Origin: Paenibacillus piri | GTDB taxonomy: Bacteria; Bacillota; Bacilli; Paenibacillales; NBRC-103111 | Assembly (NCBI RefSeq): GCF_004354045.1 | Contig: NZ_SMRT01000002.1 | Coordinates: 558,001-622,000, forward strand | Length of the DNA stretch: 64,000 nt | Direction: 5' to 3' | Part shown: piece by piece, positions 1 to 64,000 of the stretch | How positions within the stretch are numbered: position 1 is the stretch's first letter | Layout of the letters: every line of letters starts with the position of its first letter | The notes under the pieces: model-generated | Seen by the model: the letters and a program-made list of their open reading frames with translations, nothing else | What the model was told of the DNA's origin: nothing | Database searches by the model: none | Program-made: the position numbers and the translations under genes

Positions 1-1
1 G

Positions 2-361
2 CTGCATTGCAAAATATTGAAGCTGACGCTGCAGCCGCTGGTCGAAAATGCAATCTTTCACGGTCTGGCGCCTCAGAAGGCGAAGGGCCTCATCCGCATC
101 CGCGCGTATACGCGGAAGGGCAGGCTAATGATCGTTATCCGCGACAACGGGCTCGGTATGAGCTCCGAGCAGTTGGAGAGCGTATTTACGGAAAGGAGAA
201 AGGCGCCCAGCAAGCACCGGTTTACCGGGATCGGCATCATGAACGTGCAGGAGCGCATCCGTCTTCATTTCGGCGCCGAATACGGCTTGAGCATAGCAAG
301 CCTGCCCCAGGTCGGGACGCTTATCCGAATCGGTCTGCCGGCAGCGGCTCTATACGATTAA
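2..361 (+). CDS. YesM-type sensor histidine kinase, C-terminal part (5' end outside window)
   Basis: The frame is open from base 2 and ends at TAA 359-361, so only the last ~119 residues are visible. They form a HATPase_c domain: an N-box (LVENAIFHG), a G1 box (DNGLGM) and a G2 box (GIGIMNVQERI), followed by the usual short C-terminal strand. This composition is typical of the HPK7/YesM membrane kinases that autophosphorylate a His in an upstream His_kinase domain and signal to AraC-type regulators. No response regulator follows it, so its partner is presumably upstream of the window. It may control the sugar ABC genes that start at 1140, but the 780-bp gap with repeats makes co-transcription doubtful. 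Family call is firm; substrate is unknown. Confidence 0.9.
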   Translation: MHCKILKLTLQPLVENAIFHGLAPQKAKGLIRIRAYTRKGRLMIVIRDNGLGMSSEQLESVFTERRKAPSKHRFTGIGIMNVQERIRLHFGAEYGLSIASLPQVGTLIRIGLPAAALYD

Positions 362-413
362 AGCGGTTACAAAAATTGATACAATTTTCGCAAGATCACT
401 GTATATATCGATA

Positions 414-427
414 AGAAAGCGCTTGCT
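414..427 (+). promoter_or_regulatory. cre-like site (CcpA)
   Basis: The sequence AGAAAGCGCTTGCT matches the catabolite-responsive element consensus TGWAARCGYTWNCW at 13 of 14 positions (only the first base differs). It overlaps a possible -10 (TATACT, 427-432) and lies in the gap before the sugar ABC operon. Catabolite repression would fit that operon, but it lies ~700 bp from the first gene. Prediction only. Confidence 0.4.
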
Positions 428-578
428 ATACTTAATGTATCTCCCCCGGGTTGCCGCCTTCATACACCTGATTGTCCTGTCAGGAGGAAGGAAGTATTCC
501 TTAGATGCATATGTGTAGAAGCGTTTTCGTCTTTCCAGGACGCCTTTATCGCTAAATTTTACGCCGCATACCACCCGC

Positions 579-1125
579 AAAGTGTGTCCCGCAGGGACGA
601 AAACGCTGCAAGTACATCCGTTTCAAAGGAACGCCAACGTACGTGATCCCCCAGCCCTTAACGGGTGTCCAGAGGGCGGAGCCCTCGGGGCCCTCCCTGC
701 AGGGAGGGTTTGGGAGGGTAAGAGCCCGTGGGGTTTGGGAGGGTAAAACCCGGTACGCCAACCGTAAAGTGTGTCCCACAGGGACGGAAACGCTGCAAGT
801 ACATCCGTTTCAAAGGAACACCAACGTACGTGATCCCCCAGCCCTTAACGGGTGTCCAGAGGGCGGAGCCCTCGGGGCCCTCCCTATAGGGAGGGTTTGG
901 GAGGGTAAAAGCCCGTGGGGTTTGGGAGGGTAAAAGCCCGTGGGGTTTGGGTGGGTAAAAGCCGGTACACCAACCGTAAAGTGTGTCCCGTAGGGACGAA
1001 AACGCTGCAACCACATCCGTTTCAAAGGAACGCGAACGTACGTGATCCCCCAGCCCTTTACGGGTGTCCAGAGGGCGGAGCCCTTGGGGCCCTCCCTATA
1101 GGGAGGGTTTGGGAGGGTAAGAGCC
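579..1125 (+). repeat. Three tandem copies of a ~187-212 bp unit with nested 25-bp repeats
   Basis: Copies begin at 579, 766 and 978, each with AAAGTGTGTCCC, and share a core running through a 'cgtacgtgatcccccagccc' block and a palindrome CCCTCCC-tata-GGGAGGG (tgca in copy 1). The third copy stops at ~1125, 15 bp before the likely permease start. Copy 2 is 25 bp longer because a 25-bp sub-unit (gtttgggagggtaaaagccc plus gtggg, 895-919) is present three times there, against two in copy 1 and one in copy 3. The reading frames that run through it are side effects of the repeat. It fills the whole 362-1139 gap, which has no other recognisable gene. Confidence 0.93.
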
Positions 1126-1139
1126 ATACCAAAAGGAGC

Positions 1140-2114
1140 GTGAACATAATTAAGCGGGAATTAGCTGTAGAAAACATATCAGTCAAGCATAAAGAGTCCA
1201 GATACAAGCTCGTTGGTAAAACGATATGGGCTTTCAGAGCCTTTTACCTGATGCTGCTGCCGGGGGTCGCGTATTATATTTTGTTTCGCTATGTGCCGAT
1301 GTACGGCGTCATCATCGCATTCAAAGAGTTTAATATGCTGGAAGGGATCGTCAGCAGTCCGTGGGCGGACCCGTGGTACAAGCATTTTCAAACCTTTTTT
1401 AATTCGCCCTATTTTTCCCAGCTGATGATCAATACATGTCTGATTTCTTTGTACAAATTAATTTTCGGCATGCTGCCCCCGATTGTTATGGCGCTCCTGC
1501 TGAACGAATGCCGGGTCCGCTGGTTCAGGACGATGATTCAGACCTTGACGTATATGCCGCATTTTTTGTCATGGGTGATCATTTATGGGATTCTCATCGC
1601 GCTGTTCTCGCAAAGCTCGGGACTGTTCAATCGCTGGCTCGTTGAAAGCGGGGGAACGTCGATCGGCTTTCTGACGTCACTCGATTATTTCCGGGGCATT
1701 CTGGTCGGGTCCGAAATTTGGAAGGACCTCGGCTGGGGAGCGATCATTTACTTGGCGGCCATGACGGGCATCGACCCGACGCTTTACGAGGCGGCCAGAG
1801 TGGACGGGGCCAGCCGTCTGCGCATGATGTGGCATATAACGCTGCCGGGCATCCGCAATGTCATCGTCCTGCTGTTCATTTTAAAGCTCGGTACCATTAT
1901 GGATGCCGGATTCGATCAAATCTACATTTTGTACAATATTCAAGTTTATCAAGTCGCAGATATTTTGGATACGTGGGTGTTCCGTACCGGTCTGCAGCAG
2001 CTGAATTTCAGCATGGGAGCGGCCGTCGGCTTGTTCAAATCGGCGATCGGGTTCGTGCTCGTGCTGGGCTCCAACCATCTGTCCAAGAAATGGGGGGATG
2101 AAGGAATATGGTAA
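1140..2114 (+). CDS. Carbohydrate ABC transporter permease, LplB family
   Basis: Membrane subunit of a CUT1-type sugar importer; 324 aa from the chosen GTG. It has about six hydrophobic segments (first near AFYLMLLPGVAYYILF) and the binding-protein-dependent permease EAA loop (YEAARVDGA followed by ITLPG) that contacts the ATPase. The start is uncertain: AAAAGGAG at 1131-1138 is only one base from GTG 1140, and the frame runs on upstream into the tandem repeat, which is not expected to be coding. It overlaps the next permease by 7 nt, so the two are translationally coupled. No ATPase gene is nearby, as is usual for systems sharing an MsmX-type ATPase. Confidence 0.9.
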   Translation: MNIIKRELAVENISVKHKESRYKLVGKTIWAFRAFYLMLLPGVAYYILFRYVPMYGVIIAFKEFNMLEGIVSSPWADPWYKHFQTFFNSPYFSQLMINTCLISLYKLIFGMLPPIVMALLLNECRVRWFRTMIQTLTYMPHFLSWVIIYGILIALFSQSSGLFNRWLVESGGTSIGFLTSLDYFRGILVGSEIWKDLGWGAIIYLAAMTGIDPTLYEAARVDGASRLRMMWHITLPGIRNVIVLLFILKLGTIMDAGFDQIYILYNIQVYQVADILDTWVFRTGLQQLNFSMGAAVGLFKSAIGFVLVLGSNHLSKKWGDEGIW

Positions 2115-2968
2115 AAGGATTCGAGGATCGTCTTGTAAATACAATCGTCTATGCAGTGCTTGCGATTGCCGGCTTATCGGCCGTCTTCCCACTTATGTAT
2201 GTCGTTTCCGTCTCCATCACACCATTTGCGGAGGTTTTGAAAAACGGCGGTTTTATCCTCATTCCGAAATCCGTCACGTTCACCGCTTACCAGAAGCTGT
2301 TTACCGAATCGAATATTCCGCAGGCATTTTGGATCACGCTGTTCATTACCGTAGTCGGAACGGTTATCAACCTGATATTGACCGCTCTGATGGCGTATCC
2401 GCTCAGCCGCAAAAAACTGCCGGGCCGCAAAGCGTTTCTGCTGCTCGTCGTATTTACGATGCTGTTCAGCGGGGGCATCATTCCGACTTATTTGATCGTA
2501 AAATCGCTGGGGCTGATCGATTCGGTCTGGTCGATGATTTTGCCGAATGCGGTGTGGAGCTTTAATGTACTTGTGATGAAAAGCTTTTTTGAACATCTTC
2601 CCGAAGAATTGTTCGAGTCGGCAAAAATGGACGGGGCGAAAGAATTCCGGATTTTGCTGCAAATCGTCATTCCGCTATCCGTACCTTCTCTGCTAACTAT
2701 TGGCTTGTTTTATTTGGTCGGCCATTGGAACGAATTTTTTCAGGCTGTCATGTATGTGACCGACCGCACTTTGTTCCCGCTTCAGGTGGTGATCCGGGAA
2801 ATTTTGATGCTCACGCAGCAGCCGCTGGAAAATGCGGAAAACATGCTTCCTACCGAGACGATGCAGATGGCTTCCGTCGTCATTGCGAGCTTGCCGGTGA
2901 TCGTCGTCTATCCGTTTATCCAAAAGCATTTTACTAAAGGAATGCTGCTTGGTTCGGTAAAAGGTTGA
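2108..2968 (+). CDS. Carbohydrate ABC transporter permease, YtcP/LplC family
   Basis: Second membrane subunit of the importer, 286 aa, starting at ATG 2108 inside the end of the previous gene. It is highly hydrophobic with about six transmembrane segments, and shows the EAA-type loop (ESAKMDGAKEFRILLQIVIP) and the C-terminal HFTKGMLLGSVKG typical of YtcP/LplC. With the LplB-like partner and the lipoprotein at 3057 it forms a complete importer apart from the ATPase. The order permease-permease-binding protein matches other LplABC-type loci in Paenibacillaceae. The transported compound, probably an oligosaccharide or glycoside, cannot be read from the sequence. Confidence 0.92.
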   Translation: MVKGFEDRLVNTIVYAVLAIAGLSAVFPLMYVVSVSITPFAEVLKNGGFILIPKSVTFTAYQKLFTESNIPQAFWITLFITVVGTVINLILTALMAYPLSRKKLPGRKAFLLLVVFTMLFSGGIIPTYLIVKSLGLIDSVWSMILPNAVWSFNVLVMKSFFEHLPEELFESAKMDGAKEFRILLQIVIPLSVPSLLTIGLFYLVGHWNEFFQAVMYVTDRTLFPLQVVIREILMLTQQPLENAENMLPTETMQMASVVIASLPVIVVYPFIQKHFTKGMLLGSVKG

Positions 2969-2975
2969 ACGACGG

Positions 2976-2998
2976 GGCTGCCGCTCCGGACTGCAGCC
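2976..2998 (+). other. Small hairpin between permease and binding-protein genes
   Basis: GGCTGC (2976-2981) and GCAGCC (2993-2998) form a 6-bp stem with an 11-base loop just after the permease stop. There is no T tract, so termination is not implied. It could be an mRNA processing or stabilising structure that lets the binding protein be made in excess, which is inference. Confidence 0.3.
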
Positions 2999-3056
2999 GG
3001 GGCCAAGGCGCCGCTTCAATATACAGCTTCAATATAAACGAAAGAAGGGGATTTGA

Positions 3057-4634
3057 ATGAGGCAAGTAAAAGCACTTACGCTTTCGATGGCGTTACTGAT
3101 GGTTGGGGGCGCAATGCTGGCGGGCTGCGGCGGTTCGGGCGGCGGTACGGCAGGGGGGACAACAACTCCGGCTCCGGCACCCCCCGCGTCGGGACAGCCG
3201 GCCAAAGACGCTCCGGCAGCGGCCAAAACCGCTGGTCCGGTCAAATTGAACATCATCGAGACCGGCAACGGACTGCCTTCGCCCGATCAGGACATTATTA
3301 AGCAGGAGCTGGACAAAGCTCTCGGCACCGACTTGAATTTAACGGTATACGCCTCCAACGACGATTACAAAAATCAGCTGAACGTGCGCATGGCATCGGC
3401 GAACTTCCCCGATCTGTTTGCCGTCGACAGGCAGCAGCTGAAGCAGTTTTCCGAGCAGGGGCTGCTGCTGGATTTGACGCCCTATATGGATAAATTGAAG
3501 CCGGTAAAAGATTTTACCGGAGAGGACAGCCTGAAGAAGGGGACGATGAACGGCAAGGTATACGCGATCGCCAAATCTTCGCAAATTCCTTACGATACGT
3601 ATTTTATCCGCAAGGACTGGCTCGACAAGCTGGGCATGAAAATGCCGACGACCACCGACGAGCTGCTTGAAGTGGCCAAAGCGTTTACGGATAAGGATCC
3701 GGACGGCAACGGCAAAAAAGATACGTTCGGCATTACCGGCGGCAGGCTCGGCGCTTTTTACACCGTCTTCGGAGCGTATGGCATCGGCTTTGACGCAGGG
3801 GCCCCGAGTCTGTACGTGAAGGACAACAAGCTGGTCAACGCGCTGTACGATTCGGGCATGAAGGATGCGCTGGCGTTTATTAGGAAGCTGACCGATTCCG
3901 GCGCGGTCGATCCCGAATTAATGGCGAACTCCGGACTGCAGCATCAGCAAAAGGCCATCAAAGGGCAAGCCGGCATCATTTACATTGACTGGCCGAACAT
4001 GACGAAAGATCAGTTCGTCGAGCAGATTAAAGCGGTCAATCCGAAGGCGGAGTGGGTTCAGATCGAGACGTTAAAAGGACCGGGCGGACTCAAAAACGCC
4101 AGTGCATGGGATATCGGCAAAACGCCGGGTCTGTATGCGATTCCGAAGGCGCTGGAGAAAAACCCGGAAAAGCTGCAAAAAGTATTCGAGCTGCTGAATT
4201 ACGTTTCCGGCAAGGATGGCTCATTGCTGGTGCAGTACGGTATAAAAGGCAAGCATTACAACCTCGAAGGCGGCAAAGTGATGCCTACCGATCTGATGGG
4301 CAAGGAAGGCGGTTATTTCTGGTTGTATCAATTTACGGGCCGGCCGGAAATGGAATATTTGCAGGTGAAGTTCGCGAAGCAGACGCCTTACATCGAATTT
4401 GCCAACAAACAGCCAAGAATCCAGGCGCTCAACGGTTTTGTCGACTATCCGAACGGCTATAACGCGGCGGATGCGGGACGGTATATCGAAGAGGAGCTGG
4501 CCAAATTTATTTACGGCAAACGACCGCTCAGCGAGTACGACAGCTTTCTGAAGACGTTGGAAGGCTCGATGAATTACAAGGCTTACATGGATGCCGCCGA
4601 AAAACAGCTGAAAGATCTTGGTTATTTAAAATAG
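3057..4634 (+). CDS. Extracellular solute-binding lipoprotein (LplA/YtcQ-like)
   Basis: Substrate-binding component of the upstream importer, 525 aa, anchored outside the membrane. The N terminus has a short basic stretch, a hydrophobic core and a lipobox LAGC (Cys ~23), followed by a Gly/Ala/Pro-rich linker. The mature part resembles family-1 solute-binding proteins of the large LplA type (about 500 aa): an early strand LNIIETGNG, the middle motif SQIPYDTYFIRKDWLDKLG, and a Ca-binding-like DKDPDGNGKKDTFG. An AGAAGGGG ribosome site precedes ATG 3057. It likely decides specificity for a carbohydrate whose identity is unknown. It is followed after 40 nt by the dioxygenase gene, suggesting one transcript. 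Confidence 0.93.
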   Translation: MRQVKALTLSMALLMVGGAMLAGCGGSGGGTAGGTTTPAPAPPASGQPAKDAPAAAKTAGPVKLNIIETGNGLPSPDQDIIKQELDKALGTDLNLTVYASNDDYKNQLNVRMASANFPDLFAVDRQQLKQFSEQGLLLDLTPYMDKLKPVKDFTGEDSLKKGTMNGKVYAIAKSSQIPYDTYFIRKDWLDKLGMKMPTTTDELLEVAKAFTDKDPDGNGKKDTFGITGGRLGAFYTVFGAYGIGFDAGAPSLYVKDNKLVNALYDSGMKDALAFIRKLTDSGAVDPELMANSGLQHQQKAIKGQAGIIYIDWPNMTKDQFVEQIKAVNPKAEWVQIETLKGPGGLKNASAWDIGKTPGLYAIPKALEKNPEKLQKVFELLNYVSGKDGSLLVQYGIKGKHYNLEGGKVMPTDLMGKEGGYFWLYQFTGRPEMEYLQVKFAKQTPYIEFANKQPRIQALNGFVDYPNGYNAADAGRYIEEELAKFIYGKRPLSEYDSFLKTLEGSMNYKAYMDAAEKQLKDLGYLK

Positions 4635-4674
4635 GAACGCAATGCATTGATCCGTAAACAAGGAGTGGATAAAT

Positions 4675-5505
4675 ATGAGTTCCGGGGACTTGAATATTGC
4701 CGAATTAATGACACAGTTTCATGAGCAAGGTTATTTACTCCTCCCGAACGTGCTGCCGGAGGCCAAGGTGGAGCGTCTGAACGCAGCCGTCGACGAGATT
4801 GTCGCAGAAGAGCCGGATGCGTTGGCGCATAACATTTACAATAGTGTGGAAAGGCACGGGGAGATCGCATCGTTGATTGATGAACCGACGATTTTGCCGC
4901 TGATCGTAAATTTGCTCGGCTTCAACATCCAGCTCCATATTTCCCATCTTACGATCCGCAAGCCGAATCCGCAGGACTTAAAGACCGAGTCGCAAAGCTT
5001 TATAAACTGGCATCAGGACGGACCGCACCCGCAGTTTCCGAGCATGAACGGAATTACGTCAACCTACTACATTAAGACTTGTTATATATTAAGCGATATG
5101 TCCGAGCCGGACCGCGGCAATACGAAAATCATCCCGGGCTCGCACAACAAGCCGTTCCATCCCGACCATCAGGATGTCCGCAATTCCGTACGGGGAGAGC
5201 TGCAAGTGTGCGGCAAGCCGGGCGATGTGTTTATTTTCGCGCAAAATCTATGGCATGCAGGTGCACCAAACCGGTCGGATTTCACCCGCCGACAGCTGTT
5301 TCTCGGCTATAGCCCGATTTGGATGCGTCCGATCGATTACCGCATCGCATCGGAGAAGCTGTTGAGGGATGCAACCCCGATCCGCAAGCAGCTGCTTGGC
5401 GTCATTGACGATAATCCGTTTAAATATTACGTTCCGCAGGAATCTATGGTACCCTTGAAGGAGCTGTATTTGGGCGCTGCCGGAAACGGCGGGTACGCGC
5501 ATTAA
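4675..5505 (+). CDS. Phytanoyl-CoA dioxygenase (PhyH) family Fe(II)/2-oxoglutarate oxygenase
   Basis: Non-haem iron oxygenase of 276 aa, cytoplasmic. The metal triad is visible as His113-x-Asp115 in NWHQDGPHP and the distal His194 in NLWHAGAP; Arg205/206 twelve or so residues later would bind 2-oxoglutarate. Such enzymes hydroxylate small organic molecules; bacterial members act on many substrates besides acyl-CoA. It sits between the sugar-type ABC importer and an SDR, all on one strand with gaps of 40 and 24 nt, so the imported compound is the probable substrate or precursor. AAGGAG precedes ATG 4675. Family call is firm; the reaction is unassigned. Confidence 0.9.
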   Translation: MSSGDLNIAELMTQFHEQGYLLLPNVLPEAKVERLNAAVDEIVAEEPDALAHNIYNSVERHGEIASLIDEPTILPLIVNLLGFNIQLHISHLTIRKPNPQDLKTESQSFINWHQDGPHPQFPSMNGITSTYYIKTCYILSDMSEPDRGNTKIIPGSHNKPFHPDHQDVRNSVRGELQVCGKPGDVFIFAQNLWHAGAPNRSDFTRRQLFLGYSPIWMRPIDYRIASEKLLRDATPIRKQLLGVIDDNPFKYYVPQESMVPLKELYLGAAGNGGYAH

Positions 5506-5529
5506 AGTTCAAGCGGATAGGGTGGGAAG

Positions 5530-6303
5530 ATGGATATGCAAGCAATGAACAAGACAGGCAAATGCGCCGGGAAGCTTGCTCTCGTTACCGGCGGTTCTCG
5601 CGGATTGGGCCGCTGGATTTGTATCGAGCTGGCACGTCAGGGCGCGTTTGTCGCCGTCAATTATGCGAACAGCGAAATTGATGCGGAAGAGACGGTACGG
5701 CTCATCGCGGGGGAAGGCGGTACGGCCCGGGCTTTCCGCGCCGATATTACAGACGAAGACGAAGTGGAGCGGCTCGTGGAAGACGTTCGGCAAACGTTCG
5801 GCCGGACAGTTGATGTGCTGGTCAACAACGCGACCGGACCGCAGCCGATGCTGCCGATCGAGGAGGAGACATGGGCCACGTATTCGGCTCAGCTTCAGTT
5901 TTTCGTGAAAGCGCCGCTGCTGTTGGTCAAAGCCGTCCTGCCGGGAATGAAGGCAAAAACGGCGGGCAGCATCGTCAACATTGGCAGCGAGGTCGTACAG
6001 CTGGGCAACGAGCGGTTTTCCAGTTACGTGACCGCGAAATCGGCGATGATCGGGATGACCCGGTCATGGGCCAACGAGCTGGGACCGCAGGGCATCCGCG
6101 TCAATCTGGTCGCACCCGGCTGGATTCCAGTGGAACGGCATGCGGGAGCGGACACCGGGGGCTATCAGAGTACGGTGCCGCTTAAGCATATGGGAGAGCC
6201 GTACGATATTGCCGCGGCGGTATCCTTTCTCGCTTCGGACGAAGCGAAGTTCATTACCGGACAATGTTTGTCCGTCAATGGCGGCAAGACGAACGGAATT
6301 TAA
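5530..6303 (+). CDS. SDR family oxidoreductase
   Basis: Classical short-chain dehydrogenase of 257 aa. It has the nucleotide-binding glycine motif GGSRGLG (21-27), NNA (99-101), and the catalytic set Ser153, Tyr166 and Lys170 (SSYVTAKSA). The C-terminal SVNGGKTNG ending is typical of FabG-like members. It probably oxidises or reduces an alcohol/ketone made by the adjacent PhyH enzyme, forming a two-step modification of an imported compound; that link is inferred from position only. Ribosome site GGTGGGAAG lies before ATG 5530. It is the last gene of the 1140-6303 cluster. Confidence 0.92.
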   Translation: MDMQAMNKTGKCAGKLALVTGGSRGLGRWICIELARQGAFVAVNYANSEIDAEETVRLIAGEGGTARAFRADITDEDEVERLVEDVRQTFGRTVDVLVNNATGPQPMLPIEEETWATYSAQLQFFVKAPLLLVKAVLPGMKAKTAGSIVNIGSEVVQLGNERFSSYVTAKSAMIGMTRSWANELGPQGIRVNLVAPGWIPVERHAGADTGGYQSTVPLKHMGEPYDIAAAVSFLASDEAKFITGQCLSVNGGKTNGI

Positions 6304-6381
6304 TCGTTCCAGCGGCAGTCCGTAACCAGTCAGGATCGGATTGTTCGAAAAACGGGCAGACGTTAGCCGCCGCCCATCGCG

Positions 6382-6422
6382 AGCCTTTGCGAGCTTACTT
6401 ATCGGGTAAGCCTGCAAAGGCT
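6382..6422 (+). terminator. Strong two-tier hairpin after the SDR gene
   Basis: AGCCTTTGC (6382-6390) pairs with GCAAAGGCT (6414-6422), and inside it GCTTAC (6393-6398) pairs with GTAAGC (6406-6411), leaving a TTATCGG loop. The stem is nearly perfect, but no T run follows, so intrinsic termination is uncertain. It separates the ABC/PhyH/SDR cluster from the methyltransferase cluster. Confidence 0.45.
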
Positions 6423-6545
6423 TATTGGTGCGAGCCTTGACGTCGTTTCATCAGGTCAAGCATGGTCTTATTCGCATAATGATGGTATACTATCTGCACG
6501 AAAACTGTATGGAACGAGTAACGGAAAAGAGAGCTGATAGCGGAG

Positions 6546-7292
6546 ATGAACCCTCGCGAGCTGTTTGGCGATATCGATATTTATTTGTTCGATCAGCTGT
6601 TGAAAGGCAGGATTACGCCTGAGAAGCGCATCCTGGACGCAGGCTGCGGCAACGGCCGCAACCTGGTCTACTTTTTGCGCAGCGGCTACAAGGTGTACGC
6701 GGTCGACCGCTCGGAGGAAGCAGTCGCCGGCGTCCGGCGGCTGGGGGCCAAGCTGGCGCCGGACTGGTCGGATGAGCGGGTCCGTGTCGAGCCGGTTGAT
6801 AAAATGAGCTTTGCCAACGACAGTTTTGACGTCGTCATCTGTAATGCGGTGCTCCATTTTGCCGAACACGAGGCGCATTTTATACAGATGGTGCAAGAGC
6901 TGTGGCGGGTGCTGCGTCCGGGCGGGCTGCTGTTCGCAAGGCTGGCGTCTTCGATCGGCATCGAGGATAAGGTGGAACCGCTCGGCGCTTCGCGTTACAG
7001 GCTTCCGGACGGGAGTGAGCGGTTTCTCGTCGACGAGGAGCGGCTTGTGAAAATGACGGAGAAGCTGCAGGGCATGATGCTGGAGCCGCTTAAGACCGTC
7101 AATGTGGAGAACATGAGATGCATGACGACCTGGTGCTTGAAAAAGCCGCATATTTTGTTTTTTGAACCGATCGAGGAGCAGCGGACGGAGAACAAACCCA
7201 TCGGGCTGAGTCCGGAAAAGGAACCGGATACGGATCGTGTCGATCAGGACGCGGCTGACCGTTGTATTCAAGAAATCAGGAGGCAACAGTAA
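6546..7292 (+). CDS. Class I SAM-dependent methyltransferase
   Basis: Rossmann-fold methyltransferase of 248 aa. Motif I is DAGCGNGR (31-38), the acidic loop is AVDRSEE (motif II), and motif IV/post is FDVVICNAVLHFAEHE with the later WRVLRPGGLLF. The fold and the residue pattern resemble TehB-like and ubiquinone/menaquinone-type small-molecule methyltransferases, but the substrate is not evident. The C terminus (after ~215) is polar and low in conserved features. It begins a short run of same-strand genes with the nitrilase and acetyltransferase; an extended -10 (TGGTATACT, ending 6491) could be its promoter. Confidence 0.88.
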   Translation: MNPRELFGDIDIYLFDQLLKGRITPEKRILDAGCGNGRNLVYFLRSGYKVYAVDRSEEAVAGVRRLGAKLAPDWSDERVRVEPVDKMSFANDSFDVVICNAVLHFAEHEAHFIQMVQELWRVLRPGGLLFARLASSIGIEDKVEPLGASRYRLPDGSERFLVDEERLVKMTEKLQGMMLEPLKTVNVENMRCMTTWCLKKPHILFFEPIEEQRTENKPIGLSPEKEPDTDRVDQDAADRCIQEIRRQQ

Positions 7293-7320
7293 ATCGGTTG
7301 AACGATCAGGAGGAAATCGC

Positions 7321-8184
7321 ATGAAGCTTCGAGTATCGGCAGTCCAGTATCATTTGCATACCATCAAAAGCTTTGAGGAATTTGCTGCGCAGGTCATCCA
7401 TTATGTGAAAACCGCAGAGGAATTTGAAACCGACTTTGTTCTGTTTCCCGAGCTGTTTACTACGCAATTAATGTCGATAGGCGGGGGAAAAAACGATCCC
7501 GGCGCGTTAACCATCGAAGAACTGCCGGCCTATACGGAGGCGTATAAGCAGCTGTTCGTTTCGTTGGCCCGGAGCACGGGCATTCATCTGATCGGCGGCA
7601 CGCATATCGTCGAAGAGAACGGCCGCTTGTATAATACGGCTTTTTTGTTTTATCCGGACGGTACGATCGCGGAGCAGCGGAAGCTGCATATTACGCCGAC
7701 GGAAGTGCACGGATGGAACATGGCCGCAGGCGACGGCTTGCAAGTATTCGATACGGCGAAAGGTCGGATCGCCATCCTCATCTGCTACGACATCGAGTTT
7801 CCGGAAATTGTGCGGATGGCGAGGGCGCGTGGGGCCGACGTTATTTTTTGCCCGTCCTGCACGGACGACCGGCACGGCTTTCACCGTGTCCGTTATACCT
7901 GTCATGCGCGCACGATTGAAAATCAAGTCTACGTGGTTACTACAGGGACAATCGGCTCTCTGCCGACGGTGGATTTCATGAGAGGCAATTACGGTCAGGC
8001 GGCCGTTATTACGCCGAACGACGTTCCGTTTCCTCCGGGAGGCGTGCTGGCTGCCGGCGAAATTAACCATGACATGGTGATTACCGCCGATTTGGATATC
8101 GGCCTGCTGCATCAGGTACGGGATAAAGGCTCCGTCACGACGTGGCGAGACCGCAGGACGGACCTGTACACCGATTGGAGCTGA
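7321..8184 (+). CDS. Carbon-nitrogen hydrolase (nitrilase superfamily, YhcX-like domain)
   Basis: Amidase/nitrilase-fold enzyme of 287 aa. The catalytic triad is visible: Glu44 (FPELF), Lys121 (RKLHITPTE) and Cys155 (ILICYDIEFPE), followed by the conserved CTDDRHG and the Arg-rich loop. ATG 7321 is chosen because CAGGAGG precedes it; an in-frame GTG at 7237 would overlap the methyltransferase. It most resembles the hydrolase half of bifunctional GNAT/nitrilase proteins such as Bacillus YhcX, and the next gene is the matching GNAT half. The amide or nitrile substrate is unknown. Confidence 0.92.
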   Translation: MKLRVSAVQYHLHTIKSFEEFAAQVIHYVKTAEEFETDFVLFPELFTTQLMSIGGGKNDPGALTIEELPAYTEAYKQLFVSLARSTGIHLIGGTHIVEENGRLYNTAFLFYPDGTIAEQRKLHITPTEVHGWNMAAGDGLQVFDTAKGRIAILICYDIEFPEIVRMARARGADVIFCPSCTDDRHGFHRVRYTCHARTIENQVYVVTTGTIGSLPTVDFMRGNYGQAAVITPNDVPFPPGGVLAAGEINHDMVITADLDIGLLHQVRDKGSVTTWRDRRTDLYTDWS

Positions 8185-8208
8185 ACGTTCGTGACGGGAG
8201 GGAAACCG

Positions 8209-8889
8209 ATGTCCGAAAGGCTATATTGCAAGGAGCAGTATATTTTTGATCAGGACCGCCCGATTCCGGCGCGAATCCGCTCTTATACGGAGAATGATTT
8301 CGCCGATCTTATCGATATTCAAAAGCAGAGCTTCCCGCCGCCTTTTCCTTCGGAGCTGTGGTGGAATGAAGAGCAGCTGAGCAACCATGTCTCCTTATTT
8401 CCGCAGGGGGCGCTGTGCGTTGAAATTGCGGGCAAGCCGGTCGCTTCGATTACAGGGCTGTTGGTTGACGTGGATCCAAAGCACGATGATCATACATGGG
8501 CTGACATGACGGATAACGGTTATATCCGCAGCCATAATCCGGCGGGCGACACACTGTATATCGTCGATATTTGCGCGCTCCCGGCTTACCGCAAGTTCGG
8601 GCTGGGCAAGCTGCTGATGCAATCGATGTACGAAGTGGTGGTCGCCCTGAAGTTAAAGCGGCTGCTGGGCGGAGGCCGGATGCCTGGCTATGGCAAACAT
8701 GCGGATGCCATGACAGCCGGGCAGTATGCGGCCGCGGTTCTGGAAGGAAGGCTCAAGGATCCGGTGCTGACATTCCTGCTGCGCTGCGGGCGCACGCCGG
8801 TCAAGCTGGTGCATGGCTATCTCGAGGATGAAGAATCGCGGAACTACGCTATGCTGATGGAATGGCGCAATCCTTTTTTTAACGGCTGA
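8209..8889 (+). CDS. GNAT N-acetyltransferase (YhcX-type N-terminal domain as a separate gene)
   Basis: GNAT acetyltransferase of 226 aa. The acetyl-CoA binding region is VDICALPAYRKFGLGKLLMQSM, and the C-terminal part (GGGRMPGYGKHAD, then DPVLTFLLRCG and YLEDEESRNYAMLMEWRNPF) is the characteristic tail of the GNAT half of YhcX-type GNAT/nitrilase fusions. Here it is a separate gene 24 nt after the nitrilase gene, in reversed order compared with the fusion. GGGAGGG six bases before ATG 8209 decides the start. The two proteins probably act on the same substrate or form a complex; acceptor unknown. Confidence 0.87.
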   Translation: MSERLYCKEQYIFDQDRPIPARIRSYTENDFADLIDIQKQSFPPPFPSELWWNEEQLSNHVSLFPQGALCVEIAGKPVASITGLLVDVDPKHDDHTWADMTDNGYIRSHNPAGDTLYIVDICALPAYRKFGLGKLLMQSMYEVVVALKLKRLLGGGRMPGYGKHADAMTAGQYAAAVLEGRLKDPVLTFLLRCGRTPVKLVHGYLEDEESRNYAMLMEWRNPFFNG

Positions 8890-8965
8890 GAGGGTTTAAC
8901 TCTTTTTCCATTGGGTACAATGAAAGTTGTTAGCAAGTACCATTCACCCTATGGAGGAAAGAGTC

Positions 8966-9592
8966 ATGAACAAATTTGCTGCACAAGGGGCCATCGCCCT
9001 TAGTTTTGCGCTGCTGTTCAGCGGATGCGAGTGGGGAATCCAGCCGACGGTCATCAGCCGCGGACCGGCTCATCAGCACTCTGCGGACAGTCCCGCGCCG
9101 GTCAGTCCTTCGACGTCCGTCGAAACGGCCAAAGAGCCGACGGTCGAATCCAAAAAGATCGACATCATTGACAGCAAGGGCGCCAAAATCGGCTCGGCTG
9201 TACTATCGCAAGCGGTTGAAGGGGTTAGGCTGCAGGTCGATGTATCCGGATTGACTCCGGGCAAGCATGGCATCCATATTCACCAGACAGGCGTATGCAC
9301 GACACCGGATTTCAAATCCGCCGGAGAGCACTTTAACCCTGAAGGGAAAAAGCACGGCTTTGAAAATCCGGAAGGCTACCATGCAGGAGATCTTCTGAAT
9401 TTGGAAGTCGGCTCCGACGGCAAAGCGAAGGCGGAATTCATCGACAAGAAAGTGACGCTGGTGAAAGACAAAGCGAACTCTTTGTTGAAGCCGGGCGGAA
9501 CGGCTTTGGTGATTCATGAATCACCGGACGATTATAAGACTGACCCTGCCGGAAATTCCGGCGCGCGCATTGCCTGCGGCGTCATTATGTAG
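8966..9592 (+). CDS. Cu/Zn superoxide dismutase family lipoprotein
   Basis: Predicted exported lipoprotein of 208 aa (lipobox LFSGC, Cys21) with a Cu/Zn-SOD domain. All metal ligands look present: Cu His104 and His106 (HIHQ), bridging His122 (EHFNP), Zn His130 (KKHG), His139 and Asp142 (YHAGDL), and Cu His184 (VIHES). The disulfide pair Cys111/Cys204 and the active-site Arg201 (GARIACG) are also kept. It would dismutate superoxide at the cell surface. Bacillus subtilis YojM is known to lack full copper ligands; this copy is predicted to be active. GGAGGAAAGAGTC before ATG 8966 fixes the start. Confidence 0.93.
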   Translation: MNKFAAQGAIALSFALLFSGCEWGIQPTVISRGPAHQHSADSPAPVSPSTSVETAKEPTVESKKIDIIDSKGAKIGSAVLSQAVEGVRLQVDVSGLTPGKHGIHIHQTGVCTTPDFKSAGEHFNPEGKKHGFENPEGYHAGDLLNLEVGSDGKAKAEFIDKKVTLVKDKANSLLKPGGTALVIHESPDDYKTDPAGNSGARIACGVIM

Positions 9593-9654
9593 GCCGGTCC
9601 CGATTGCGACCAGCGAAGCATTGCCGCTTGTTTAATCCTGTGTTACGATGAAGG

Positions 9655-9699
9655 AACCCGCCTTGGAGGCTGTTTGACAGCGATGGGGCGGGTTTTTTG
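9655..9699 (+). terminator. Rho-independent terminator after the superoxide dismutase gene
   Basis: AACCCGCC (9655-9662) pairs with GGCGGGTT (9687-9694), followed by a T-rich run (TTTTGTTTT). The loop contains a smaller pairing. It ends the SOD transcript and isolates the following gene. Confidence 0.85.
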
Positions 9700-9738
9700 T
9701 TTTACTTCATCATGCATACATAGGGGAGCTTGTAAACA

Positions 9739-10809
9739 ATGAAGTTCGAAGTGGAAGCTATTTCATTCTTTGTCATTCAAACCGATGACGGGGAGGGGCA
9801 GAGCGGCAAACGCTGCAAGCATTATCAAACGCTGGACGGGGACGACTATGCGGAAAGCGAGCTAAGCTCGTTTTTGGGCGGTGAGTTTTCCAAAATCGCC
9901 AAGCGAGCCGCCGAGCGCAATCCGAAGGCCGAGCAGGTGCCGACCAAAATCGGCCGCTTTGCCGTGGAGCCGGGCTACGATCTGGACAGCAATCCGAATT
10001 ATAATTTATTTGCACGGCTGCGCGTGGCAGAGACGATGGACTTGTATACGGAGCATGCGGAAGCGCTGGCTCAAGCGTACATGGATACGGGAGCGATTCG
10101 CGGCGGGGCGCTGTTCGTCGTTCGGGCCAAGCACAGCAAGCTGTTTGACGAGCCGTTTATTTTCGTGCTGAAATGCGATTTCGAGCAAAAAATTGCCCGG
10201 ATCACCGATGAGCGCAGCCTGTTAAACAAAGTTGAGATGGCCATTAACGCGAAAAATATGAAGTCGATCATGTATCCGCATATGCCCGAGGAAGGGATAC
10301 TGGAACCGTGGGAGCTGAAAATCCACCAATCGTCGCACGCGCGCTATTTTGAAGATTTTTTGAAATATGTCGAGTACGAGAAATCGATGCCGGAAATGAT
10401 GAATGAGCAGGTGCTCGGCTTCGTTCATGAATATATCGAGCAGGTGTATGAGGATAACCCGGAGGCGCGCGAGAAAGAAATGGAGGAAACGGAGCTGTGG
10501 GCCTGTGCCGAGCAGCGCGAGCTTCAGGAAAAATGGTCTCAAGAGCAAGTGCTGGAAGCTTCTTCCATCATGATTGAACAGAAGCCGGACATTGAAATGA
10601 AGCTGAAGCTCGGACATATGTCCGTCAAAGCGCTGCTTGCCGATTTCGGGGACATGCTGCACATTGCGAAGCTGGGCGAGAGATACGTCGTTCTCATCGA
10701 AGGAGAGGGGCTGATGTTCGACAAAGGCATTTTGCCTGTCGAGCTGCTGCAGCCGGAGCCGCTGGAGCATATTGTCGATAAGATCAGGCGCAAATCCGAA
10801 GAGGAATAA
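9739..10809 (+). CDS. DUF3900-like protein of unknown function
   Basis: Cytoplasmic, acidic protein of 356 aa with no signal or membrane segment. The N-terminal part (EAISFFVIQTDDGEG, then CKHYQTLDGDDYAES) and the long acidic helical middle recall the uncharacterised DUF3900 family found in Bacilli; I make that match from memory of the pattern. The segment after ~225 (EYIEQVYEDNPEAREKEMEE and on) is strongly charged and probably helical. It stands alone between a terminator and the DinB-like gene. GGGGAG precedes ATG 9739. No catalytic motif is apparent. Confidence 0.8.
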   Translation: MKFEVEAISFFVIQTDDGEGQSGKRCKHYQTLDGDDYAESELSSFLGGEFSKIAKRAAERNPKAEQVPTKIGRFAVEPGYDLDSNPNYNLFARLRVAETMDLYTEHAEALAQAYMDTGAIRGGALFVVRAKHSKLFDEPFIFVLKCDFEQKIARITDERSLLNKVEMAINAKNMKSIMYPHMPEEGILEPWELKIHQSSHARYFEDFLKYVEYEKSMPEMMNEQVLGFVHEYIEQVYEDNPEAREKEMEETELWACAEQRELQEKWSQEQVLEASSIMIEQKPDIEMKLKLGHMSVKALLADFGDMLHIAKLGERYVVLIEGEGLMFDKGILPVELLQPEPLEHIVDKIRRKSEEE

Positions 10810-10905
10810 TATTTATAAATGGAAAAATGAAGGAAATTTCGCATGCGGCATCGAATGCACTCATAGAACTTTTAACATCATATTGCGATATGGAGGAGAG
10901 GAAGA

Positions 10906-11415
10906 ATGAGCGTAAGCGGACAAGGACTGGTTGAGCTGGTAAAAAAGAATTGGGTCGTCAAGCTGTCGGACATTCGCGACCGGATGATTGCGGCAGTCCG
11001 GCAGTTGTCCGACGAACAGGTGAACTGGCGTCCGAACGAGGAAAGCAACAGCATTGCGAACCTGATCGTGCATATTGAAGGAAACATCCATCAACGCATC
11101 GAATCCACGCTGCTTGGCGGCGAGGACCGTCGCGACCGGGATAGCGAGTTTGACAACGGCGTTCATGCGGGTGCGGAGGAGCTGATCCGCCGGCTGAATC
11201 AATCATTCGAGCTGCTGCTTCATACCGCCTCGACGGTGAGTGAAGAGCGGCTGTACGAGCTTGTGCCGGCTAGAGATAAGCAGGTAACGGTCTATGAGCT
11301 GCTGAGCCAGTGCGCCACTCATTTTTCGGAGCATTTGGGCCAAGTGCTTTATTTGGCGAAAATGCAGCTTGGCGACCGGTATATCACTTTGTCGATTCCA
11401 AAGAAAAAAAGCTGA
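10906..11415 (+). CDS. DinB-like / DUF1572 family protein
   Basis: Protein of 169 aa with the DinB four-helix pattern: an N-terminal helix ending LSDEQVNWRPNEESNSI, a second helix beginning ANLIVHIEGN with a conserved His, and a late His pair in CATHFSEHLGQ. In this superfamily three His residues bind a divalent metal, and relatives act as thiol-dependent S-transferases. The pattern fits DUF1572 members that keep a metal site. ATG 10906 follows GGAGAGGAAGA. Immediately after its TGA, in the same frame, lies a gene remnant (11416-11673). Function is unknown. Confidence 0.88.
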   Translation: MSVSGQGLVELVKKNWVVKLSDIRDRMIAAVRQLSDEQVNWRPNEESNSIANLIVHIEGNIHQRIESTLLGGEDRRDRDSEFDNGVHAGAEELIRRLNQSFELLLHTASTVSEERLYELVPARDKQVTVYELLSQCATHFSEHLGQVLYLAKMQLGDRYITLSIPKKKS

Positions 11416-11673
11416 TCTTCCTTTACAGCCAAATATGAATGGCTTAAGGAGCATTTTCCCTTTATTCCGGATACGCATTTTGTCTTTTGCGGCGACAAAA
11501 GTATCATTCAGGCGGATTATTTGATCGATGACACGGTCAACCGTTTTCAACGTTTTGTCGGTCAAGGAATCTTGTTTACGGCGCAGTACAATATTCACGA
11601 GACAGGATATGTGAGGGTTCATAACTGGCAGGACGTATGGCGTTTTTTTATTCAGGATGGCAGCGGCGATTAA
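11416..11673 (+). pseudogene. C-terminal remnant of a 5'(3')-deoxyribonucleotidase (NT5C family)
   Basis: Directly after the TGA of the DinB-like gene, an open frame of ~85 codons without any start or ribosome site reads KYEWLKEHFPFIP, then FVFCGDKSIIQADYLIDD and HNWQDVWRFF, ending at TAA 11671. The GDKS and ADYLIDD segments match the C-terminal half of the HAD-type NT5C nucleotidases, which carry the conserved Lys and the second Asp pair there. The N-terminal nucleophile motif (DxDG) is missing. It is therefore a decayed gene whose 5' half was replaced or deleted, not part of the DinB protein unless the stop is read through. Confidence 0.75.
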
Positions 11674-11745
11674 CCACGTGCTGCGGCACGAACGTTTGCC
11701 GGAAACAGGCGCAAGTCAAGAAAATAACGAGATAGCGGACGGGCG

Positions 11746-11791
11746 GGCTATCCCCACGGTAGGCAAATTTACTGGCGGGGGAGCCTTTTTT
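11746..11791 (+). terminator. Possible terminator after the nucleotidase remnant
   Basis: GGCT-a-TCCCC (from 11746) can pair with GGGG-g-AGCC (ending 11785), followed by six Ts (11786-11791). The stem is interrupted and the loop is about 20 bases, so it is weaker than the others. It would end transcripts of the DinB region. Confidence 0.5.
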
Positions 11792-12134
11792 GCTGACTAA
11801 AATGGGCAGGCTTTCGCCTCGGTCAAGAAGAAGGCTTTCCGATCAAGCCGTAAAAGAGTATTCATCCGTGCAGCGTATTTCGTCAAGGCGCTTCATCGCT
11901 GCGCTAAAGGACTGGGCACCCGCTATTTGCCGCGATTTGTTGCCTCTTAAATTCTGACTGACATGTGATACGCTATGGGGCAAGCCAATCGCTCATTCGG
12001 ATCATTGCCGCTCCCTAAGTCCATTAGCTTTGAATAAACGATTCGTTTGAGCGCCATTAAGGACTCTGGAGTCTCTAGATTCAATGGTGCTGTCGATGGA
12101 CTGAACGGTCATGCCCGGATCCTGCTTGCCAAAC
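11792..12134. other. Gene-free stretch between opposing transcription units
   Basis: No reading frame with a ribosome site or recognisable protein similarity was found here on either strand. It lies between the plus-strand DinB unit and the minus-strand VWA/MoxR operon. Confidence 0.6.
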
Positions 12135-12161
12135 GAGGCCTTCGGGATTTCCGAAGGCCTC
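12135..12161 (-). terminator. Hairpin downstream of the VWA gene
   Basis: GAGGCCTTCGG (12135-12145) and CCGAAGGCCTC (12151-12161) form a perfect 11-bp stem with a five-base loop, 75 bp past the stop of the minus-strand VWA gene. On that strand it is followed by GTTTGGC, a weak T run, so it is a probable but not ideal terminator. Confidence 0.6.
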
Positions 12162-12236
12162 ACGGCGTTGTGTCCGGCCGTACAGTTGCAGGCAAACCGC
12201 ACGGCGGCATGAAGCCGCAGTCCGCGCACCTGCCGC

Positions 12237-13946
12237 TCATCGTTTGCGGAACACGTCGAGCAGCAGCTCTCCCTTATCCGCATCCTGGGCTTCCCAGGTG
12301 GCGGCGAACCGCACCTGGTGCGATACGCCCAATATGTCGTACCGGTTGACCAAGTGCCTGCGCGCGCTGCCGATAATGAGCGAGTGCAGCCGCACCTGCT
12401 TGCGCGCCCCGAGTTCGGCCAGCTGCTGCCGAACAGCCGCGCCGATGGTCCCGATGCCATCGGTGACCATGACGAAATCCGCATCCGCGAAGCGCGGCTG
12501 CGACTCCACAAGCTCGATGCCGCGCCGGATCGGCGCATCGAAGTGGGTGCCGCCGCCGAAGGCGAGCCGGCTGAGCGCGTAAAACGCGGGCCAGTCCGGC
12601 TTGCGCCAATACAGCGGCTGCTCGATGAGCTCGCCCCGCGCGCCGAACAAGAGCAGCACGAAGTCGCGGCGCTCCAGCAGGCTGAAGGCGGCGAACGTCG
12701 CCACAAAAATTTGCGCGATCCGCAGCTTGCTGCCGCGCATGGAATGAGACGTATCGAGCATGCACACCACCGGACCTTTTTGCGGTTCGTCGGTTGCGCC
12801 GGATACGTTGTAGGTCAACAGCTTGCGGTCCAGCCATTTGACCGCAAAATACATTTCATAGTCTTCGTCGGATAGAAGACTGGCTTCGCTGGCGAGCATG
12901 TGCGAGATGTCGCCGGACTGGCGGAGGTCGTCATACGCCTCAGGAATGTGGGGGGAACGCATTTTTTTGCGCTTCGCCTTCAGCTGCTGAACGTTGCGTC
13001 CGACCTCCTGCAAAAATGAAATCAGCTCGGGATGCCGCTTCAGCTTGTCGATCCATGCCAAGTAGTTGGCGAATTCCTGCCGGTGCAGCCGACCAAGATC
13101 GCTGCCCCATTGCCGGTTCGCAATACGCTGGCTGGCTTGCAGCAGCTCGTGCACGTCCAGACTTTCCCGATCCTCGCGGCTTAAGCTTTTCTTCAGCGAA
13201 CGGTTCAGCCATTGGCCGAGCTGCTCCTCGAGCTGCCGAAATGTGTCGCGCTCCCGCTTCGTATGGCGTTCCAGCTGTCGTTTCCGCTGCTCCAGCTCGT
13301 TCTCCGCTTTTTTCAGCTTTTGCTTCGCTTTGTCCCGCCTCATGAAGTCGGTGCGCATCTCATCCTGGTACTCCTGTATACGTTCCTTCAGCCTTACGAT
13401 TTCCGCTTCGACCAGAGGCCTCGAGTCGAGTCCGGCCTGCTGCTCCTCGACGCGCTGCTTGCCCTGCTGCAGCGTATAGCCGACCAGCTTCAGCCGCTCG
13501 ATCTGCTTTTCCGACAAGCGCTCGTTGATTTGCGGATTTTCCTGCCCCTGCATCGGACGTTTTTCGTTCAAGCCGGCGCTGATCAACTGCTCATCCTGCT
13601 TGCGCTGCCGAACTTCTTCGGCATAGCTCTCCGTCAGCCACATCAACGCTTTCAGAGCGGTTTTGAAGGATGCGTTGACTTCGCCTATCGTTCTTGGATG
13701 AATCGACCGGTAAAAAAACTGCTTTCGCAGCTGACCGATCAGCCAGCGGTGGAAGGGAGCGGCCTCCTTGGACCGATCGACCTCCGGCTGCGGCAAATAA
13801 AAGCACATGAAAAAATCGGCAAACAGCTCCACCGAAAACCAGGCTGCTGCTGATTGCGCCTCGCGAATCCACTCCTGGGCCGTGCGGGAGGAATGGACAT
13901 AACCGTCGAACACATATCGGTCGATTCGCGCACATTGGATCATCAT
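12237..13946 (-). CDS. VWA domain protein (CoxE/ViaA-like), partner of MoxR ATPase
   Basis: Protein of 569 aa. Residues ~150-260 are highly charged with coiled-coil character, and the C-terminal third is a von Willebrand A domain. Its MIDAS is visible: DTSHS (about 396-400), the Thr in FGGGTHFDAP and the Asp in VMVTDGIGTIG. Such proteins bind metal-dependent partners and act with MoxR-family AAA+ ATPases as chaperones for metalloenzyme or complex assembly, as in E. coli RavA-ViaA. The MoxR gene is directly upstream (40 nt gap) on the same strand. Start ATG at 13946 (MMIQCARIDRYVFDG) is tentative. The client is unknown. Confidence 0.9.
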   Translation of the reverse strand: MMIQCARIDRYVFDGYVHSSRTAQEWIREAQSAAAWFSVELFADFFMCFYLPQPEVDRSKEAAPFHRWLIGQLRKQFFYRSIHPRTIGEVNASFKTALKALMWLTESYAEEVRQRKQDEQLISAGLNEKRPMQGQENPQINERLSEKQIERLKLVGYTLQQGKQRVEEQQAGLDSRPLVEAEIVRLKERIQEYQDEMRTDFMRRDKAKQKLKKAENELEQRKRQLERHTKRERDTFRQLEEQLGQWLNRSLKKSLSREDRESLDVHELLQASQRIANRQWGSDLGRLHRQEFANYLAWIDKLKRHPELISFLQEVGRNVQQLKAKRKKMRSPHIPEAYDDLRQSGDISHMLASEASLLSDEDYEMYFAVKWLDRKLLTYNVSGATDEPQKGPVVCMLDTSHSMRGSKLRIAQIFVATFAAFSLLERRDFVLLLFGARGELIEQPLYWRKPDWPAFYALSRLAFGGGTHFDAPIRRGIELVESQPRFADADFVMVTDGIGTIGAAVRQQLAELGARKQVRLHSLIIGSARRHLVNRYDILGVSHQVRFAATWEAQDADKGELLLDVFRKR

Positions 13947-13986
13947 ATTCGTTCACCGCCGGCAAAATGGATGTACATCACGTTCT

Positions 13987-15327
13987 TCAGAGCGTGTAAT
14001 CGTACTGCAAGCCCGGTATTTCCCGTTCGAACAAGGTCCGGTACAATCCTTGCAGCGTCTGCAAAATCCGCTCGCCCTGAATGCGGAGATGCGTATATTT
14101 GACTGCGAATTGATCGGTATGCAGCAGCAAAAAGTTTTGATTGCGGATGTAACCGGGCAAATCCTTTTCCCGCTGCTGCCACTGGATCAGCCGGCCGCGC
14201 AGCTGCCGGGCTGTTTCCTCCAGCTCGATCCGGCATGTCTCCAACCGCTCCTTCATTTGCTCCTGTTGTTCCCGGCTCTGCCTGCCGCCGACCTCATTTT
14301 TAAATTGAAAGGAGTGAAGCTCGTCCTCCATATCGAGCCACCGCTTTGCGATCAGATCATAGTCGCGCAGCGGCAGCTCGCGCTCGGACTCCTGCTTCAG
14401 TGCATCCTGAAACCGTTTCTGAAACAATTCCTGCAGCGCCGTCAAATCCTCCGGAAAATCCCACAGCATATGAGGCGTATAGACGGTATCCCATACATGG
14501 ACAATATTACGGCCGTTCAACGCAGCCGATGTTTTCCAGATATGACCGATTTTACGCCAGCGGCGGTCGGAGATTGTAAATTCCTTCGCTTCCATATCCG
14601 TTTTCAGCTGGAACAGCATATAGATGAGCGGCTCGGGAATAACGGCTTGCTCCGCGGCTTCACGGACGAACTGGATGTCGGGCAGGCTCAGCAAATTCGG
14701 GAGCGGCTCATCCGGCAGCTGAAACATCCGTTCGTAGCTCGATATCTGCTTCAGGAATCCGACCTCGTACCGGATCAGGAAACGGTCGTAGAGCGCGGTC
14801 AGCTGTTCGTTTTCTTCCGGCAGCTCATTGGAGGCGGCCATGAGAAAGACGAGCGGCACCGCCTCTTTATTTCGCCCGTTGAAAAAGGTCCGCTCGTTGA
14901 GAATCGACAGCAACGCGTTCAACACCGCGCTGTTCGCCTTGAAGATTTCGTCCAGGAAAGCAAAGTCCGCCGACGGCAAATAACCGTCCGTTTTTCGGAC
15001 GTATTGGTCCTGTTTGAGCAGCTGCAGGGAGACGGGCCCGAACATTTCATCGGGCGTGGTAAACCGGGTAAGCAAATAGTCATACCATTGCCCGCCTCCG
15101 AACAGCTGGGAGACGGCGCGGGCGAGCTGCGATTTGGCCGTCCCCGGCGGTCCGATCAAGAGCACGTTTTCATTGCTCATCAAGCCAAGCAGCAGCAGGC
15201 GGATCAGTTCCTCGCGCTCCAGAAAGCGGCTTTCCAGCAGCTTGATTGCCTGCTCCAGTTTATTTTGGATGGTTTGAATGTCACTCATCTCGCATGTGGC
15301 GCATAAGGCAGCCATAACCGCCGTCAC
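13987..15327 (-). CDS. MoxR/RavA-family AAA+ ATPase
   Basis: AAA+ ATPase of 446 aa. Walker A is GPPGTAKS (59-66), Walker B FAFLDEIFK (122-130), followed by NALLSILNERTFFNG with the sensor-like ASNELPEE, all typical of MoxR proteins. The C-terminal region after ~300 is extra and partly coiled (ERELPLRDYDLIAKRW; QEQMKERLETCRIE), as in the RavA subfamily. GTG 15327 is preceded by GGGAGGG six bases away; an internal ATG (MSDIQTIQ) lacks such a site. It forms an operon with the downstream VWA gene, a pair that usually remodels or matures other protein complexes. Confidence 0.92.
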   Translation of the reverse strand: MTAVMAALCATCEMSDIQTIQNKLEQAIKLLESRFLEREELIRLLLLGLMSNENVLLIGPPGTAKSQLARAVSQLFGGGQWYDYLLTRFTTPDEMFGPVSLQLLKQDQYVRKTDGYLPSADFAFLDEIFKANSAVLNALLSILNERTFFNGRNKEAVPLVFLMAASNELPEENEQLTALYDRFLIRYEVGFLKQISSYERMFQLPDEPLPNLLSLPDIQFVREAAEQAVIPEPLIYMLFQLKTDMEAKEFTISDRRWRKIGHIWKTSAALNGRNIVHVWDTVYTPHMLWDFPEDLTALQELFQKRFQDALKQESERELPLRDYDLIAKRWLDMEDELHSFQFKNEVGGRQSREQQEQMKERLETCRIELEETARQLRGRLIQWQQREKDLPGYIRNQNFLLLHTDQFAVKYTHLRIQGERILQTLQGLYRTLFEREIPGLQYDYTL

Positions 15328-15477
15328 GCCTTACCCTCCCGGATTAAAATAATGGCTGCTATTGCAAGCCGATTCTTATTGTAACAAAATCATTCCTATT
15401 ATACGAATCGGATATGCGCTGCACTTCGTTTTGTGGGGGTCGGATTTCGACATTTTCGCTAATTTTATCGAAAAGTG

Positions 15478-15486
15478 TGGTATAAT
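15478..15486 (+). promoter_or_regulatory. Extended -10 promoter for the PAS-GGDEF-EAL gene
   Basis: TGG followed by TATAAT (15481-15486) gives a consensus extended -10 about 80 bp before the gene start at 15570; no clear -35 is present. It lies in the divergent gap between the MoxR operon and this gene. Confidence 0.5.
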
Positions 15487-15569
15487 ATACCAAAATTCAT
15501 TTTGCAGCAATATAGTCATTCCGCTTATTGGAGCTTTCACTTATCGAAGCAGGTTGGGGAGAGGACATC

Positions 15570-17243
15570 ATGGATCAAATAAGGAAGCTGTCGTCGGCTG
15601 CTTCGCACCCTTTGTTTTTGCGCAGCGGGGATGGGGTTTTGCTGTTGGACGCACAAGGATACGTACTGCAAGTGAATGAGGAATGCTGCAGGTTTACTGG
15701 GTTTGGAACGAATTATTGGGAGCGGCAATCATTGCAGGAATTGCTGCCGGCGGAGCACCGCGATTCGTATTTCCGCCATTTGCAAGGAGGCTTGCAGGGG
15801 AGAACGAGCAATATGGAAGCTGAAATCCGTCATCGCGATGGGCACATCATTCAGTTAAGCCTGCGTTTTATCCCCGAGGAAGCGGAGCAATCGCAGCATA
15901 TTTATGTCGTAATGAGGGACGTTACCGAGCTTAAGCGCTCTCTGCAGCTTGTCGAGCATATGGCTTATCACGATACGCTGACAGGCCTACCGAACCGTAC
16001 GCTGTTCCAGATTCAATTCGCCCAGATGCTTGCTGCGGCAAACGGACATGAGGAAACGACGCCTTTCGCCGTATTATTGATCGGTCTCGACCGATTTCAC
16101 ATGGTGAGCGATTCGCTCGGCCATAATTGGGGCGATCTGCTGTTGAAGCAGATCGGAGCGCGGCTGCAGGCGATGTTTGGGAACGACCACTCGGTCAGCC
16201 GCATCGGCAATCACGAATTTGCCGTCTTGTATAAGCGGGTTGTCGGTACCGAGGAAATTGTTGAAACAACCCGATTGCTGCACCGGCAGCTGATGTCGCC
16301 TTTCAAAGTGAGAGAACGCGAATTCGTCGTCTCCTGCAGTATCGGCTTGGCCATATTTCCTATGGATGGCAAAGATATGGATAGTCTGATGCGGCATGCG
16401 GCATTGGTGCAATCGTTGGAAAAGGAGCAGGGCCAGGGCATTTACCGGCTGCCGCAGGACAAGGTGGCTACCGATTCGTTGAAGCGGCTCGAGCTCGAGT
16501 ACGATTTGCGCAAGGCGCTGGAGCGGGAAGAATTCGAGCTGTATTACCAGCCGCAATACGATATTCAGAACAATCGGCTGATCGGGATGGAAGCGCTCAT
16601 CCGTTGGCAGCATCCGAAGCAAGGGATGGTTTCGCCGGGCGAATTCATTCCGTTGGCCGAAGAAACGGGGCTTATCGTGCCGATCGGGGATTGGGTGCTG
16701 CGTACCGCCTGCTCGCAAAATAAAAAGTGGCAGGATGAAGGCTTGCCGGCGCTGACCGTGTCCGTCAACTTATCGCTGCGGCAGTTTCAAAAGCATAATC
16801 TGATCGGAGATATTGTGAAAACTTTGAAGGAAACAGGCCTGCATCCGCGATATTTGGAGCTGGAAATTACGGAAAGCATGGCGATGGACAATATCGAGCA
16901 AGTTATACGCAAGCTGAACGAGCTTAAAGATTTGGGCGTCCGCATTTCGATGGACGATTTCGGGACGGGCTACAGCTCCTTGCAATATTTAAAAAAAATA
17001 CCTATACATAAGCTTAAAATCGACCAGTCCTTCATCCGCGACATCACCAAGGATCCCGACAATGCGGCGATCGTCAGCACGATTCTGGCGATGGCGAACC
17101 ATTTGCGGCTGGAGGTCGTCGCCGAAGGCGTTGAAACGACGGAAGATTTGCAATTTTTGCTGAACAAAGAATGCCGGCATGCGCAAGGTTATTTTTTCAG
17201 CAGACCGCTCCCCAAGGAGCAATTTAAACAGTTGATTCATTAG
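15570..17243 (+). CDS. PAS-GGDEF-EAL protein, probable c-di-GMP phosphodiesterase
   Basis: Cytoplasmic signalling protein of 557 aa with no membrane segments. An N-terminal PAS sensor (about 10-125) is followed by a GGDEF domain (about 150-290) whose signature is degenerate, GNHEF (213-217), so cyclase activity is unlikely. The EAL domain (about 305-550) keeps its catalytic set: EALIRW at ~341, LEITES, DDFGTGYSS, LKIDQSFI and EGVET. It should hydrolyse c-di-GMP, with the degenerate GGDEF possibly binding GTP as an activator, as known in similar proteins. ATG 15570 follows GGGGAGAGG; the frame continues upstream without a better site. Confidence 0.93.
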   Translation: MDQIRKLSSAASHPLFLRSGDGVLLLDAQGYVLQVNEECCRFTGFGTNYWERQSLQELLPAEHRDSYFRHLQGGLQGRTSNMEAEIRHRDGHIIQLSLRFIPEEAEQSQHIYVVMRDVTELKRSLQLVEHMAYHDTLTGLPNRTLFQIQFAQMLAAANGHEETTPFAVLLIGLDRFHMVSDSLGHNWGDLLLKQIGARLQAMFGNDHSVSRIGNHEFAVLYKRVVGTEEIVETTRLLHRQLMSPFKVREREFVVSCSIGLAIFPMDGKDMDSLMRHAALVQSLEKEQGQGIYRLPQDKVATDSLKRLELEYDLRKALEREEFELYYQPQYDIQNNRLIGMEALIRWQHPKQGMVSPGEFIPLAEETGLIVPIGDWVLRTACSQNKKWQDEGLPALTVSVNLSLRQFQKHNLIGDIVKTLKETGLHPRYLELEITESMAMDNIEQVIRKLNELKDLGVRISMDDFGTGYSSLQYLKKIPIHKLKIDQSFIRDITKDPDNAAIVSTILAMANHLRLEVVAEGVETTEDLQFLLNKECRHAQGYFFSRPLPKEQFKQLIH

Positions 17244-17370
17244 CCCAATAAGCTCTCCGGTTATTTTTTCGCGTTCATTTGCAAATAGGCCCTTTTTCAA
17301 TCGGTCAAAAAGGACTATAATAAGAGCGATATTGAAGCAGGTCTTAAACGAAGCTTCAGGAGGGATACAG

Positions 17371-18213
17371 ATGGAGAGTATGGAACAAAAGTATCAAAAG
17401 CTAGGCGACATCCTGAGGTCGATGGATAAGGTTGTCGTTGCATTTTCGGGCGGCGTGGACAGTGCTTTTCTGTTAAAGGCTGCATTGGAATTTCTCGGGC
17501 CTGACCGCGTGTTGGCGATTACCGCCGACTCCGAGACGTACCCGGTACGCGAAAAGGAAGAAGCGATCGCACTCGCGAAAGAGCTGAATGCGCCTCATGC
17601 AGTTATTCATACAAGCGAGCTGGATATTCCGGGATACGCGGAAAATCCGACAAACCGCTGCTATTTTTGTAAAAACTCATTGTTCGATCATTTGATTCCG
17701 ATCGCTCGGGAGCGCGGGTATGCGCATGTTGTTTTTGGTGCGATCGCGGATGATTTGGGCGAGCATCGTCCGGGGCTGCAGGCAGCTCATGAGCAGGGCG
17801 TCCGCGCTCCGCTGCTGGAAGCGGGCATTAAAAAATCGGAAATCCGCCATATGTCGCGGCAGTTTGGTTTGCGGACATGGGATAAGCCGTCGTTTGCCTG
17901 CCTGTCCTCAAGGATTCCTTACGGCGAAGCGATCACCGCCTTGAAGCTGTCGATGATCGACCAGGCTGAGGACTTTATCATCCAGCTCGGCTTCCGCCAG
18001 GTGCGTGTCCGCCAGCATGACAATCTGGCGCGTATCGAAGTGCCGCCGGCCGATCTTGCGGAAATGCTCGCCGTAGCGGACACGGTTCACGCCAAGCTCA
18101 AAGAAATCGGTTACACTTATGTCACTATGGATTTAAAAGGCTACCGTTCCGGCAGCCTGAATGAGGTTTTACCCGCCGAACAGCAAGCGGTTCATGCAGA
18201 AGCAGTAAAATAA
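17371..18213 (+). CDS. larE: LarE, ATP-dependent sacrificial sulfur transferase
   Basis: PP-loop enzyme of 280 aa. The ATP-binding SGGVDS is at 26-31, and the sulfur-donating Cys177 lies in the LarE signature FACLSSR. LarE adenylates the P2CMN intermediate and gives sulfur atoms from its own Cys in making the nickel-pincer cofactor of lactate racemase and related enzymes. NRCYFCK (96-101) is the usual LarE CYxCK segment. CAGGAGGG precedes ATG 17371. No larA, larB or larC is in the window; the next gene is a D-2-hydroxyacid dehydrogenase, which could use a hydroxyacid from a racemase encoded elsewhere. Confidence 0.92.
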   Translation: MESMEQKYQKLGDILRSMDKVVVAFSGGVDSAFLLKAALEFLGPDRVLAITADSETYPVREKEEAIALAKELNAPHAVIHTSELDIPGYAENPTNRCYFCKNSLFDHLIPIARERGYAHVVFGAIADDLGEHRPGLQAAHEQGVRAPLLEAGIKKSEIRHMSRQFGLRTWDKPSFACLSSRIPYGEAITALKLSMIDQAEDFIIQLGFRQVRVRQHDNLARIEVPPADLAEMLAVADTVHAKLKEIGYTYVTMDLKGYRSGSLNEVLPAEQQAVHAEAVK

Positions 18214-18238
18214 GCGCTACTTTAATGGAGGAACAGAC

Positions 18239-19228
18239 GTGGCTAGCAAACCGAAGGTACTTATCAATCAAAAATTACCCGATCCTATTGTTGCTTACTT
18301 GAAAGAGCATTGCGATTGCACGATTTGGGAAGGCGGCGGTTTATTGCCGCGTCCCCAGCTGCTGGAAATGATCAAGGATTTCGATGGCTTGTACGTCAAT
18401 AAAGAATCGATCGATGCCGAGCTGTTGGAGCGTGCGCCCCGGCTGCGTGCGGTCAGCACTTCTTCCGTTGGCTACAACCACTTTAATATTGAAGATATGA
18501 GAGCCCGGGGCGTGCTCGGCACCCATACGCCGCATGTCTTGGACGATACGGTAGCCGATCTCGCGTTCGCTCTCATTTTAAGCTCGGCACGACGGGTCGC
18601 GGAGCTTGACTCTTATGTGAAGCAGGGCAAATGGCAGAAAGGCGCCATTAAGGAAGACGAATGGTTCGGCATGGACGTTCATCACGCCACGCTGGGCATT
18701 ATCGGCATGGGCCGGATTGGCGAAGCGATTGCCAAACGCGCCTCGCGCGGTTTCGATATGAATGTGCTCTACTACAACCGCAGCCGCAAGCCCGAAGCGG
18801 AGGAGCAGTACGGCGTGCAGTACCGCGCATTGGAAGATTTGCTGAAGGAATCGGATTTCATCGTATTGATGACTCCGCTTACACCGCAGACGGTACATTA
18901 CATCCGCAAAGAGCATTTTGAAATGATGAAGCCGACGGCTTTCTTCATTAACACATCGCGGGGACAAACGGTAGACGAGCAGGCGATGATCGAAGCGCTG
19001 CAAAACGGTACGATCCGCGGAGCCGGGTTGGACGTGTTCGAGCAGGAGCCGGTATCGCCGGACAACCCGCTGCTGAAGCTGCCTAACGTCGTGACACTGC
19101 CGCATATCGGCTCGGCTACGACGAAGACCCGCTACGACATGGCGATGCTGGCCGCTCAAAACCTGGTCGGCGCCTTGACCGGAGGAAAAGCTTATGTCGT
19201 GCAGGAATTGAACGAACTCGTGAAATAA
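18239..19228 (+). CDS. D-2-hydroxyacid dehydrogenase (glyoxylate/hydroxypyruvate reductase type)
   Basis: NAD(P)H-dependent enzyme of 329 aa. The dinucleotide motif is GMGRIG within LGIIGMGRIGEAIAKRA (about 160), and the catalytic Arg (NTSRG), Glu (EQEP) and His (LPHIGSAT) are all present in order. The pattern is closest to the GhrB-type glyoxylate/hydroxypyruvate reductases, which also act on 2-ketogluconate. It starts at GTG 18239 after AATGGAGGA. It follows larE by 25 nt, so the two are probably co-transcribed and linked through 2-hydroxyacid metabolism. Exact substrate not determinable. Confidence 0.92.
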   Translation: MASKPKVLINQKLPDPIVAYLKEHCDCTIWEGGGLLPRPQLLEMIKDFDGLYVNKESIDAELLERAPRLRAVSTSSVGYNHFNIEDMRARGVLGTHTPHVLDDTVADLAFALILSSARRVAELDSYVKQGKWQKGAIKEDEWFGMDVHHATLGIIGMGRIGEAIAKRASRGFDMNVLYYNRSRKPEAEEQYGVQYRALEDLLKESDFIVLMTPLTPQTVHYIRKEHFEMMKPTAFFINTSRGQTVDEQAMIEALQNGTIRGAGLDVFEQEPVSPDNPLLKLPNVVTLPHIGSATTKTRYDMAMLAAQNLVGALTGGKAYVVQELNELVK

Positions 19229-19239
19229 GTTTAGAAGAG

Positions 19240-19306
19240 AATCCTTTGTTTGCTGCAGGATGGGCCCGGATCGACAGACAGGGCTGCGGCAGGCAAAGGA
19301 TTTTTA
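19240..19306 (+). terminator. Terminator after the hydroxyacid dehydrogenase gene
   Basis: AATCCTTTG (19240-19248) pairs with CAAAGGATT (ending ~19302), extended inward by GC pairing, and is followed by T residues. The long inner loop carries a second GC-rich region. Confidence 0.7.
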
Positions 19307-19472
19307 AGTTAAATTCGCACAACCTTGATAAGCGCGTTCGTCCTTTAGGGACGACGATCCCGTTTATCGTTGCGAACAAGAATGGACAGGTTCGTTTTCA
19401 GAGCAGCTGAACAAATAGTTTATCATAACAAAAGCTTCCGCTTAACGGCGGTTTATATGGGAGTGAAATGTA

Positions 19473-20231
19473 TTGCGTATTTCGGTTATCTCGGATACCC
19501 ACGGTAATGCGGCCGCTTTTGAAGCGGTCATTCAGGATATGAAGCGGCAAAGTCCGGATGCCGTTGTTTTTCTGGGCGACGCGGTAATGCGCGGGCCGCA
19601 GCCGTCCGAATGTGTGGAGCTGCTGCGTTCGTTAAATTGCGAGGCGCTGGTCAGAGGCAATTACGATCATATTTTTACCCGTTATCCCGCAAGTCCCGAT
19701 TGGAAGCCGGAAACCTTTAAGGATAAGCTCAAGCTCCGCGCGATTGAATACGATCAGGGATGGCTGTCGCAGGAGGAGCAGCTGTGGCTTGCTCATCTTC
19801 CTGTAGGGAAAACGTGGGCGATGCCGGAGATTCAAATTGAGATGTATCATGCAGCGCCCGATTCTTTGGGAAAGGTCACATATCCGTGGGCGCCGCTGGA
19901 GGAGCTGGACAAGCTGCACCGGCACGATACGACGGGCCTGGTCTTGTACGGTCATATACATCACGCTTATGTGAGGCAGGCGATGGGACGTACGGTGGTG
20001 AATTGCGGCAGCGTCGGCCTGCCCTTTGACAGGGATAACCGGGCCAGCTATGCGATCGTGGACATTGCCGGCGGCGATATTTCCGTGCAGTTGAGACGCG
20101 TATCGTACGACATTGAAAAAGCGATTCGGATCGCCAAGGAGCGTTCGATGCCCGATGCCGATTTATTCGAATACGCGCTTCGTAAAGCGCTTTATCCGTA
20201 TTACGAGGAAATCTACGACAAGATCGGCTAA
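19473..20231 (+). CDS. Metallophosphoesterase (YfcE/calcineurin-like)
   Basis: Dinuclear metal phosphoesterase of 252 aa. The ordered motifs are SDTHGN (D-x-H), FLGDAV (G-D), RGNYDH (G-N-x-D/H), and YGHIHHAYV (G-H-x-H), complete for this superfamily. This size and the simple domain match the uncharacterised cytoplasmic YfcE-like hydrolases. The start is TTG 19473 (LRISVISDTHG) with GGGAG about nine bases upstream; no ATG is available before the first motif. It appears to be a single-gene unit after a terminator. The substrate, a phosphomonoester or phosphodiester, is unknown. Confidence 0.9.
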   Translation: MRISVISDTHGNAAAFEAVIQDMKRQSPDAVVFLGDAVMRGPQPSECVELLRSLNCEALVRGNYDHIFTRYPASPDWKPETFKDKLKLRAIEYDQGWLSQEEQLWLAHLPVGKTWAMPEIQIEMYHAAPDSLGKVTYPWAPLEELDKLHRHDTTGLVLYGHIHHAYVRQAMGRTVVNCGSVGLPFDRDNRASYAIVDIAGGDISVQLRRVSYDIEKAIRIAKERSMPDADLFEYALRKALYPYYEEIYDKIG

Positions 20232-20328
20232 TACAATGCTCCAAAAGCAGTGTAAGAATGATACCGTAAAGTCCGTCGGATGGCGTCATGACCCTATAAG
20301 CGAGCGCTTTACGAGGGGGGGATTGTTT

Positions 20329-20412
20329 ATGAGAATCCGGGAGGCCAACTTCGATGATGCTGAGGGCATTGCTTTCGTACATGATCGAGGCCGCTATGGG
20401 CTGGGCAGATAG
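20329..20412 (+). pseudogene. N-terminal remnant of a GNAT acetyltransferase
   Basis: ATG 20329, with GGGGGGG upstream, opens a 27-codon frame beginning MRIREANFDDAEGIAFVH, which is the standard first strand and helix of YobR/PhnO-like GNAT proteins, and then stops at TAG 20410 after a short unrelated tail. Nothing of the acetyl-CoA site follows. It is likely a deletion remnant, although a functional micropeptide cannot be excluded. Confidence 0.55.
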
Positions 20413-20468
20413 CTCGAACCTTTTTACGAAACCGCTATGAATTCAACAGTTTCCGAAGGGAGTTCCGT

Positions 20469-21302
20469 ATGAAACTAGGGATGCCGACGCTGGTCGAGTT
20501 TCGGACCGTAGATCAAAATGTCCGGCTGTGCCATGAGCTGGGCCTTGATTTTATCGAGTTGAATATGAATTTGCCGATCTGCTTGCCGGAATATTTAGAT
20601 TCCCGCCAAATTCGTCAACTGGGAGAAGATTACGCCATCGGATTCAGCGTTCACCTGCCGGAAGAATTGGATTTGTCCTCGTTTCACCCATCCATCCGTC
20701 ACGGTCATCTGGAACGGTGCAAGCAGACGATTGATTGGGCGGGCGAAGCGGGGGTCGCGATCGTGAACATGCATCTGAACAATGGCATTTACTTTACGCT
20801 GCCCGACCGGAAAGTGTGGATTAACGATCGGTATCAGCCGGATTTTTTACAGTATTTGCTTGAGTCGTATGCCTCCTTGTATGCGTATGCCGATTCTGCG
20901 GGGGTTCAGATTTGCATTGAAAATGCGGGTAATTTTCATCTGTCGTTTATAGGTGAGGCATTGGGGAAGCTAAGCTCGTTTGCCAGGTTCGGGCTAACCT
21001 GGGACGTCGGGCATGACGCAAAGGCGGATTATAAGGAAACGGCGGTCCTGATGAGGCATCGACAGGCGATTCGGCATATGCATCTGCATGACTATAACGG
21101 AATTTCGGATCATCAGCCGCTGTTTAGCGGGGACGTGCCGATACTGGACAGGCTGCAATTCGCTCAAGTCCATGGCCTGTCCGTCGTGATCGAAATGAAA
21201 ACAAGCGATTCCCTGGAACAATCGGTCAGGCTAATCAGGAACCGGATGATGCCAGGCGACGAAGGAGAAGCGGGCGATGGACATCGTATATCGGATCAAT
21301 GA
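20469..21302 (+). CDS. Sugar phosphate isomerase/epimerase-like TIM barrel protein
   Basis: AP-endonuclease-2/xylose-isomerase-like TIM barrel of 277 aa. Four metal ligands can be placed at strand ends: Glu in ICIENAGN, Asp/His in TWDVGHD, His in HMHLHDYNG and Glu in VVIEMK. The family includes isomerases and epimerases of sugars and inositols, so the chemistry is probably metal-dependent isomerisation of a small polyol. GAAGGGAG precedes ATG 20469. Its end overlaps the next gene (GNAT) by 26 nt, so both are translated from one mRNA. No sugar transporter is immediately adjacent. Confidence 0.88.
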   Translation: MKLGMPTLVEFRTVDQNVRLCHELGLDFIELNMNLPICLPEYLDSRQIRQLGEDYAIGFSVHLPEELDLSSFHPSIRHGHLERCKQTIDWAGEAGVAIVNMHLNNGIYFTLPDRKVWINDRYQPDFLQYLLESYASLYAYADSAGVQICIENAGNFHLSFIGEALGKLSSFARFGLTWDVGHDAKADYKETAVLMRHRQAIRHMHLHDYNGISDHQPLFSGDVPILDRLQFAQVHGLSVVIEMKTSDSLEQSVRLIRNRMMPGDEGEAGDGHRISDQ

Positions 21303-21681
21303 AAGCTGTCGGGCGGACGAGGCCGCGGATGTTTTCAGAGCATCCGGCATCAGGAGGCCTGTCGGCGATTTGGAACGAATTCAAAGAATGCTCGATCATG
21401 CGGATGAAATCGTAACGGCCAGAGACGGCGAGAAGCTGATCGGCTTATTAAGAGCGATTACGGATTATTCGTACTGCTGTTACATTTCCGATATCGCAGT
21501 ACATCGAAGCTATCAAGGACAAGGCATTGGAAAAGCGCTAATCCATAAACTGATACACAAGCTGGGCAATGAAGAAATCAAATATACGCTAACATCCGCC
21601 CCGGGAGCGGTAGGGTTTTATGAAAAGTTCGGCTTCGAAAGATCGGACAAAGCGTTTGAAATCAAACGAATTAAAAATTAA
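21277..21681 (+). CDS. GNAT family N-acetyltransferase
   Basis: Small acetyltransferase of 134 aa. Motif A is RSYQGQGIGKALI (~72-84), with the preceding strand CYISDIAVH and the late motif APGAVGFYEKFGFE, which together define the acetyl-CoA fold. It starts at ATG 21277 inside the end of the TIM-barrel gene. The family acetylates amino groups of small molecules or proteins; no feature fixes the acceptor. Placed between the isomerase and GrpB genes with a 30-nt gap to the latter. Confidence 0.9.
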   Translation: MDIVYRINESCRADEAADVFRASGIRRPVGDLERIQRMLDHADEIVTARDGEKLIGLLRAITDYSYCCYISDIAVHRSYQGQGIGKALIHKLIHKLGNEEIKYTLTSAPGAVGFYEKFGFERSDKAFEIKRIKN

Positions 21682-21711
21682 TCGGCAACATCGTTCGAGG
21701 AGGGAGGCTTC

Positions 21712-22254
21712 ATGGAACCCATCGTCATTATACCGTTCGACGAGTCGTGGGCCCGGGAATTCGCAGCTGTCGGCGAGCGGGTCAGGCAGTCGTTGGGCGA
21801 AACCGCAATCCGGATTGACCACATCGGCTCGACTTCCGTGTACGGTCTTGACGCCAAGCCGATTATCGACATTCAAATTTCGGTATTAAGCTTGGAGCGG
21901 CTGGAGGCGTTCAAGGGGAAGCTTGAAGGCAGCGGATTCGTATTTCGTGAGGGAAATCCGGATTTGACGAAAAGATATTTTCGGGAAGCGCCCGGAAATA
22001 AAAGAACGCATATCCATGTTAGAGAACATGGCAGCTGGTCGGAGCAGTTGAGCCTGCTGTTTCGAGATTACTTGCGCTCGCATCCGGAAGACTGCCTTAT
22101 CTATGCGGGTGAGAAGCGCAGATTGATGGAATTGTACCGGCATGAGCGGCAAAATTATGTGGAGGGCAAGACGCCGGTCGTTTGGACCATTTTGCAAAAA
22201 GCGCACGGCTGGTCGATGGAGACGGGATGGAGGCCGGGAAAAAGCGATGCGTGA
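21712..22254 (+). CDS. GrpB family protein (nucleotidyltransferase-like)
   Basis: Protein of 180 aa with the GrpB signature: IDHIGSTSVYGLDAKPIIDIQI (about 38-58), where GSTS and the D-x-D-like PIIDIQ form the nucleotidyltransferase-fold active site, then the RDYLRSHPEDCLIYAGEKRRL segment conserved in UPF0157. The family is widespread and uncharacterised; some members sit fused to dephospho-CoA kinase. AGGAGGGAGG precedes ATG 21712. It is probably the last gene of the 20469-22254 unit. Confidence 0.9.
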   Translation: MEPIVIIPFDESWAREFAAVGERVRQSLGETAIRIDHIGSTSVYGLDAKPIIDIQISVLSLERLEAFKGKLEGSGFVFREGNPDLTKRYFREAPGNKRTHIHVREHGSWSEQLSLLFRDYLRSHPEDCLIYAGEKRRLMELYRHERQNYVEGKTPVVWTILQKAHGWSMETGWRPGKSDA

Positions 22255-22438
22255 ACGAAGCTGCGGACGGGATGCGGTGAGAACCGTATCAGGCTAACCG
22301 CTTCGGCTTGTAACAGACACAAACACCAACCATCGACGTGCGGTTTTTCTTGCTGAACTAACCGGGAGAAATGCGTAGTAACAAAGGTTCAATCTGTTCT
22401 TAAGATTTTCCAGAATCGTACAAAAGGAGATATTGGCT

Positions 22439-23074
22439 TTGGGCAAAAAGGTAGATTATAAAAAAGATTATAAGCAACTCTATATGCCAAAAACGTTACC
22501 GGAAATTGTGGCAGTGCCGCGGATTCCATTTTTTATGGTCAGTGGTTCCGGGGACCCTAACGGCGAGGAATTCGCCATGGCAACAGAAGCTTTGTACAGT
22601 ATGAGCTATGCGGTGAGAATGTCTTACAAAAGTGAAAATGTGCCGGCTGGATACTATGAATATACCGTTTTTCCACTTGAAGGCGAATGGGACTTGCTTG
22701 ATCGGTCAAAGCCCGCGACAGACAAAAGCAATTTTAAGTACACGATTATGATACGCCAACCCGATTTTTTGACTGAAGAAAATTTCGAACGATTTTTGGA
22801 ACAGTCGAAAAGGAAAAGTTCAAATCCGTTCCTTGAGAAAATTCGGTTTGAACATGTCGAAGATGGATTGAGTTGTCAAATGATGCATATTGGAAGCTTT
22901 GACGATGAGCCGGAAAGCTTTGCGCGAATGGAAGAGTTTTGTACAGTACAGGGATTTATTCGTTCAAGTAAAATTCATCGGGAAATTTATTTGTCGGATC
23001 CCCGTAAGATTGAACCGTCAAAGTTGAAAACTGTGTTAAGATTCCCTGTAAAAAAACCTGATATTCGGAAGTAG
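22439..23074 (+). CDS. GyrI-like small-molecule-binding domain protein
   Basis: Soluble protein of ~211 aa resembling stand-alone GyrI/SHV-type ligand-binding domains: GKKVDYKKDYKQLYMPK at the start, IPFFMVSGSGDPNGEEF, and GYYEYTVFPLEGEWDL. Relatives hydrolyse or bind lipophilic compounds or form the sensor part of MerR/AraC regulators; here no DNA-binding domain is attached. AAAAGGAG (to 22429) suits TTG 22439 (nine bases) better than TTG 22433. The gene is visibly more AT-rich than its neighbours, which hints at separate acquisition. Confidence 0.82.
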   Translation: MGKKVDYKKDYKQLYMPKTLPEIVAVPRIPFFMVSGSGDPNGEEFAMATEALYSMSYAVRMSYKSENVPAGYYEYTVFPLEGEWDLLDRSKPATDKSNFKYTIMIRQPDFLTEENFERFLEQSKRKSSNPFLEKIRFEHVEDGLSCQMMHIGSFDDEPESFARMEEFCTVQGFIRSSKIHREIYLSDPRKIEPSKLKTVLRFPVKKPDIRK

Positions 23075-23271
23075 GTTTCGACTTACCCATAAACAAACGG
23101 ATACGATGGGAGTTCAATTTGCCGTCTTTTCATTAGGGCGGTTTTCTTTTGGTCAAATATCAACATTATGATTTAACATAGCCTTGTTATAAGGACCGGC
23201 AATATCCGGCCCTGCAAGAGGTCGGCAGCCGTCATGCAGGGCCGTATCGCGCGCGGTGCAGCCGCAGCCGA

Positions 23272-25440
23272 TTATGGCGCCGATGCTTGGACGAAGTCGC
23301 CTGCGATCGAAGCGATTAGCGGCGACGGCGCGCCCTCGTACCAGAGCTGCAGCGCATGCAGCGCGCGAGTGCAGGCGACGTACAGCAGCTTCGCGTCCTC
23401 GGCCGCGGCGGTATAATGCTCCGCATCGACGTCGACTACGATGACGGCGTCAAATTCGAGGCCCTTCGCCATGAACGAAGGGACGACGGATATGCCGCCC
23501 TCGTAATGCTGCTGGCCGGCGGCAATGAGATGAACCGGCAGCCCTTGTGCGGTCAGCTGCTTGTGGAGCTGCTCGCAGCGCGCTTCGGTTCGCGCCAGGA
23601 CGGCTACCGTCGTGGCGTCGCCCGACTGCAGCCGCCCGATGGCATCCTTCAGAGCGGCGGCCAGAGCGGCTTCCTTCACCTCGACCACTTGAACGGGATC
23701 GCCGCTGCGGAATACCGGAACGGCTAATGCGGCCGGTTGTTCGATGCCATTTTTCAGCACCTCGTTGGCGAAATAAATGATTTCCATAGTTGACCGGTAG
23801 CTGCGGTTCAGCTGGAAGTAGGCGGTCTGGCCGTCCGCAAACAGCTCCGTAAACTCTTTCCAATCTCGGATGCCCTGATAAGCGTGAATCCCTTGCGACA
23901 AGTCGCCCAGTATCGTAAACGAATGGTTACGCGTATGAAGATGGAGCAGAGCGATCTGGAAGGGCGAGAAGTCCTGCGCTTCGTCAATCACCGTATGATC
24001 GAAAGTAAGATCACCGTGAATGCCGTAAAATTTGGAGCGGATGTACAGCAGCGGAGCCATATCCTCGGGCTGGACCCGCTTCTTCTTCAAATAGCTTTCC
24101 GTATAGACAACGAGCTCGGCCGGAAGCTCGGCAAATAGCGGTCCCGGCAGGTTCAGAGCTTTCGAGCCTCCGACAGCGAACAGCTCTTTATAGAAGCCGA
24201 AGGGCGAATAATCGGTCCAATGCTTGGCGTAATCGCGCAGCCGGGCGGAGCCTTTTTTCTTGTAATCTTTTTTCAGGTGCGTCTCCCATACTTTATCGAG
24301 CTCCATCTCCATCCAGCGCTTGATGCGGGCCAGCACCCGCTCGCGGCGTTTCATTAAAGGCTCGTGCCTGTTTTCCACATCATACCATTGGCGGATCGTT
24401 TGATGGGTGAGCTTTGCACCGTCCCACGGGCTGAAATCGGCAGCCGGCACCGCGCTTGCCTCGTATTGGGCAAGCGCCTGATCGAGCCAGCGCATAAACC
24501 GGACGGAGCCTTTCCATCGCCCTGGAGCTGTGTCGTCCATCGCAGGCCGGGCGCTTCCGGTTTGGAACCAATAGCGGAGCTGTTCGGCCGGATCGGCCAG
24601 CTTCGCTTCGTGATCGAGCAGCTCAAGCGCCCAATCTGTAAAGGTCGTCTGCTGGATATGGCCGACTCCGAGCTCCGGCAGCACGCTGGAAATATAATCG
24701 AGAAACATCCGGTTCGGAGCAAATATGATCATCCGCTCCGCCTTTACCTGATCCCTGTACTGATACAGCAAAAAGGCGAGCCGATGCAGCGCTACGGTCG
24801 TTTTACCGCTTCCGGCCACCCCTTGTATAATGAGCGCGCTGTTTTTCACGGCACGTATAATTGCGTCCTGCTCGGACTGAATCGTAGAGACGATGTCCCG
24901 CAGCTTATTGTCCTTGTTTTCGCCCAGCCGGTACAAAAGGAATTCGTCGGTAACGGCCATCTGATCGCCCGTACGGTCGAACGTATCGACGACGCGCTGC
25001 AAAATTTGCTTGCGGATCACGAGATTACGCTTCAAATAAACAAGCCCCTCGACCAATCCGTCGGGGGATTCATAGTGTACCGGATCGGTACCTCCTGTAA
25101 ATGAGTAAAACAGGCTGGCGACCGGCGCGCGCCAATCGACGACCATCAATTCCAGCGACGGATCTTTTTCCACGCCGACTTTTCCAATGTAGAGCGGTGA
25201 CGGCTTGCCGAGGCCTTCTTCCTGAAAATCCAGTCTGCCGAAATAAGGCTCTGTTTGGGCTACAGCCAGATTGCGGCGCCGGGATTCCCGGATCGAATCC
25301 AGTACCTGCTCGGTATGATCGGTACCTTTGTAAGGAGGAATGTCTTTGAGAGCGGTCAATTGGCGGTCGATTTCCGAAAATGTTTCTTCCAATCGTTGCA
25401 TTTCTTCCTGATAAGCGGTCTGTACACTCGATTCCAACAA
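23272..25440 (-). CDS. helD: HelD-like RNA polymerase recycling helicase (UvrD/Rep superfamily 1)
   Basis: SF1 ATPase of 722 aa. After a coiled N-terminal arm (SSVQTAYQEEMQRLEE to ~60) come a Walker A GVAGSGKTT (~207), a DEAQD Walker B (~486), NRSYRST and the late motif FMAKGLEFDAVIV with ACTRALH. The coiled arm and the early VDWRAPVASLFYS segment are typical of HelD, which pulls stalled RNA polymerase off DNA. TTG 25440 is chosen because ACGGAGGT lies five bases upstream; the open frame before it lacks similarity. HelD homologues in related bacteria can also give rifampicin tolerance, but this cannot be told from sequence. Confidence 0.9.
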   Translation of the reverse strand: MLESSVQTAYQEEMQRLEETFSEIDRQLTALKDIPPYKGTDHTEQVLDSIRESRRRNLAVAQTEPYFGRLDFQEEGLGKPSPLYIGKVGVEKDPSLELMVVDWRAPVASLFYSFTGGTDPVHYESPDGLVEGLVYLKRNLVIRKQILQRVVDTFDRTGDQMAVTDEFLLYRLGENKDNKLRDIVSTIQSEQDAIIRAVKNSALIIQGVAGSGKTTVALHRLAFLLYQYRDQVKAERMIIFAPNRMFLDYISSVLPELGVGHIQQTTFTDWALELLDHEAKLADPAEQLRYWFQTGSARPAMDDTAPGRWKGSVRFMRWLDQALAQYEASAVPAADFSPWDGAKLTHQTIRQWYDVENRHEPLMKRRERVLARIKRWMEMELDKVWETHLKKDYKKKGSARLRDYAKHWTDYSPFGFYKELFAVGGSKALNLPGPLFAELPAELVVYTESYLKKKRVQPEDMAPLLYIRSKFYGIHGDLTFDHTVIDEAQDFSPFQIALLHLHTRNHSFTILGDLSQGIHAYQGIRDWKEFTELFADGQTAYFQLNRSYRSTMEIIYFANEVLKNGIEQPAALAVPVFRSGDPVQVVEVKEAALAAALKDAIGRLQSGDATTVAVLARTEARCEQLHKQLTAQGLPVHLIAAGQQHYEGGISVVPSFMAKGLEFDAVIVVDVDAEHYTAAAEDAKLLYVACTRALHALQLWYEGAPSPLIASIAGDFVQASAP

Positions 25441-25651
25441 TCGTACCTCCGTTCGTTCTAAAAGAATTAGATGTAGAGGATGATGCAGCGGAATAATTAT
25501 GATACCACAATCAGCTTGGTAAACGCAACCAATATTTGACAAGCGGCCAAGTATCCCAGGAGATCCGGCATACATTGTTCTTCGGTGCGCCGGTGTACTA
25601 CAATTAGGAAATGAAAATGAAGTCAAATACGGATGAAGGAGCGCTGAAACG

Positions 25652-25864
25652 ATGCGCACAGAAAATCAGATCAAACGAAAGCTGAACGAACTGCTCATGC
25701 AAAAAAAATCGCTCGAGGACCGGATGGCCGATCTGCCGGGGTCGGAGCAGGCGCAAGACGATTCCGCTAAAGCGGCGCTGCGCTTGCAGGCGGAGCAGCT
25801 GGAACAATCCATCCTCTTGCTGGAATGGGTTCTGGACGAGCCTGTCGGCAAATATCATGTATAG
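25652..25864 (+). CDS. Small coiled-coil protein of unknown function
   Basis: A 70-aa charged protein, divergently placed from helD. It consists almost wholly of two helical segments (IKRKLNELLMQKKSLEDRM and AALRLQAEQLEQSILLLEWVL) with heptad-like Leu spacing. Ribosome site GAAGGAG precedes ATG 25652. I do not recognise a family; size and composition are like small Bacillales proteins that are usually annotated as hypothetical. Moderate coding confidence because of the good ribosome site and regular helix pattern. Confidence 0.65.
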   Translation: MRTENQIKRKLNELLMQKKSLEDRMADLPGSEQAQDDSAKAALRLQAEQLEQSILLLEWVLDEPVGKYHV

Positions 25865-26045
25865 AAGCGGGAAACGCCTTATCGGACACATCAAAGATTG
25901 GCCGCAGCGGCAGCTTTGTTCTAAATTCAGGCCTGCCAAATCGTTATATTCACCGGACATCCAGAAAAAATAAAGCCCGGAGGCTATCGCCTTTCTATTG
26001 AAATTGGAGTAATCTAGTAATAAATGCGAAAGGAGCTGGTAGAAC

Positions 26046-26828
26046 ATGGATTTGGGATTAAAAGGCAAAGCGGCGCTCGTTACGGGGGGCAGCAAAGGAA
26101 TCGGCTTTCAAACGGCGCTGATGCTGGCCCGGGAAGGCGCCAACGTCGCGATTTGCGCCCGCAATGAGGAGGAACTGCAAAAAGCGGCCGCTTCGATTAA
26201 AGAACAAACGGGCGTGGATGCATTATATATCCAGGCTGATATGACGATCCAGAACGATTGCGAGCGGGCCGTGGCCATAGCGGCGGAGCGGTTCGGCCGC
26301 TTGGACATTTTGGTAAACAATGCGGGCACGGCGGCGGCCAATCCGTTTGACAAGGTGAGCACCGACCTGTGGAATCAGGATTTGAACTTGAAGCTGTTCG
26401 GCGCCATTCATTGTTCTCGTGCGGCAGTTCCGCATATGCGCCAGGCGGGCGGCGGTTCTATCGTCAACATCGCGACCTCGTCGGCCAAGACGCCTTCCGC
26501 ATCCTCTCTGCCGACATCGGTCAGCCGCGCAGCCGGGCTGGCGCTGACGAATGCGATGAGCAAGGACCTGGCTCCGGACGGCATTCGCGTGAATGCGGTT
26601 TGCATCGGTCTCATCCGCAGCGATCAGATCGAGAAAGGGTGGAAGCGCAGCGCGCCCGAGCTGACATGGGAGGAATATGCCGCCAGTCCGAAGCATGATA
26701 TCCCGCTGGGACGGATCGGGAAAACGGAGGAGGCCGCTAATGTTATCGCGTTTCTCGTATCGGATGCGGCTTCGTATGTTACAGGCACATCGGTGAATGT
26801 CGATGGCGGCAAAGGGGCGGCTCTGTAA
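26046..26828 (+). CDS. SDR family protein lacking the catalytic Tyr-Lys
   Basis: Short-chain dehydrogenase-fold protein of 260 aa. The cofactor motif GGSKGIG (14-20), NNAG (91-94) and the C-terminal NVDGGKG are normal. However, where classical members have YxxxK, this protein has T157-S-V-S-R161 in SLPTSVSRAAG, with T144/S145 at the Ser position. It therefore lacks both the catalytic Tyr and Lys and may be inactive as a dehydrogenase, or use other chemistry. AAAGGAGCTGG precedes ATG 26046, and a terminator follows, so it is a single-gene unit. Confidence 0.9.
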   Translation: MDLGLKGKAALVTGGSKGIGFQTALMLAREGANVAICARNEEELQKAAASIKEQTGVDALYIQADMTIQNDCERAVAIAAERFGRLDILVNNAGTAAANPFDKVSTDLWNQDLNLKLFGAIHCSRAAVPHMRQAGGGSIVNIATSSAKTPSASSLPTSVSRAAGLALTNAMSKDLAPDGIRVNAVCIGLIRSDQIEKGWKRSAPELTWEEYAASPKHDIPLGRIGKTEEAANVIAFLVSDAASYVTGTSVNVDGGKGAAL

Positions 26829-26885
26829 GTCACCGATGATTGACACGAATTTTAAAAATGATACATACGTTTTACCGGATGGACG

Positions 26886-26915
26886 GAGACCGGCCTTAGG
26901 GCGGGTCTCTTTTTG
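26886..26915 (+). terminator. Terminator after the atypical SDR gene
   Basis: GAGACCGGCC (26886-26895) pairs with GGCGGGTCTC (ending 26909) with one mismatch, followed by a run of Ts (26910-26914) then GT. A clear intrinsic terminator. Confidence 0.85.
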
Positions 26916-27075
26916 TATGTTTTCAGCGGAGCTGAACGGACGCGAATGGAAATAAAACGGGCCGGCTTCGGCCGCTTTATTCAGATGTGGCATCATTGTA
27001 GAGTTGTGTCGAAATAAATGCGGCGTGCCGCCGGCACTTGGGAATATAGCGCTTACATCGTAGATTTGGTGCATA

Positions 27076-27089
27076 TGTAAACGCTGTCA
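27076..27089 (+). promoter_or_regulatory. cre-like site before sugar ABC operon
   Basis: TGTAAACGCTGTCA matches the cre consensus TGWAARCGYTWNCW at 13 of 14 positions. It lies just upstream of a possible -10 (TATGAT, 27092-27097) and 69 bp before the binding-protein gene, so CcpA repression of this operon is likely. A second weaker match (TGTAAGCG, from 27109) follows. Confidence 0.5.
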
Positions 27090-27157
27090 ATTATGATAAA
27101 CTTTATGTTGTAAGCGTCTATATCCATAGGAAGCAAAAGGGAGGATTGAAGTAGAGT

Positions 27158-28483
27158 ATGAAAAAAACGCATGTAAGTATGATGGCCGCAATCTTGCTGC
27201 TTTCGATTACGGCAATGGGTTGTTCCCAACGTCCGAGCGGAGGCTCGAACACTTCTGCGGATACGAAGCCCGCCCCGGCGGCAGGCAACACCGCTCCGGC
27301 TGCAAGCAGCGGAGGCGGCGACAAAATTAAGCTTACGGTGTACAGTACGACTTCGGCGACGCCAAACCAGGATGTAATGAAAAGTATAGCCAACGATTTT
27401 ATGAAGGAGAATCCGAACATTCAAGTCGAGTTCCAATTTCCCGGCTCTGAATATGAAAATATTTTAAAGGTCAAAATGGCGGCGAACGATCTGCCCGATG
27501 TGTTCGATACGCATGGCTGGGCGATTATACGGTACGGCAAATATTTGGCCGATTTGAAGGACTCGCCGTGGGCTTCGCAGCAGACGGATACGATCAAGCC
27601 TGTCGTAACGGATAAAGACGGCAAAGTCCACGCGCTTGTGCTTAGCGAAGCGAAGGACGGTATTTCGTATAATGCGGATATTTTACAAAAATATAATATC
27701 CAAATTCCAAAAACGTTCGAGGAGCTGCTGGTTGCCGCCGAGAAAATTAAAAAAGAGAGCAACGGTGAGATCACGCCGTTCTTTATGTCAGGCATCGACA
27801 ACGGCATGATCGGAGGCTTCCTGGATCTGTACGCCAGCTCCATGTATATAAGTCCGAAGCAGAACGACGCGCAAAGCTTGCTGGAAGGCAAGTTCGATTG
27901 GAACAAATGGACGCCGCTCGCACAAAAGCTGCTTGATTTGAAAACGAAAGGCTATGTCAACGTGGACGTGCTGACTGCCAAACGGAGCGATCTGCCGCAG
28001 CGCTTCGCCCAAGGTAAAGTCGCTTTCGTTACGGGCGCGCCGACGTTCTCTGACGAAGTGCACAAGATCAGCCCTAACTTGAAGATCGGCATTATGCCGC
28101 TGACTTCCATGGTAGACGGCGACGAACCGACCTTTACCGGCGGTGAACGCTATACGATGGGCGCCTGGAAAGACGGCAAGCATTTGGCCGAATCGAAAAA
28201 ATTAATCGACTTCTTCGCCAAGCCGGAAAATATGACGAAATTCGCCAACTCGACCAAATTGCCTCCCGGTCTGAAAAATATCAAATCCGAACATGAATTT
28301 TCCAAATACTACGACGAGTTCTCCAACATTCGCGTGTTCCCGTATTTCGACCGCGTCTATCTGCCTAACGGCATGTGGGATGTCATGTGCAAAACAGGCA
28401 CAGCGCTGCTCGCAGGAAGCGTGACGCCGGCGCAGTTCTCCGAGAAGATGAAGCAGGAATTCGAACGTCTCCGCAATAAATAA
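27158..28483 (+). CDS. Sugar-binding lipoprotein of ABC transporter (family 1)
   Basis: Extracellular binding protein of 441 aa. Signal peptide with lipobox TAMGC (Cys22), then a Ser/Gly/Ala linker. The mature part is a standard CUT1 binding protein: LTVYSTTSATPNQDVMKSIAN, then FQFPGSEYENILKVKMAANDLPDVFD, and near the end RYTMGAWKDGKHLAESKKLIDFF. GGGAGGATTGAAG precedes ATG 27158. It starts a five-gene system with two permeases, a kinase and a regulator. The sugar is unknown; genes in this arrangement usually serve plant-derived oligosaccharides. Confidence 0.94.
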   Translation: MKKTHVSMMAAILLLSITAMGCSQRPSGGSNTSADTKPAPAAGNTAPAASSGGGDKIKLTVYSTTSATPNQDVMKSIANDFMKENPNIQVEFQFPGSEYENILKVKMAANDLPDVFDTHGWAIIRYGKYLADLKDSPWASQQTDTIKPVVTDKDGKVHALVLSEAKDGISYNADILQKYNIQIPKTFEELLVAAEKIKKESNGEITPFFMSGIDNGMIGGFLDLYASSMYISPKQNDAQSLLEGKFDWNKWTPLAQKLLDLKTKGYVNVDVLTAKRSDLPQRFAQGKVAFVTGAPTFSDEVHKISPNLKIGIMPLTSMVDGDEPTFTGGERYTMGAWKDGKHLAESKKLIDFFAKPENMTKFANSTKLPPGLKNIKSEHEFSKYYDEFSNIRVFPYFDRVYLPNGMWDVMCKTGTALLAGSVTPAQFSEKMKQEFERLRNK

Positions 28484-28492
28484 TAGCTGGAC

Positions 28493-28520
28493 CGGGAGGG
28501 ACCCGCCCTCCCGTTTCCTT
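28493..28520 (+). terminator. Hairpin between binding protein and permease genes
   Basis: CGGGAGGG (28493-28500) pairs perfectly with CCCTCCCG (28506-28513) around a five-base loop, followed by TTTCCTTT. It lies within the operon, so it may act as a partial terminator giving more binding protein than permease. Confidence 0.65.
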
Positions 28521-28547
28521 TATTCTACCGACAGGAGGGTGAACCAG

Positions 28548-29489
28548 ATGGCGGAAACGAAGACGGTGTCCGCGGCGGACAATCAAGCGCAGTACACACG
28601 CAATCGGGCTGTAAGGCGTTTTCTCCGCAGCGGAGTTATGCTGAATTTGCTATACTTGCCGGCGCTCATCTTATTGCTCGTATTTATATTTTATCCGTTC
28701 CTGAAAGGAATTCAGATCTCCTTTACGAACTGGAACGGCTATAATCAGGATTACAAATGGGTTGGCCTGCAAAACTACAAGCGCCTGCTGGACGATCCCG
28801 ATATCGTCAAAATTATTCAAAACACGATAATATACGGGGTGGGCAGCTCCGTTTTTCAAAATGTGATCGGACTGCTATACGCCTTGTTTCTCAATATGAA
28901 CTTTCGGACGCGCGGCATCGTAAGAACGATCATTTATTTGCCGGTCATCATAAGCTCGCTGATTATGGGTTATATTTGGTACTTTTTTTTCCAGTATCAA
29001 GGCGGCGCGATCAACGATATTTTGCTGCTGTTCCAGGATCAGCCTGCGAATTTGCTGGGCGATCCGAACATTAACGTCTGGATTATTACGTTCGTCAATA
29101 CGTATCAATATCTAGGGATTGCCATGGTGCTGTTTTTGGCGGGGCTGCAGACGATACCGAAAGATTATTACGAGGCTGCGACGATTGACGGAGCAGGAGC
29201 TTTTTCCCGCTTTGCCCATGTAACCTGGCCATTACTCGCGCCGGCGTTTACGGTCAGCATGGTGTTGAACCTGATCGGCGGGCTCAAGCTGTTTGACGTT
29301 ATTGCGGCTTTGACGAACAGCGGTCCCGGCTACGCCTCCGCTTCGCTGTCGACATTGATGTACCTGCTTTACTTCGGACGCGAAGACGCAGGGTATGCCG
29401 CAACGATCGGGATTTTGATGTTTATTATGATTTCGATTGTCAGTATGGTTTCGCTCATATTTTTACGCAAAAGGGAGGTCTCGGCATGA
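28548..29489 (+). CDS. Sugar ABC transporter permease (MalF/UgpA-like)
   Basis: Membrane subunit of 313 aa with about six hydrophobic segments (first at LLYLPALILLLVFIFYPF), the GIQISFTNWNGY periplasmic-loop segment common to this family, and the EAA loop YYEAATIDGAGAFSRF. ATG 28548 is chosen because ACAGGAGG is eight bases upstream; the in-frame GTG at 28539 is inside that site. Stop overlaps the next permease start by 4 nt (ATGA). No ATPase is encoded beside it. Confidence 0.93.
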   Translation: MAETKTVSAADNQAQYTRNRAVRRFLRSGVMLNLLYLPALILLLVFIFYPFLKGIQISFTNWNGYNQDYKWVGLQNYKRLLDDPDIVKIIQNTIIYGVGSSVFQNVIGLLYALFLNMNFRTRGIVRTIIYLPVIISSLIMGYIWYFFFQYQGGAINDILLLFQDQPANLLGDPNINVWIITFVNTYQYLGIAMVLFLAGLQTIPKDYYEAATIDGAGAFSRFAHVTWPLLAPAFTVSMVLNLIGGLKLFDVIAALTNSGPGYASASLSTLMYLLYFGREDAGYAATIGILMFIMISIVSMVSLIFLRKREVSA

Positions 29490-30301
29490 GCGGCAAAAAA
29501 CCTTGGCTGACCTTTCTGTCGATATTGATCTGTCTTATTCATATACTGCCGTTTTATATTTTGATTACGACCTCGTTTAAAGCCGTAGACGATTTGAGCT
29601 CCAAATGGGTGATGCCGGGCTATCTGTATTTGGACAATTTCATCAATGCATGGGCGGATGCCAAGCTCGGCATTGCGTTCAAAAATAATATTATCGTTAC
29701 GGCGTTTTCGATCGTCCTGATTGTCATTTTCGGCTCGATCGCCGCTTACCCGCTTTCCCGCAGGCAAACCAAATGGAATAAATTCGTCTATCTGCTGTTT
29801 ATCTCCGCGCTTATCGTACCGCCGTTGACGAGTCTGGTGCCGCTGTACAAATTTATGGTCGATTTGGGCGGGATGAACCAATATTGGGGCATTATTTTGC
29901 TGCATATTACGTTTCATCTGCCGATGACGATCTTTTTGTACACGGGCTTTATCAGCACGATTCCGCGGGAGCTGGACGAGGCGGGGATGATTGACGGAGC
30001 CGGACAGTTCGGGCTGTTTTACCGGATCATTTTGCCCCTGCTGAAGCCGATAACGGCGACGGTGATCATCTTGCACGGGGTTTCGGTATGGAACGACTTT
30101 CAGTTTTCGTTGTTTTTTCTGCAGAAGCCGGACTTGCGAACGGTCACGGTGGCGCTTTCCAGCTTTTTCGCGGAAGATGGCAACAAGGTCGGCTGGGTGG
30201 CCGCAGGCTCGTTCATGGGCGCCATGCCGATGATCTTTATTTACTTGTTTTTGCAGCGGTATTTTATTACCGGCCTTTCGTCGGGCGCGGTGAAGGGTTG
30301 A
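29486..30301 (+). CDS. Sugar ABC transporter permease (MalG/UgpE-like)
   Basis: Second permease, 271 aa, coupled by ATGA overlap to the first. Six predicted hydrophobic segments and the EAA loop ELDEAGMIDGAGQFGLFYRI, ending in FLQRYFITGLSSGAVKG, the classical MalG-type C terminus. Together with 27158-29489 it makes the transmembrane channel of the importer. The kinase gene follows after ~105 nt. Confidence 0.93.
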   Translation: MSGKKPWLTFLSILICLIHILPFYILITTSFKAVDDLSSKWVMPGYLYLDNFINAWADAKLGIAFKNNIIVTAFSIVLIVIFGSIAAYPLSRRQTKWNKFVYLLFISALIVPPLTSLVPLYKFMVDLGGMNQYWGIILLHITFHLPMTIFLYTGFISTIPRELDEAGMIDGAGQFGLFYRIILPLLKPITATVIILHGVSVWNDFQFSLFFLQKPDLRTVTVALSSFFAEDGNKVGWVAAGSFMGAMPMIFIYLFLQRYFITGLSSGAVKG

Positions 30302-30406
30302 TGAGCCGCAGCCTCAGTCAAAATCAGACATATATTGCTAAAGAACAAATCATCGGGAGATGATAAAATAATAGGAGAAGGCGGTGCTGTGACGATTGGA
30401 GGAATC

Positions 30407-32146
30407 ATGAGGTTGCAATCGATCCGGATCAAATTGACGCTTCTCTTTTTAGCAACGATTGTTTTCCCCGTTGTCGTCATTATTATTGCAATTCCTTCCT
30501 ATTATCAACAGCTGATCACAAGCCAGGAATCCTCGCAAATGGAGGAGACATTGACAGCGCTTACCTTCAGTATCGAAACGTATTTGGACGATTTGGACCG
30601 GATGACGATAACGCCGTATTTGAATGATGACGTGATGCGGTCGCTCAAGCTGAAATCGTCGTCAGCCTCCAAACAATTGACGCCGTTCGAGCAGTATGAG
30701 GCTGAACAGACGCTGTCGAATACGCTGCCCAAATTTTTGAAAAACACGCGCAAGGATATTCTCGGCACGATACTTCTTCCCATGGACAATTCCGTCTATA
30801 TTACATCGCCGAAAGGCTACGACAACAAGGCGGTGGAAGGCTACCCGTTTGAAAAACAGGATTGGTATATCGAGGCGCTCAAGGCCGACGGCAGCGTCGC
30901 ATTTATAAGCGTTCATGTACAAAATTATTTGGAGGGCGCGGGGGCCGAAGTGTTTTCGGTCGCCCGCCTGATTAAGGATCCGGATTCACAACGGCCGCTC
31001 GGCGTCATTATGGCCGATGCCGATACGGCGGCGCTGGAAAAGATGATGCAGGGAATCCGGCTTGAGAACGGTACGATCGCCGCTATTTTGGACAATAAGC
31101 GAAAGCTCATTTACGCCAGCCGGAAACTGCCCGCGAATGTGGAGCGGCAGCTGGCGGCCGGCGTTCCGATCGTCAAGGATACGCAGGAAAGCTACCGGGT
31201 TGTGAGCGAGACGGTCAGCCGTTCCAAATGGTACATCGTCGTGCTGTTCCCGGAATCGGTTACGAAAAAGCAGCTCCAGCGCATTTATTGGGTAGGCGGT
31301 CTGGTTGCCGCCGCCGGGCTGATCATCTCGCTAGTGCTGTATTTTACAGTTTCCCATTGGATGGTAACGCCTTTTAAGCAGATGGTTCAGGTGATGAAGC
31401 GGGTACAGAGGGGGAACCTGCAAACGTTTTATCCGGTGAAAGGCAATGACGAGATCGCTCAGCTCGGCAAAAACTTGAATACGATGATATCGCAGCTCGG
31501 CGAGCTGATCGACCGCGAGTTCCGCGCTGCGCTGGGCCAGCGAAATGCCGAATACCGGGCGCTGCAGTCGCAAATTCAGCCGCATTTTTTGTACAATACG
31601 CTGAACGGTTTTATCGGTTTGAACCGGACGGGGCAGAGCGTGCTGCTGGAGCGCGCCATCTTGTCCTTGAGCGGCATGATGCGCTACACGCTGGAGCATA
31701 ACGATTTGGCGATGCTGCAGGACGAAATGAATTTTATATCGAAATATTGCGAGCTGCAGCAGATGCGGTTTGCCGAAAAACTGGAAATTCAAATCGACTA
31801 CAGTCCCGAAGCGGCCGGCATCCCCGTGCCGAAGCTGCTGCTTCAGCCTTTTGTGGAGAACGCCATTATTCACGGCATTGAACCAAGCGATAATCCATGT
31901 CTTTTGACCATCGAAGCTTCGATCATCTCTGGTCTGGACGACAATCCGGACCGCTTGGACATTCGGATCGCCGATAACGGCGTTGGCTACGATCCGGGGA
32001 CAGAACGGGAAGGCGTCGGAATTACGAATGTTCGGGAGCGGCTGCGGCTTGCTTACGAGGACTCTGGCGTCAGTGTGGAATCGGAGAGAGGCCATGGCAC
32101 GATCGTACGAATACAAATTCCGTTGAAGGATGTGAGCAAACGATGA
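30407..32146 (+). CDS. YesM-type sensor histidine kinase
   Basis: Membrane kinase of 579 aa. A first TM helix (LTLLFLATIVFPVVVIIIAI) is followed by a large extracellular dCache-like sensor, a second TM near WVGGLVAAAGLIISLVLYF, HAMP, the His_kinase segment ALQSQIQPHFLYNTLNG with the phospho-accepting His, and HATPase with LLLQPFVENAIIHG and DNGVGYD. The start is uncertain: ATG 30407 has GGAGG only four bases away; GTG 30389 is an alternative. It overlaps the regulator gene by 4 nt. It presumably senses the substrate of the upstream importer. Confidence 0.92.
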   Translation: MRLQSIRIKLTLLFLATIVFPVVVIIIAIPSYYQQLITSQESSQMEETLTALTFSIETYLDDLDRMTITPYLNDDVMRSLKLKSSSASKQLTPFEQYEAEQTLSNTLPKFLKNTRKDILGTILLPMDNSVYITSPKGYDNKAVEGYPFEKQDWYIEALKADGSVAFISVHVQNYLEGAGAEVFSVARLIKDPDSQRPLGVIMADADTAALEKMMQGIRLENGTIAAILDNKRKLIYASRKLPANVERQLAAGVPIVKDTQESYRVVSETVSRSKWYIVVLFPESVTKKQLQRIYWVGGLVAAAGLIISLVLYFTVSHWMVTPFKQMVQVMKRVQRGNLQTFYPVKGNDEIAQLGKNLNTMISQLGELIDREFRAALGQRNAEYRALQSQIQPHFLYNTLNGFIGLNRTGQSVLLERAILSLSGMMRYTLEHNDLAMLQDEMNFISKYCELQQMRFAEKLEIQIDYSPEAAGIPVPKLLLQPFVENAIIHGIEPSDNPCLLTIEASIISGLDDNPDRLDIRIADNGVGYDPGTEREGVGITNVRERLRLAYEDSGVSVESERGHGTIVRIQIPLKDVSKR

Positions 32147-33705
32147 AGATGGTCATCGCCGACGACGAAAACTTGGTACGGGTCAGCTTGAAAAGCATGA
32201 TCAAGGACATGGAAACATCCTGGCAAATCGTTGGCGAGGCGACGAACGGCGAGGAGCTGCTGGCCATGGTTGCTGAGCATGAGCCGAATATCGTCATCGC
32301 CGACATCCGTATGCCCAAGCTGAACGGGCTTGAGGCGATCCGGCTCGGCAGAACGATATCGCCGCTGACGAATTGGGTCATATTGAGCGGCTTCTCCGAT
32401 TTCACTTATGCGCAGCAGGCATTGAAGCTGGGCGTATCCGAATATTTGCTGAAGCCGGTAGACCCGGTCGAATTGGAGAAAACGCTGAACCATATATATA
32501 AGGACAATAAAGAATATATAACGCTGCTGAACCAGCAGTTTGAAAACAATTTGTTTGCGCTGTGCCATGGCTTGACCTCACTGAAGCATGAAGAACGAAG
32601 CAGCATGCTGTATCAAGGCAAATTTATCGGCTGGACGTTCCATATCGACTCGGTCTTGCCCGCGAACGGAGACTCCGATATCCAACAGCAGTTTTATAAA
32701 GAGCTGCGAGCCTGCATGGAAAATGAGCTTGTGTGCGGGATGAATTTGGCGCTGCTGGCGCTGGCGAATGGCGAGCTGGCGGCCGTGGGAGCCTGGGACC
32801 CGGTCAGATGCCAGGAGGCGAAGCGGCGCGTGGCCGATTTCTTCGGCAAGCTGGAGCCTATTATCGGCCGGTACAGAAGCGCGGAAACAACTCTTACGAT
32901 TATGCAAACCGGCGAGTGCCAAGGCTTTGAGGCCGTCAACTGCCGGCTGCAGCAGCTGCAGCAGTGGAGCGATCTCAGGGCAGTTTGCGGAATCGGACGC
33001 AGTCTCGAGTACACGGAGCTGAAAAACGAAGCCGCATTGGCGAACAAAGCGGAGGCGGCCCGCCTGCTGTGCGCGATCGGTCAATATTTACGCGACGGCA
33101 TGTATTTGAATTATCATAATACGGTCAACGAATTGGAAGCGCTGCTGCAGAAATCCGAGCTGTTCGCTGCGGAGACCACCCGGGAGTCGATACGTTTATA
33201 TGTAACACGGGCATTAGGGCTCAATTTGCCGGATTCCCGGCTGGTACCGGGGGCGCAGACGCTTCCGGAACAGGAGCGGACGACAGAGCCGCTGACGGTT
33301 CATCGGCTCATTCAAGAGCTCCGCCAATACGGCGAGCAGGTGCTGCGGGAAAAAAGCGCGAAAGAATCCGCGCCTGTCGATCTCGTCAAAGAGGTCATTC
33401 ATTATATGGAGCAGCATTATATGGACGATATCGGCATCGGTCAAATCGCCGGCGTGCTGAACGTGTCGGCCAATTACTTGAGCGGGCTGTTCCATAAAAA
33501 GACCGGCGTGATGTTCGTCAAATATTTAACGCGCATCCGGATGCTTAAGGCAAAGGAACTGCTGATGAACACCAATCTTCAGGTAAGGCAGGTCGCGGAG
33601 CAGGTCGGCTATTACAGCACGCGGCATTTCACGAAGCTGTTCACCCAGACATTCGGATATTATCCGTCCGATTACCGGAAAAACCAGCTGCAATCCGGTT
33701 TCTGA
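32143..33705 (+). CDS. YesN-type response regulator, receiver plus AraC HTH
   Basis: Regulator of 520 aa. The receiver (1-125) has the acidic pair DD 7-8, the phospho-acceptor Asp54 (VIADIRMP), and the Lys in YLLKPVD. A middle region of ~280 residues without clear motif follows, and the C terminus (about 415-515) is a two-HTH AraC domain: IGQIAGVLNVSANYLSGLFHKKTG and VAEQVGYYSTRHFTKLFTQTFG. It receives phosphate from the preceding kinase and likely activates the operon starting at 27158. The kinase-regulator pair is translationally coupled. Confidence 0.93.
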   Translation: MKMVIADDENLVRVSLKSMIKDMETSWQIVGEATNGEELLAMVAEHEPNIVIADIRMPKLNGLEAIRLGRTISPLTNWVILSGFSDFTYAQQALKLGVSEYLLKPVDPVELEKTLNHIYKDNKEYITLLNQQFENNLFALCHGLTSLKHEERSSMLYQGKFIGWTFHIDSVLPANGDSDIQQQFYKELRACMENELVCGMNLALLALANGELAAVGAWDPVRCQEAKRRVADFFGKLEPIIGRYRSAETTLTIMQTGECQGFEAVNCRLQQLQQWSDLRAVCGIGRSLEYTELKNEAALANKAEAARLLCAIGQYLRDGMYLNYHNTVNELEALLQKSELFAAETTRESIRLYVTRALGLNLPDSRLVPGAQTLPEQERTTEPLTVHRLIQELRQYGEQVLREKSAKESAPVDLVKEVIHYMEQHYMDDIGIGQIAGVLNVSANYLSGLFHKKTGVMFVKYLTRIRMLKAKELLMNTNLQVRQVAEQVGYYSTRHFTKLFTQTFGYYPSDYRKNQLQSGF

Positions 33706-34001
33706 CGGGCAGGCGCAAGTAAGCCGACATTCGTGATTGCACATCGAGAGACCGTCCTGTGATTCCGGGGGGACTATGAAAGCGCATACCGCAGTAGTAT
33801 TCTAGTAGCAGATGAGCGCATACAGCCGGCTTCATGCAACTATTATACGCGAAAGGACGGGTAGGATGAGGAAAATGGCATTAAGCGGGGCAGGCAAAGC
33901 TGCCGAATCCTTTTCAACCGGCATTCAAACAAGGCTTGGAAAAGCGGGGGCAGGTCCGGTAGTTGAATATATAGTACCCGGAATGGAAAGGAGAAGGCGC
34001 C

Positions 34002-35000
34002 GTGAAAGCATTGGTATATGAAGCGCCTAAGCTGATGGTGATACGGGAGCGCGAGGCTCCGGAGCCCGGACCCGGCGAAGCGTTGATTCGGGTCGAGCAG
34101 GCGGGTATCTGCGGCTCCGAGCTGAGCGGCTATTTGGGACATAATTCGCTTCGGAAGCCTCCGCTTATAATGGGTCACGAGTTTGCCGGCACGGTACATA
34201 AGCTGGGTGCGGGCGTTACCCGTTTTCAGCCGGGCGACCGGGTGACGGCGAATCCGCTGATCACCTGCGGGCGTTGCCGCAATTGTACGAACGGGGCGTC
34301 CCAGCTGTGCGCCAACAGAAAGCTGATCGGAGCGCACTGCCAGGGAGCGTTTGCGGAATATGTCGCCGTACCGGAAACGAATTTGTACCTGCTTGGCGAC
34401 CGGGTCAGCTTTGACGAAGGCGCATTCACCGAGCCGCTCGCTTGCGCCGTTCATATTGCGAGGCTGTTGAAGCCGCTGCCGACGCAACGGCTGCTTATTA
34501 TGGGGGCAGGGCCCATCGGGCTATTGACCCTCCGAGTTGCGCAAATACACGGTTTAACGAATATCGCCGTAATCGACATTAACGAGGAGCGGTTAAGCAT
34601 TGCCGCCGAGCTTGGAGCGATAACCGCGGCCAGCCTGGAAGCGCTGGCGCATGGCGGCATCGGCTCGTTCGACGCGGCAATCGATGCGGTCGGGTTGGAG
34701 TCGACGCGGACCCAATGCGTCGAAGCGTTAAAGCCGGGCGGTATCGTCGTTTTCTCGGGCCTTCATGCCGATGCAAGCAAGCTGCCGATTAACGATATGA
34801 TCCGCAGTGAAATCCGCTGCCAGGGGGCGTTTGCCTATCATTCCGACGATTTTGAAACCGCATGGCAGTGGATCGGCGAAGGCCGCATCCGCTTGTCTCC
34901 TTGGACGATCCACGCTCCGCTGGAGCAGGGCGGGGAAGCGTTCGAACGTTTGATCGCCGGTTCCGGAAAAATCGCGAAAATTTTGCTGACCGTCCATTAA
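34002..35000 (+). CDS. Zinc-dependent alcohol dehydrogenase (sorbitol/threonine-type MDR)
   Basis: Medium-chain dehydrogenase of 332 aa. The catalytic zinc ligands are Cys37 (GICGSE), His59 and Glu60 (GHEF); the structural zinc Cys are 89, 92, 95 and 103 (CGRCRNC...C). The NAD motif is MGAGPIGLL (~165). It oxidises a secondary alcohol of a polyol or sugar derivative. GGAGAAGG precedes GTG 34002. First gene of a five-gene catabolic operon (ADH, TIM-barrel isomerase, two SDRs, GH4) with very tight spacing. The 296-bp gap before it holds nothing recognisable. Confidence 0.93.
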   Translation: MKALVYEAPKLMVIREREAPEPGPGEALIRVEQAGICGSELSGYLGHNSLRKPPLIMGHEFAGTVHKLGAGVTRFQPGDRVTANPLITCGRCRNCTNGASQLCANRKLIGAHCQGAFAEYVAVPETNLYLLGDRVSFDEGAFTEPLACAVHIARLLKPLPTQRLLIMGAGPIGLLTLRVAQIHGLTNIAVIDINEERLSIAAELGAITAASLEALAHGGIGSFDAAIDAVGLESTRTQCVEALKPGGIVVFSGLHADASKLPINDMIRSEIRCQGAFAYHSDDFETAWQWIGEGRIRLSPWTIHAPLEQGGEAFERLIAGSGKIAKILLTVH

Positions 35001-35023
35001 AAAATGATGAAAGGATGATGAAA

Positions 35024-36046
35024 ATGAAAGTGGGTCTTTCCGTATATGGCACGACTTACATGATGGGTCTTCATCCCAAATCGGGGCAGCCGAGAATAAC
35101 GGCCATGCAGCTGATGCAGCGTGCTGTCGAAGCGGGCCTGGAAGGAGTGGAAATGCCGCTGCAGGTCGTGGAGGGGGAAGATATTCAGACACTTGTCCGC
35201 TATGCCGAAAAACACCGGCTTTACGTCACGGTTGCGTCGGGCGGCTATGATCCGGATAAGCTTGAAACAGCGATGGATATGGCTGTACGGCTAGGCGCCA
35301 AGACCGTTCGCACCGTAGTCGGGGGCGCCCATTACGGCGGAGATCGCAGACCGATGGCGGGCCGGTGGCAGTCATTTATGCAGGAAGTGCTCGCAGGACT
35401 TGCCAAAGCGACGGCAACGGCCGAGCGCAAAGGACTGCAGCTGGCGCTGGAAAATCATCAGGATGTGGCATCGGAGGAACTGCTTTGGCTTTGCGAGCAG
35501 ATCGGATCTTCCCATTTCGGAATTACGCTTGACACGGGCAATCCGCTTGCGACCGCTGAGGAGCCGATCGCATTCGCGAAACGGATCATGCCGCATTTAA
35601 AGCATGTCCATTTAAAGGATTATTGGATTTATTTGACCGAAGAAGGCTACCGTCTCGTGCGCTGCCCGATCGGTCAAGGCGCTGTCGATTTTCCCGCATT
35701 GCTGGAATTATTCGCCGAGCATCACCCTGAGATGACGATGTCCATCGAGGTCGGTGCGCTTGAAGCGCGTCATACCCGGGTATGGGCGGACGATTATTGG
35801 CCGGAATATCCGCCGCGCTCGGCAGCGCAGCTCGCCGAAACGATGCGGTTCGTACACACCCATGCACGGGCGCAGGCCGACTGGCGGACGCCACACGAGA
35901 AGAACGAGCCGGAACGGGCGGTTATCGCATATGAAAATCATCAGCTGTTGGCGAGCATCGCTTATATGCAGGGCTTAATGCGTACATTCCGCGGTTATAC
36001 GCCGCTTCACGATCAAACGGAAGGAGGCTGGCTCCATGCAAATTGA
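35024..36046 (+). CDS. Xylose isomerase-like TIM barrel (sugar isomerase/epimerase)
   Basis: AP2Ec/xylose-isomerase-like TIM barrel of 340 aa. Metal-binding candidates are Glu in LALENHQD, Asp in ITLDTGN, His in HVHLKDYWI and Glu in MSIEVGAL, in the family order. AAAGG about nine bases before ATG 35024 gives the start; in-frame ATGs at 35015 and 35018 are alternatives. A role in isomerising or dehydrating the product of the dehydrogenases is likely from position. Its last 11 bases overlap the next SDR gene. Confidence 0.88.
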   Translation: MKVGLSVYGTTYMMGLHPKSGQPRITAMQLMQRAVEAGLEGVEMPLQVVEGEDIQTLVRYAEKHRLYVTVASGGYDPDKLETAMDMAVRLGAKTVRTVVGGAHYGGDRRPMAGRWQSFMQEVLAGLAKATATAERKGLQLALENHQDVASEELLWLCEQIGSSHFGITLDTGNPLATAEEPIAFAKRIMPHLKHVHLKDYWIYLTEEGYRLVRCPIGQGAVDFPALLELFAEHHPEMTMSIEVGALEARHTRVWADDYWPEYPPRSAAQLAETMRFVHTHARAQADWRTPHEKNEPERAVIAYENHQLLASIAYMQGLMRTFRGYTPLHDQTEGGWLHAN

Positions 36047-36836
36047 TTTGTCGGGCAAGGTAGCCATCGTGACCGGGGCGGCCCGGGGCATCGGCCGGGA
36101 AATCGCGCTCGCCTTGGCCTCGGAAGGCGTCGTCACGGTCGTTACGGATGTCAACGAGGCGAATCTCGATGGGATCAAACGGGAATTCGACGAGCTCGGG
36201 TACCGCGGAGCGCAATATTTGTGCGATGTCCGCGATTTTGCCCGCATCGAGCAGGTGGTGGAGTCAATCGTTCAAACCTACGGAAAAATCGATATTTTGG
36301 TCAATAATGCCGGAGTGGCTGGAGGCGGTCCCGTCGCTTCCCTGAAGGAAGAAGTATGGGATTTAAATCTCGATATTAATCTGAAGGGCACTTACCTGAT
36401 GTGCAAGGGCATCATTCCGGTCATGAAGCGGCAGCAATCGGGACGCATCATTAATGCGGCCTCCTTTGCGGCGATTGTGCCGAGCTACGGCAGCGCCGCG
36501 TACGCTTCCTCGAAGGCGGGCGTTCGCCAATTTACGCGCGTGCTGGCCGGAGAGCTGGGGCCGTGGAATATTACGGTCAACTGCTATGCGCCGGGCATGA
36601 TTCCCACCGATATGAACCATTTCGCGGAGCGACCGGACAACGAGCAGGAGCGGTTGCTCGACACACTGACTCTGCGCAGATGGGGCTCCAAGGATCATGT
36701 CGCCCATTTGATCTGTTTTCTCGCATCCGACTTTGCCGATTATATAACCGGAACGATGATCGATGTGAGCGGCGGGAAGCTGGCCACGCAAATTCCTAAA
36801 GTCGCATATGAAAAAGCGGGGGGAGAAGCGAAATGA
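36036..36836 (+). CDS. SDR family oxidoreductase
   Basis: Short-chain dehydrogenase of 266 aa with TGAARGIG at ~12-19, NNAGVAG near 90, and the catalytic AAYASSKAG (Tyr and Lys) preceded by NAASFAA. AAGGAGG precedes ATG 36036, which lies within the end of the isomerase gene, and its own stop overlaps the next SDR (ATGA). Two different SDRs plus a zinc ADH in one operon suggest successive oxidations of several hydroxyl groups on a glycoside or polyol. Specificity cannot be read. Confidence 0.93.
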   Translation: MQIDLSGKVAIVTGAARGIGREIALALASEGVVTVVTDVNEANLDGIKREFDELGYRGAQYLCDVRDFARIEQVVESIVQTYGKIDILVNNAGVAGGGPVASLKEEVWDLNLDINLKGTYLMCKGIIPVMKRQQSGRIINAASFAAIVPSYGSAAYASSKAGVRQFTRVLAGELGPWNITVNCYAPGMIPTDMNHFAERPDNEQERLLDTLTLRRWGSKDHVAHLICFLASDFADYITGTMIDVSGGKLATQIPKVAYEKAGGEAK

Positions 36837-37615
36837 GTATCCATTACCCGGGGTTGCGGGATCGGACCGTTATCGTAACAGGCGGCTCCAGAGGAATCGG
36901 CGCTGCGATCGTGGAGCAGTTCGTGCTGGGCGGTGCCAACGTGGCGATAGCCGATGTCGACGCACAAGGAGAAAAGTTGGCGGAGCGCTGGCGCGTCGAA
37001 GGGCATGATGTAAGGTTTTACCGGTGCGACGTATCCAGCGGGGAAAGCATCCGGAAGCTGATGGAGGCGGTTGAACAAGATTACGCCAGCGTCGATGTGC
37101 TTGTGAACAATGCTGGAATTTTTCCGCGGGGCGATCTGCAGAGCACGGATGAAGCGCTGTGGGACCGGGTAATCGGCATTAATCTAAAGGGCGTTTATTT
37201 AATGTGTCAGGCTGTTTCGCCGCTCATGATCAGGCAGGAGAAAGGCGTTATTATCAATATCGGTTCGATGCACTCGGCCAAAGGGGAAGACAACACGATG
37301 GCCTACGCCGTTTCCAAAGGCGGTCTTATTACGCTTACGCGCAATCTGGCCCATGCGTTGTCCAAGCACCGGATCCGCGTTAACTGCGTCCATCCGGGAT
37401 GGGTCGCATCCGAGGGAGAGGTGGCGCGCTGGGAGTCTATGGGCAGCGATATGGATAAAATGCAACCGGCGATACAGGCCATTCCGCTTGGTCGCATGCA
37501 GACCGGAACCGACATCGCGCATACGGTCGTATTTTTAAGCTCGGATTTTGCCGATCAAATAACCGGCCAAATGCTGGCGGTGGACGGCGGAGGCAGCATC
37601 AGGAAGCCGCTGTGA
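36833..37615 (+). CDS. SDR family oxidoreductase (glucose 1-dehydrogenase-like)
   Basis: Second SDR of the operon, 260 aa. Motifs: GGSRGIG (~18-24), NNAGIFPRG, catalytic Ser in NIGSMHSAK and Tyr/Lys in AYAVSKGG, then HPGWVASEGE. It is 4 nt overlapped with the preceding SDR, so both should be made in similar amounts. Sequence divergence from the first SDR, including a different substrate loop, indicates distinct substrates rather than a recent duplication. Confidence 0.93.
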   Translation: MSIHYPGLRDRTVIVTGGSRGIGAAIVEQFVLGGANVAIADVDAQGEKLAERWRVEGHDVRFYRCDVSSGESIRKLMEAVEQDYASVDVLVNNAGIFPRGDLQSTDEALWDRVIGINLKGVYLMCQAVSPLMIRQEKGVIINIGSMHSAKGEDNTMAYAVSKGGLITLTRNLAHALSKHRIRVNCVHPGWVASEGEVARWESMGSDMDKMQPAIQAIPLGRMQTGTDIAHTVVFLSSDFADQITGQMLAVDGGGSIRKPL

Positions 37616-37834
37616 CGGTCTGGAGAAAGCGGAAGCAGTTTGAGAAGCCCTAAGAGGTGTAAGTAGCTTGGGAAGCGGGAGCAGCTTGAGAAGCGTAAGA
37701 TTCGTGAGAATCCTGCCGCCGTCCTTCGAATGAGAGGCAGAGAGACAAGGAGCTGGAGAAACGGGTTCGTTTTTGTAAGAAGTATGGAATTTGGCTCGAA
37801 ATAGTAACCAATAAATGGGAAAAAGGTGATTTCA
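37616..37834 (+). other. Purine-rich spacer with three degenerate 14-bp repeats
   Basis: GCAGTTTGAGAAGC (37635), GTAGCTTGGGAAGC (37663) and GCAGCTTGAGAAGC (37681) occur within the 219-bp gap between the SDR and GH4 genes. No terminator or coding frame with ribosome site is visible, so GH4 is probably transcribed from the operon or a local promoter. Confidence 0.5.
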
Positions 37835-39160
37835 ATGGCGAAAATTACGTTTATCGGTGCAGGCAGCCTCGTATTTACGAAAAATTTGGTGAGAGATTTG
37901 CTGACTTTCCCGGCCTTTGAAGATTGCACCATTGCTTTGATGGATATTAACGAGGAGCGGCTCGGATTTGCCAAGCAAATGGTGGAAAAAGTAATCTCCT
38001 CCGGACGCTATTCCGCCAAAGTCGAAGCTACGACGAACCGTGCCGAAGCGCTAGAGGGCGCAAACGGGGTAGTATGCACCATTATGGTTGGGGATTTGTC
38101 GGTATGGCGGACCGATCTCGAAATACCGAAAGCGTTCGGCGTAGACATTAACATAGGCGATACGAGAGGCCCTTCGGGCATTTTCCGGTTTTTGCGGACC
38201 GTTCCGGCCATGCTGGACATATGCCGGGATATCGAGCGTTATTGCCCGGATGCCGTCTTCCTGAATTATACGAATCCGATGGCCATGTTGTGCCGGGCGA
38301 TGCAGGGGGAGACGAAGGTGGAAGTAACCGGGCTATGCCACAGCGTGCAGGGAACGGCCGCCATGCTGGCCCGCTGGATCGGAGCGCCGATGGAGGAAAT
38401 TACATACCGGTGCGCCGGCATCAACCATCAGGCGTTTTATCTCGATTACAAATGGAACGGCAAGGATGCATATCCACTGCTTCGCGATGCCGTGTTGAAC
38501 CGGCCGGAAATCTACAACGAGGAGCAGGTTCGCAATGAAATGTTCATCCATCTGGATTACTATGTAACCGAATCGAGCGGTCATAACTCGGAGTATAACG
38601 CATGGTTCCGCAAGCGTCCGGAATTGATCGAGAAATATTGCACGCACGGCACAGGCTGGAATCCAGGCGAATATGCCATGTCGATCAAAGGCAATGAAAA
38701 ACGGCGCAGCGACTGGACAAACAAGCTGATCGAATGGCGCGACAGTCCGATCGATCTGAACAGGGGCAACGAATATGCCGCCTATATTTTCAATGCGGTG
38801 TTCGGCGATAACACGCTGTTCGAATTTAACGGCAACGTCCGCAACTTCGGGCTGATCGACAATTTGCCGGAGGGCGCTTGCGTCGAAGTGCCGGTGCTGG
38901 CATCGAAGCGGGGCTTGAGCCCGATTCATGTCGGTCCTCTGCCGGATCAGCTCGCATTGCTCGTCAATACAAGCTCCCGCAGCGAGGAGCTGGCGGTCGA
39001 AGGAGCGCTGACCGGCGATCCGCGAAAAATTTTCCATGCAATCTGCTACGATCCTCTCACCTCAGCCGTGCTCAGTCTGGCGGAAATTAAAGAGATGGTC
39101 GATCAAATGTTCGCAGCCAACCGCGACTATTTGCCGCAGTTTAACCATTTGCACGCATAA
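37835..39160 (+). CDS. Family 4 glycosidase (alpha-glucosidase/alpha-galactosidase type)
   Basis: GH4 enzyme of 441 aa. NAD site GAGSLVF (8-14); NYTNPM (144-149); and the metal-binding Cys168-His169 in GLCHSV and His198 in AGINHQ, all hallmark residues of the family. GH4 enzymes cleave glycosides by an NAD- and Mn-dependent oxidation-elimination mechanism at C3. Ribosome site AAAAAGGTG, with ATG 37835 eight bases later. As the last gene of the operon it likely hydrolyses the imported glycoside; the CHS form of the motif is seen in LplD/MelA-type alpha-glycosidases. Confidence 0.94.
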
Positions 39161-39246
39161 AGGCTTACGGAAAGAGCACAGGTCCATTCGCGCTTAGTCG
39201 CAGCGAACTTGCCGTCCGTTGCGTTTTCATTATTATTTTCACGGCG

Positions 39247-39285
39247 AACTCCCTTGCCTCCATAAGGAAGCAGGGGAGTTTGTTT
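39247..39285 (+). terminator. Terminator of the GH4 operon
   Basis: AACTCCC (39247-39253) pairs with the end of GGGGAGTT (39273-39280), followed by TGTTT. The T run is shared with the left end of the 119-bp repeat starting at 39282, so the element abuts or was inserted at the terminator. Confidence 0.7.
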
Positions 39286-39400
39286 ATCCGATTACGACTT
39301 TATCGGGTTAAGACCCCGCCTCTAAGGTGGACCTTGAATCAGGTGGGGTAGAGTCCCCATCTAATTCCCCGATGTTCAGCAAAGCTGAATGAGTTCACTT
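39282..39400 (+). repeat. 119-bp structured repeat, copy 1
   Basis: Identical in 112 of 119 positions to 42669-42787. Internal numbering: ATCGGG (21-26) pairs with CCCGAT (87-92), closing a multi-branch loop that holds a CCGCC/GGTGG hairpin (35-49) and a long hairpin GAATCAGGTGGGG (56-67) with CCCCATCTAATTC; then TTCAGC-AAA-GCTGAA forms a final hairpin before GAGTTCACTT. It contains no reading frame of note. Orientation is the same as copy 2. Similarity stops abruptly at both ends. Confidence 0.9.
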
Positions 39401-39496
39401 TGAACGGGAAAAGCGGCCGGGCAAGCGGTTCGGATGAAGGACGAGTATCTAAAATGCTTCTGCAGTTTACTGGCGAAAGTTTAGCGGGATAAGGAT

Positions 39497-39546
39497 CGGG
39501 CAAACGATAAGGTTTCGTATCGAGTGATTGCCTGCCCGGTTTTTTT
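39497..39546 (+). terminator. Terminator with no coding gene before it
   Basis: CGGGCA (39497-39502) pairs with TGCCCG (39533-39538), with an inner pairing ACGATA/TATCG, followed by seven Ts (39540-39546). The nearest upstream gene already has its own terminator, so this one may end a noncoding transcript that includes repeat copy 1. Confidence 0.6.
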
Positions 39547-39692
39547 GATGGTATTTTTGTATGCAGTATACGCTTTTTTTTAGACGGGAGGTCGAAATGG
39601 CCGCTCGAGTTATGCTATTCTAATACCGTGCACCCTTTTTAGGGGTGACCGATGTTTATGTATGCAAGTTATGATCCGGGGAGCGAGATGGG

Positions 39693-42134
39693 TTGAAAAC
39701 TCTTGTTATAGCTGAAAAGCCCGACATGGGGCGCAATATAGCGGCGGCGATCGATCCGAGGGCCAAAAATTTCCGGACCTATATCGAAGGCGAGCAGTAT
39801 ATTATCACATGGGCGATCGGACATTTGATCGGTTTGGCCGAGCCGGACGCTTACGACGACAAATACAAAAAATGGAATTTTCAAGATTTGCCGATTATTC
39901 CCGACCGCTTCAAGCTGGTGCCGAATGCGAAAACGAAGGATCAGCTGAAAGTCATCGCCGACCTGGCGAAGCGTGCGGAACGTCTGGTGAACGCCTGCGA
40001 TGCGGGGCGCGAGGGTCAGCATATTTTTTCATTGATTCAGCGGCATCTGAAGCTGGCCCAGCCGGTCAAGCGGCTGTGGATTTCCGATTTGACGCCGGAG
40101 ACGATACGCAAAGGCTTTGCCGAGCTGCGGGAAGGCACCGAGTACGACAATTTGACCAAGGCGGCCCGCGCCCGAAGCGAGGCGGATTGGCTGATCGGGA
40201 TGAACGGCTCGCGCGCTTTTACGACCAGACACCAGGTACTGCTGTCGGTTGGTCGCGTACAGACGCCGGTGCTGGCGATTTTGTACGACCGGCAAAAAGA
40301 GATCGAGGCGTTTACCTCCAGTACATTTTACGATGTCGAAGCCTTCTTTACACAAGACGATACCGAGTATAAAGGCATGTGGCAGGGGGAACGGCTGACC
40401 GATCCCGAGAAAGCGAAGGCGTTGGTCGACAAATGCCGGAAAAAGCCGGGAACCATTGCCAGCTACGAGATTAAGGATACGAAGGAATATCCGTTCAAGC
40501 TGTACGATTTGACGCTTCTGCAGCGCGAGGCGAATGCGAGATACGGGTTTTCGGCGAAAAAAACGCTCGATGTGGCACAGGCGCTGTACGAAAAGCATAA
40601 GGTCATCAGCTACCCGCGGACCAACTCGAACTACGTCAACGAGCAAAATATTCCCGAAATGCACCGGGCGCTCGATCAGCTGCGCGGTACGGCTTATGAC
40701 GAGCTGGCGGCGGGCGCGGAGAAGCGGTTCGTTCATAAGAACAACAAGGCCGTCTGCAATCCGGCCAAGGTGGAGGACCACCACGCCATTCTGCCTACGC
40801 ATAAAAAGGCGAGCGGACTTTCTGCCGACGAGCAGCATATTTACGATCTGGTCGTCAGGCGGTTTTTGTCGCATTTTTATCCTGCCGCCGAATATAAGGT
40901 GCATACGGTTGTGACCACGGTTGAGAACGAAACATTCAAAAGCACGATCAAGCAGCTGCTTTCCGTCGGTTGGAAGGCGATCTATGCCGATCAGAAAAAA
41001 GAGAAGCCCAAAGCAAAGAGCAGGGCGGACAAGCAGGAGGACGAGGAGCAGACGGCGGAGGAGGAAATCAGCACTCCGTTTCAGCTGCAGCCGGAATCCG
41101 GTGTGCTGTGCACCAAGGCTGCGGCCAAGGAGAAGGAGACGCAGCCGCCGAAGGCTTACACCGAAGGTACGCTGCTGAAGGCGATGGAAGGCGCGGGCAA
41201 GCAGATCGAGGACGAGGAGCTGCGCGACGCGATGAAGGACTCCGGCTTGGGCACGCCGGCGACGCGCGCTTCCGTCATCGAGCGGCTCAAGCATGTCGGT
41301 TACATCGTGATGCAGGGAAAACGCATCGCGATTACGCAGAAGGGCCGCACGGCGGTCGAGCTGATTCGCCAAGCCGGGGTCGATCTGCTGACTTCGCCGG
41401 AGATGACCGGACATTGGGAGCGGCGGCTGAATGAAATCGCGCGCGGGCTCGCCTCGGACGACACGTTCATGGCGAACGTGAAGAAGTTCACGAACCTGAT
41501 CGTCGAGAAGGTTCGGGTGCAGTCGAAGGCGGCGAAGCAAGCCTTCGAGAGCGAGGCGCAGCCGGCGGGCGCAGCCAAGCGGACGCGCAAGCGCACCGCC
41601 GGCGGAGCCGCTGCGGCCGAGGGCGCAGCTTCGGCAACGGCGCCGGCGAAGCGCACACGCGCCAAGCGCGACAGCGCGGCTGAGAGCGCAGCCGCGGCAG
41701 CTGTGCCGGCGAAGCGCACGCGCGCCAAGCGCGACAGCGCGGCCGAGGCGCTTGCCGCAGGCGTTGCGCCTGCGGGGGCGGAGCCGACGCTGCGCAGCGC
41801 GGCTTCCGCAGGCGGGCCCGCGCCGGGCGGCGCCCTGCGGGCGGCTGCGGCTCCGCCGCTTGGCGCGGGCATCGCGGCCTGCCCGCGGGCCGGCTGCGCC
41901 GGGCGCATCATAGCCGGCAAGCGCGGCTATGGCTGCACGGCCTACAAAGCCGGCTGCGGCTTTGTTATCTGGAAGGACAGCTGCGGCGCAGCGCTGTCCG
42001 AGCAGGACGCCCGCCGGCTGATCGAGCAGGGGAAGAGCGGCGTCCTGTCGTTGACGGACGCCGGAGGAAACGTCACCCGCGGCCGGCTCGTCCTGACGAA
42101 CAGAAACACCGGCGAGCTGCAGCCGGAACGGTAG
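39693..42134 (+). CDS. topB: DNA topoisomerase III with basic Ala/Lys-rich tail
   Basis: Type IA topoisomerase of 813 aa. The Toprim domain begins IAEKPDMGRNIAAAI and has ACDAGREGQ; the catalytic Tyr307 is in ISYPRTNSNY; the DEELRDAMKDSGLGTPATRAS segment is typical of TopB. After ~620 comes a long Ala-rich linker with two near-identical PAKRTRAKRDSAAE blocks, then a Cys-rich terminal region (about 729-760: CPRAGCAGRI, GYGCTAYKAGCGF) like a topoisomerase zinc ribbon. Start is TTG 39693 with GGGGAG nine bases upstream. It resolves hemicatenanes and replication intermediates. Confidence 0.94.
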   Translation: MKTLVIAEKPDMGRNIAAAIDPRAKNFRTYIEGEQYIITWAIGHLIGLAEPDAYDDKYKKWNFQDLPIIPDRFKLVPNAKTKDQLKVIADLAKRAERLVNACDAGREGQHIFSLIQRHLKLAQPVKRLWISDLTPETIRKGFAELREGTEYDNLTKAARARSEADWLIGMNGSRAFTTRHQVLLSVGRVQTPVLAILYDRQKEIEAFTSSTFYDVEAFFTQDDTEYKGMWQGERLTDPEKAKALVDKCRKKPGTIASYEIKDTKEYPFKLYDLTLLQREANARYGFSAKKTLDVAQALYEKHKVISYPRTNSNYVNEQNIPEMHRALDQLRGTAYDELAAGAEKRFVHKNNKAVCNPAKVEDHHAILPTHKKASGLSADEQHIYDLVVRRFLSHFYPAAEYKVHTVVTTVENETFKSTIKQLLSVGWKAIYADQKKEKPKAKSRADKQEDEEQTAEEEISTPFQLQPESGVLCTKAAAKEKETQPPKAYTEGTLLKAMEGAGKQIEDEELRDAMKDSGLGTPATRASVIERLKHVGYIVMQGKRIAITQKGRTAVELIRQAGVDLLTSPEMTGHWERRLNEIARGLASDDTFMANVKKFTNLIVEKVRVQSKAAKQAFESEAQPAGAAKRTRKRTAGGAAAAEGAASATAPAKRTRAKRDSAAESAAAAAVPAKRTRAKRDSAAEALAAGVAPAGAEPTLRSAASAGGPAPGGALRAAAAPPLGAGIAACPRAGCAGRIIAGKRGYGCTAYKAGCGFVIWKDSCGAALSEQDARRLIEQGKSGVLSLTDAGGNVTRGRLVLTNRNTGELQPER

Positions 42135-42175
42135 CCGTTCATGGAGATGAATAAAGAAAGAAAGGTGCTGATCCT

Positions 42176-42589
42176 ATGCAGGAAATTCCTGTGCCGTACG
42201 TCCGCGCGAATCAAACCGGAATCGTCCTTTTTGTGCTTCTTGCCATCATTTTGCAACAGCCGGTGCTGATTGCGGCATTGTGGGCGATTCAACTCATCGG
42301 CTTATGGCGCGGCGTTCGGGCCAACCTGTTCGTACAGGCCGCCATGCCATGGCTCGCCTCCAGAACCGCAGGCGCACCGACGGAAGCCGTCGAGCTCCAG
42401 CGGTTCAACAATTCGCTTGCCGTTATTTTATTAACGGTCGCCGTGCTCTGCTTCTGGGTGTTTCGTTCGCCGCTTGCCGGTTATATCGCCGCAGGCATGG
42501 TCGCGGCCGCCGCGCTGGCCGCGATTTGCGGGTTTTGCGTCGGCTGCTTTCTGTACTACCAGTTCAAGAGCCGTACGCGCAAACGTTAG
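42176..42589 (+). CDS. DUF4395 family membrane protein
   Basis: Membrane protein of 137 aa with about four hydrophobic segments: TGIVLFVLLAIILQQPVLI, ALWAIQLIGLWRGV, AVILLTVAVLCFWVF and AAALAAICGFCVGCF. The conserved VPYVRANQTG start and the FCVGCFLYY CxxC ending match DUF4395, a family often near thiol/disulfide or sulfur-transfer genes. GAAAGAAAGGTG precedes ATG 42176. Function unknown; possible redox role of the CxxC pair. Confidence 0.85.
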   Translation: MQEIPVPYVRANQTGIVLFVLLAIILQQPVLIAALWAIQLIGLWRGVRANLFVQAAMPWLASRTAGAPTEAVELQRFNNSLAVILLTVAVLCFWVFRSPLAGYIAAGMVAAAALAAICGFCVGCFLYYQFKSRTRKR

Positions 42590-42591
42590 CA

Positions 42592-42648
42592 GGACCGGTC
42601 AAGCGATATTCGTAGGCGGCGCAATCGGATATCGAATTCCGGTCAATC
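42592..42648 (+). repeat. Long inverted repeat after the DUF4395 gene
   Basis: GACCGG (about 42593) pairs with CCGGTC (about 42642), and CGATAT pairs with ATATCG inside. No T run follows. It may be a weak terminator or a structural arm next to repeat copy 2. Confidence 0.4.
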
Positions 42649-42668
42649 TCCTTCATCATATGTTTATC

Positions 42669-42787
42669 GTTTATCCGATTACGACTTTATCGGGTTAAGA
42701 CCCCCATTCTAAGGTGGGCCTTGAATCAGGTGGGGTAGAGTCCCCATCTGATTCCCCGATGTTCTGCAAAGCTGAACGAGTTCACTT
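42669..42787 (+). repeat. 119-bp structured repeat, copy 2
   Basis: Seven substitutions against copy 1 (39282-39400). Here the long hairpin is fully paired (GAATCAG with CTGATTC, GTGGGG with CCCCAT), and the first hairpin re-registers to CCCATT/GGTGGG, keeping a stem. The right end GAGTTCACTT supplies, on the minus strand, the final AAG codon and TGA stop of the gene at 42782-44131. Confidence 0.9.
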
Positions 42788-44131
42788 CCCGTCATCCGCC
42801 TCAATATCGATGATGCATGGCCGGGCCGTTTCATTGGCCCGGTCTCCGGGAAACAGCAGCAGCCCGGGCGTATCCTTCACATTGTTGATGAAAAGCTGAA
42901 ACGGGCTTTTCGGAAAGCGGCGGCAGTACAGCAGGACGTTGCCTCCGCCCGTTTCGATGACCTCGACGGGCCGCTCGGTGTCTATCTTGCCGTCCTGCAC
43001 GATTTGAAACATACCGGCTGACGGTTCGCCCTGCGGCACGTCGACTCTTTTCTGGAACCGGACGAGCAGCCGGTCCGCCCCGATCCGCTCGGAGTCTACA
43101 GGCCGCGGCGGTTCATCGTACATATATTTGCCGAGATGGTATTCGTAAGCGGTCCAGGTCGCATAGCCGAGCTTGCCGGCTGTGCTGGCGAAATCGTCGA
43201 GCCATTTGCGGCTGCGCCGCATGCGCTTGAGCGACCCGATATCGGCCTGCACGCCAAGCGGGATATGCGGGTGAAGCTCGCGGATTTTGGCAACGAACGG
43301 TTCATAATATTTGCAATAATCCGCTTTTAGCATAGGTCTCATCCAATCCGGCCAATGGGTCTGAATGAAATGGACGTCGGGCCGTACGGTCGAAATCATC
43401 GCGGCGGCATCCAGTCCTTGAAATTCACGCAGCTTTTCCACCGAATCGGGCCCGGCGTGAACGCCAAGCGACCAGGTGGCGATGCGGATGTCGGGGTTCG
43501 CCTGCCTGACGCCTCCTTCGCCGTTAATCAGCTCGAACAGAAACCGGTTGACCGCCCCAACTCTGAATTCGATCCATTGGCGATAAAGAATCGGATTGTT
43601 TTTATAATAATTGGGACTGGAGCGGTGCTTGAAATCGGGAATATCGGAGCCGTACCGCTGCTTGAAGGCAGCTCTGGCATAGGGACCTACATCCCCGTAC
43701 ACGCCGTTTGAAAGTCCGTTCCATTCCGGGAAATAAGGCTCAGCCACCTCCAGGCCGTCAAACGGATACGTCCGAACGAGCTTCGCTAGCGCCTGCTTTT
43801 TCCAGGCCACATACCGGTAGCTGAACGGAGAGAGTCGGAAGTAACCGTCATGAACCGGCTTTAACAGCGTCATTTGCCATTCCGGCCAGTCCTTAGGCAA
43901 ATGTCCGGTCGTATAAGTCCCATTGCCGAGCACCATTGCCCAGACGGCCAAGCCCCGTTGGCGGAAATGGCCGATCAGCTCGCCGTCCACCTTCGTTTCG
44001 TCGGTTACGAAGTAATGGATAACGCGGTAGCCGGCCAGCTCCAGCTCATCGGCAATGCTGGAGGCGGACCGGCCCCGGTAATAAGCGAAGGTAGGGTCGA
44101 TCTGAATCGACGATCCCAGAAGACGTTCCAT
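42782..44131 (-). CDS. Uncharacterised glycoside-hydrolase-like TIM barrel protein
   Basis: Cytoplasmic protein of 449 aa, no signal peptide. The order of segments suggests a TIM barrel related to putative glycosidases: IQIDPTFAYYRGRSASSIADEL, HYFVTD, GLAVWAMVLGNG, YPFDGLEVAEPYFPEWNGL, RIATWSLGVH and VHFIQTHWPDW, followed by a beta-sandwich-like tail from ~350. Glu in DGLEVAEPYF is a candidate acid. I cannot assign a CAZy family. GGAGGG before three successive ATGs favours ATG 44131. Its last codon and stop lie in repeat copy 2. Confidence 0.8.
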   Translation of the reverse strand: MERLLGSSIQIDPTFAYYRGRSASSIADELELAGYRVIHYFVTDETKVDGELIGHFRQRGLAVWAMVLGNGTYTTGHLPKDWPEWQMTLLKPVHDGYFRLSPFSYRYVAWKKQALAKLVRTYPFDGLEVAEPYFPEWNGLSNGVYGDVGPYARAAFKQRYGSDIPDFKHRSSPNYYKNNPILYRQWIEFRVGAVNRFLFELINGEGGVRQANPDIRIATWSLGVHAGPDSVEKLREFQGLDAAAMISTVRPDVHFIQTHWPDWMRPMLKADYCKYYEPFVAKIRELHPHIPLGVQADIGSLKRMRRSRKWLDDFASTAGKLGYATWTAYEYHLGKYMYDEPPRPVDSERIGADRLLVRFQKRVDVPQGEPSAGMFQIVQDGKIDTERPVEVIETGGGNVLLYCRRFPKSPFQLFINNVKDTPGLLLFPGDRANETARPCIIDIEADDGK

Positions 44132-44369
44132 CATCATCCCTCCAGTTCTTGTTCTCGCCGGTCTCACCGGTCATGCAAATGCCAACCGTTTGATTATTGA
44201 GAAAACTCACCGGCAAGACCATTCCCTTTTTCCATTTCATCAGGTTTATCTCGGATTTTCTTTGGTTCAACTTATTCTTTGGTTCAACTTATATAGTATG
44301 CTTTTATGTAGGCTTGCGGCAAAAAAGAAGACGGTTATTTTTTGCAAGCTCGCATTTCAGGATTGTAAT

Positions 44370-44382
44370 AGTAATTATTACT
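44370..44382 (+). promoter_or_regulatory. Zur-box-like operator
   Basis: AGTAATTATTACT is a 13-bp perfect palindrome with core GTAATTATTAC, matching the inner part of the Bacillus Zur box (TCGTAATnATTACGA). It ends seven bases before the -35 at 44389 and regulates, by position, the COG0523 gene, which is followed by a Fur/Zur-family gene. Confidence 0.65.
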
Positions 44383-44388
44383 CTTAAT

Positions 44389-44417
44389 TTGACATTTTTC
44401 GGCGTCAGGGCTACAAT
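44389..44417 (+). promoter_or_regulatory. Sigma-A promoter of the COG0523-Zur unit
   Basis: TTGACA (44389-44394), 17-bp spacer, TACAAT (44412-44417). This is a near-consensus housekeeping promoter 76 bp before ATG 44493, adjacent to the Zur-like operator. Confidence 0.8.
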
Positions 44418-44492
44418 TTTACTAAACGGCCCGATGCAGCCGCAGCTTGCGGAGCAAGCTTTACGACAGTCACCCTTTAAGGAGAGAAACCG

Positions 44493-45626
44493 ATGAAGCA
44501 AGCGGTACCTGTTCATATATTATCCGGTTTTTTGGGCAGCGGCAAAACAACCCTGTTAACCCAAGCGCTCGATTATTACAAAGAAAGCGGCAGAAAGCCT
44601 GCCGTTTTGATGAATGAGCTTGGCGACGTTAATCTGGACGGTATGCTCGTCGAAGATGACGTGCCGATGACGGAAATGCTGAGCGGCTGTATTTGCTGTA
44701 CGATACGCGGCGATTTGGGCTTGGAGCTGAGAGAATTGGTTCTGGAGCATAAGCCCGACGTTATTTTCGTTGAATGTACGGGCGCGGCCAATCCGATGGA
44801 AATGCTGGACGGCGTTACCGATGCGTCGCTGCTCACCGAGCTGGAGCTGAAGTCGGTTATTACCGTCGTTGACGCGGCACAGCTGCTGGAGCGGCACAAT
44901 AAAGGAGTTGGCAAGACATACAGGCTGATGCAGGAGCAGATCCGCTGCGCGACGCTGCTTATTTTGAACAAATCTGACCTGGTGTCCGCTGTCGAGCTGG
45001 CGGAGCTTCAACGAGTGATCCGGGAATGGAATCCGGTCGCACCCGTAACCGCAACGGTCCGCTGCCAGATGGATATAACGGAGTTCGATCGGCTGGACGA
45101 CGCGGCGGGCGGTGACGGCAGGCTGCCCATCCGTCATATCGCAGAGGGTTCCGAGTCCGATAATCAAGAACGCAGCCGTCAGGCAAGCGAGCATGACGAT
45201 TGCGGCCATCACGCCTGCAGCGGTCATCATCATGAACATCACGACCATCACGTCCACGACGATCATTGCAGTCATGACGTGCATGAAGCTCGCTCCGACA
45301 ATGACAATGCGGTTCTGCATCATTCTCACGATCATGTGATGGTGTATACCCATTACTTTCATGGACCGGTCGACAGCGAGCAGTTCGAGACGCTGATCGG
45401 CAAGCTTCCGGCCAACGTGTACCGGGCCAAGGGCATTTTGCGGTTTACGGATACGGCGAGCCCTTTCATGTTTCAATATGCTTACCGCGAAATGGATTTT
45501 GTAAAAATTGCGCCCAAAGACGAGCTTCCGATTGTAGCCGTATTTATCGGGGAACACTTTTCCAGACAGCGGCTTGCTGCGGAATTGGAAGCGCTGGAGC
45601 GGGCGGCGGCAGTGCAAAAAGATTGA
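44493..45626 (+). CDS. COG0523 (CobW/ZNG1-like) GTPase, zinc metallochaperone
   Basis: G3E-family GTPase of 377 aa. Walker A GSGKTT (15-20), the metal-binding CxCC (Cys66, 68, 69 in SGCICCT), ECTGAANP, and NKSD for guanine. Between ~229 and 283 is a His/Asp-rich loop (HHACSGHHHEHHDHH and on) that would bind zinc, before the CobW_C domain (YRAKGILRF). Members transfer zinc to client proteins during zinc starvation. Zur-like operator upstream and a Zur/Fur gene downstream support this. GGAGAG precedes ATG 44493. Confidence 0.92.
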   Translation: MKQAVPVHILSGFLGSGKTTLLTQALDYYKESGRKPAVLMNELGDVNLDGMLVEDDVPMTEMLSGCICCTIRGDLGLELRELVLEHKPDVIFVECTGAANPMEMLDGVTDASLLTELELKSVITVVDAAQLLERHNKGVGKTYRLMQEQIRCATLLILNKSDLVSAVELAELQRVIREWNPVAPVTATVRCQMDITEFDRLDDAAGGDGRLPIRHIAEGSESDNQERSRQASEHDDCGHHACSGHHHEHHDHHVHDDHCSHDVHEARSDNDNAVLHHSHDHVMVYTHYFHGPVDSEQFETLIGKLPANVYRAKGILRFTDTASPFMFQYAYREMDFVKIAPKDELPIVAVFIGEHFSRQRLAAELEALERAAAVQKD

Positions 45627-45687
45627 CTCCCGCCGGCTTATAAGGCATTATTAGACTAAGAACGAAGCGTAAATCGAGGGATAAACG

Positions 45688-46146
45688 ATGGGAAATCATG
45701 AGCACGATCTGCAAGAAACGGTTCAAGAAATGGTGAATGCGATGTCTGCCAAAGGCTGGCGAATAACGGATCAGCGCAAAAGCTTGGCCATGTTGTTCGC
45801 TGAGGCGGAAGGCTACCTGTCTCCGAAGGATGTCTATGAATCGATGCGCCAGAAATATCCGGGCGTCAGTTTTGATACGGTTTACCGGAATTTGCGCCTT
45901 TTAAGTGAGATGGGAGTGCTGGAGCAGTTTTATTTGAACGATGGGCTTAAATTCCGCGCCCGCTGCCAATCCCATCACCACCATCATATGATCTGTGTAC
46001 AGTGCGAGAAAACCGTAACCTTTGAATATTGTCCAATGAAATTCGTGCCGCAGCTGCCGGACGATTTTCAAATTATGAACCACCGGTTTGAAATATTCGG
46101 TTATTGCAGCGATTGCGCCAAGCTTCCGCACGAAGCGCACTCCTGA
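45688..46146 (+). CDS. Fur family regulator, probably Zur
   Basis: Metalloregulator of 152 aa. A winged-helix N-terminal part (GWRITDQRKSLAMLF and YPGVSFDTVYRNLRLLSEMG) is followed by a His-rich metal site (CQSHHHHHMICVQC) and the structural zinc CxxC pairs (CVQC, CSDC). Residues fit Zur or PerR; the adjacent COG0523 gene and the palindrome GTAATTATTAC support Zur. It represses zinc-uptake and alternative genes when zinc is bound. GAGGG precedes ATG 45688; gap to the GTPase is 61 nt. Confidence 0.88.
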   Translation: MGNHEHDLQETVQEMVNAMSAKGWRITDQRKSLAMLFAEAEGYLSPKDVYESMRQKYPGVSFDTVYRNLRLLSEMGVLEQFYLNDGLKFRARCQSHHHHHMICVQCEKTVTFEYCPMKFVPQLPDDFQIMNHRFEIFGYCSDCAKLPHEAHS

Positions 46147-46183
46147 TATCGGGTATCCGATACGCCATAAACCTGTCAATGCG

Positions 46184-46207
46184 AAGCCTCTGTCCGGAGG
46201 CTTTTTT
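46184..46207 (+). terminator. Terminator after the Zur-like gene
   Basis: AAGCCTC (46184-46190) pairs with GAGGCTT (from 46197), loop TGTCCG, followed by six Ts. A short, clear intrinsic terminator. Confidence 0.85.
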
Positions 46208-46255
46208 CGTCTTTTTTCCAGTTGCCGAATATTAGAAAATGATGTAAAAAAACGA

Positions 46256-46284
46256 TTGACACCAATACTAGGCGATGATAATAT
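46256..46284 (+). promoter_or_regulatory. Promoter of the sulfate transport operon
   Basis: TTGACA (46256-46261), 17-bp spacer, TAATAT (46279-46284), about 150 bp before the binding-protein gene. The leader between is AT-rich and contains TAATCGCATCGGAATTA (46304-46320), possibly a CymR-type site, which I cannot confirm. Confidence 0.65.
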
Positions 46285-46430
46285 ACTGTTTATAAAAACA
46301 AAGTAATCGCATCGGAATTAAAGTTAATATCAACCGGACCACCGGAGAATCAAACAGGCTTTAAAACCAAGTTAACATATGCGATTAGAAGTTATTATAC
46401 AGTTGCGTTATTTCGAGGGGAGAATTCGAT

Positions 46431-47528
46431 ATGTCAAACAGAAGCCTGTTGAATTGGAAAAAGTGGTCCGTCCTTAGTTTAGTCAGTTTATCATTGCTAG
46501 GTCTCAGCGCCTGCGGCGGCGGTTCGGGTACGCCCTCGGCGGGAGGTACGGCTCCCGGAGCGGCGCCTGATGCCAAACCGGCGGCAGCCAAGCCGGCCGT
46601 TGAACTTTTAAATGTATCTTATGATCCGACGCGCGAATTGTACCAGGAATACAACAAAGCGTTTGCAGCTTATTGGAAAGATAAAACAGGCCAAACCGTA
46701 ACCGTTAAAGCGTCTCACGGCGGTTCCGGCAAGCAAGGCCGCTCGATTATCGATGGCTTGGAAGCGGATGTGGCGACACTGGCCCTGGCCTATGATATCG
46801 ATGCGATCCAGCAGGCCGGACTGATCCAGCCGGATTGGCAAAAGAAGCTGAAGCAGAACAGCACGCCCTACACGTCGACGATCGTATTTCTCGTCAAGAA
46901 AGGAAATCCGAAAGGCATTAAAGATTGGGACGATCTGATTAAGCCGGGTGTCGAAGTGATCACGCCAAATCCGAAAACGTCCGGCGGCGCCCGTTGGAAT
47001 TACATCGCGGCCTGGGGCTATGCTTACCAAAAGTTCGGCAAGGACGAAGCCAAAGCGAAAGATTTCGTGCAAAAGCTGTTTAAAAACGTGCCTGTGCTGG
47101 ATTCCGGCGCGCGCGATTCGACAACGACGTTCGTCCAGCGCGGTATCGGCGATGTGCTGATCGCTTGGGAGAACGAAGCTTACCTGTCGATCAATGAGTT
47201 CGGCAAAGACAAATACGAAATTGTAACCCCGTCGCTAAGCGTGCTGGCGGAGCCTCCGGTAGCGGTCGTCGATAAAGTGGTAGACAAGAAAGGAACGCGC
47301 GAGGTGGCGCAGGCGTATTTGGAATACTTGTACACCGAGGAAGGCCAGACAATCGCCGCGAAAAACTATTACCGTCCGCGACTGGAATCGGTAGCGAAGA
47401 AGTACGAAGCGCAATTCGGCAAAATCAATCTGTTCACCATTGACGACGAACCGTTCGGCGGCTGGACGAAAACACAGAAAACCCATTTCAGCGACGGCGG
47501 CGTCTTCGATCAGATTTATAAACCGTAA
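46431..47528 (+). CDS. Sulfate-binding lipoprotein of ABC transporter
   Basis: Exported sulfate-binding protein of 365 aa with lipobox LSAC (Cys28), then a Gly/Pro-rich linker. The mature sequence is diagnostic of Sbp/Cys[39 protein letters not shown], and [27 protein letters not shown] precedes ATG 46431. Starts the operon with cysT, cysW and cysA. It captures sulfate (or thiosulfate) for the permease. Confidence 0.95.
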
Positions 47529-47593
47529 GCAAACTATGACTCAAAGCATGCTTGCGAAATGTGTCGAGCCAAAGCGTCAGAGGAGAGAAATCC

Positions 47594-48430
47594 ATGGCTA
47601 AAGGTTGGAAAGAGCGCAGTATATTACCTGGTTTCGGGCTGACCATGGGCTTTACCGTCATGTACCTCAGCCTGATCGTACTGTTTCCTTTATCTGCAAT
47701 ATTTATTAAAACGTCCGGTCTTAGCTGGGAGCAGTTCTGGCACACCATCACGGATGCGCGCGTTGTCGCTTCTTATAAGATCAGCTTTGGCACGGCGATC
47801 GGCGCTGCCCTGGTCAATACGGTTTTCGGATTTGTCGTGGCCTGGGTGCTGGCGAGGTATTCGTTTCCGGGCAAACGGTTTGTCGATGCGCTTGTCGATC
47901 TTCCGTTTGCGCTGCCGACGGCGGTAGCCGGTATCGCGCTGACGACCATTTATTCCAAAAACGGCTGGGTGGGCAGCCTGCTCGAGCCGCTCGGCATCAA
48001 ATTGGCTTATACGCCGTTCGGGATTATGCTCGCCTTAACGTTTATCGGCATCCCGTTTGTCGTGCGGACGCTGCAGCCGGTTGTGCTGGAGCTGGAGAAA
48101 GAATTGGAGGAGGCGGCCGTCAGTCTCGGGGCCCGCAGGTGGCGGACGTTTACCCGGGTCATTTTCCCTCAGCTGCTGCCGCCTCTGCTGACGGGGTTTA
48201 CGCTTGCTTTTGCAAGAGCCGTCGGCGAATACGGTTCCGTCGTATTTATCTCGGGCAATATGCCGATGAAAACGGAAATTGCGCCGCTGCTCATTATGAC
48301 GAAGCTGGAGCAGTACGACTACGCCGGCGCGACCTCGATCGCGCTCGTCATGCTTGTGATTTCTTTCCTTATGCTGCTTGTCATTAACTATTTGCAGTGG
48401 CGGGCGAACCGCTTCAACACAACCGCATAA
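47594..48430 (+). CDS. cysT: Sulfate ABC transporter permease CysT
   Basis: Membrane subunit of 278 aa. It has about six hydrophobic segments and the CysT signature: [22 protein letters not shown], the loop [17 protein letters not shown], and [16 protein letters not shown]. Pairs with CysW to form the sulfate channel. AGGAGAG precedes ATG 47594 (an in-frame upstream start at 47552 lacks such a site). Gap to the binding protein is 65 nt. Confidence 0.95.
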
Positions 48431-48459
48431 GCGAAGTTACCGATTCAGGAGGAGACCCA

Positions 48460-49347
48460 ATGGCCGGATATGTGGCAACCGTTAAAGCAGGTTCGCGTGC
48501 GTTAGACAGACCGAAGCACATTACCGAACCGACGGTCGTAAAATGGATTTTAATTGGCATTGCCTTATTGTTTCTCGGTTTTCTGCTTGTTTTGCCGCTT
48601 GTTTCCGTGTTTGTCGAAGCGTTCCGCAAAGGGACCGAGGTGTATTTCAAGGCGCTGACCGATCCGGACGCCGCTTCGGCAATCCGGTTGACCTTGCTGA
48701 CAGCCGCAATCGCGGTGCCCTTGAATTTGCTGTTCGGCTTATCGGCAGCGTGGGCGATCACCAAGTTCAAATTTAAAGGTAAAAATGTACTGATCACGCT
48801 GATCGATTTGCCGTTTGCCGTATCGCCTGTAATTTCCGGTCTTATTTATGTGTTATTGTTCGGCGCCAAGGGCTGGTTCGGCCCATGGCTGGCGGAGCAT
48901 GATATCAAAATCATTTTTGCGCTCCCGGGAATCGTCCTGGCCACCGTATTTGTAACATTCCCGTTTGTCGCCAGAGAGCTGCTGCCGCTTATGCAGGCGC
49001 AGGGCGTGCAGGAGGAGGAAGCCGCAGTTACGCTCGGAGCCCGAGGCTGGCGTATTTTTTGGAAAGTGACGCTGCCGAATATCAAGTGGGGGCTTTTGTA
49101 CGGCATAATTTTATGCAATGCGCGGGCGATGGGCGAATTCGGAGCTGTGTCGGTCGTATCGGGCCACATCCGGGGCTCGACGAACACGATGCCGCTGCAC
49201 ATTCAAATTTTGTACAACGAATACAATTTTGCCGGTTCGTTCGCGATGGCCTCTTTGTTGGTGTTATTGGCCGTCGTAACGTTGATCGTCAAAAGCTTTA
49301 TCGAATGGAAGCACGACAGACAGCAGCATCAGCGGGAAGGGGAGTAG
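48460..49347 (+). CDS. cysW: Sulfate ABC transporter permease CysW
   Basis: Second permease of 295 aa. Hydrophobic segments plus [37 protein letters not shown] (EAA loop) and [15 protein letters not shown], the usual CysW markers. AGGAGG precedes ATG 48460, 30 nt after cysT. The N terminus is ~20 residues longer than minimal CysW, and is polar. Confidence 0.95.
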
Positions 49348-49353
49348 GGGAGC

Positions 49354-50415
49354 ATGCATATTGTAGCTAAACATTTGACGAAAAGCTTCGGCAGCTTTCA
49401 AGCTACCAAGGACATCAGCTTCGAGATCGAAAAAGGAAAGCTGATCGGACTGCTCGGTCCGAGCGGCGGCGGAAAAACGACCATCCTGCGGATGCTGGCC
49501 GGGCTGGAGGAGCCGGATTCGGGCGACATCCTGTTTCACGGCAAAAAAGTCAACAACCTGCCGCCGCAGGAACGCGGAATCGGCTTTGTGTTCCAGAACT
49601 ACGCGTTGTTCCGTCATATGAGCGTGCATGATAATATTGCATTCGGCCTGGCCGTACAAAAGCGGAGCAAGCAGGAAATTGCGTCGCGCGTCAGCGAGCT
49701 GATCGAATTAACCGGCTTGAAAGGCTTGGAAAAGCGGCTGCCGCATCAACTGTCCGGCGGCCAGCGTCAGCGGGTCGCGTTCGCCAGGGCGATTGCCCCT
49801 GAGCCGCAGCTGCTGCTGCTGGATGAACCGTTCGCGGCGATTGACGCCAAAGTGCGCAAGGAGCTTCGCACCTGGCTGAAGGAGATGATCAACCGCGTAG
49901 GCATTACGACCATATTCGTAACGCATGATCAGGAAGAAGCCGTCGAGGTAGCCGACGAGATTATGATTATCAACCATGGCATACTTGAACAAAAAGGTTC
50001 GCCGATCGACATTTACCAGCATCCTCAGACACCGTTTGTCGCAGGCTTTATCGGGGAGTCGAATCAGGTGGAACATATCGGCAAGTTCAAAGGCTTCACG
50101 CAGGCGGAGCTGAAGCCGACCAAGGCGATCATTCGGCCCGAATATATCGAAGTCGGTTATCCGAATGAAATTTCGGTTCTTTCCGCAGCCGAGTTCGGCA
50201 CGGTCACCAACATTTATTTCCGCGGCACCCATTGGCAGGTGGAGGTCGAAGTCAATGGTCAAAAGCTGAATGCCTACCGTTCCATGGAATTGGATACACT
50301 AAAATTGTCGGACCCGGTTCATGTGCTGATCCATCGCGTCTATATGTTTAACGGTCAAGAGCACCGTACGGTGGAAAACAGCCTGAAAACCGATCCGTTG
50401 CCCGTTCATATTTAA
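49354..50415 (+). CDS. cysA: Sulfate ABC transporter ATP-binding protein CysA
   Basis: ABC ATPase of 353 aa. Walker A GPSGGGKTT (~36-44), signature LSGGQRQR, Walker B LLLLDEPFAA and H-loop FVTHDQEEA. The C-terminal regulatory part (TOBE-like, from ~240) includes IIRPEYIEVGYP. It energises CysTW for sulfate uptake. Six-base gap to cysW, with GGGGAG before ATG 49354, so it is coupled to the upstream genes. Confidence 0.95.
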   Translation: MHIVAKHLTKSFGSFQATKDISFEIEKGKLIGLLGPSGGGKTTILRMLAGLEEPDSGDILFHGKKVNNLPPQERGIGFVFQNYALFRHMSVHDNIAFGLAVQKRSKQEIASRVSELIELTGLKGLEKRLPHQLSGGQRQRVAFARAIAPEPQLLLLDEPFAAIDAKVRKELRTWLKEMINRVGITTIFVTHDQEEAVEVADEIMIINHGILEQKGSPIDIYQHPQTPFVAGFIGESNQVEHIGKFKGFTQAELKPTKAIIRPEYIEVGYPNEISVLSAAEFGTVTNIYFRGTHWQVEVEVNGQKLNAYRSMELDTLKLSDPVHVLIHRVYMFNGQEHRTVENSLKTDPLPVHI

Positions 50416-50549
50416 GAAAACATGGGAGTCCGGTGAAGGAGAAGCGGAGAGAGCGGAATCGTGCTAAGAAGCGTCAGGATCGAAACCATGATCCACCCGC
50501 CTCAGCGGGCATGTATGCACCGGATACTTTTAGGAAAGGATGAGTTGCC

Positions 50550-51359
50550 ATGGAACACCAGATTACGATCAAATGCGATGACGCCGAGCTTGCGGCGACT
50601 CTCCACTATCCTGCCGCCACCGGGTCGAAAAATCCGGTCATCATTATTGCCCACGGCTTTATCGGCAATCGAATCGGAGTCGACCGGCTATTCATTAAAG
50701 CCGCCCGCGATTTTAGCGAGCAGGGGTATATGGTGCTCCGATTCGATTATGCGGGTTGCGGGGAAAGTACCGGAGATTATGGCGCAGGGGGACTGGACTC
50801 GTTAATCGATCAAACCAGAAGCGTTATCGATTACGTAACGGGTATTGATTGTGTGGATCCTGCCCGAGTCATTTTATTGGGCCACAGTCTGGGCGGGGCT
50901 GTTGCTGTTTTGACGGCGGCGCGCGATAAACGGATCAAAACGCTTGTCCTATGGTCGGCCGTGGCCCATCCATTCAATGATATTTTGAAAATAACCGGCA
51001 AAAAATTGTACGAGGAAGCGGTGCAATACGGGAGTGCCGACTACTTGGGCTATTCGTTCACACCGTCTTTTTTCGAATCGCTGCCGCGTCATCAGCCGTT
51101 TGAGCAAACCCGTAAATTTAACGGGGACGCATTGGTTATCCACGGTACGAATGACGATGTCATTCCAGTCGATTACTGCTTTTTGTACCAGAAGCTGTTT
51201 TGGATGAGATCGCAGGGGCAGTGCGATAAAGAGATTATTTTCCAGGCGGATCATACCTATTCTTCAAGTCAGGCTTACCGGCAATTAGTTTCGGCAACCG
51301 CGAATTGGCTGGAGTCAATTGAGAAGCGCAAGAACGATTGGCATGATTGGACGATTTAA
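50550..51359 (+). CDS. Alpha/beta hydrolase
   Basis: Serine hydrolase of 269 aa. Oxyanion HGFIGN near residue 36, nucleophile Ser in LGHSLGGA (~113), acid Asp in HGTNDDVIPV and His in ADHTYSS complete the triad. The sequence pattern resembles the BAAT/cinnamoyl-esterase-like group of small cytoplasmic esterases. GGAAAGG precedes ATG 50550. Located 134 nt after cysA, before a YezD-like and an SsuE-like gene, so a role in organosulfur or ester use is possible but unproven. Confidence 0.88.
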   Translation: MEHQITIKCDDAELAATLHYPAATGSKNPVIIIAHGFIGNRIGVDRLFIKAARDFSEQGYMVLRFDYAGCGESTGDYGAGGLDSLIDQTRSVIDYVTGIDCVDPARVILLGHSLGGAVAVLTAARDKRIKTLVLWSAVAHPFNDILKITGKKLYEEAVQYGSADYLGYSFTPSFFESLPRHQPFEQTRKFNGDALVIHGTNDDVIPVDYCFLYQKLFWMRSQGQCDKEIIFQADHTYSSSQAYRQLVSATANWLESIEKRKNDWHDWTI

Positions 51360-51414
51360 ATTTTTTTAATTTATAAACCAAGTATACTCATCGGAAAAAA
51401 TGGAGGGATTCGCT

Positions 51415-51618
51415 ATGGCAAAGCCATTGATAATTGACGAAGTGTGGAATCAACGCATTTTGAATTCGGTGAATGGACTTGAATACGGAACTGTACAAAT
51501 TGTCGTACACGACGGGAGAATTGTTCAGATCGAACGTACGGAACGCAAACGTTTTGAATCGGAAGCCGCTTTGCGCGACCGGGACGCTGCGGATGGCAAG
51601 CAGACCAGGTCGAAATAA
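51415..51618 (+). CDS. YezD/DUF2292 family small protein
   Basis: A 67-aa protein with the conserved segment ILNSVNGLEYGTVQIVVHDGRIVQIERTE, which identifies DUF2292 (Bacillus YezD). Members are commonly found beside sulfur-assimilation genes, which fits this location downstream of cysTWA. TGGAGGG precedes ATG 51415. Biochemical role unknown. Confidence 0.85.
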   Translation: MAKPLIIDEVWNQRILNSVNGLEYGTVQIVVHDGRIVQIERTERKRFESEAALRDRDAADGKQTRSK

Positions 51619-51804
51619 CCAAGTCGGTTTCAAGTCTACCGGACGGCCGGAGGCTTCCTGAAGCGGATGGGCGCGCATTGATGCCGCGTCACTGCGGGAA
51701 GTCTTTTTTTGTTGACAAACGCGTCCGATCCCGGAGGACGGCGAAGCCGTTTATCCTTGATTGCTGCCGGTTTCAATATAAATAATGGATAAGGAGTGTT
51801 TCGA

Positions 51805-52389
51805 ATGGCACGTATAGCAGTAATTTCAGGCAGCCCTTCGGCTTCATCGAGGCTTGAAGGCGTATTGAACAGGATTGGACAAACGGCGGAATTGGCAGGT
51901 TTGGACGTCCATTGGATTCGGGTTAGAGATTTGGCACCCGAGGATCTCGTTTATTCCCGTTTCGACAGTCCGGCTATCGTTGAAGCCAACCGAGTCATTG
52001 CCGAAGCGGATGCCGTAATCGTCGCATCGCCGATATATAAAGCGGCGTATACCGGTGTTCTGAAAAGCTTTCTCGATCTGATTCCGCAAAAAGGGCTTGA
52101 AGGAAAAATCGTTTTGCCGATTGCTATCGGAGGCACCATTGCACATCTGCTGGCTATCGACCATTCGTTCAAGCCTGTGCTGTCGGCGCTGGGGGCGCAT
52201 CACATATTGGCCGGAGCGTATATACTGGATACGCAGGTGGAACGCCTTGAGGATGGCAGCTTCAGGCTGCAGGATGAGATTGAGCATAGGTTATCGAAGG
52301 TGGCCGGGACGTTTATTCAGGAGACGGTATGGAGAGCGGATAAACAGCCGCTCGGCGATCCGAGCGGTGCCGGCGTCGCGCTGGCGTAA
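51805..52389 (+). CDS. NADPH-dependent FMN reductase, SsuE/MsuE type
   Basis: Flavin reductase of 194 aa. FMN-binding GSPSASSR (9-16), SPIYKAAYTGVLKSFLDL (75-92) and PIAIGGTIAHLLAID (105-119) match SsuE closely. At the pi-helix position where E. coli SsuE has Tyr118 this protein has His120, as reported for the methanesulfonate enzyme MsuE. It would supply FMNH2 to an organosulfonate monooxygenase, but none is in the window. AAGGAG precedes ATG 51805. Belongs with the sulfate genes. Confidence 0.9.
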   Translation: MARIAVISGSPSASSRLEGVLNRIGQTAELAGLDVHWIRVRDLAPEDLVYSRFDSPAIVEANRVIAEADAVIVASPIYKAAYTGVLKSFLDLIPQKGLEGKIVLPIAIGGTIAHLLAIDHSFKPVLSALGAHHILAGAYILDTQVERLEDGSFRLQDEIEHRLSKVAGTFIQETVWRADKQPLGDPSGAGVALA

Positions 52390-52410
52390 ATCACGATTGA
52401 CCGGCGGTTC

Positions 52411-52453
52411 CGTTATGCAGAAGCGCCTTCCGCATAGCGTGACTGTCTTTTTT
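52411..52453 (+). terminator. Terminator after the FMN reductase gene
   Basis: CGTTATGC (52411-52418) pairs with GCATAGCG (52432-52439) with one G-T pair, followed by TGACTGTC and six Ts (52448-52453). Reasonable but with a spacer before the T run. Confidence 0.6.
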
Positions 52454-52481
52454 CAACTTCCATGAAGAGGAGCTGATTTCA

Positions 52482-52802
52482 ATGAGTGCTGAACATGCTA
52501 TGGATCCGGCCTTAATTGATTCCGGGGTGCAGCATTGGCCCGACATCAGGTTCGTGGCCTACTGCCAGCAGACATTCGGCTTGAATCGGGGTATTTACAA
52601 CACCATCGATCAATGGCTGTACGATTTTGGCTACCGCGATATTTTAAGCCGGCGGGCGTTGACCCTTGCGTTTTTGAACGATTTCAAAGAAAAGCACGGG
52701 GCGGAGCATCGGGGCCCTATTCTCCGTTTCGGTAAGGGCGGATTAACGAAGCAGCTTCATGATTTCATTCATTTGCCCAAGCAGCTGTTTTTGCACGCTT
52801 GA
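52482..52802 (+). CDS. Unknown 106-aa protein
   Basis: Small soluble protein of 106 aa. I do not recognise it. Visible features: DSGVQHWPDIRFVAYCQQTFGLN, an aromatic-rich NTIDQWLYDFGYRDILSRRALTLAF, and a His-rich end (LHDFIHLPKQLFLHA). GAGGAGCTG precedes ATG 52482. It follows the sulfur genes after a terminator and precedes the secreted hydrolase; no role can be inferred. Confidence 0.65.
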   Translation: MSAEHAMDPALIDSGVQHWPDIRFVAYCQQTFGLNRGIYNTIDQWLYDFGYRDILSRRALTLAFLNDFKEKHGAEHRGPILRFGKGGLTKQLHDFIHLPKQLFLHA

Positions 52803-52928
52803 AGCCGATTTCCGTTACGCTGCAAACACGCAGGCTTATTTCGGATAAATGCTTGTGTGCAGGATAAAAAATGGTAAACTGTTTTTAGATATGCTCATTT
52901 CCAAATTATAGGAGGGAGTGATAGGGCA

Positions 52929-55844
52929 ATGTCTAAAAAAGTGATGCCATGGCTGCTTACGCTGAGCATCGCCTGCACCGGCTTCAGTTGGTCCGCCAAT
53001 CCGGATACGGAGCAAAAGCTGAACCGGATCGGGACATGGGACGGTACGACGGAAAAGGCCGAGCTCGCAGGTCCGTACGTGGATGCGGTGCAGGGCGAGG
53101 TGCCTTATGGATTCCGCAATTTTTTCAGAAATCCATGGCGCAGCTATATGGACACCTGGAGCGCGCAAAAGTACTTGGATGGATTGGGCATCAATTTTAA
53201 CGTCAATGCGCCGGAAGCGGAGGCCACCGCGCAAATCCTGGAGGAAGCGGGGATTCGTTCCGGCCGTATTGAAATAGGCTGGGACAGCATTGACTATTAC
53301 GACGACACCGCAATGAAGGCGGCGAATTACGATCGGCTGAAAGCTTTGCTGCAGGCCATGCAGAAGCATCGGATTCGGCCGCTGATTTTGCTGAATTTCA
53401 ACTCCGGAGCTCCAAACCCGCGCGCCGGCGTTCAGGTGGAAGTGCTAAAACCGGCCAAAGCGGGCGACCGGACCGTCTATTTCAAGGAACTGAAGGAAAC
53501 GATCCGCCCCAAATATACCGGGTTTACCAACTACGGCTTCATGATGTATCCGATTATTACGGAATTCGATCCGCAGACCGGCAAAGCGACGCTTTCCGCT
53601 CCCCTCCCCCAAGATTTGCCCGCAGGCAAGACCGAAATTTCCAAGCTCAAGTATCAGCCGTTTTCGCCGCCTGTCTTTAAGGACGGAACGCCGAATCCCG
53701 CATCGCAGGAAACGCTCGACGGATGGATGAAATATGTAACGACCGTTACAAATGCCGCCAAGGCAAGCCTGGGAACGGACGGAACCGAGGACGCAGGCTT
53801 CGATATCGAAGTGTGGAACGAATTTTCATTCGGGTATCATTTTATGAATATTAACGAATATTACGAGCCTGATCTGGAGTTTGCGAAGGATCCTATAAGC
53901 TACACGAAGGACGGCAGAACGCAAACCGGCGGCGAGGTGCTGCTGCCGATGACGATCGATTACGTGCAAAACCCGGATAACGGGCTGCCGGGCGTTCGTG
54001 TGATCAACGGCTTCTCCAACCAGCGTCCCTGGGATGACGGGTCGATGATGTGGCAGGGGCAAACCGGCTACAGCCGGCACTATTACAATGGCTATGATCA
54101 GGTCAAATCGCTCATTGCTCCGGGCTCGAAATCGGCCTATCAAAGTCCGACGCAACGTTATCAGGACGCGCAGGGCAATCGTGACGGCGTGCAGGACCCG
54201 AACAATGAGGATCGTACGTTGGAGGGCAGCTTTTTTACGCCGGCGCATATTGCCGCCTATCCCGAGCTGTGGTGGGCCGTTTATCAGACGGAAAGCGTAA
54301 GCCGGGATACCGTGCCGTTTCCGAGCCCGTATACCGGCCATTTTCGGAATGCGAGTCCGGGTCGCGGCGTAACGCCGCAACTGTGGATGACGGAGACCGG
54401 CTTCTTCAAGGAGGATTTCGCCAAACAGCTCATGGAGCAGACGGGCGCGGGTCGCGACGATGTCCGACTTCGCACGCTGATGCATGATTTGGCAGCGAAA
54501 AGCGTGCTGCGTCAATATGTGTTCAGCAGCCATAAAGGGCTGAGCACGATGAATTTATATGCAGCCAAAAGCAGCGATACCGGCTTTGCTTTCATTCCCG
54601 AATCGTTTTATGCGAAGCTGAAAGAGGACAATTATGTGCTGACGGATGCCGTCCGCGCCGAAGCCGGTTCACAGGTTGCGGCGCTTGCCGCCCTGACCCG
54701 GCTGATGAAAACCGGGGAACCGGTATCGACTCCAAGGCCGCTTAAGGTAGATAAGCTGGTCGAATACAAGCCGCGGCTTGTGTTCGAAGGGGACGGAACG
54801 GCTGCGCATCCGACCGTTTACCACCGCGATGAATTTGCCGTATTGCCCTACCAGCTGAACGACCACAAGTTTGCCGTCGGCTACTATGTGGTCACGCGGA
54901 ATTCGCTGCATGACTGGGATAAAGATCGGGACCCGCTCGATACCGGTCGCTACAACATGCCGGAGCAGCAGTTCGAGCTCACGTTGTCCAACGTCCTGGG
55001 CGCGAACGCGAAGCTGTCCGTCTACGACCCGATTCAAGATACGACCGTTCCGTTGGAGGCGGCAAGCGCGGACGGCTCGACTTTAACGGTCAATGTCCAG
55101 AGCGTCGATTATCCGAGGATTCTGCTGATCGAAGAAGCGGAGGACGGTCCGGTGATGCAGCAGCCGCTGCTGGAAAAGACGGCAACCGGCGGTGCCGTTT
55201 CCTTCACGCCAAGCGCAAGCGGCACCGTACGCGCCACCTTCGGGAAATACCCGGCGCGCTCCGGCGGGATGTTCAAGTTCGAACGCTACACGGATAAAAC
55301 GTTCTCCGCTCTGGTGGAAGCTTCCGAGTCCAACCAGCTGTATCAAGCTTTTTCAAGCCCGGGAGCGTGGAAATGGACAGGGACCGTTCAACCGAAGTAT
55401 TCCGAGCCGTATACATTATTTATTACTGCCGGGAATGTTCATAATGCGAAGCTGCGGCTGAACGGCGAGCTTGTGTTCGACGGCAAAGACAACAGAGGCA
55501 TCGTCAAGCTCGATTTGACAGCGGGCAAGTCGTATAACCTGGAATTTACGTATTTCAACGAATGGTCCAACAACCATAGCGCCGAAGTATATTGGTCGAG
55601 CGCCAGTCAGCAAAAAGACATTATCGCGGCGGAGGTACCGGAATCGAAGGCGATCTCAATGCCGGTCGTTAAAGGGGAAAAGGCCTCGATTCCGCTGGAA
55701 GGCATGAAGGAGGGCGACGGGGTCAGGCTGGAATTCAGCGAAGGCAATAGCATTTGGACCCGTTTCCCGTTCTGGAGCTTTGACCGGGCCGGGGTCATGT
55801 ACGCTGAAACCCCGATGGCCGGCGAGCCGCAGCAGGCGCCGTAA
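52929..55844 (+). CDS. Secreted clan GH-A-like glycoside hydrolase with PA14 domain
   Basis: Large exported protein of 971 aa. An N-terminal signal peptide (MPWLLTLSIACTGFSWSA) precedes a TIM-barrel part resembling GH39/GH-A enzymes: acid/base candidate Glu298 in IEVWNEFSF and nucleophile candidate Glu489 in LWMTETGF, with inserted loops between. The beta region follows, then a PA14 carbohydrate-binding domain at about 777-905 (LYQAFSSPGAWKWTG, NVHNAKLRLNGELVFDG, and TYFNEWSNNHSAEVYW). GGAGGGAG precedes ATG 52929. No cell-wall anchor is seen, so it is probably released. Substrate undetermined. Confidence 0.85.
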   Translation: MSKKVMPWLLTLSIACTGFSWSANPDTEQKLNRIGTWDGTTEKAELAGPYVDAVQGEVPYGFRNFFRNPWRSYMDTWSAQKYLDGLGINFNVNAPEAEATAQILEEAGIRSGRIEIGWDSIDYYDDTAMKAANYDRLKALLQAMQKHRIRPLILLNFNSGAPNPRAGVQVEVLKPAKAGDRTVYFKELKETIRPKYTGFTNYGFMMYPIITEFDPQTGKATLSAPLPQDLPAGKTEISKLKYQPFSPPVFKDGTPNPASQETLDGWMKYVTTVTNAAKASLGTDGTEDAGFDIEVWNEFSFGYHFMNINEYYEPDLEFAKDPISYTKDGRTQTGGEVLLPMTIDYVQNPDNGLPGVRVINGFSNQRPWDDGSMMWQGQTGYSRHYYNGYDQVKSLIAPGSKSAYQSPTQRYQDAQGNRDGVQDPNNEDRTLEGSFFTPAHIAAYPELWWAVYQTESVSRDTVPFPSPYTGHFRNASPGRGVTPQLWMTETGFFKEDFAKQLMEQTGAGRDDVRLRTLMHDLAAKSVLRQYVFSSHKGLSTMNLYAAKSSDTGFAFIPESFYAKLKEDNYVLTDAVRAEAGSQVAALAALTRLMKTGEPVSTPRPLKVDKLVEYKPRLVFEGDGTAAHPTVYHRDEFAVLPYQLNDHKFAVGYYVVTRNSLHDWDKDRDPLDTGRYNMPEQQFELTLSNVLGANAKLSVYDPIQDTTVPLEAASADGSTLTVNVQSVDYPRILLIEEAEDGPVMQQPLLEKTATGGAVSFTPSASGTVRATFGKYPARSGGMFKFERYTDKTFSALVEASESNQLYQAFSSPGAWKWTGTVQPKYSEPYTLFITAGNVHNAKLRLNGELVFDGKDNRGIVKLDLTAGKSYNLEFTYFNEWSNNHSAEVYWSSASQQKDIIAAEVPESKAISMPVVKGEKASIPLEGMKEGDGVRLEFSEGNSIWTRFPFWSFDRAGVMYAETPMAGEPQQAP

Positions 55845-55859
55845 TGTCGCGATAAAAGC

Positions 55860-55900
55860 AAAAAACCGGCTCCTCTTGTTGCAGAGGCAGCCGGTTTTTT
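55860..55900. terminator. Bidirectional terminator between secreted hydrolase and MFS gene
   Basis: AAAAACCGGCT (55861-55871) and AGCCGGTTTTTT (55889-55900), with inner CCTCT/AGAGG, form a long hairpin with A and T runs on either side, so it can serve both convergent genes. Confidence 0.92.
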
Positions 55901-55932
55901 GCACGCTTTTAAACCAATCGGACGAGGTTGAA

Positions 55933-57150
55933 TCAAGCCGGCGCTTTTTGCTTGCCGGGCCGGATGGCCAGCAGAGCAAGCAGGGCGGCCAGCGCACTGG
56001 CGGCGCTAATGGGATAGAACAGCCAGCGGCTCGACATATTCATCAGCAGCGATGCGGCAGGCGGGCCGACGGCTACCCCGATGAATCTCATGCTGCTGTA
56101 TATCGAGGTAATGGTGCCGCGCTGCTCCTTTTCGATTCCCTCCGTAATCAGCGCGTCAAGGCTGGGCAGCGAGGCCCCGATGCCGATGCCGGCCAAGCCG
56201 AGCAGGAGCAGCAAATAAATGAGCGATTCCGGCTCGGTCCATCCGCATATGAGCAGCGCGACGCTCATAACAACAAGTCCGCCCAACGTGACCCATTTCA
56301 TCAACGGCTTGTTTTCGCCGATGATTTTGCCGGTCACGTAGGAGGAAAGACATAGCGCCGCGAGCGGGAACGCCAGCAGGCAGCCTTTATAAACGCCTTT
56401 AATACCGTAACGGTCCTCCAATAAATTGGACAAATAAAACAATGCGGCAAAGACGACGAACATGCATATTCCGCCTGCGGCAAACACAGCGCCCAGCCAG
56501 CTGCCCTTTTCCCGGAACAGCTCGCGGATCGACCGCCGGAAACTGGCAAAGCTGACGACCGGCTCCGGCTTGTCCTTTCGCGGCGCTTTCACCAGGATGC
56601 CTACGAGCAGAACGGACAGCAGACAAAGTGCGGGAATCGCGTAAAACGGGGTGTACCAGCTGATTAACGCCAATAATGAGCCGACAATCGGGCTTAACAC
56701 TTTGCCGAAAGTATTGGCTGTTTCGATCACGCCGAGCCCGGCGCTCACCTCTTTTTCCTGCTGAAACAAATCTCCGACCAACGGGAGAACGATAGGTGCT
56801 GCACCCGCAGCCCCGACACCCTGCAGCAGCCTGCCCCACAGCATGATGTGATAGCCGTTACCAGGCAGTATCGAAGCCAAACCGCATACGGCGCCGCCCG
56901 CACCCGCCAGCAGAAGACCGGGGATCAATATTTTTTTGCGGCCGAACCGGTCCGACAAATAGCCGGCTACCGGGATCAAGACGATCGCGACCAAAGAGTA
57001 TAAGGTAATGATCAGACTGATTTGAAACGGACTGACCTGCAGCTCTTCGGCTAACGCGGGAAGTATGGGGATCAGCATCGAATTTCCCAGCGTCATAATA
57101 AGCGGAACCGAGGACAATGAGAGAAGTGCGCCTGCTTTTCCTGCTTCCAT
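55933..57150 (-). CDS. MFS transporter (DHA1-type exporter)
   Basis: Membrane carrier of 405 aa with twelve predicted helices. The MFS motif A between helices 2 and 3 is GYLSDRFGRKKIL (~65-77), and motif C-like PxxGG is in LLLAGAGGAVCGL; the second-half motif is VTGKIIGENKPLMKW. Drug:H+ antiporter-1 family, usually multidrug or sugar efflux. ATG 57150 (MEAGKAGALLSLSSVPL) is favoured by AGAGGTGG upstream; the frame extends to 57210. Single-gene unit convergent with the secreted hydrolase. Confidence 0.92.
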   Translation of the reverse strand: MEAGKAGALLSLSSVPLIMTLGNSMLIPILPALAEELQVSPFQISLIITLYSLVAIVLIPVAGYLSDRFGRKKILIPGLLLAGAGGAVCGLASILPGNGYHIMLWGRLLQGVGAAGAAPIVLPLVGDLFQQEKEVSAGLGVIETANTFGKVLSPIVGSLLALISWYTPFYAIPALCLLSVLLVGILVKAPRKDKPEPVVSFASFRRSIRELFREKGSWLGAVFAAGGICMFVVFAALFYLSNLLEDRYGIKGVYKGCLLAFPLAALCLSSYVTGKIIGENKPLMKWVTLGGLVVMSVALLICGWTEPESLIYLLLLLGLAGIGIGASLPSLDALITEGIEKEQRGTITSIYSSMRFIGVAVGPPAASLLMNMSSRWLFYPISAASALAALLALLAIRPGKQKAPA

Positions 57151-57318
57151 GGAAGCTAACCACCTCTGCTGACGATTATGGAAAGCCAATGCTTCCGGCG
57201 GTCCGGTCAACCATTGCCGATGATGGTAAGGTTAGCTAAACCCGATAAAAATATTCAACTATTCCGCTTGGATTTTTGATGCCTGCCTGCCTGTCTGTCT
57301 GTCGAAAGTCCAAGCGGG

Positions 57319-58071
57319 TCAAACGCCGCCCCGATCCGTCAATTGCACAGGCGCGCCGTCATAAATAGCGGTTCCTTCGGGAAGTCCCCCGCATATCGCT
57401 TTCATCGCTCCGGGCTTATCGAAGTTGAATACAAACACCGGCAGCTTGAAATCCCGGGCCAAAATAAAAGCCGATTGATCCATGACCTTTAAATTTTTGC
57501 CGAGCACTTCGTTGTAAGGCAGCGACACGTAGGTTCTCGCATTCGCGTCCTGCTTCGGATCGCTATTCATGACGCCGTCAACGCCCTGTTTGGCAACAAG
57601 AATCGCATCGCAGTTCACCTCCAGCGCTCTTTGAACGGAAGGGTAATCCGTCGTAACATAAGGCTGGCCGTTGCCGCCGGCAAAGATGACGATATACCCT
57701 TTCTCCAAATGATGGATCGCCCGCAGACGAATGTACGGCTCCGCAACCGCGCTGACCGGGATGGAGGACATGACCCGCACTTCCTTGCCTGTCCTTTGTT
57801 TGAGCACGCCTCTGAGCATCAAACTGTTGATGACGGTGGCCAAGGTGCCGATATTGTCGGCCTCGGCCCGTTCGATCCCCCAATAATCCGCCATATTGCC
57901 GCGAAAAATATTGCCCCCGCCAATAACGATCGATACCTCGATGCCAAGCTCCACCACCGACAACACCTCCCTGGCGATATGCTCCAGTCTTGTCGGGTCG
58001 AAGCCGAATTCGCTGCTGCCGGCAACTGCACCGCCGCTTAATTTGATCATAATCCGTTTGTATGCTCTCAT
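57319..58071 (-). CDS. UMP kinase paralogue (PyrH-like amino acid kinase)
   Basis: Amino-acid-kinase-fold protein of 250 aa. Motifs: IMIKLSGGAVAG, VIGGGNIFRG (57-66 approx.), TDYPSVQRALE, VDGVMNSDPK and VMDQSAFILA, all in the PyrH order. The typical context (tsf-pyrH-frr) is absent, so this is probably a second copy beside the housekeeping gene. It phosphorylates UMP to UDP if active. Its leader carries a candidate attenuator (58189-58226) and a 23-codon reading frame. GGAGG (CCGGAGGCG) precedes ATG 58071. Confidence 0.85.
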   Translation of the reverse strand: MRAYKRIMIKLSGGAVAGSSEFGFDPTRLEHIAREVLSVVELGIEVSIVIGGGNIFRGNMADYWGIERAEADNIGTLATVINSLMLRGVLKQRTGKEVRVMSSIPVSAVAEPYIRLRAIHHLEKGYIVIFAGGNGQPYVTTDYPSVQRALEVNCDAILVAKQGVDGVMNSDPKQDANARTYVSLPYNEVLGKNLKVMDQSAFILARDFKLPVFVFNFDKPGAMKAICGGLPEGTAIYDGAPVQLTDRGGV

Positions 58072-58190
58072 AACTGGATCGCCTCCGGCTATAATTGTAA
58101 AGGATAAAAGCTTTGCCGTCCTTAGGGGATAGGCATGCTTGTCAACATTGTGCGAAGCAAGTATAAATAGCTGCGCTTGCTTTAGAACTT

Positions 58191-58226
58191 AAAAAAAGAA
58201 CTAAAGCAGCGGATGCTTTAGTTCTT
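58191..58226 (-). terminator. Attenuator hairpin in the UMP-kinase leader
   Basis: On the minus strand, AAGAACTAAAGCA (58226-58214) pairs perfectly with TGCTTTAGTTCTT (58208-58196) and leads directly into seven Ts (58197-58191). The hairpin is ~120 bases before the UMP-kinase start, and no gene ends upstream of it on that strand, so it appears to terminate the leader. Its 5' arm contains the stop codon (TAA, 58220-58218) of the leader reading frame. Confidence 0.8.
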
Positions 58227-58289
58227 CATAAAAAACGAAAAGAGGAGAGCGGCATATGCGTTCCGGACGGGTTTAAACATCGGCTTCAT
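58218..58289 (-). CDS. 23-codon leader peptide overlapping the attenuator
   Basis: Minus strand: AAAGGAG (58304-58298) eight bases before ATG 58289, then 23 codons (MKPMFKPVRN ... FFMKN) and TAA 58218. The last third is strongly U-rich (CTC CTC TTT TCG TTT TTT) before the hairpin, and the stop sits inside the 5' stem. A ribosome at the stop would block hairpin formation. The peptide is unlike any known protein; function would be regulatory. Uncertain because of its length, but the ribosome site and geometry are strong. Confidence 0.65.
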   Translation of the reverse strand: MKPMFKPVRNAYAALLFSFFMKN

Positions 58290-58325
58290 AGCGCTCGCTC
58301 CTTTCACAGGTTCCAGTTGATTCCC

Positions 58326-58354
58326 TTATACAATACCTGAAACCGGAGAGGATG
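58326..58354 (-). promoter_or_regulatory. Promoter of the UMP-kinase leader
   Basis: Minus strand: TTGCCA, 17-bp spacer, TATTGT, ending about 20 bases before the leader ribosome site. Four to five of six bases match sigma-A consensus in each box. It would start the transcript that runs through the leader peptide and hairpin. Confidence 0.55.
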
Positions 58355-58485
58355 GCAATACTTTCCACTGTATGGCGAATGCGGGAACCGAAAGCGCCGC
58401 AATTCGACATTTCAGCTGTCCGTCCAATCCGGAGGATGCTATAATTTCTTTAAAACCGCTTATAGGACACGGGGGGCTGGCTGGA

Positions 58486-60282
58486 TTGAAGCTGCAACGT
58501 TTGAAAATCCACTCCATCAGCAATAAAATGATCGTCTATTTCTCTACGCTGTTTATCATCGTTATTGTCATAATCGGAGCGATTTCATACCGGATGTCTT
58601 CCCACGCGCTCGAAGAGCAGATGATTCTGGACACGCAAAAAATTATGGATCAGGCGATGATTAACGCCGACTTTTACTTTTCCGATATGAAGACGCCCAT
58701 GATAATGATCGCACGCAATCCGAACGTATTGAACATATTGACGAATTATGCGGATGCCGAATGGGTGGACCGGTTGAGCATGCAGCGCATACTGGACGAG
58801 TTTACGCAAAATATTAACCAGTTTAAATCGTATATTAAAGACATTATTCTCGTAAGCCGAAACGGCGTTGTTTACAATATTACGCTGGCCGATGAAATTT
58901 CCCGCGGCTTTCCGTTTCTCGAGTCCGAATGGATGAAGCCGGTTGTCGGCAGCGACAAGCGAGGCATTCAGTTCGTTACGACGCATGTGAGCAACTATTA
59001 TGTCGGCGCCTATTCGAAAGACAAGGTCGTATCTGCGGTTTTGCCGATCGAGGAAAACAGGAACGTGCTCGGTTATGTCGTATGCGATATCAATCTGCAA
59101 AAATTCAGCGAAATTTTTCAATCGCTTTCACTCGGCTCCGGCGGCTATATTTATATGGTCGACCCGCAGGGCAAAATTATTGTCCATCCGGACCCCAGGA
59201 AAATCGGCACGGAAATCGGCGGCGAACTGCTTGAGCCGCTGCTTCATGATCGGACCGGATCTTTTAAAATGACGGACGGCGGCGAGAAAAAGCTGATCAT
59301 CCGCACGCAATCGAAAGTGACCGGCTGGTTGCTGGTCGGTGACATTCCGTACGCTCATATTACGAAAGCGGCGAGTCAAAACCGGACGATTACGTATCTC
59401 ATCCTCGCAATGGGCGTACTGCTCATTGTTGCGATCTCCGTTATCGTATCCAGGCAAATTACGAAGCCGATCAAAGCATTGATTGACCGGATGAAAAAAG
59501 TGCAGACGCATGATTTCAAAACCCGCGAAGTCGATTACGGGCATGGCGAGGTAGCGGTCATCGGCCAACGGTTCGAGGGCATGGTATTTGAAATTAATAA
59601 ATTAATACAGGATGTGTACGTTTCCAATCTGAAGCAGAAGGAAGCGGAGCTGAAGGAGCTGCAAAATCAGATCAATCCGCATTTTTTGTACAATACGCTC
59701 CAGCTCGTGAAGGCGGAAGCTGTATTTGGCCGCCACAAGGAAGTCAGCCTGCTTATCACGACGCTGGGCGAGCTGCTGCGATATCCGATGTATGGCCGCA
59801 ACGAGCCGGTTGAGCTTCAGGAGGAAATATCGTATATCAACAAATATATCGATATTTATCAACGGCGGTTTCGCGGGAAATTCGAGTTTACTTGCGACAT
59901 GGACCCGAAAGTTTCGCGGATGCGCGTGCCGAAGCTCATTTTGCAGCCGGTTGTCGAGAACGGTCTTGTTCACGGCTTGCGCGAAACCAAATCCGGCGGC
60001 CGCATCGATGTCCGGATCAGCTGCAGTGAAGACGGCTCCTCCGTCGAAATTATCGTATGGGATAACGGAACCGGCATGACGAAGGAGCAAGTAACGCAAT
60101 TAAACGAACGATTGAGCGCCGAGCAGGACGATCACAGTATCGGCTTACTGAACGTCAGGCAGCGGATTCAATTGAAATACGGACCCGAGTACGGCATCTC
60201 GGTTCGCAGCGAAGAAGGAGTCTTTACAGAGGTCAAGCTGACGCTGCCGCGGGAAAATGGCGATCCGGCCGCAAATCATTAA
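58486..60282 (+). CDS. YesM-type sensor histidine kinase
   Basis: Membrane kinase of ~598 aa. TM1 at MIVYFSTLFIIVIVIIGAI, a dCache sensor including FYFSDMKTPMIMIARN and GGYIYMVDPQGKIIVHPD, TM2 at ILAMGVLLIVAISVIV, HAMP, the His_kinase site LQNQINPHFLYNTLQ, and HATPase LILQPVVENGLVHG with DNGTGMT. Start is uncertain: TTG 58486 has GGGGGG ~9 bases upstream; the frame is open to 58372. It is divergent from the UMP-kinase leader. It is followed after 14 nt by its regulator gene. Confidence 0.91.
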   Translation: MKLQRLKIHSISNKMIVYFSTLFIIVIVIIGAISYRMSSHALEEQMILDTQKIMDQAMINADFYFSDMKTPMIMIARNPNVLNILTNYADAEWVDRLSMQRILDEFTQNINQFKSYIKDIILVSRNGVVYNITLADEISRGFPFLESEWMKPVVGSDKRGIQFVTTHVSNYYVGAYSKDKVVSAVLPIEENRNVLGYVVCDINLQKFSEIFQSLSLGSGGYIYMVDPQGKIIVHPDPRKIGTEIGGELLEPLLHDRTGSFKMTDGGEKKLIIRTQSKVTGWLLVGDIPYAHITKAASQNRTITYLILAMGVLLIVAISVIVSRQITKPIKALIDRMKKVQTHDFKTREVDYGHGEVAVIGQRFEGMVFEINKLIQDVYVSNLKQKEAELKELQNQINPHFLYNTLQLVKAEAVFGRHKEVSLLITTLGELLRYPMYGRNEPVELQEEISYINKYIDIYQRRFRGKFEFTCDMDPKVSRMRVPKLILQPVVENGLVHGLRETKSGGRIDVRISCSEDGSSVEIIVWDNGTGMTKEQVTQLNERLSAEQDDHSIGLLNVRQRIQLKYGPEYGISVRSEEGVFTEVKLTLPRENGDPAANH

Positions 60283-60296
60283 ACGGGAGACAACCG

Positions 60297-61841
60297 ATGC
60301 TGAATATTATATTGATCGATGACGAAGCAACAAATATTGAACTGCTCAAGCGGGTGTTGGATTGGGAAGCTTTAGGCTACACGATTTCAGGCACCGCTTA
60401 CGATGGCGCGGAAGGACTGGCGTTATACCGCCGGATCGGCCCCGATGTCATTCTGGTCGATATTCGGATGCCGGAGATGGACGGTATTGCGTTCATCAAG
60501 GAAGTACGGAAATCGAATACGCGCGTCAAAATGATTATTCTCAGCGCATACGCGGAATTCGAATATGCGCAACAGGCTATCGAATATGGGATTCACGCTT
60601 ATTTGCTCAAGCCCATCGACGAAATGAAGTTAGAGGAGCTGTTGTTGGCGATCAAGGAGGAGCAGCAGTCGGAAATGGCGAAAAGCCGCTCCATGATCGA
60701 ACTCCGGTACCAGAAGCTATTGCATTGGGCCGAGACGTCGACGGACGCCGTCCCGCTCCCGCTGGCCGCCGATGAGTTGGCGGACATCAAGCCATTTTGT
60801 CTCGTTTGCCTTGCCTATGAAGCTGAACGGAACGACCCGACGGGCGATAGCGAGGCTGCGGCTTTTTTGCAGGCTGCAATAAGGCAGCAACCGGGCTGCG
60901 TCGCAATCCGGAGCGATAAAAGCGGCGGTTCGTTGACGATCGTGTATGAGGCGGAGGAAACCGCGATCCAAACCGTGGTCGCGACGATGATGGAGCTGGA
61001 CGAGCAGTGCCGGCGCCGTTACGGGCAGCGGCTTACATGCGGCATCAGCCAATCTGTTATCGCGCTGTCGGACTTCTGTCTCGCTTATGTGCAGGCTGTT
61101 CGAGCGCTGCATGCCGGTTTTTACCGGACGTCGTCGGCTTCTGTTGCCTTATATGAAGGCGAGCCGCCGTTTCCCGACTGGAATGCGGGCGATTTCGCCA
61201 AGAAAAAACGGGAAATCAGCGAAGATATTCAATCAGGCCGGATAGGCTCTTTGCAGCGTTATTTGGAGCAAACGATGGACAGCTTTAGAGAAAATCGCGT
61301 AAATCCGGAGGATATGTACCGGTTTTGTGTCGAGCTCATCGATTTATTGCATGAAGTGTTTACAGCGATCGACCCGCAGTTCGGATCAATGTTCGAACCG
61401 CTTCTATCGGGAGGCGTCCGGAAATACCGACGCTGGGAGTCGTTAAAGCGGGCCATGGAGGAGATTATCGTCAAGAGTGGATCGGCTTTGCGCTCGCTGG
61501 TCGACAGCAATAAAAATTACGCGGTGATCCGCAAAGCGAAGGAATTCGCCCTGCTTCATTTTCACGAGGAGCAGCTTCATCTGCAGGATGTGGCGGACCA
61601 TGTTGGACTCAGCAAAAATCATTTTTCCAAAATGTATAAAGAACAGACCGGCGAAAACTTCTGGGACTACGTGATTGAACTGAAGCTCGAGCTGGCCAAG
61701 CAAATGCTGCGGGAGACGAACAAAACGAATTTTGAAATCGCCAGTCTGATCGGATACAGCAGCGAGTATCATTTCAGCCGCACCTTCGGCAAGCAGGTAG
61801 GCTTGACAACCACCCAATACCGCAAGCTTCACCGCAATTGA
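60297..61841 (+). CDS. YesN-type response regulator, receiver plus AraC HTH
   Basis: Regulator of 514 aa. Receiver with DDE 8-10, phospho-acceptor Asp55 (VDIRMP) and YLLKPID; a middle domain without clear motif; C-terminal AraC HTH (VADHVGLSKNHFSKMYKEQTG and IASLIGYSSEYHFSRTFGKQVG). Paired with the preceding kinase. CGGGAG precedes ATG 60297. No transporter gene is beside the pair, and the likely target is the downstream glycosidase-like gene or an operon elsewhere. Confidence 0.93.
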   Translation: MLNIILIDDEATNIELLKRVLDWEALGYTISGTAYDGAEGLALYRRIGPDVILVDIRMPEMDGIAFIKEVRKSNTRVKMIILSAYAEFEYAQQAIEYGIHAYLLKPIDEMKLEELLLAIKEEQQSEMAKSRSMIELRYQKLLHWAETSTDAVPLPLAADELADIKPFCLVCLAYEAERNDPTGDSEAAAFLQAAIRQQPGCVAIRSDKSGGSLTIVYEAEETAIQTVVATMMELDEQCRRRYGQRLTCGISQSVIALSDFCLAYVQAVRALHAGFYRTSSASVALYEGEPPFPDWNAGDFAKKKREISEDIQSGRIGSLQRYLEQTMDSFRENRVNPEDMYRFCVELIDLLHEVFTAIDPQFGSMFEPLLSGGVRKYRRWESLKRAMEEIIVKSGSALRSLVDSNKNYAVIRKAKEFALLHFHEEQLHLQDVADHVGLSKNHFSKMYKEQTGENFWDYVIELKLELAKQMLRETNKTNFEIASLIGYSSEYHFSRTFGKQVGLTTTQYRKLHRN

Positions 61842-62067
61842 GCAACGGAGTCTGCAGCGCTCTGCCGCTTTATGACCCGATTCATTCCGCTGCTTCATGA
61901 TTGCTTAATATATAGCAACAAACGATCATTTACCGCATTTCATCCGTCCTTCCGTGTTTGTACAATAAGAAAAGCTTCCAAACGAAGCCCTTTCAAAGAA
62001 GAGACATTCGTGTCTTAGAGGTGGCTTTTATTGCGAGGCTGATTTGACATAACGGGGGGAATAGGCT

Positions 62068-63996
62068 GTGGGCGCAACTTACCGGTGGATGGCAGCAGAA
62101 GGAGAGCATTACGAATTGTGGGCGGGGGAACGGCGCTTGGCCTCGATCAAACCGCCGGAGGACCCCGATTTTACATACACGGACCGGATCATAGAGACGG
62201 AACCTGGCGTATTTCGCTGGGAGCGAACGTTTGTGTACACGGGCTCGGCTAACAAAGTCGTAAGCGGATTGACGATGGAGCTGGCGATGCCATATAAGCC
62301 CGAGTATTGGATGATCCCGGGCGTATCGTATAACGGCAACGGATGGGGCTGCGGGAAAGAACCGAAAGGCGCGGCGCATAACGGACAGTACTGGTCGTTT
62401 GCTTCGCACCGGACAACGATAGCCGGAGCCACATATTCGGAAGGGCCTGCCGATTCGGCGGCTCTCTTTGCTGTCTCCGGACGGCTTAACGACAGGCCTG
62501 CCGACATCGGCTGCGCCTGTTCGATTGTGATCGGGGAGGACGAAACTGTGCATCGGCTCATTTGGCCGGAGGAGGAAGGGCCGGAGGTATATGCATACAG
62601 GGACGGATATGCGGAGCCTTACCGGCAAATGCTGCATGTCCGGCCCGGAGACCAACTGGAAGCGGCCGCTTATATCGTGCTGCAGCCGGTCGAGCTCGCC
62701 AGGCATGGCTGGCATAAGCTGCTGCGCGTTGCCTGGCAGCACGGCTGCCATCCGGTTAGAGCTTGGCATGAGCCAGAGCGGATCTGGGAGCTCGGGATTA
62801 CGTTTGCGCGTGATTATTTATGGGTGGAGGACGGGATATTCCGGGGCTTCGTCTGGGGGCTCCACCGGGATGACGGCGAGTGGCGGCAGAAGCGCGATTG
62901 GCCGTATGAGATCGGTTGGGTAGGACAGAACGCATCGCTTGCCAATTCGCTACTCGCCGATTATGTGCGGGGCGGAAGTCGTATATCGCTGGAGAAAGGC
63001 ATTGCGGCGCTCGACTGCTGGGCCGAGCATGCCCCGCAGTCGAACGGGCTGTTCCGTTGCCACTTTCAGCATATCGTCGGTTATCCGCTGGATACGGCCA
63101 AGAGCGGCGATGAGGTACAGGATGCCTGCAACCTGAGCACAGCGGCCTTGCAGTATTTCGAAGCGCAGCGGCTCGCCGCCCAATGCGGGCTCAAGCGTCC
63201 GTGTTATACCGAGATCGCGCTCGCCATTTGCGATTTTGCTTTGCGCGCACAGTCCCCTTCGGGCCGTTTCGGCAAATCGTGGTTCAACGACGGGACCGCG
63301 GCCGACCCGGAAGGCACGATCGGCTGCTATTTGGTGCCGGCGCTGCTCGAAGCATACCGGACCACGAAGGAGCAGCGCTACTTGGGAGGTGCGCTCCGGG
63401 GCTATCATTATTACATCGCCGAGTTCATCGCCAACGGCTATTCGACGGCGGGAGCGCTGGATACTTACTGCATTGACAAAGAATCGGCCATTCCGCTGCT
63501 CAGGGGAGGGCTTGAGCTGTACGAACTGACGCAAAAGCCCGCGTATTTGGACTATGCGGTCAGAGCGTCACGATACATCGCCAGCTGGCAAATGCATCAT
63601 ACCGTCCCGTTTCCGGAGGATTCGGCGCTCGGCAGACTCGGCTACGACACGTTCGGCGGGACGACCGTGTCCGCGCAGCATCATCATATCGACCATTTTG
63701 CCGTTGCGATCGTTCCGGAATGGCTGCGCCTGACGCAGTGGACCGGCGACTACACATGGCGGCAAAGAGCGCAGGCCGCCTGGGCGAATGCGACCGCGGT
63801 TATTTCCGATGGCTCGCTCCGTATGGACGGCCCCGTCCGACCGCCAGGCGGACAGGACGAAGGCTTTTGCCATACGCGCTGGCATACGCGGTGGGGAAAC
63901 TATTACGGCGTATCCCAGTGGCTGGTCGCCTGGCCGACCGCATTCCGGCTCGAAGCGCTCCGTCATTCGCGGCAATGGTCCGATTTTTGCGAATGA
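62068..63996 (+). CDS. Alpha/alpha-barrel glycoside-hydrolase-like protein of unknown family
   Basis: Cytoplasmic protein of 642 aa, no signal peptide. The N-terminal ~215 residues look like a beta-sandwich (GATYRWMAAEGEHYELW, VFRWERTFVYTGSANKVVSGL), and the rest has the helix-turn repeats of an (alpha/alpha) barrel: EIGWVGQNASLANSLLADYVRGG, YYIAEFIANGYSTAGALDTYCID, HHIDHFAVAIVPEWL. This order is like glycosidases of the GH127/GH88-type fold, but the key residues do not fix a family. Start GTG 62068 follows GGGGGG. Stops near the window end. Confidence 0.75.
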   Translation: MGATYRWMAAEGEHYELWAGERRLASIKPPEDPDFTYTDRIIETEPGVFRWERTFVYTGSANKVVSGLTMELAMPYKPEYWMIPGVSYNGNGWGCGKEPKGAAHNGQYWSFASHRTTIAGATYSEGPADSAALFAVSGRLNDRPADIGCACSIVIGEDETVHRLIWPEEEGPEVYAYRDGYAEPYRQMLHVRPGDQLEAAAYIVLQPVELARHGWHKLLRVAWQHGCHPVRAWHEPERIWELGITFARDYLWVEDGIFRGFVWGLHRDDGEWRQKRDWPYEIGWVGQNASLANSLLADYVRGGSRISLEKGIAALDCWAEHAPQSNGLFRCHFQHIVGYPLDTAKSGDEVQDACNLSTAALQYFEAQRLAAQCGLKRPCYTEIALAICDFALRAQSPSGRFGKSWFNDGTAADPEGTIGCYLVPALLEAYRTTKEQRYLGGALRGYHYYIAEFIANGYSTAGALDTYCIDKESAIPLLRGGLELYELTQKPAYLDYAVRASRYIASWQMHHTVPFPEDSALGRLGYDTFGGTTVSAQHHHIDHFAVAIVPEWLRLTQWTGDYTWRQRAQAAWANATAVISDGSLRMDGPVRPPGGQDEGFCHTRWHTRWGNYYGVSQWLVAWPTAFRLEALRHSRQWSDFCE

Positions 63997-64000
63997 GTCG

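Follow-up and report, generated by a model that had tools for sequence, protein, structure and literature searches.

A conserved leader frame and putative attenuator before a second UMP-kinase gene in Paenibacillus piri and its relatives

In Paenibacillus piri and its relatives, a second UMP-kinase gene is preceded by a leader in which, as shown by comparison, a short frame is kept open, the frame mostly ends inside the hairpin of an intrinsic terminator, and both this terminator and a second helix (hereafter named P1) are conserved. The leader was analysed in a 64,000-nucleotide stretch of the P. piri genome (hereafter the window). An earlier sequence-only reading of the window had proposed a leader peptide plus attenuator; judged by its relatives, the leader with its attenuator is conserved and more elaborate than first reported. 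There is about an even chance that it is an attenuator worked by translation, in which ribosome loading races the closure of P1 and a low level of UTP or CTP is the most plausible signal. Attenuation based on coupling is textbook knowledge for Escherichia coli and is doubted for Bacilli, and a conserved leader before a pyrimidine-kinase gene offers a clean test of ribosome-based nucleotide sensing in such bacteria. It also gives a first clue to when the widespread second UMP kinase is made.

The leader in the window and among relatives

The anatomy on the minus strand (Table 1) is as first described, with AAAGGAG, a 23-codon frame, a 13-bp hairpin with the stop codon in its 5' arm, seven T and a gap of about 120 nt to the kinase gene. 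The hairpin has 13 perfect pairs, or 14 counting the G-T end pair. The promoter-like boxes reported with it were found again, and box pairs were read by eye in comparable positions in several relatives; alone, these boxes are weak evidence, since a promoter search of 57900-58500 returned one site where chance alone would give 0.5. Just past the T run, TTCTAAAGCAAGC is repeated (58175-58187, minus strand) and could pair with the 3' arm of the terminator, a pairing of downstream part and 3' arm that is not conserved in the relatives (mean z 0.05).

Table 1. Features of the leader and of the gene behind it in the window
Feature	Position in window	Strand	Details
Promoter-like boxes TTGCCA - 17 nt - TATTGT	58330..58358	-	9/12 consensus matches
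Shine-Dalgarno (SD) AAAGGAG	58304-58298	-	inside P1 5' strand
P1 5' strand	58287..58305	-	contains full SD and leader ATG (58289-58287); from fold, consensus fold and pair counts
Leader ORF MKPMFKPVRNAYAALLFSFFMKN	58218..58289	-	ATG at 58289; 23 codons + TAA (58220-58218)
P1 3' strand	58237..58258	-	pyrimidine-rich tract inside the ORF; partner of SD + ATG; 18 pairs in the window (58305-58287 with 58258-58237)
U-rich stretch GTTTTTTAT	58228..58236	-	rest of the tract, between P1 and terminator; from the letters
Intrinsic terminator hairpin AAGAACTAAAGCA/TGCTTTAGTTCTT	58195..58227	-	ORF stop (58220-58218) in 5' arm
Seven-T run	58191..58197	-	first 2 T (3 with the G-T pair) also in the stem
Second UMP-kinase gene P0001, 250 aa	57319..58071	-	behind the attenuator; ATG at 58071; TIGR02075 match

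The best 80 of 215 relatives from a protein search were kept, mostly Paenibacillus together with Cohnella, Saccharibacillus, Brevibacillus and a few others, which makes 81 loci with the window. The hairpin ACTAAAGC...GCTTTAGT or a near variant, followed by a T run, stands in most relatives usually 20-60 nt before the kinase gene, and in most of them the start codon of the leader is preceded by an SD. A covariance model trained on the 46 rows of alignment A1 matches upstream of the kinase gene in 75 of the 80 relatives (E <= 0.001), or in 30 of 35 as an independent count, since 45 of the 80 trained the model. Among these 75 matches, 69 exceed 43.4 bits, the best chance match read, and six do not (L024, L028, L060, L066, L068 and L080), while five relatives (L073, L074, L077, L079 and L081) have no match upstream of the kinase gene at this threshold. 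Run against the whole P. piri genome, the model, whose 46 rows include the window, gave E = 4.6e-12 at the window leader; besides this it returned, up to E = 1, only the same place on the reverse strand (0.0105) and one match at 0.765, so the window leader exceeds chance in its own genome. A second hairpin of the same motif in this genome (L084) was rejected, sitting between two convergent genes.

A script returned no leader in 7 of the 81 loci (L003, L068, L073, L075, L077, L079 and L081); in L003 it was found further upstream, ending in the 3' arm, and L068 and L075 have weak covariance-model matches. Two near-identical repeats of about 115 bases were noticed by eye between leader and kinase gene in L003 (2732-2965). 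The only candidate for tandem leaders, a weak upstream match in L078 (31.2 bits), was discarded as a lone terminator by eye.

Within the window's family, 62 of 104 genomes have a leader match at E <= 0.001 and at least 69 hold the second kinase at >=62% identity. A leader match is present in 59 of these 69, in 58 of them just upstream of the kinase by coordinates and in one (G069) with leader and kinase at two contig ends; the other ten gave no leader match (G008-G012, G025, G036, G044, G077 and G091). The kinase gene adjoins the leader in all 30 of the best family matches (L088-L117), and three more (L134-L136) involve contig edges or a broken kinase gene. In one of the 30 (L088; G023:C1:1855422-1856123), a kinase gene at 62% identity carries three internal stop codons behind a leader of 107 bits, so that, behind this intact leader, either the gene is broken or the assembly is wrong. 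Candidates for other genes under the same leader came from ten matches, weaker or second ones (L118-L127, E 4.8e-7 to 1.4e-4), and were rejected, the kinase being present in none of them; reading frames were listed for all ten, and in the seven viewed as alignments (all except L123, L125 and L126) the score comes mostly from the terminator, with P1 partly broken or absent. In the genomes searched, comparison thus shows that the leader goes with this one kinase gene. No Rfam family matched positions 55000-61000 of the window up to E = 1, and among the titles listed by a literature search of open-licence papers, none deals with this leader.

The open frame and the helix over its start

Leader starts were picked by SD and hairpin only and never by openness. 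The resulting frame is open in 73 of 74 loci, the exception (L064) lying outside the set of 56 non-redundant rows, which comprises loci less than 88% alike and from which L024, L028, L060, L064 and L074 had been omitted beforehand. Not one stop occurs among the 1078 leader-frame codons of these 56 loci, where the two alternative frames contain 34 (1042 codons) and 22 (1036 codons), and 56 of 56 frames are open against a mean of 35.8 and a maximum of 44 when the middle of the ORF is shuffled. These counts indicate that the leader ORF is under selection to stay open.

In 69 of 74 loci, the end of the ORF lies within the hairpin (5' arm 34, 3' arm 33, loop 2), in four beyond it and in one before it. 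Two frames meet a stop codon in the usual hairpin, and loci of both kinds occur, so that the C-terminal peptide is not conserved, which speaks against a stalling peptide. By this comparison, the conserved feature appears to be the arrival of a ribosome at the hairpin rather than the peptide made there. Aligning the leaders of relatives, the check suggested with the original proposal, thus found frame and hairpin conserved and the SD present, with a peptide end that is not conserved, and the idea of a leader peptide plus attenuator gains strong support from the open frames, the ends inside the hairpin and the 75 model matches.

The distance between hairpin and kinase gene has a median of 31 nt; it is at most 45 nt in 59 of 74 loci and longer in 15, and such a short gap leaves little room for a separate promoter; the window, with its roughly 120 nt, is not among these 59. 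It is highly improbable that the frame is a free-standing small-protein gene with its own terminator and that the kinase is transcribed from its own promoter. Stop codons near terminators are usual where the polymerase outruns ribosomes. Terminators close behind stop codons are described for Bacillus subtilis in an excerpt of PMC7858274, and the 15 longer gaps, the window's among them, would suit such a gene; the short median gap, the two reading frames at the C-terminus and the fact that leader and kinase stay together while other neighbours change speak against it.

P1, which is new here, is a second helix in which, by the pairing evidence, the SD and start codon of the ORF pair with the pyrimidine tract before the terminator. 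SD and start commonly read GGAGTGGGAATATG, complementary (with G-U pairs) to the tract, commonly CATATTTCCATTCC, and the window forms its P1 from letters of its own. The consensus fold (RNAalifold) contains P1, unprompted, and the terminator, and no helix besides these two. In alignment A1, which omits ten of the 56 rows, mostly unusually spaced ones (L005, L012, L034, L039, L042, L050, L063, L066, L076 and L080), so that the P1 counts lean towards well-aligned rows, pairing holds in 87.6% of the P1 cells and drops to 47-64% when the strands are slid. A change on both sides is seen in 26 cells against 12.9 in shuffles, and 0 of 500 shuffles reach 26, whereas the six P1 pairs with a change on both sides are not above shuffles (196 of 500 reach this number); a slide of +2 gives more cells changed on both sides (39), yet only 63.6% of its cells are paired. 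At 42 of the 74 loci, the P1 duplex has a lower energy than its shuffles (p <= 0.05), against p > 0.05 at the other 32, and z is below -1.64 in 33 of 56. The terminator helix is 98.9% paired over the 46 rows, and 8 of its 12 pairs are changed on both sides in some row; the 15 pairs of highest mutual information include three terminator pairs and no P1 pair.

Since SD and start pair with the tract, the start would be exposed until the tract is transcribed. The predicted accessibility of SD and ATG averages 0.59 as long as the transcript lacks the tract and 0.20 once it includes it, or 0.33 with a shuffled tract; the value after the tract is lower than that of the locus's own shuffle in 52 of 56 loci, and in the window it is predicted to fall from 0.51 to 0.07. 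The tract itself contains 43% T and 25% C (52% T in its last 20 nt), a composition largely explained by P1 pairing. The U-rich coding tail noticed in the sequence-only reading is real, and much of it is a strand of P1, which that reading missed. Because pairing with a purine-rich SD largely forces a pyrimidine-rich tract, this composition is weak evidence for UTP sensing; the fact that many P1 pairs have U and not C opposite G is suggestive in this respect.

With SD and start hidden by P1, any change in initiation or in P1 stability would act on the leader, and nothing in the sequence singles out UTP. The same gate could respond to initiation capacity, temperature or growth rate through free 30S subunits, (p)ppGpp or the melting of P1. 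A sensor of such general signals should also stand before other genes, yet in the genomes searched the 30 best family matches all adjoin the kinase gene, and a signal of this kind is considered unlikely. It is slightly less probable still that a protein or metabolite, for example the kinase itself in an autogenous manner, binds P1 and sets the translation of the leader. The P1 letters are strongly conserved inside the main leader group and the leader travels with the kinase gene without other conserved neighbours, as a binding site might; in the window and in the family f23, however, the letters differ widely, as expected for pairing and not for a binding site, and neither a Rfam match up to E = 1 nor a further conserved helix in the consensus fold points to a binder.

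Beyond the family, a search of 299 genomes of the class gave a kinase match at E <= 1e-70 in 31. Run at E <= 1e-5, the leader model matches next to the kinase in the genome of the window, in five genomes of family f2 and in two of f23. Leaving the window's own row aside, there are 31 class-level rows, of which 30 upstream regions were read by eye; the one outside this reading (G337) has its leader match by the model. A leader was seen by eye in nine regions (four f2, five f23), and 21 of the 30 had no such leader (three of f23, the rest from families f37, f17, f4 and f45). The minimum-energy folds of L146-L150, the five f23 leaders, join the SD region to the tract before the terminator using other letters, in L147 as a long helix of different letters, and the predicted SD/ATG accessibility falls from 0.47-0.75 to 0.08-0.25. 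Their frames are open up to the hairpin in 5/5; only in L149 does the frame end inside it, while those of L147 and L148 end just past the T run and those of L146 and L150 run on.

The second kinase and its neighbours

The window protein scores 289.6 bits against TIGR02075, the bacterial UMP kinase family (cut-off 243.9). A housekeeping pyrH lies elsewhere in the same genome, flanked by genes that we take to be tsf and frr from their sequences, and its product is 48% identical to the second copy. At the positions aligned with Thr138 and Asn140 of the E. coli enzyme, all 81 second copies carry Asn and Gln (window residues 134 and 136). In the alignment, these Thr->Asn and Asn->Gln changes are seen against both the own housekeeping copy and E. 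coli, and they fall in the motif GGNGQPYVTTDYP (S in 79 and A in 2 of the 81). Thr138 and Asn140 contact uracil, as stated in an excerpt of PMC12847342. With residues that contact uracil altered in 81/81, the second kinase may act on a substrate other than UMP, and the simplest feedback story would then lose force. Among solved structures, the nearest by sequence is PDB 2JJX (366.7 bits, residues 1-242), listed as Bacillus anthracis UMP kinase BA1797 in the references of PMC4161293, which shares the GGNGQP and TTDYPS stretches with the second kinase and has F for Y in the motif GGNGQPYVTTDYP; this likeness covers the protein only.

No conserved operon partner was found within 3 kb of the kinase gene, the commonest neighbour group occurring in 12 of 81 loci; leader and kinase gene appear to travel as a unit. 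In the window, a gene for an MFS exporter follows the kinase gene on the same strand (55933-57150, minus); its product is nearest to the bacillibactin exporter BcbE (572.6 bits, cut-off 600), and the exporter is not a conserved neighbour of the kinase in the relatives (81 loci). A related UMP kinase from Nonomuraea gerenzanensis (L177, 12001-12714) is 56% identical and carries the motif GGIGQPYVTTDYPA, and its record contains a further match. By eye, the 300 bases upstream of this kinase gene show no such leader, and an antibiotic gene cluster around it was considered and dropped, none being recognised from the reading frames of this record region, which carries no annotation.

Candidate mechanism and known systems

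The choice offered at the outset lay between pyrBI-like attenuation and drug-induced stalling as in resistance leaders. Five pairing combinations that could form an antiterminator were tried, in which the coding part, 5' end, tract and downstream part were set against the terminator arms, and none is conserved (mean z -0.35 to +0.48, with at most 6 of 54 loci below -1.64). A drug-sensing leader, in which an antibiotic-stalled ribosome lets an antiterminator form, has precedents in Bacillus: according to an excerpt of PMC4191407, bmrB is the translated leader ORF of bmrCD in B. subtilis and needs a drug-slowed ribosome and a competing antiterminator, and, going by the search entry for PMC9226507, vmlR of B. 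subtilis is likewise under leader control. The window leader resembles both as a putative control element with an intrinsic terminator from a relative of Bacillus, and the exporter gene after the kinase in the window would fit. It differs from bmrB in that the five combinations revealed no conserved antiterminator, its C-terminal peptide is read in two frames and the exporter is not conserved beside the kinase; a drug sensor is thus improbable here. The pyrBI-like option is favoured by the two-frame C-terminus and by the failure to find a conserved antiterminator among these combinations, although the first comparison with pyrBI overlooked the P1 helix.

P1 and the terminator occupy separate stretches and can both be present at once, so that the default state without a ribosome would be off: P1 would form, then the terminator, and transcription would stop. 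With no conserved antiterminator found among the five combinations, the simplest route to read-through would be a ribosome that is loaded before P1 closes and covers the hairpin. If a ribosome started the ORF before the tract was transcribed, P1 could not lock the start, and the translating ribosome would run into the hairpin and keep the terminator open, leading to transcription of the UMP-kinase gene. The tract is the last-made part of P1 and about 70% U + C, so that it would be made more slowly when UTP (or CTP) runs short, a delay that would give a ribosome time to load. Low pyrimidine triphosphates would then turn the kinase on, which is the sense expected for a UMP kinase. Three steps of this reading are inferences: translation keeps the transcript from being terminated, P1 acts as a timed lock, and UTP or CTP serves as the signal.

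Polymerase outruns ribosomes in B. subtilis and other Bacilli, as stated in excerpts of PMC7858274 and PMC13323073, and the B. subtilis report would weaken any coupling mechanism. A runaway polymerase of this kind would leave room for an initiation race helped by slow synthesis of the tract, but not for a trailing ribosome. A ribosome-loading lock timed by pyrimidines, with the tract as its closing strand, whose closure a shortage of UTP or CTP delays until one ribosome enters and prevents termination, is a tentative proposal, more likely wrong than right. Since it needs a race at initiation and not a trailing ribosome, the lock would work where polymerase outruns ribosomes and, if true, would represent NTP-sensing attenuation under exactly this condition. 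It would also guard an altered second UMP kinase as a backup for times when the housekeeping kinase fails or is inhibited.

Other known systems resemble parts of this arrangement. PyrR attenuators (RF00515) control pyrimidine genes in Bacilli with an intrinsic terminator. The RF00515 covariance model gave no match at the window leader (window 55000-61000, E up to 1), and the sole PyrR-binding site found in the P. piri genome lies elsewhere (L176; G000:C57:157336-157490; 54.7 bits against a gathering score of 54), which argues that the leader is a different system. In B. subtilis, thrZ is an inducible second copy of an essential enzyme behind an attenuator that senses shortage. The second UMP kinase is similar in having a housekeeping copy elsewhere and lying behind a putative shortage-sensing attenuator; to our knowledge, the known cases of inducible second copies use T-boxes and tRNA, whereas here a leader ORF and an SD lock would take their place.

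The closest parallel is E. coli pyrBI, where a leader ORF runs into an intrinsic terminator behind a U-rich tract and before a pyrimidine gene, and where the sequence of the peptide is apparently unimportant. As in pyrBI, the ORF of the window leader reaches the terminator hairpin, the gene belongs to the pyrimidine pathway and the peptide sequence is apparently unimportant; a U-rich tract also precedes this hairpin, though P1 pairing largely explains it here. Unlike pyrBI, a conserved P1 hides the ribosome site of the leader, the hosts are Bacilli and not Enterobacteria, the gene encodes a second UMP kinase and the response to UTP is a presumed one. Membership in a pyrBI-type family is not claimed, P1 being an added feature; by analogy, the leader likely works like that of pyrBI with a lock added at its start.
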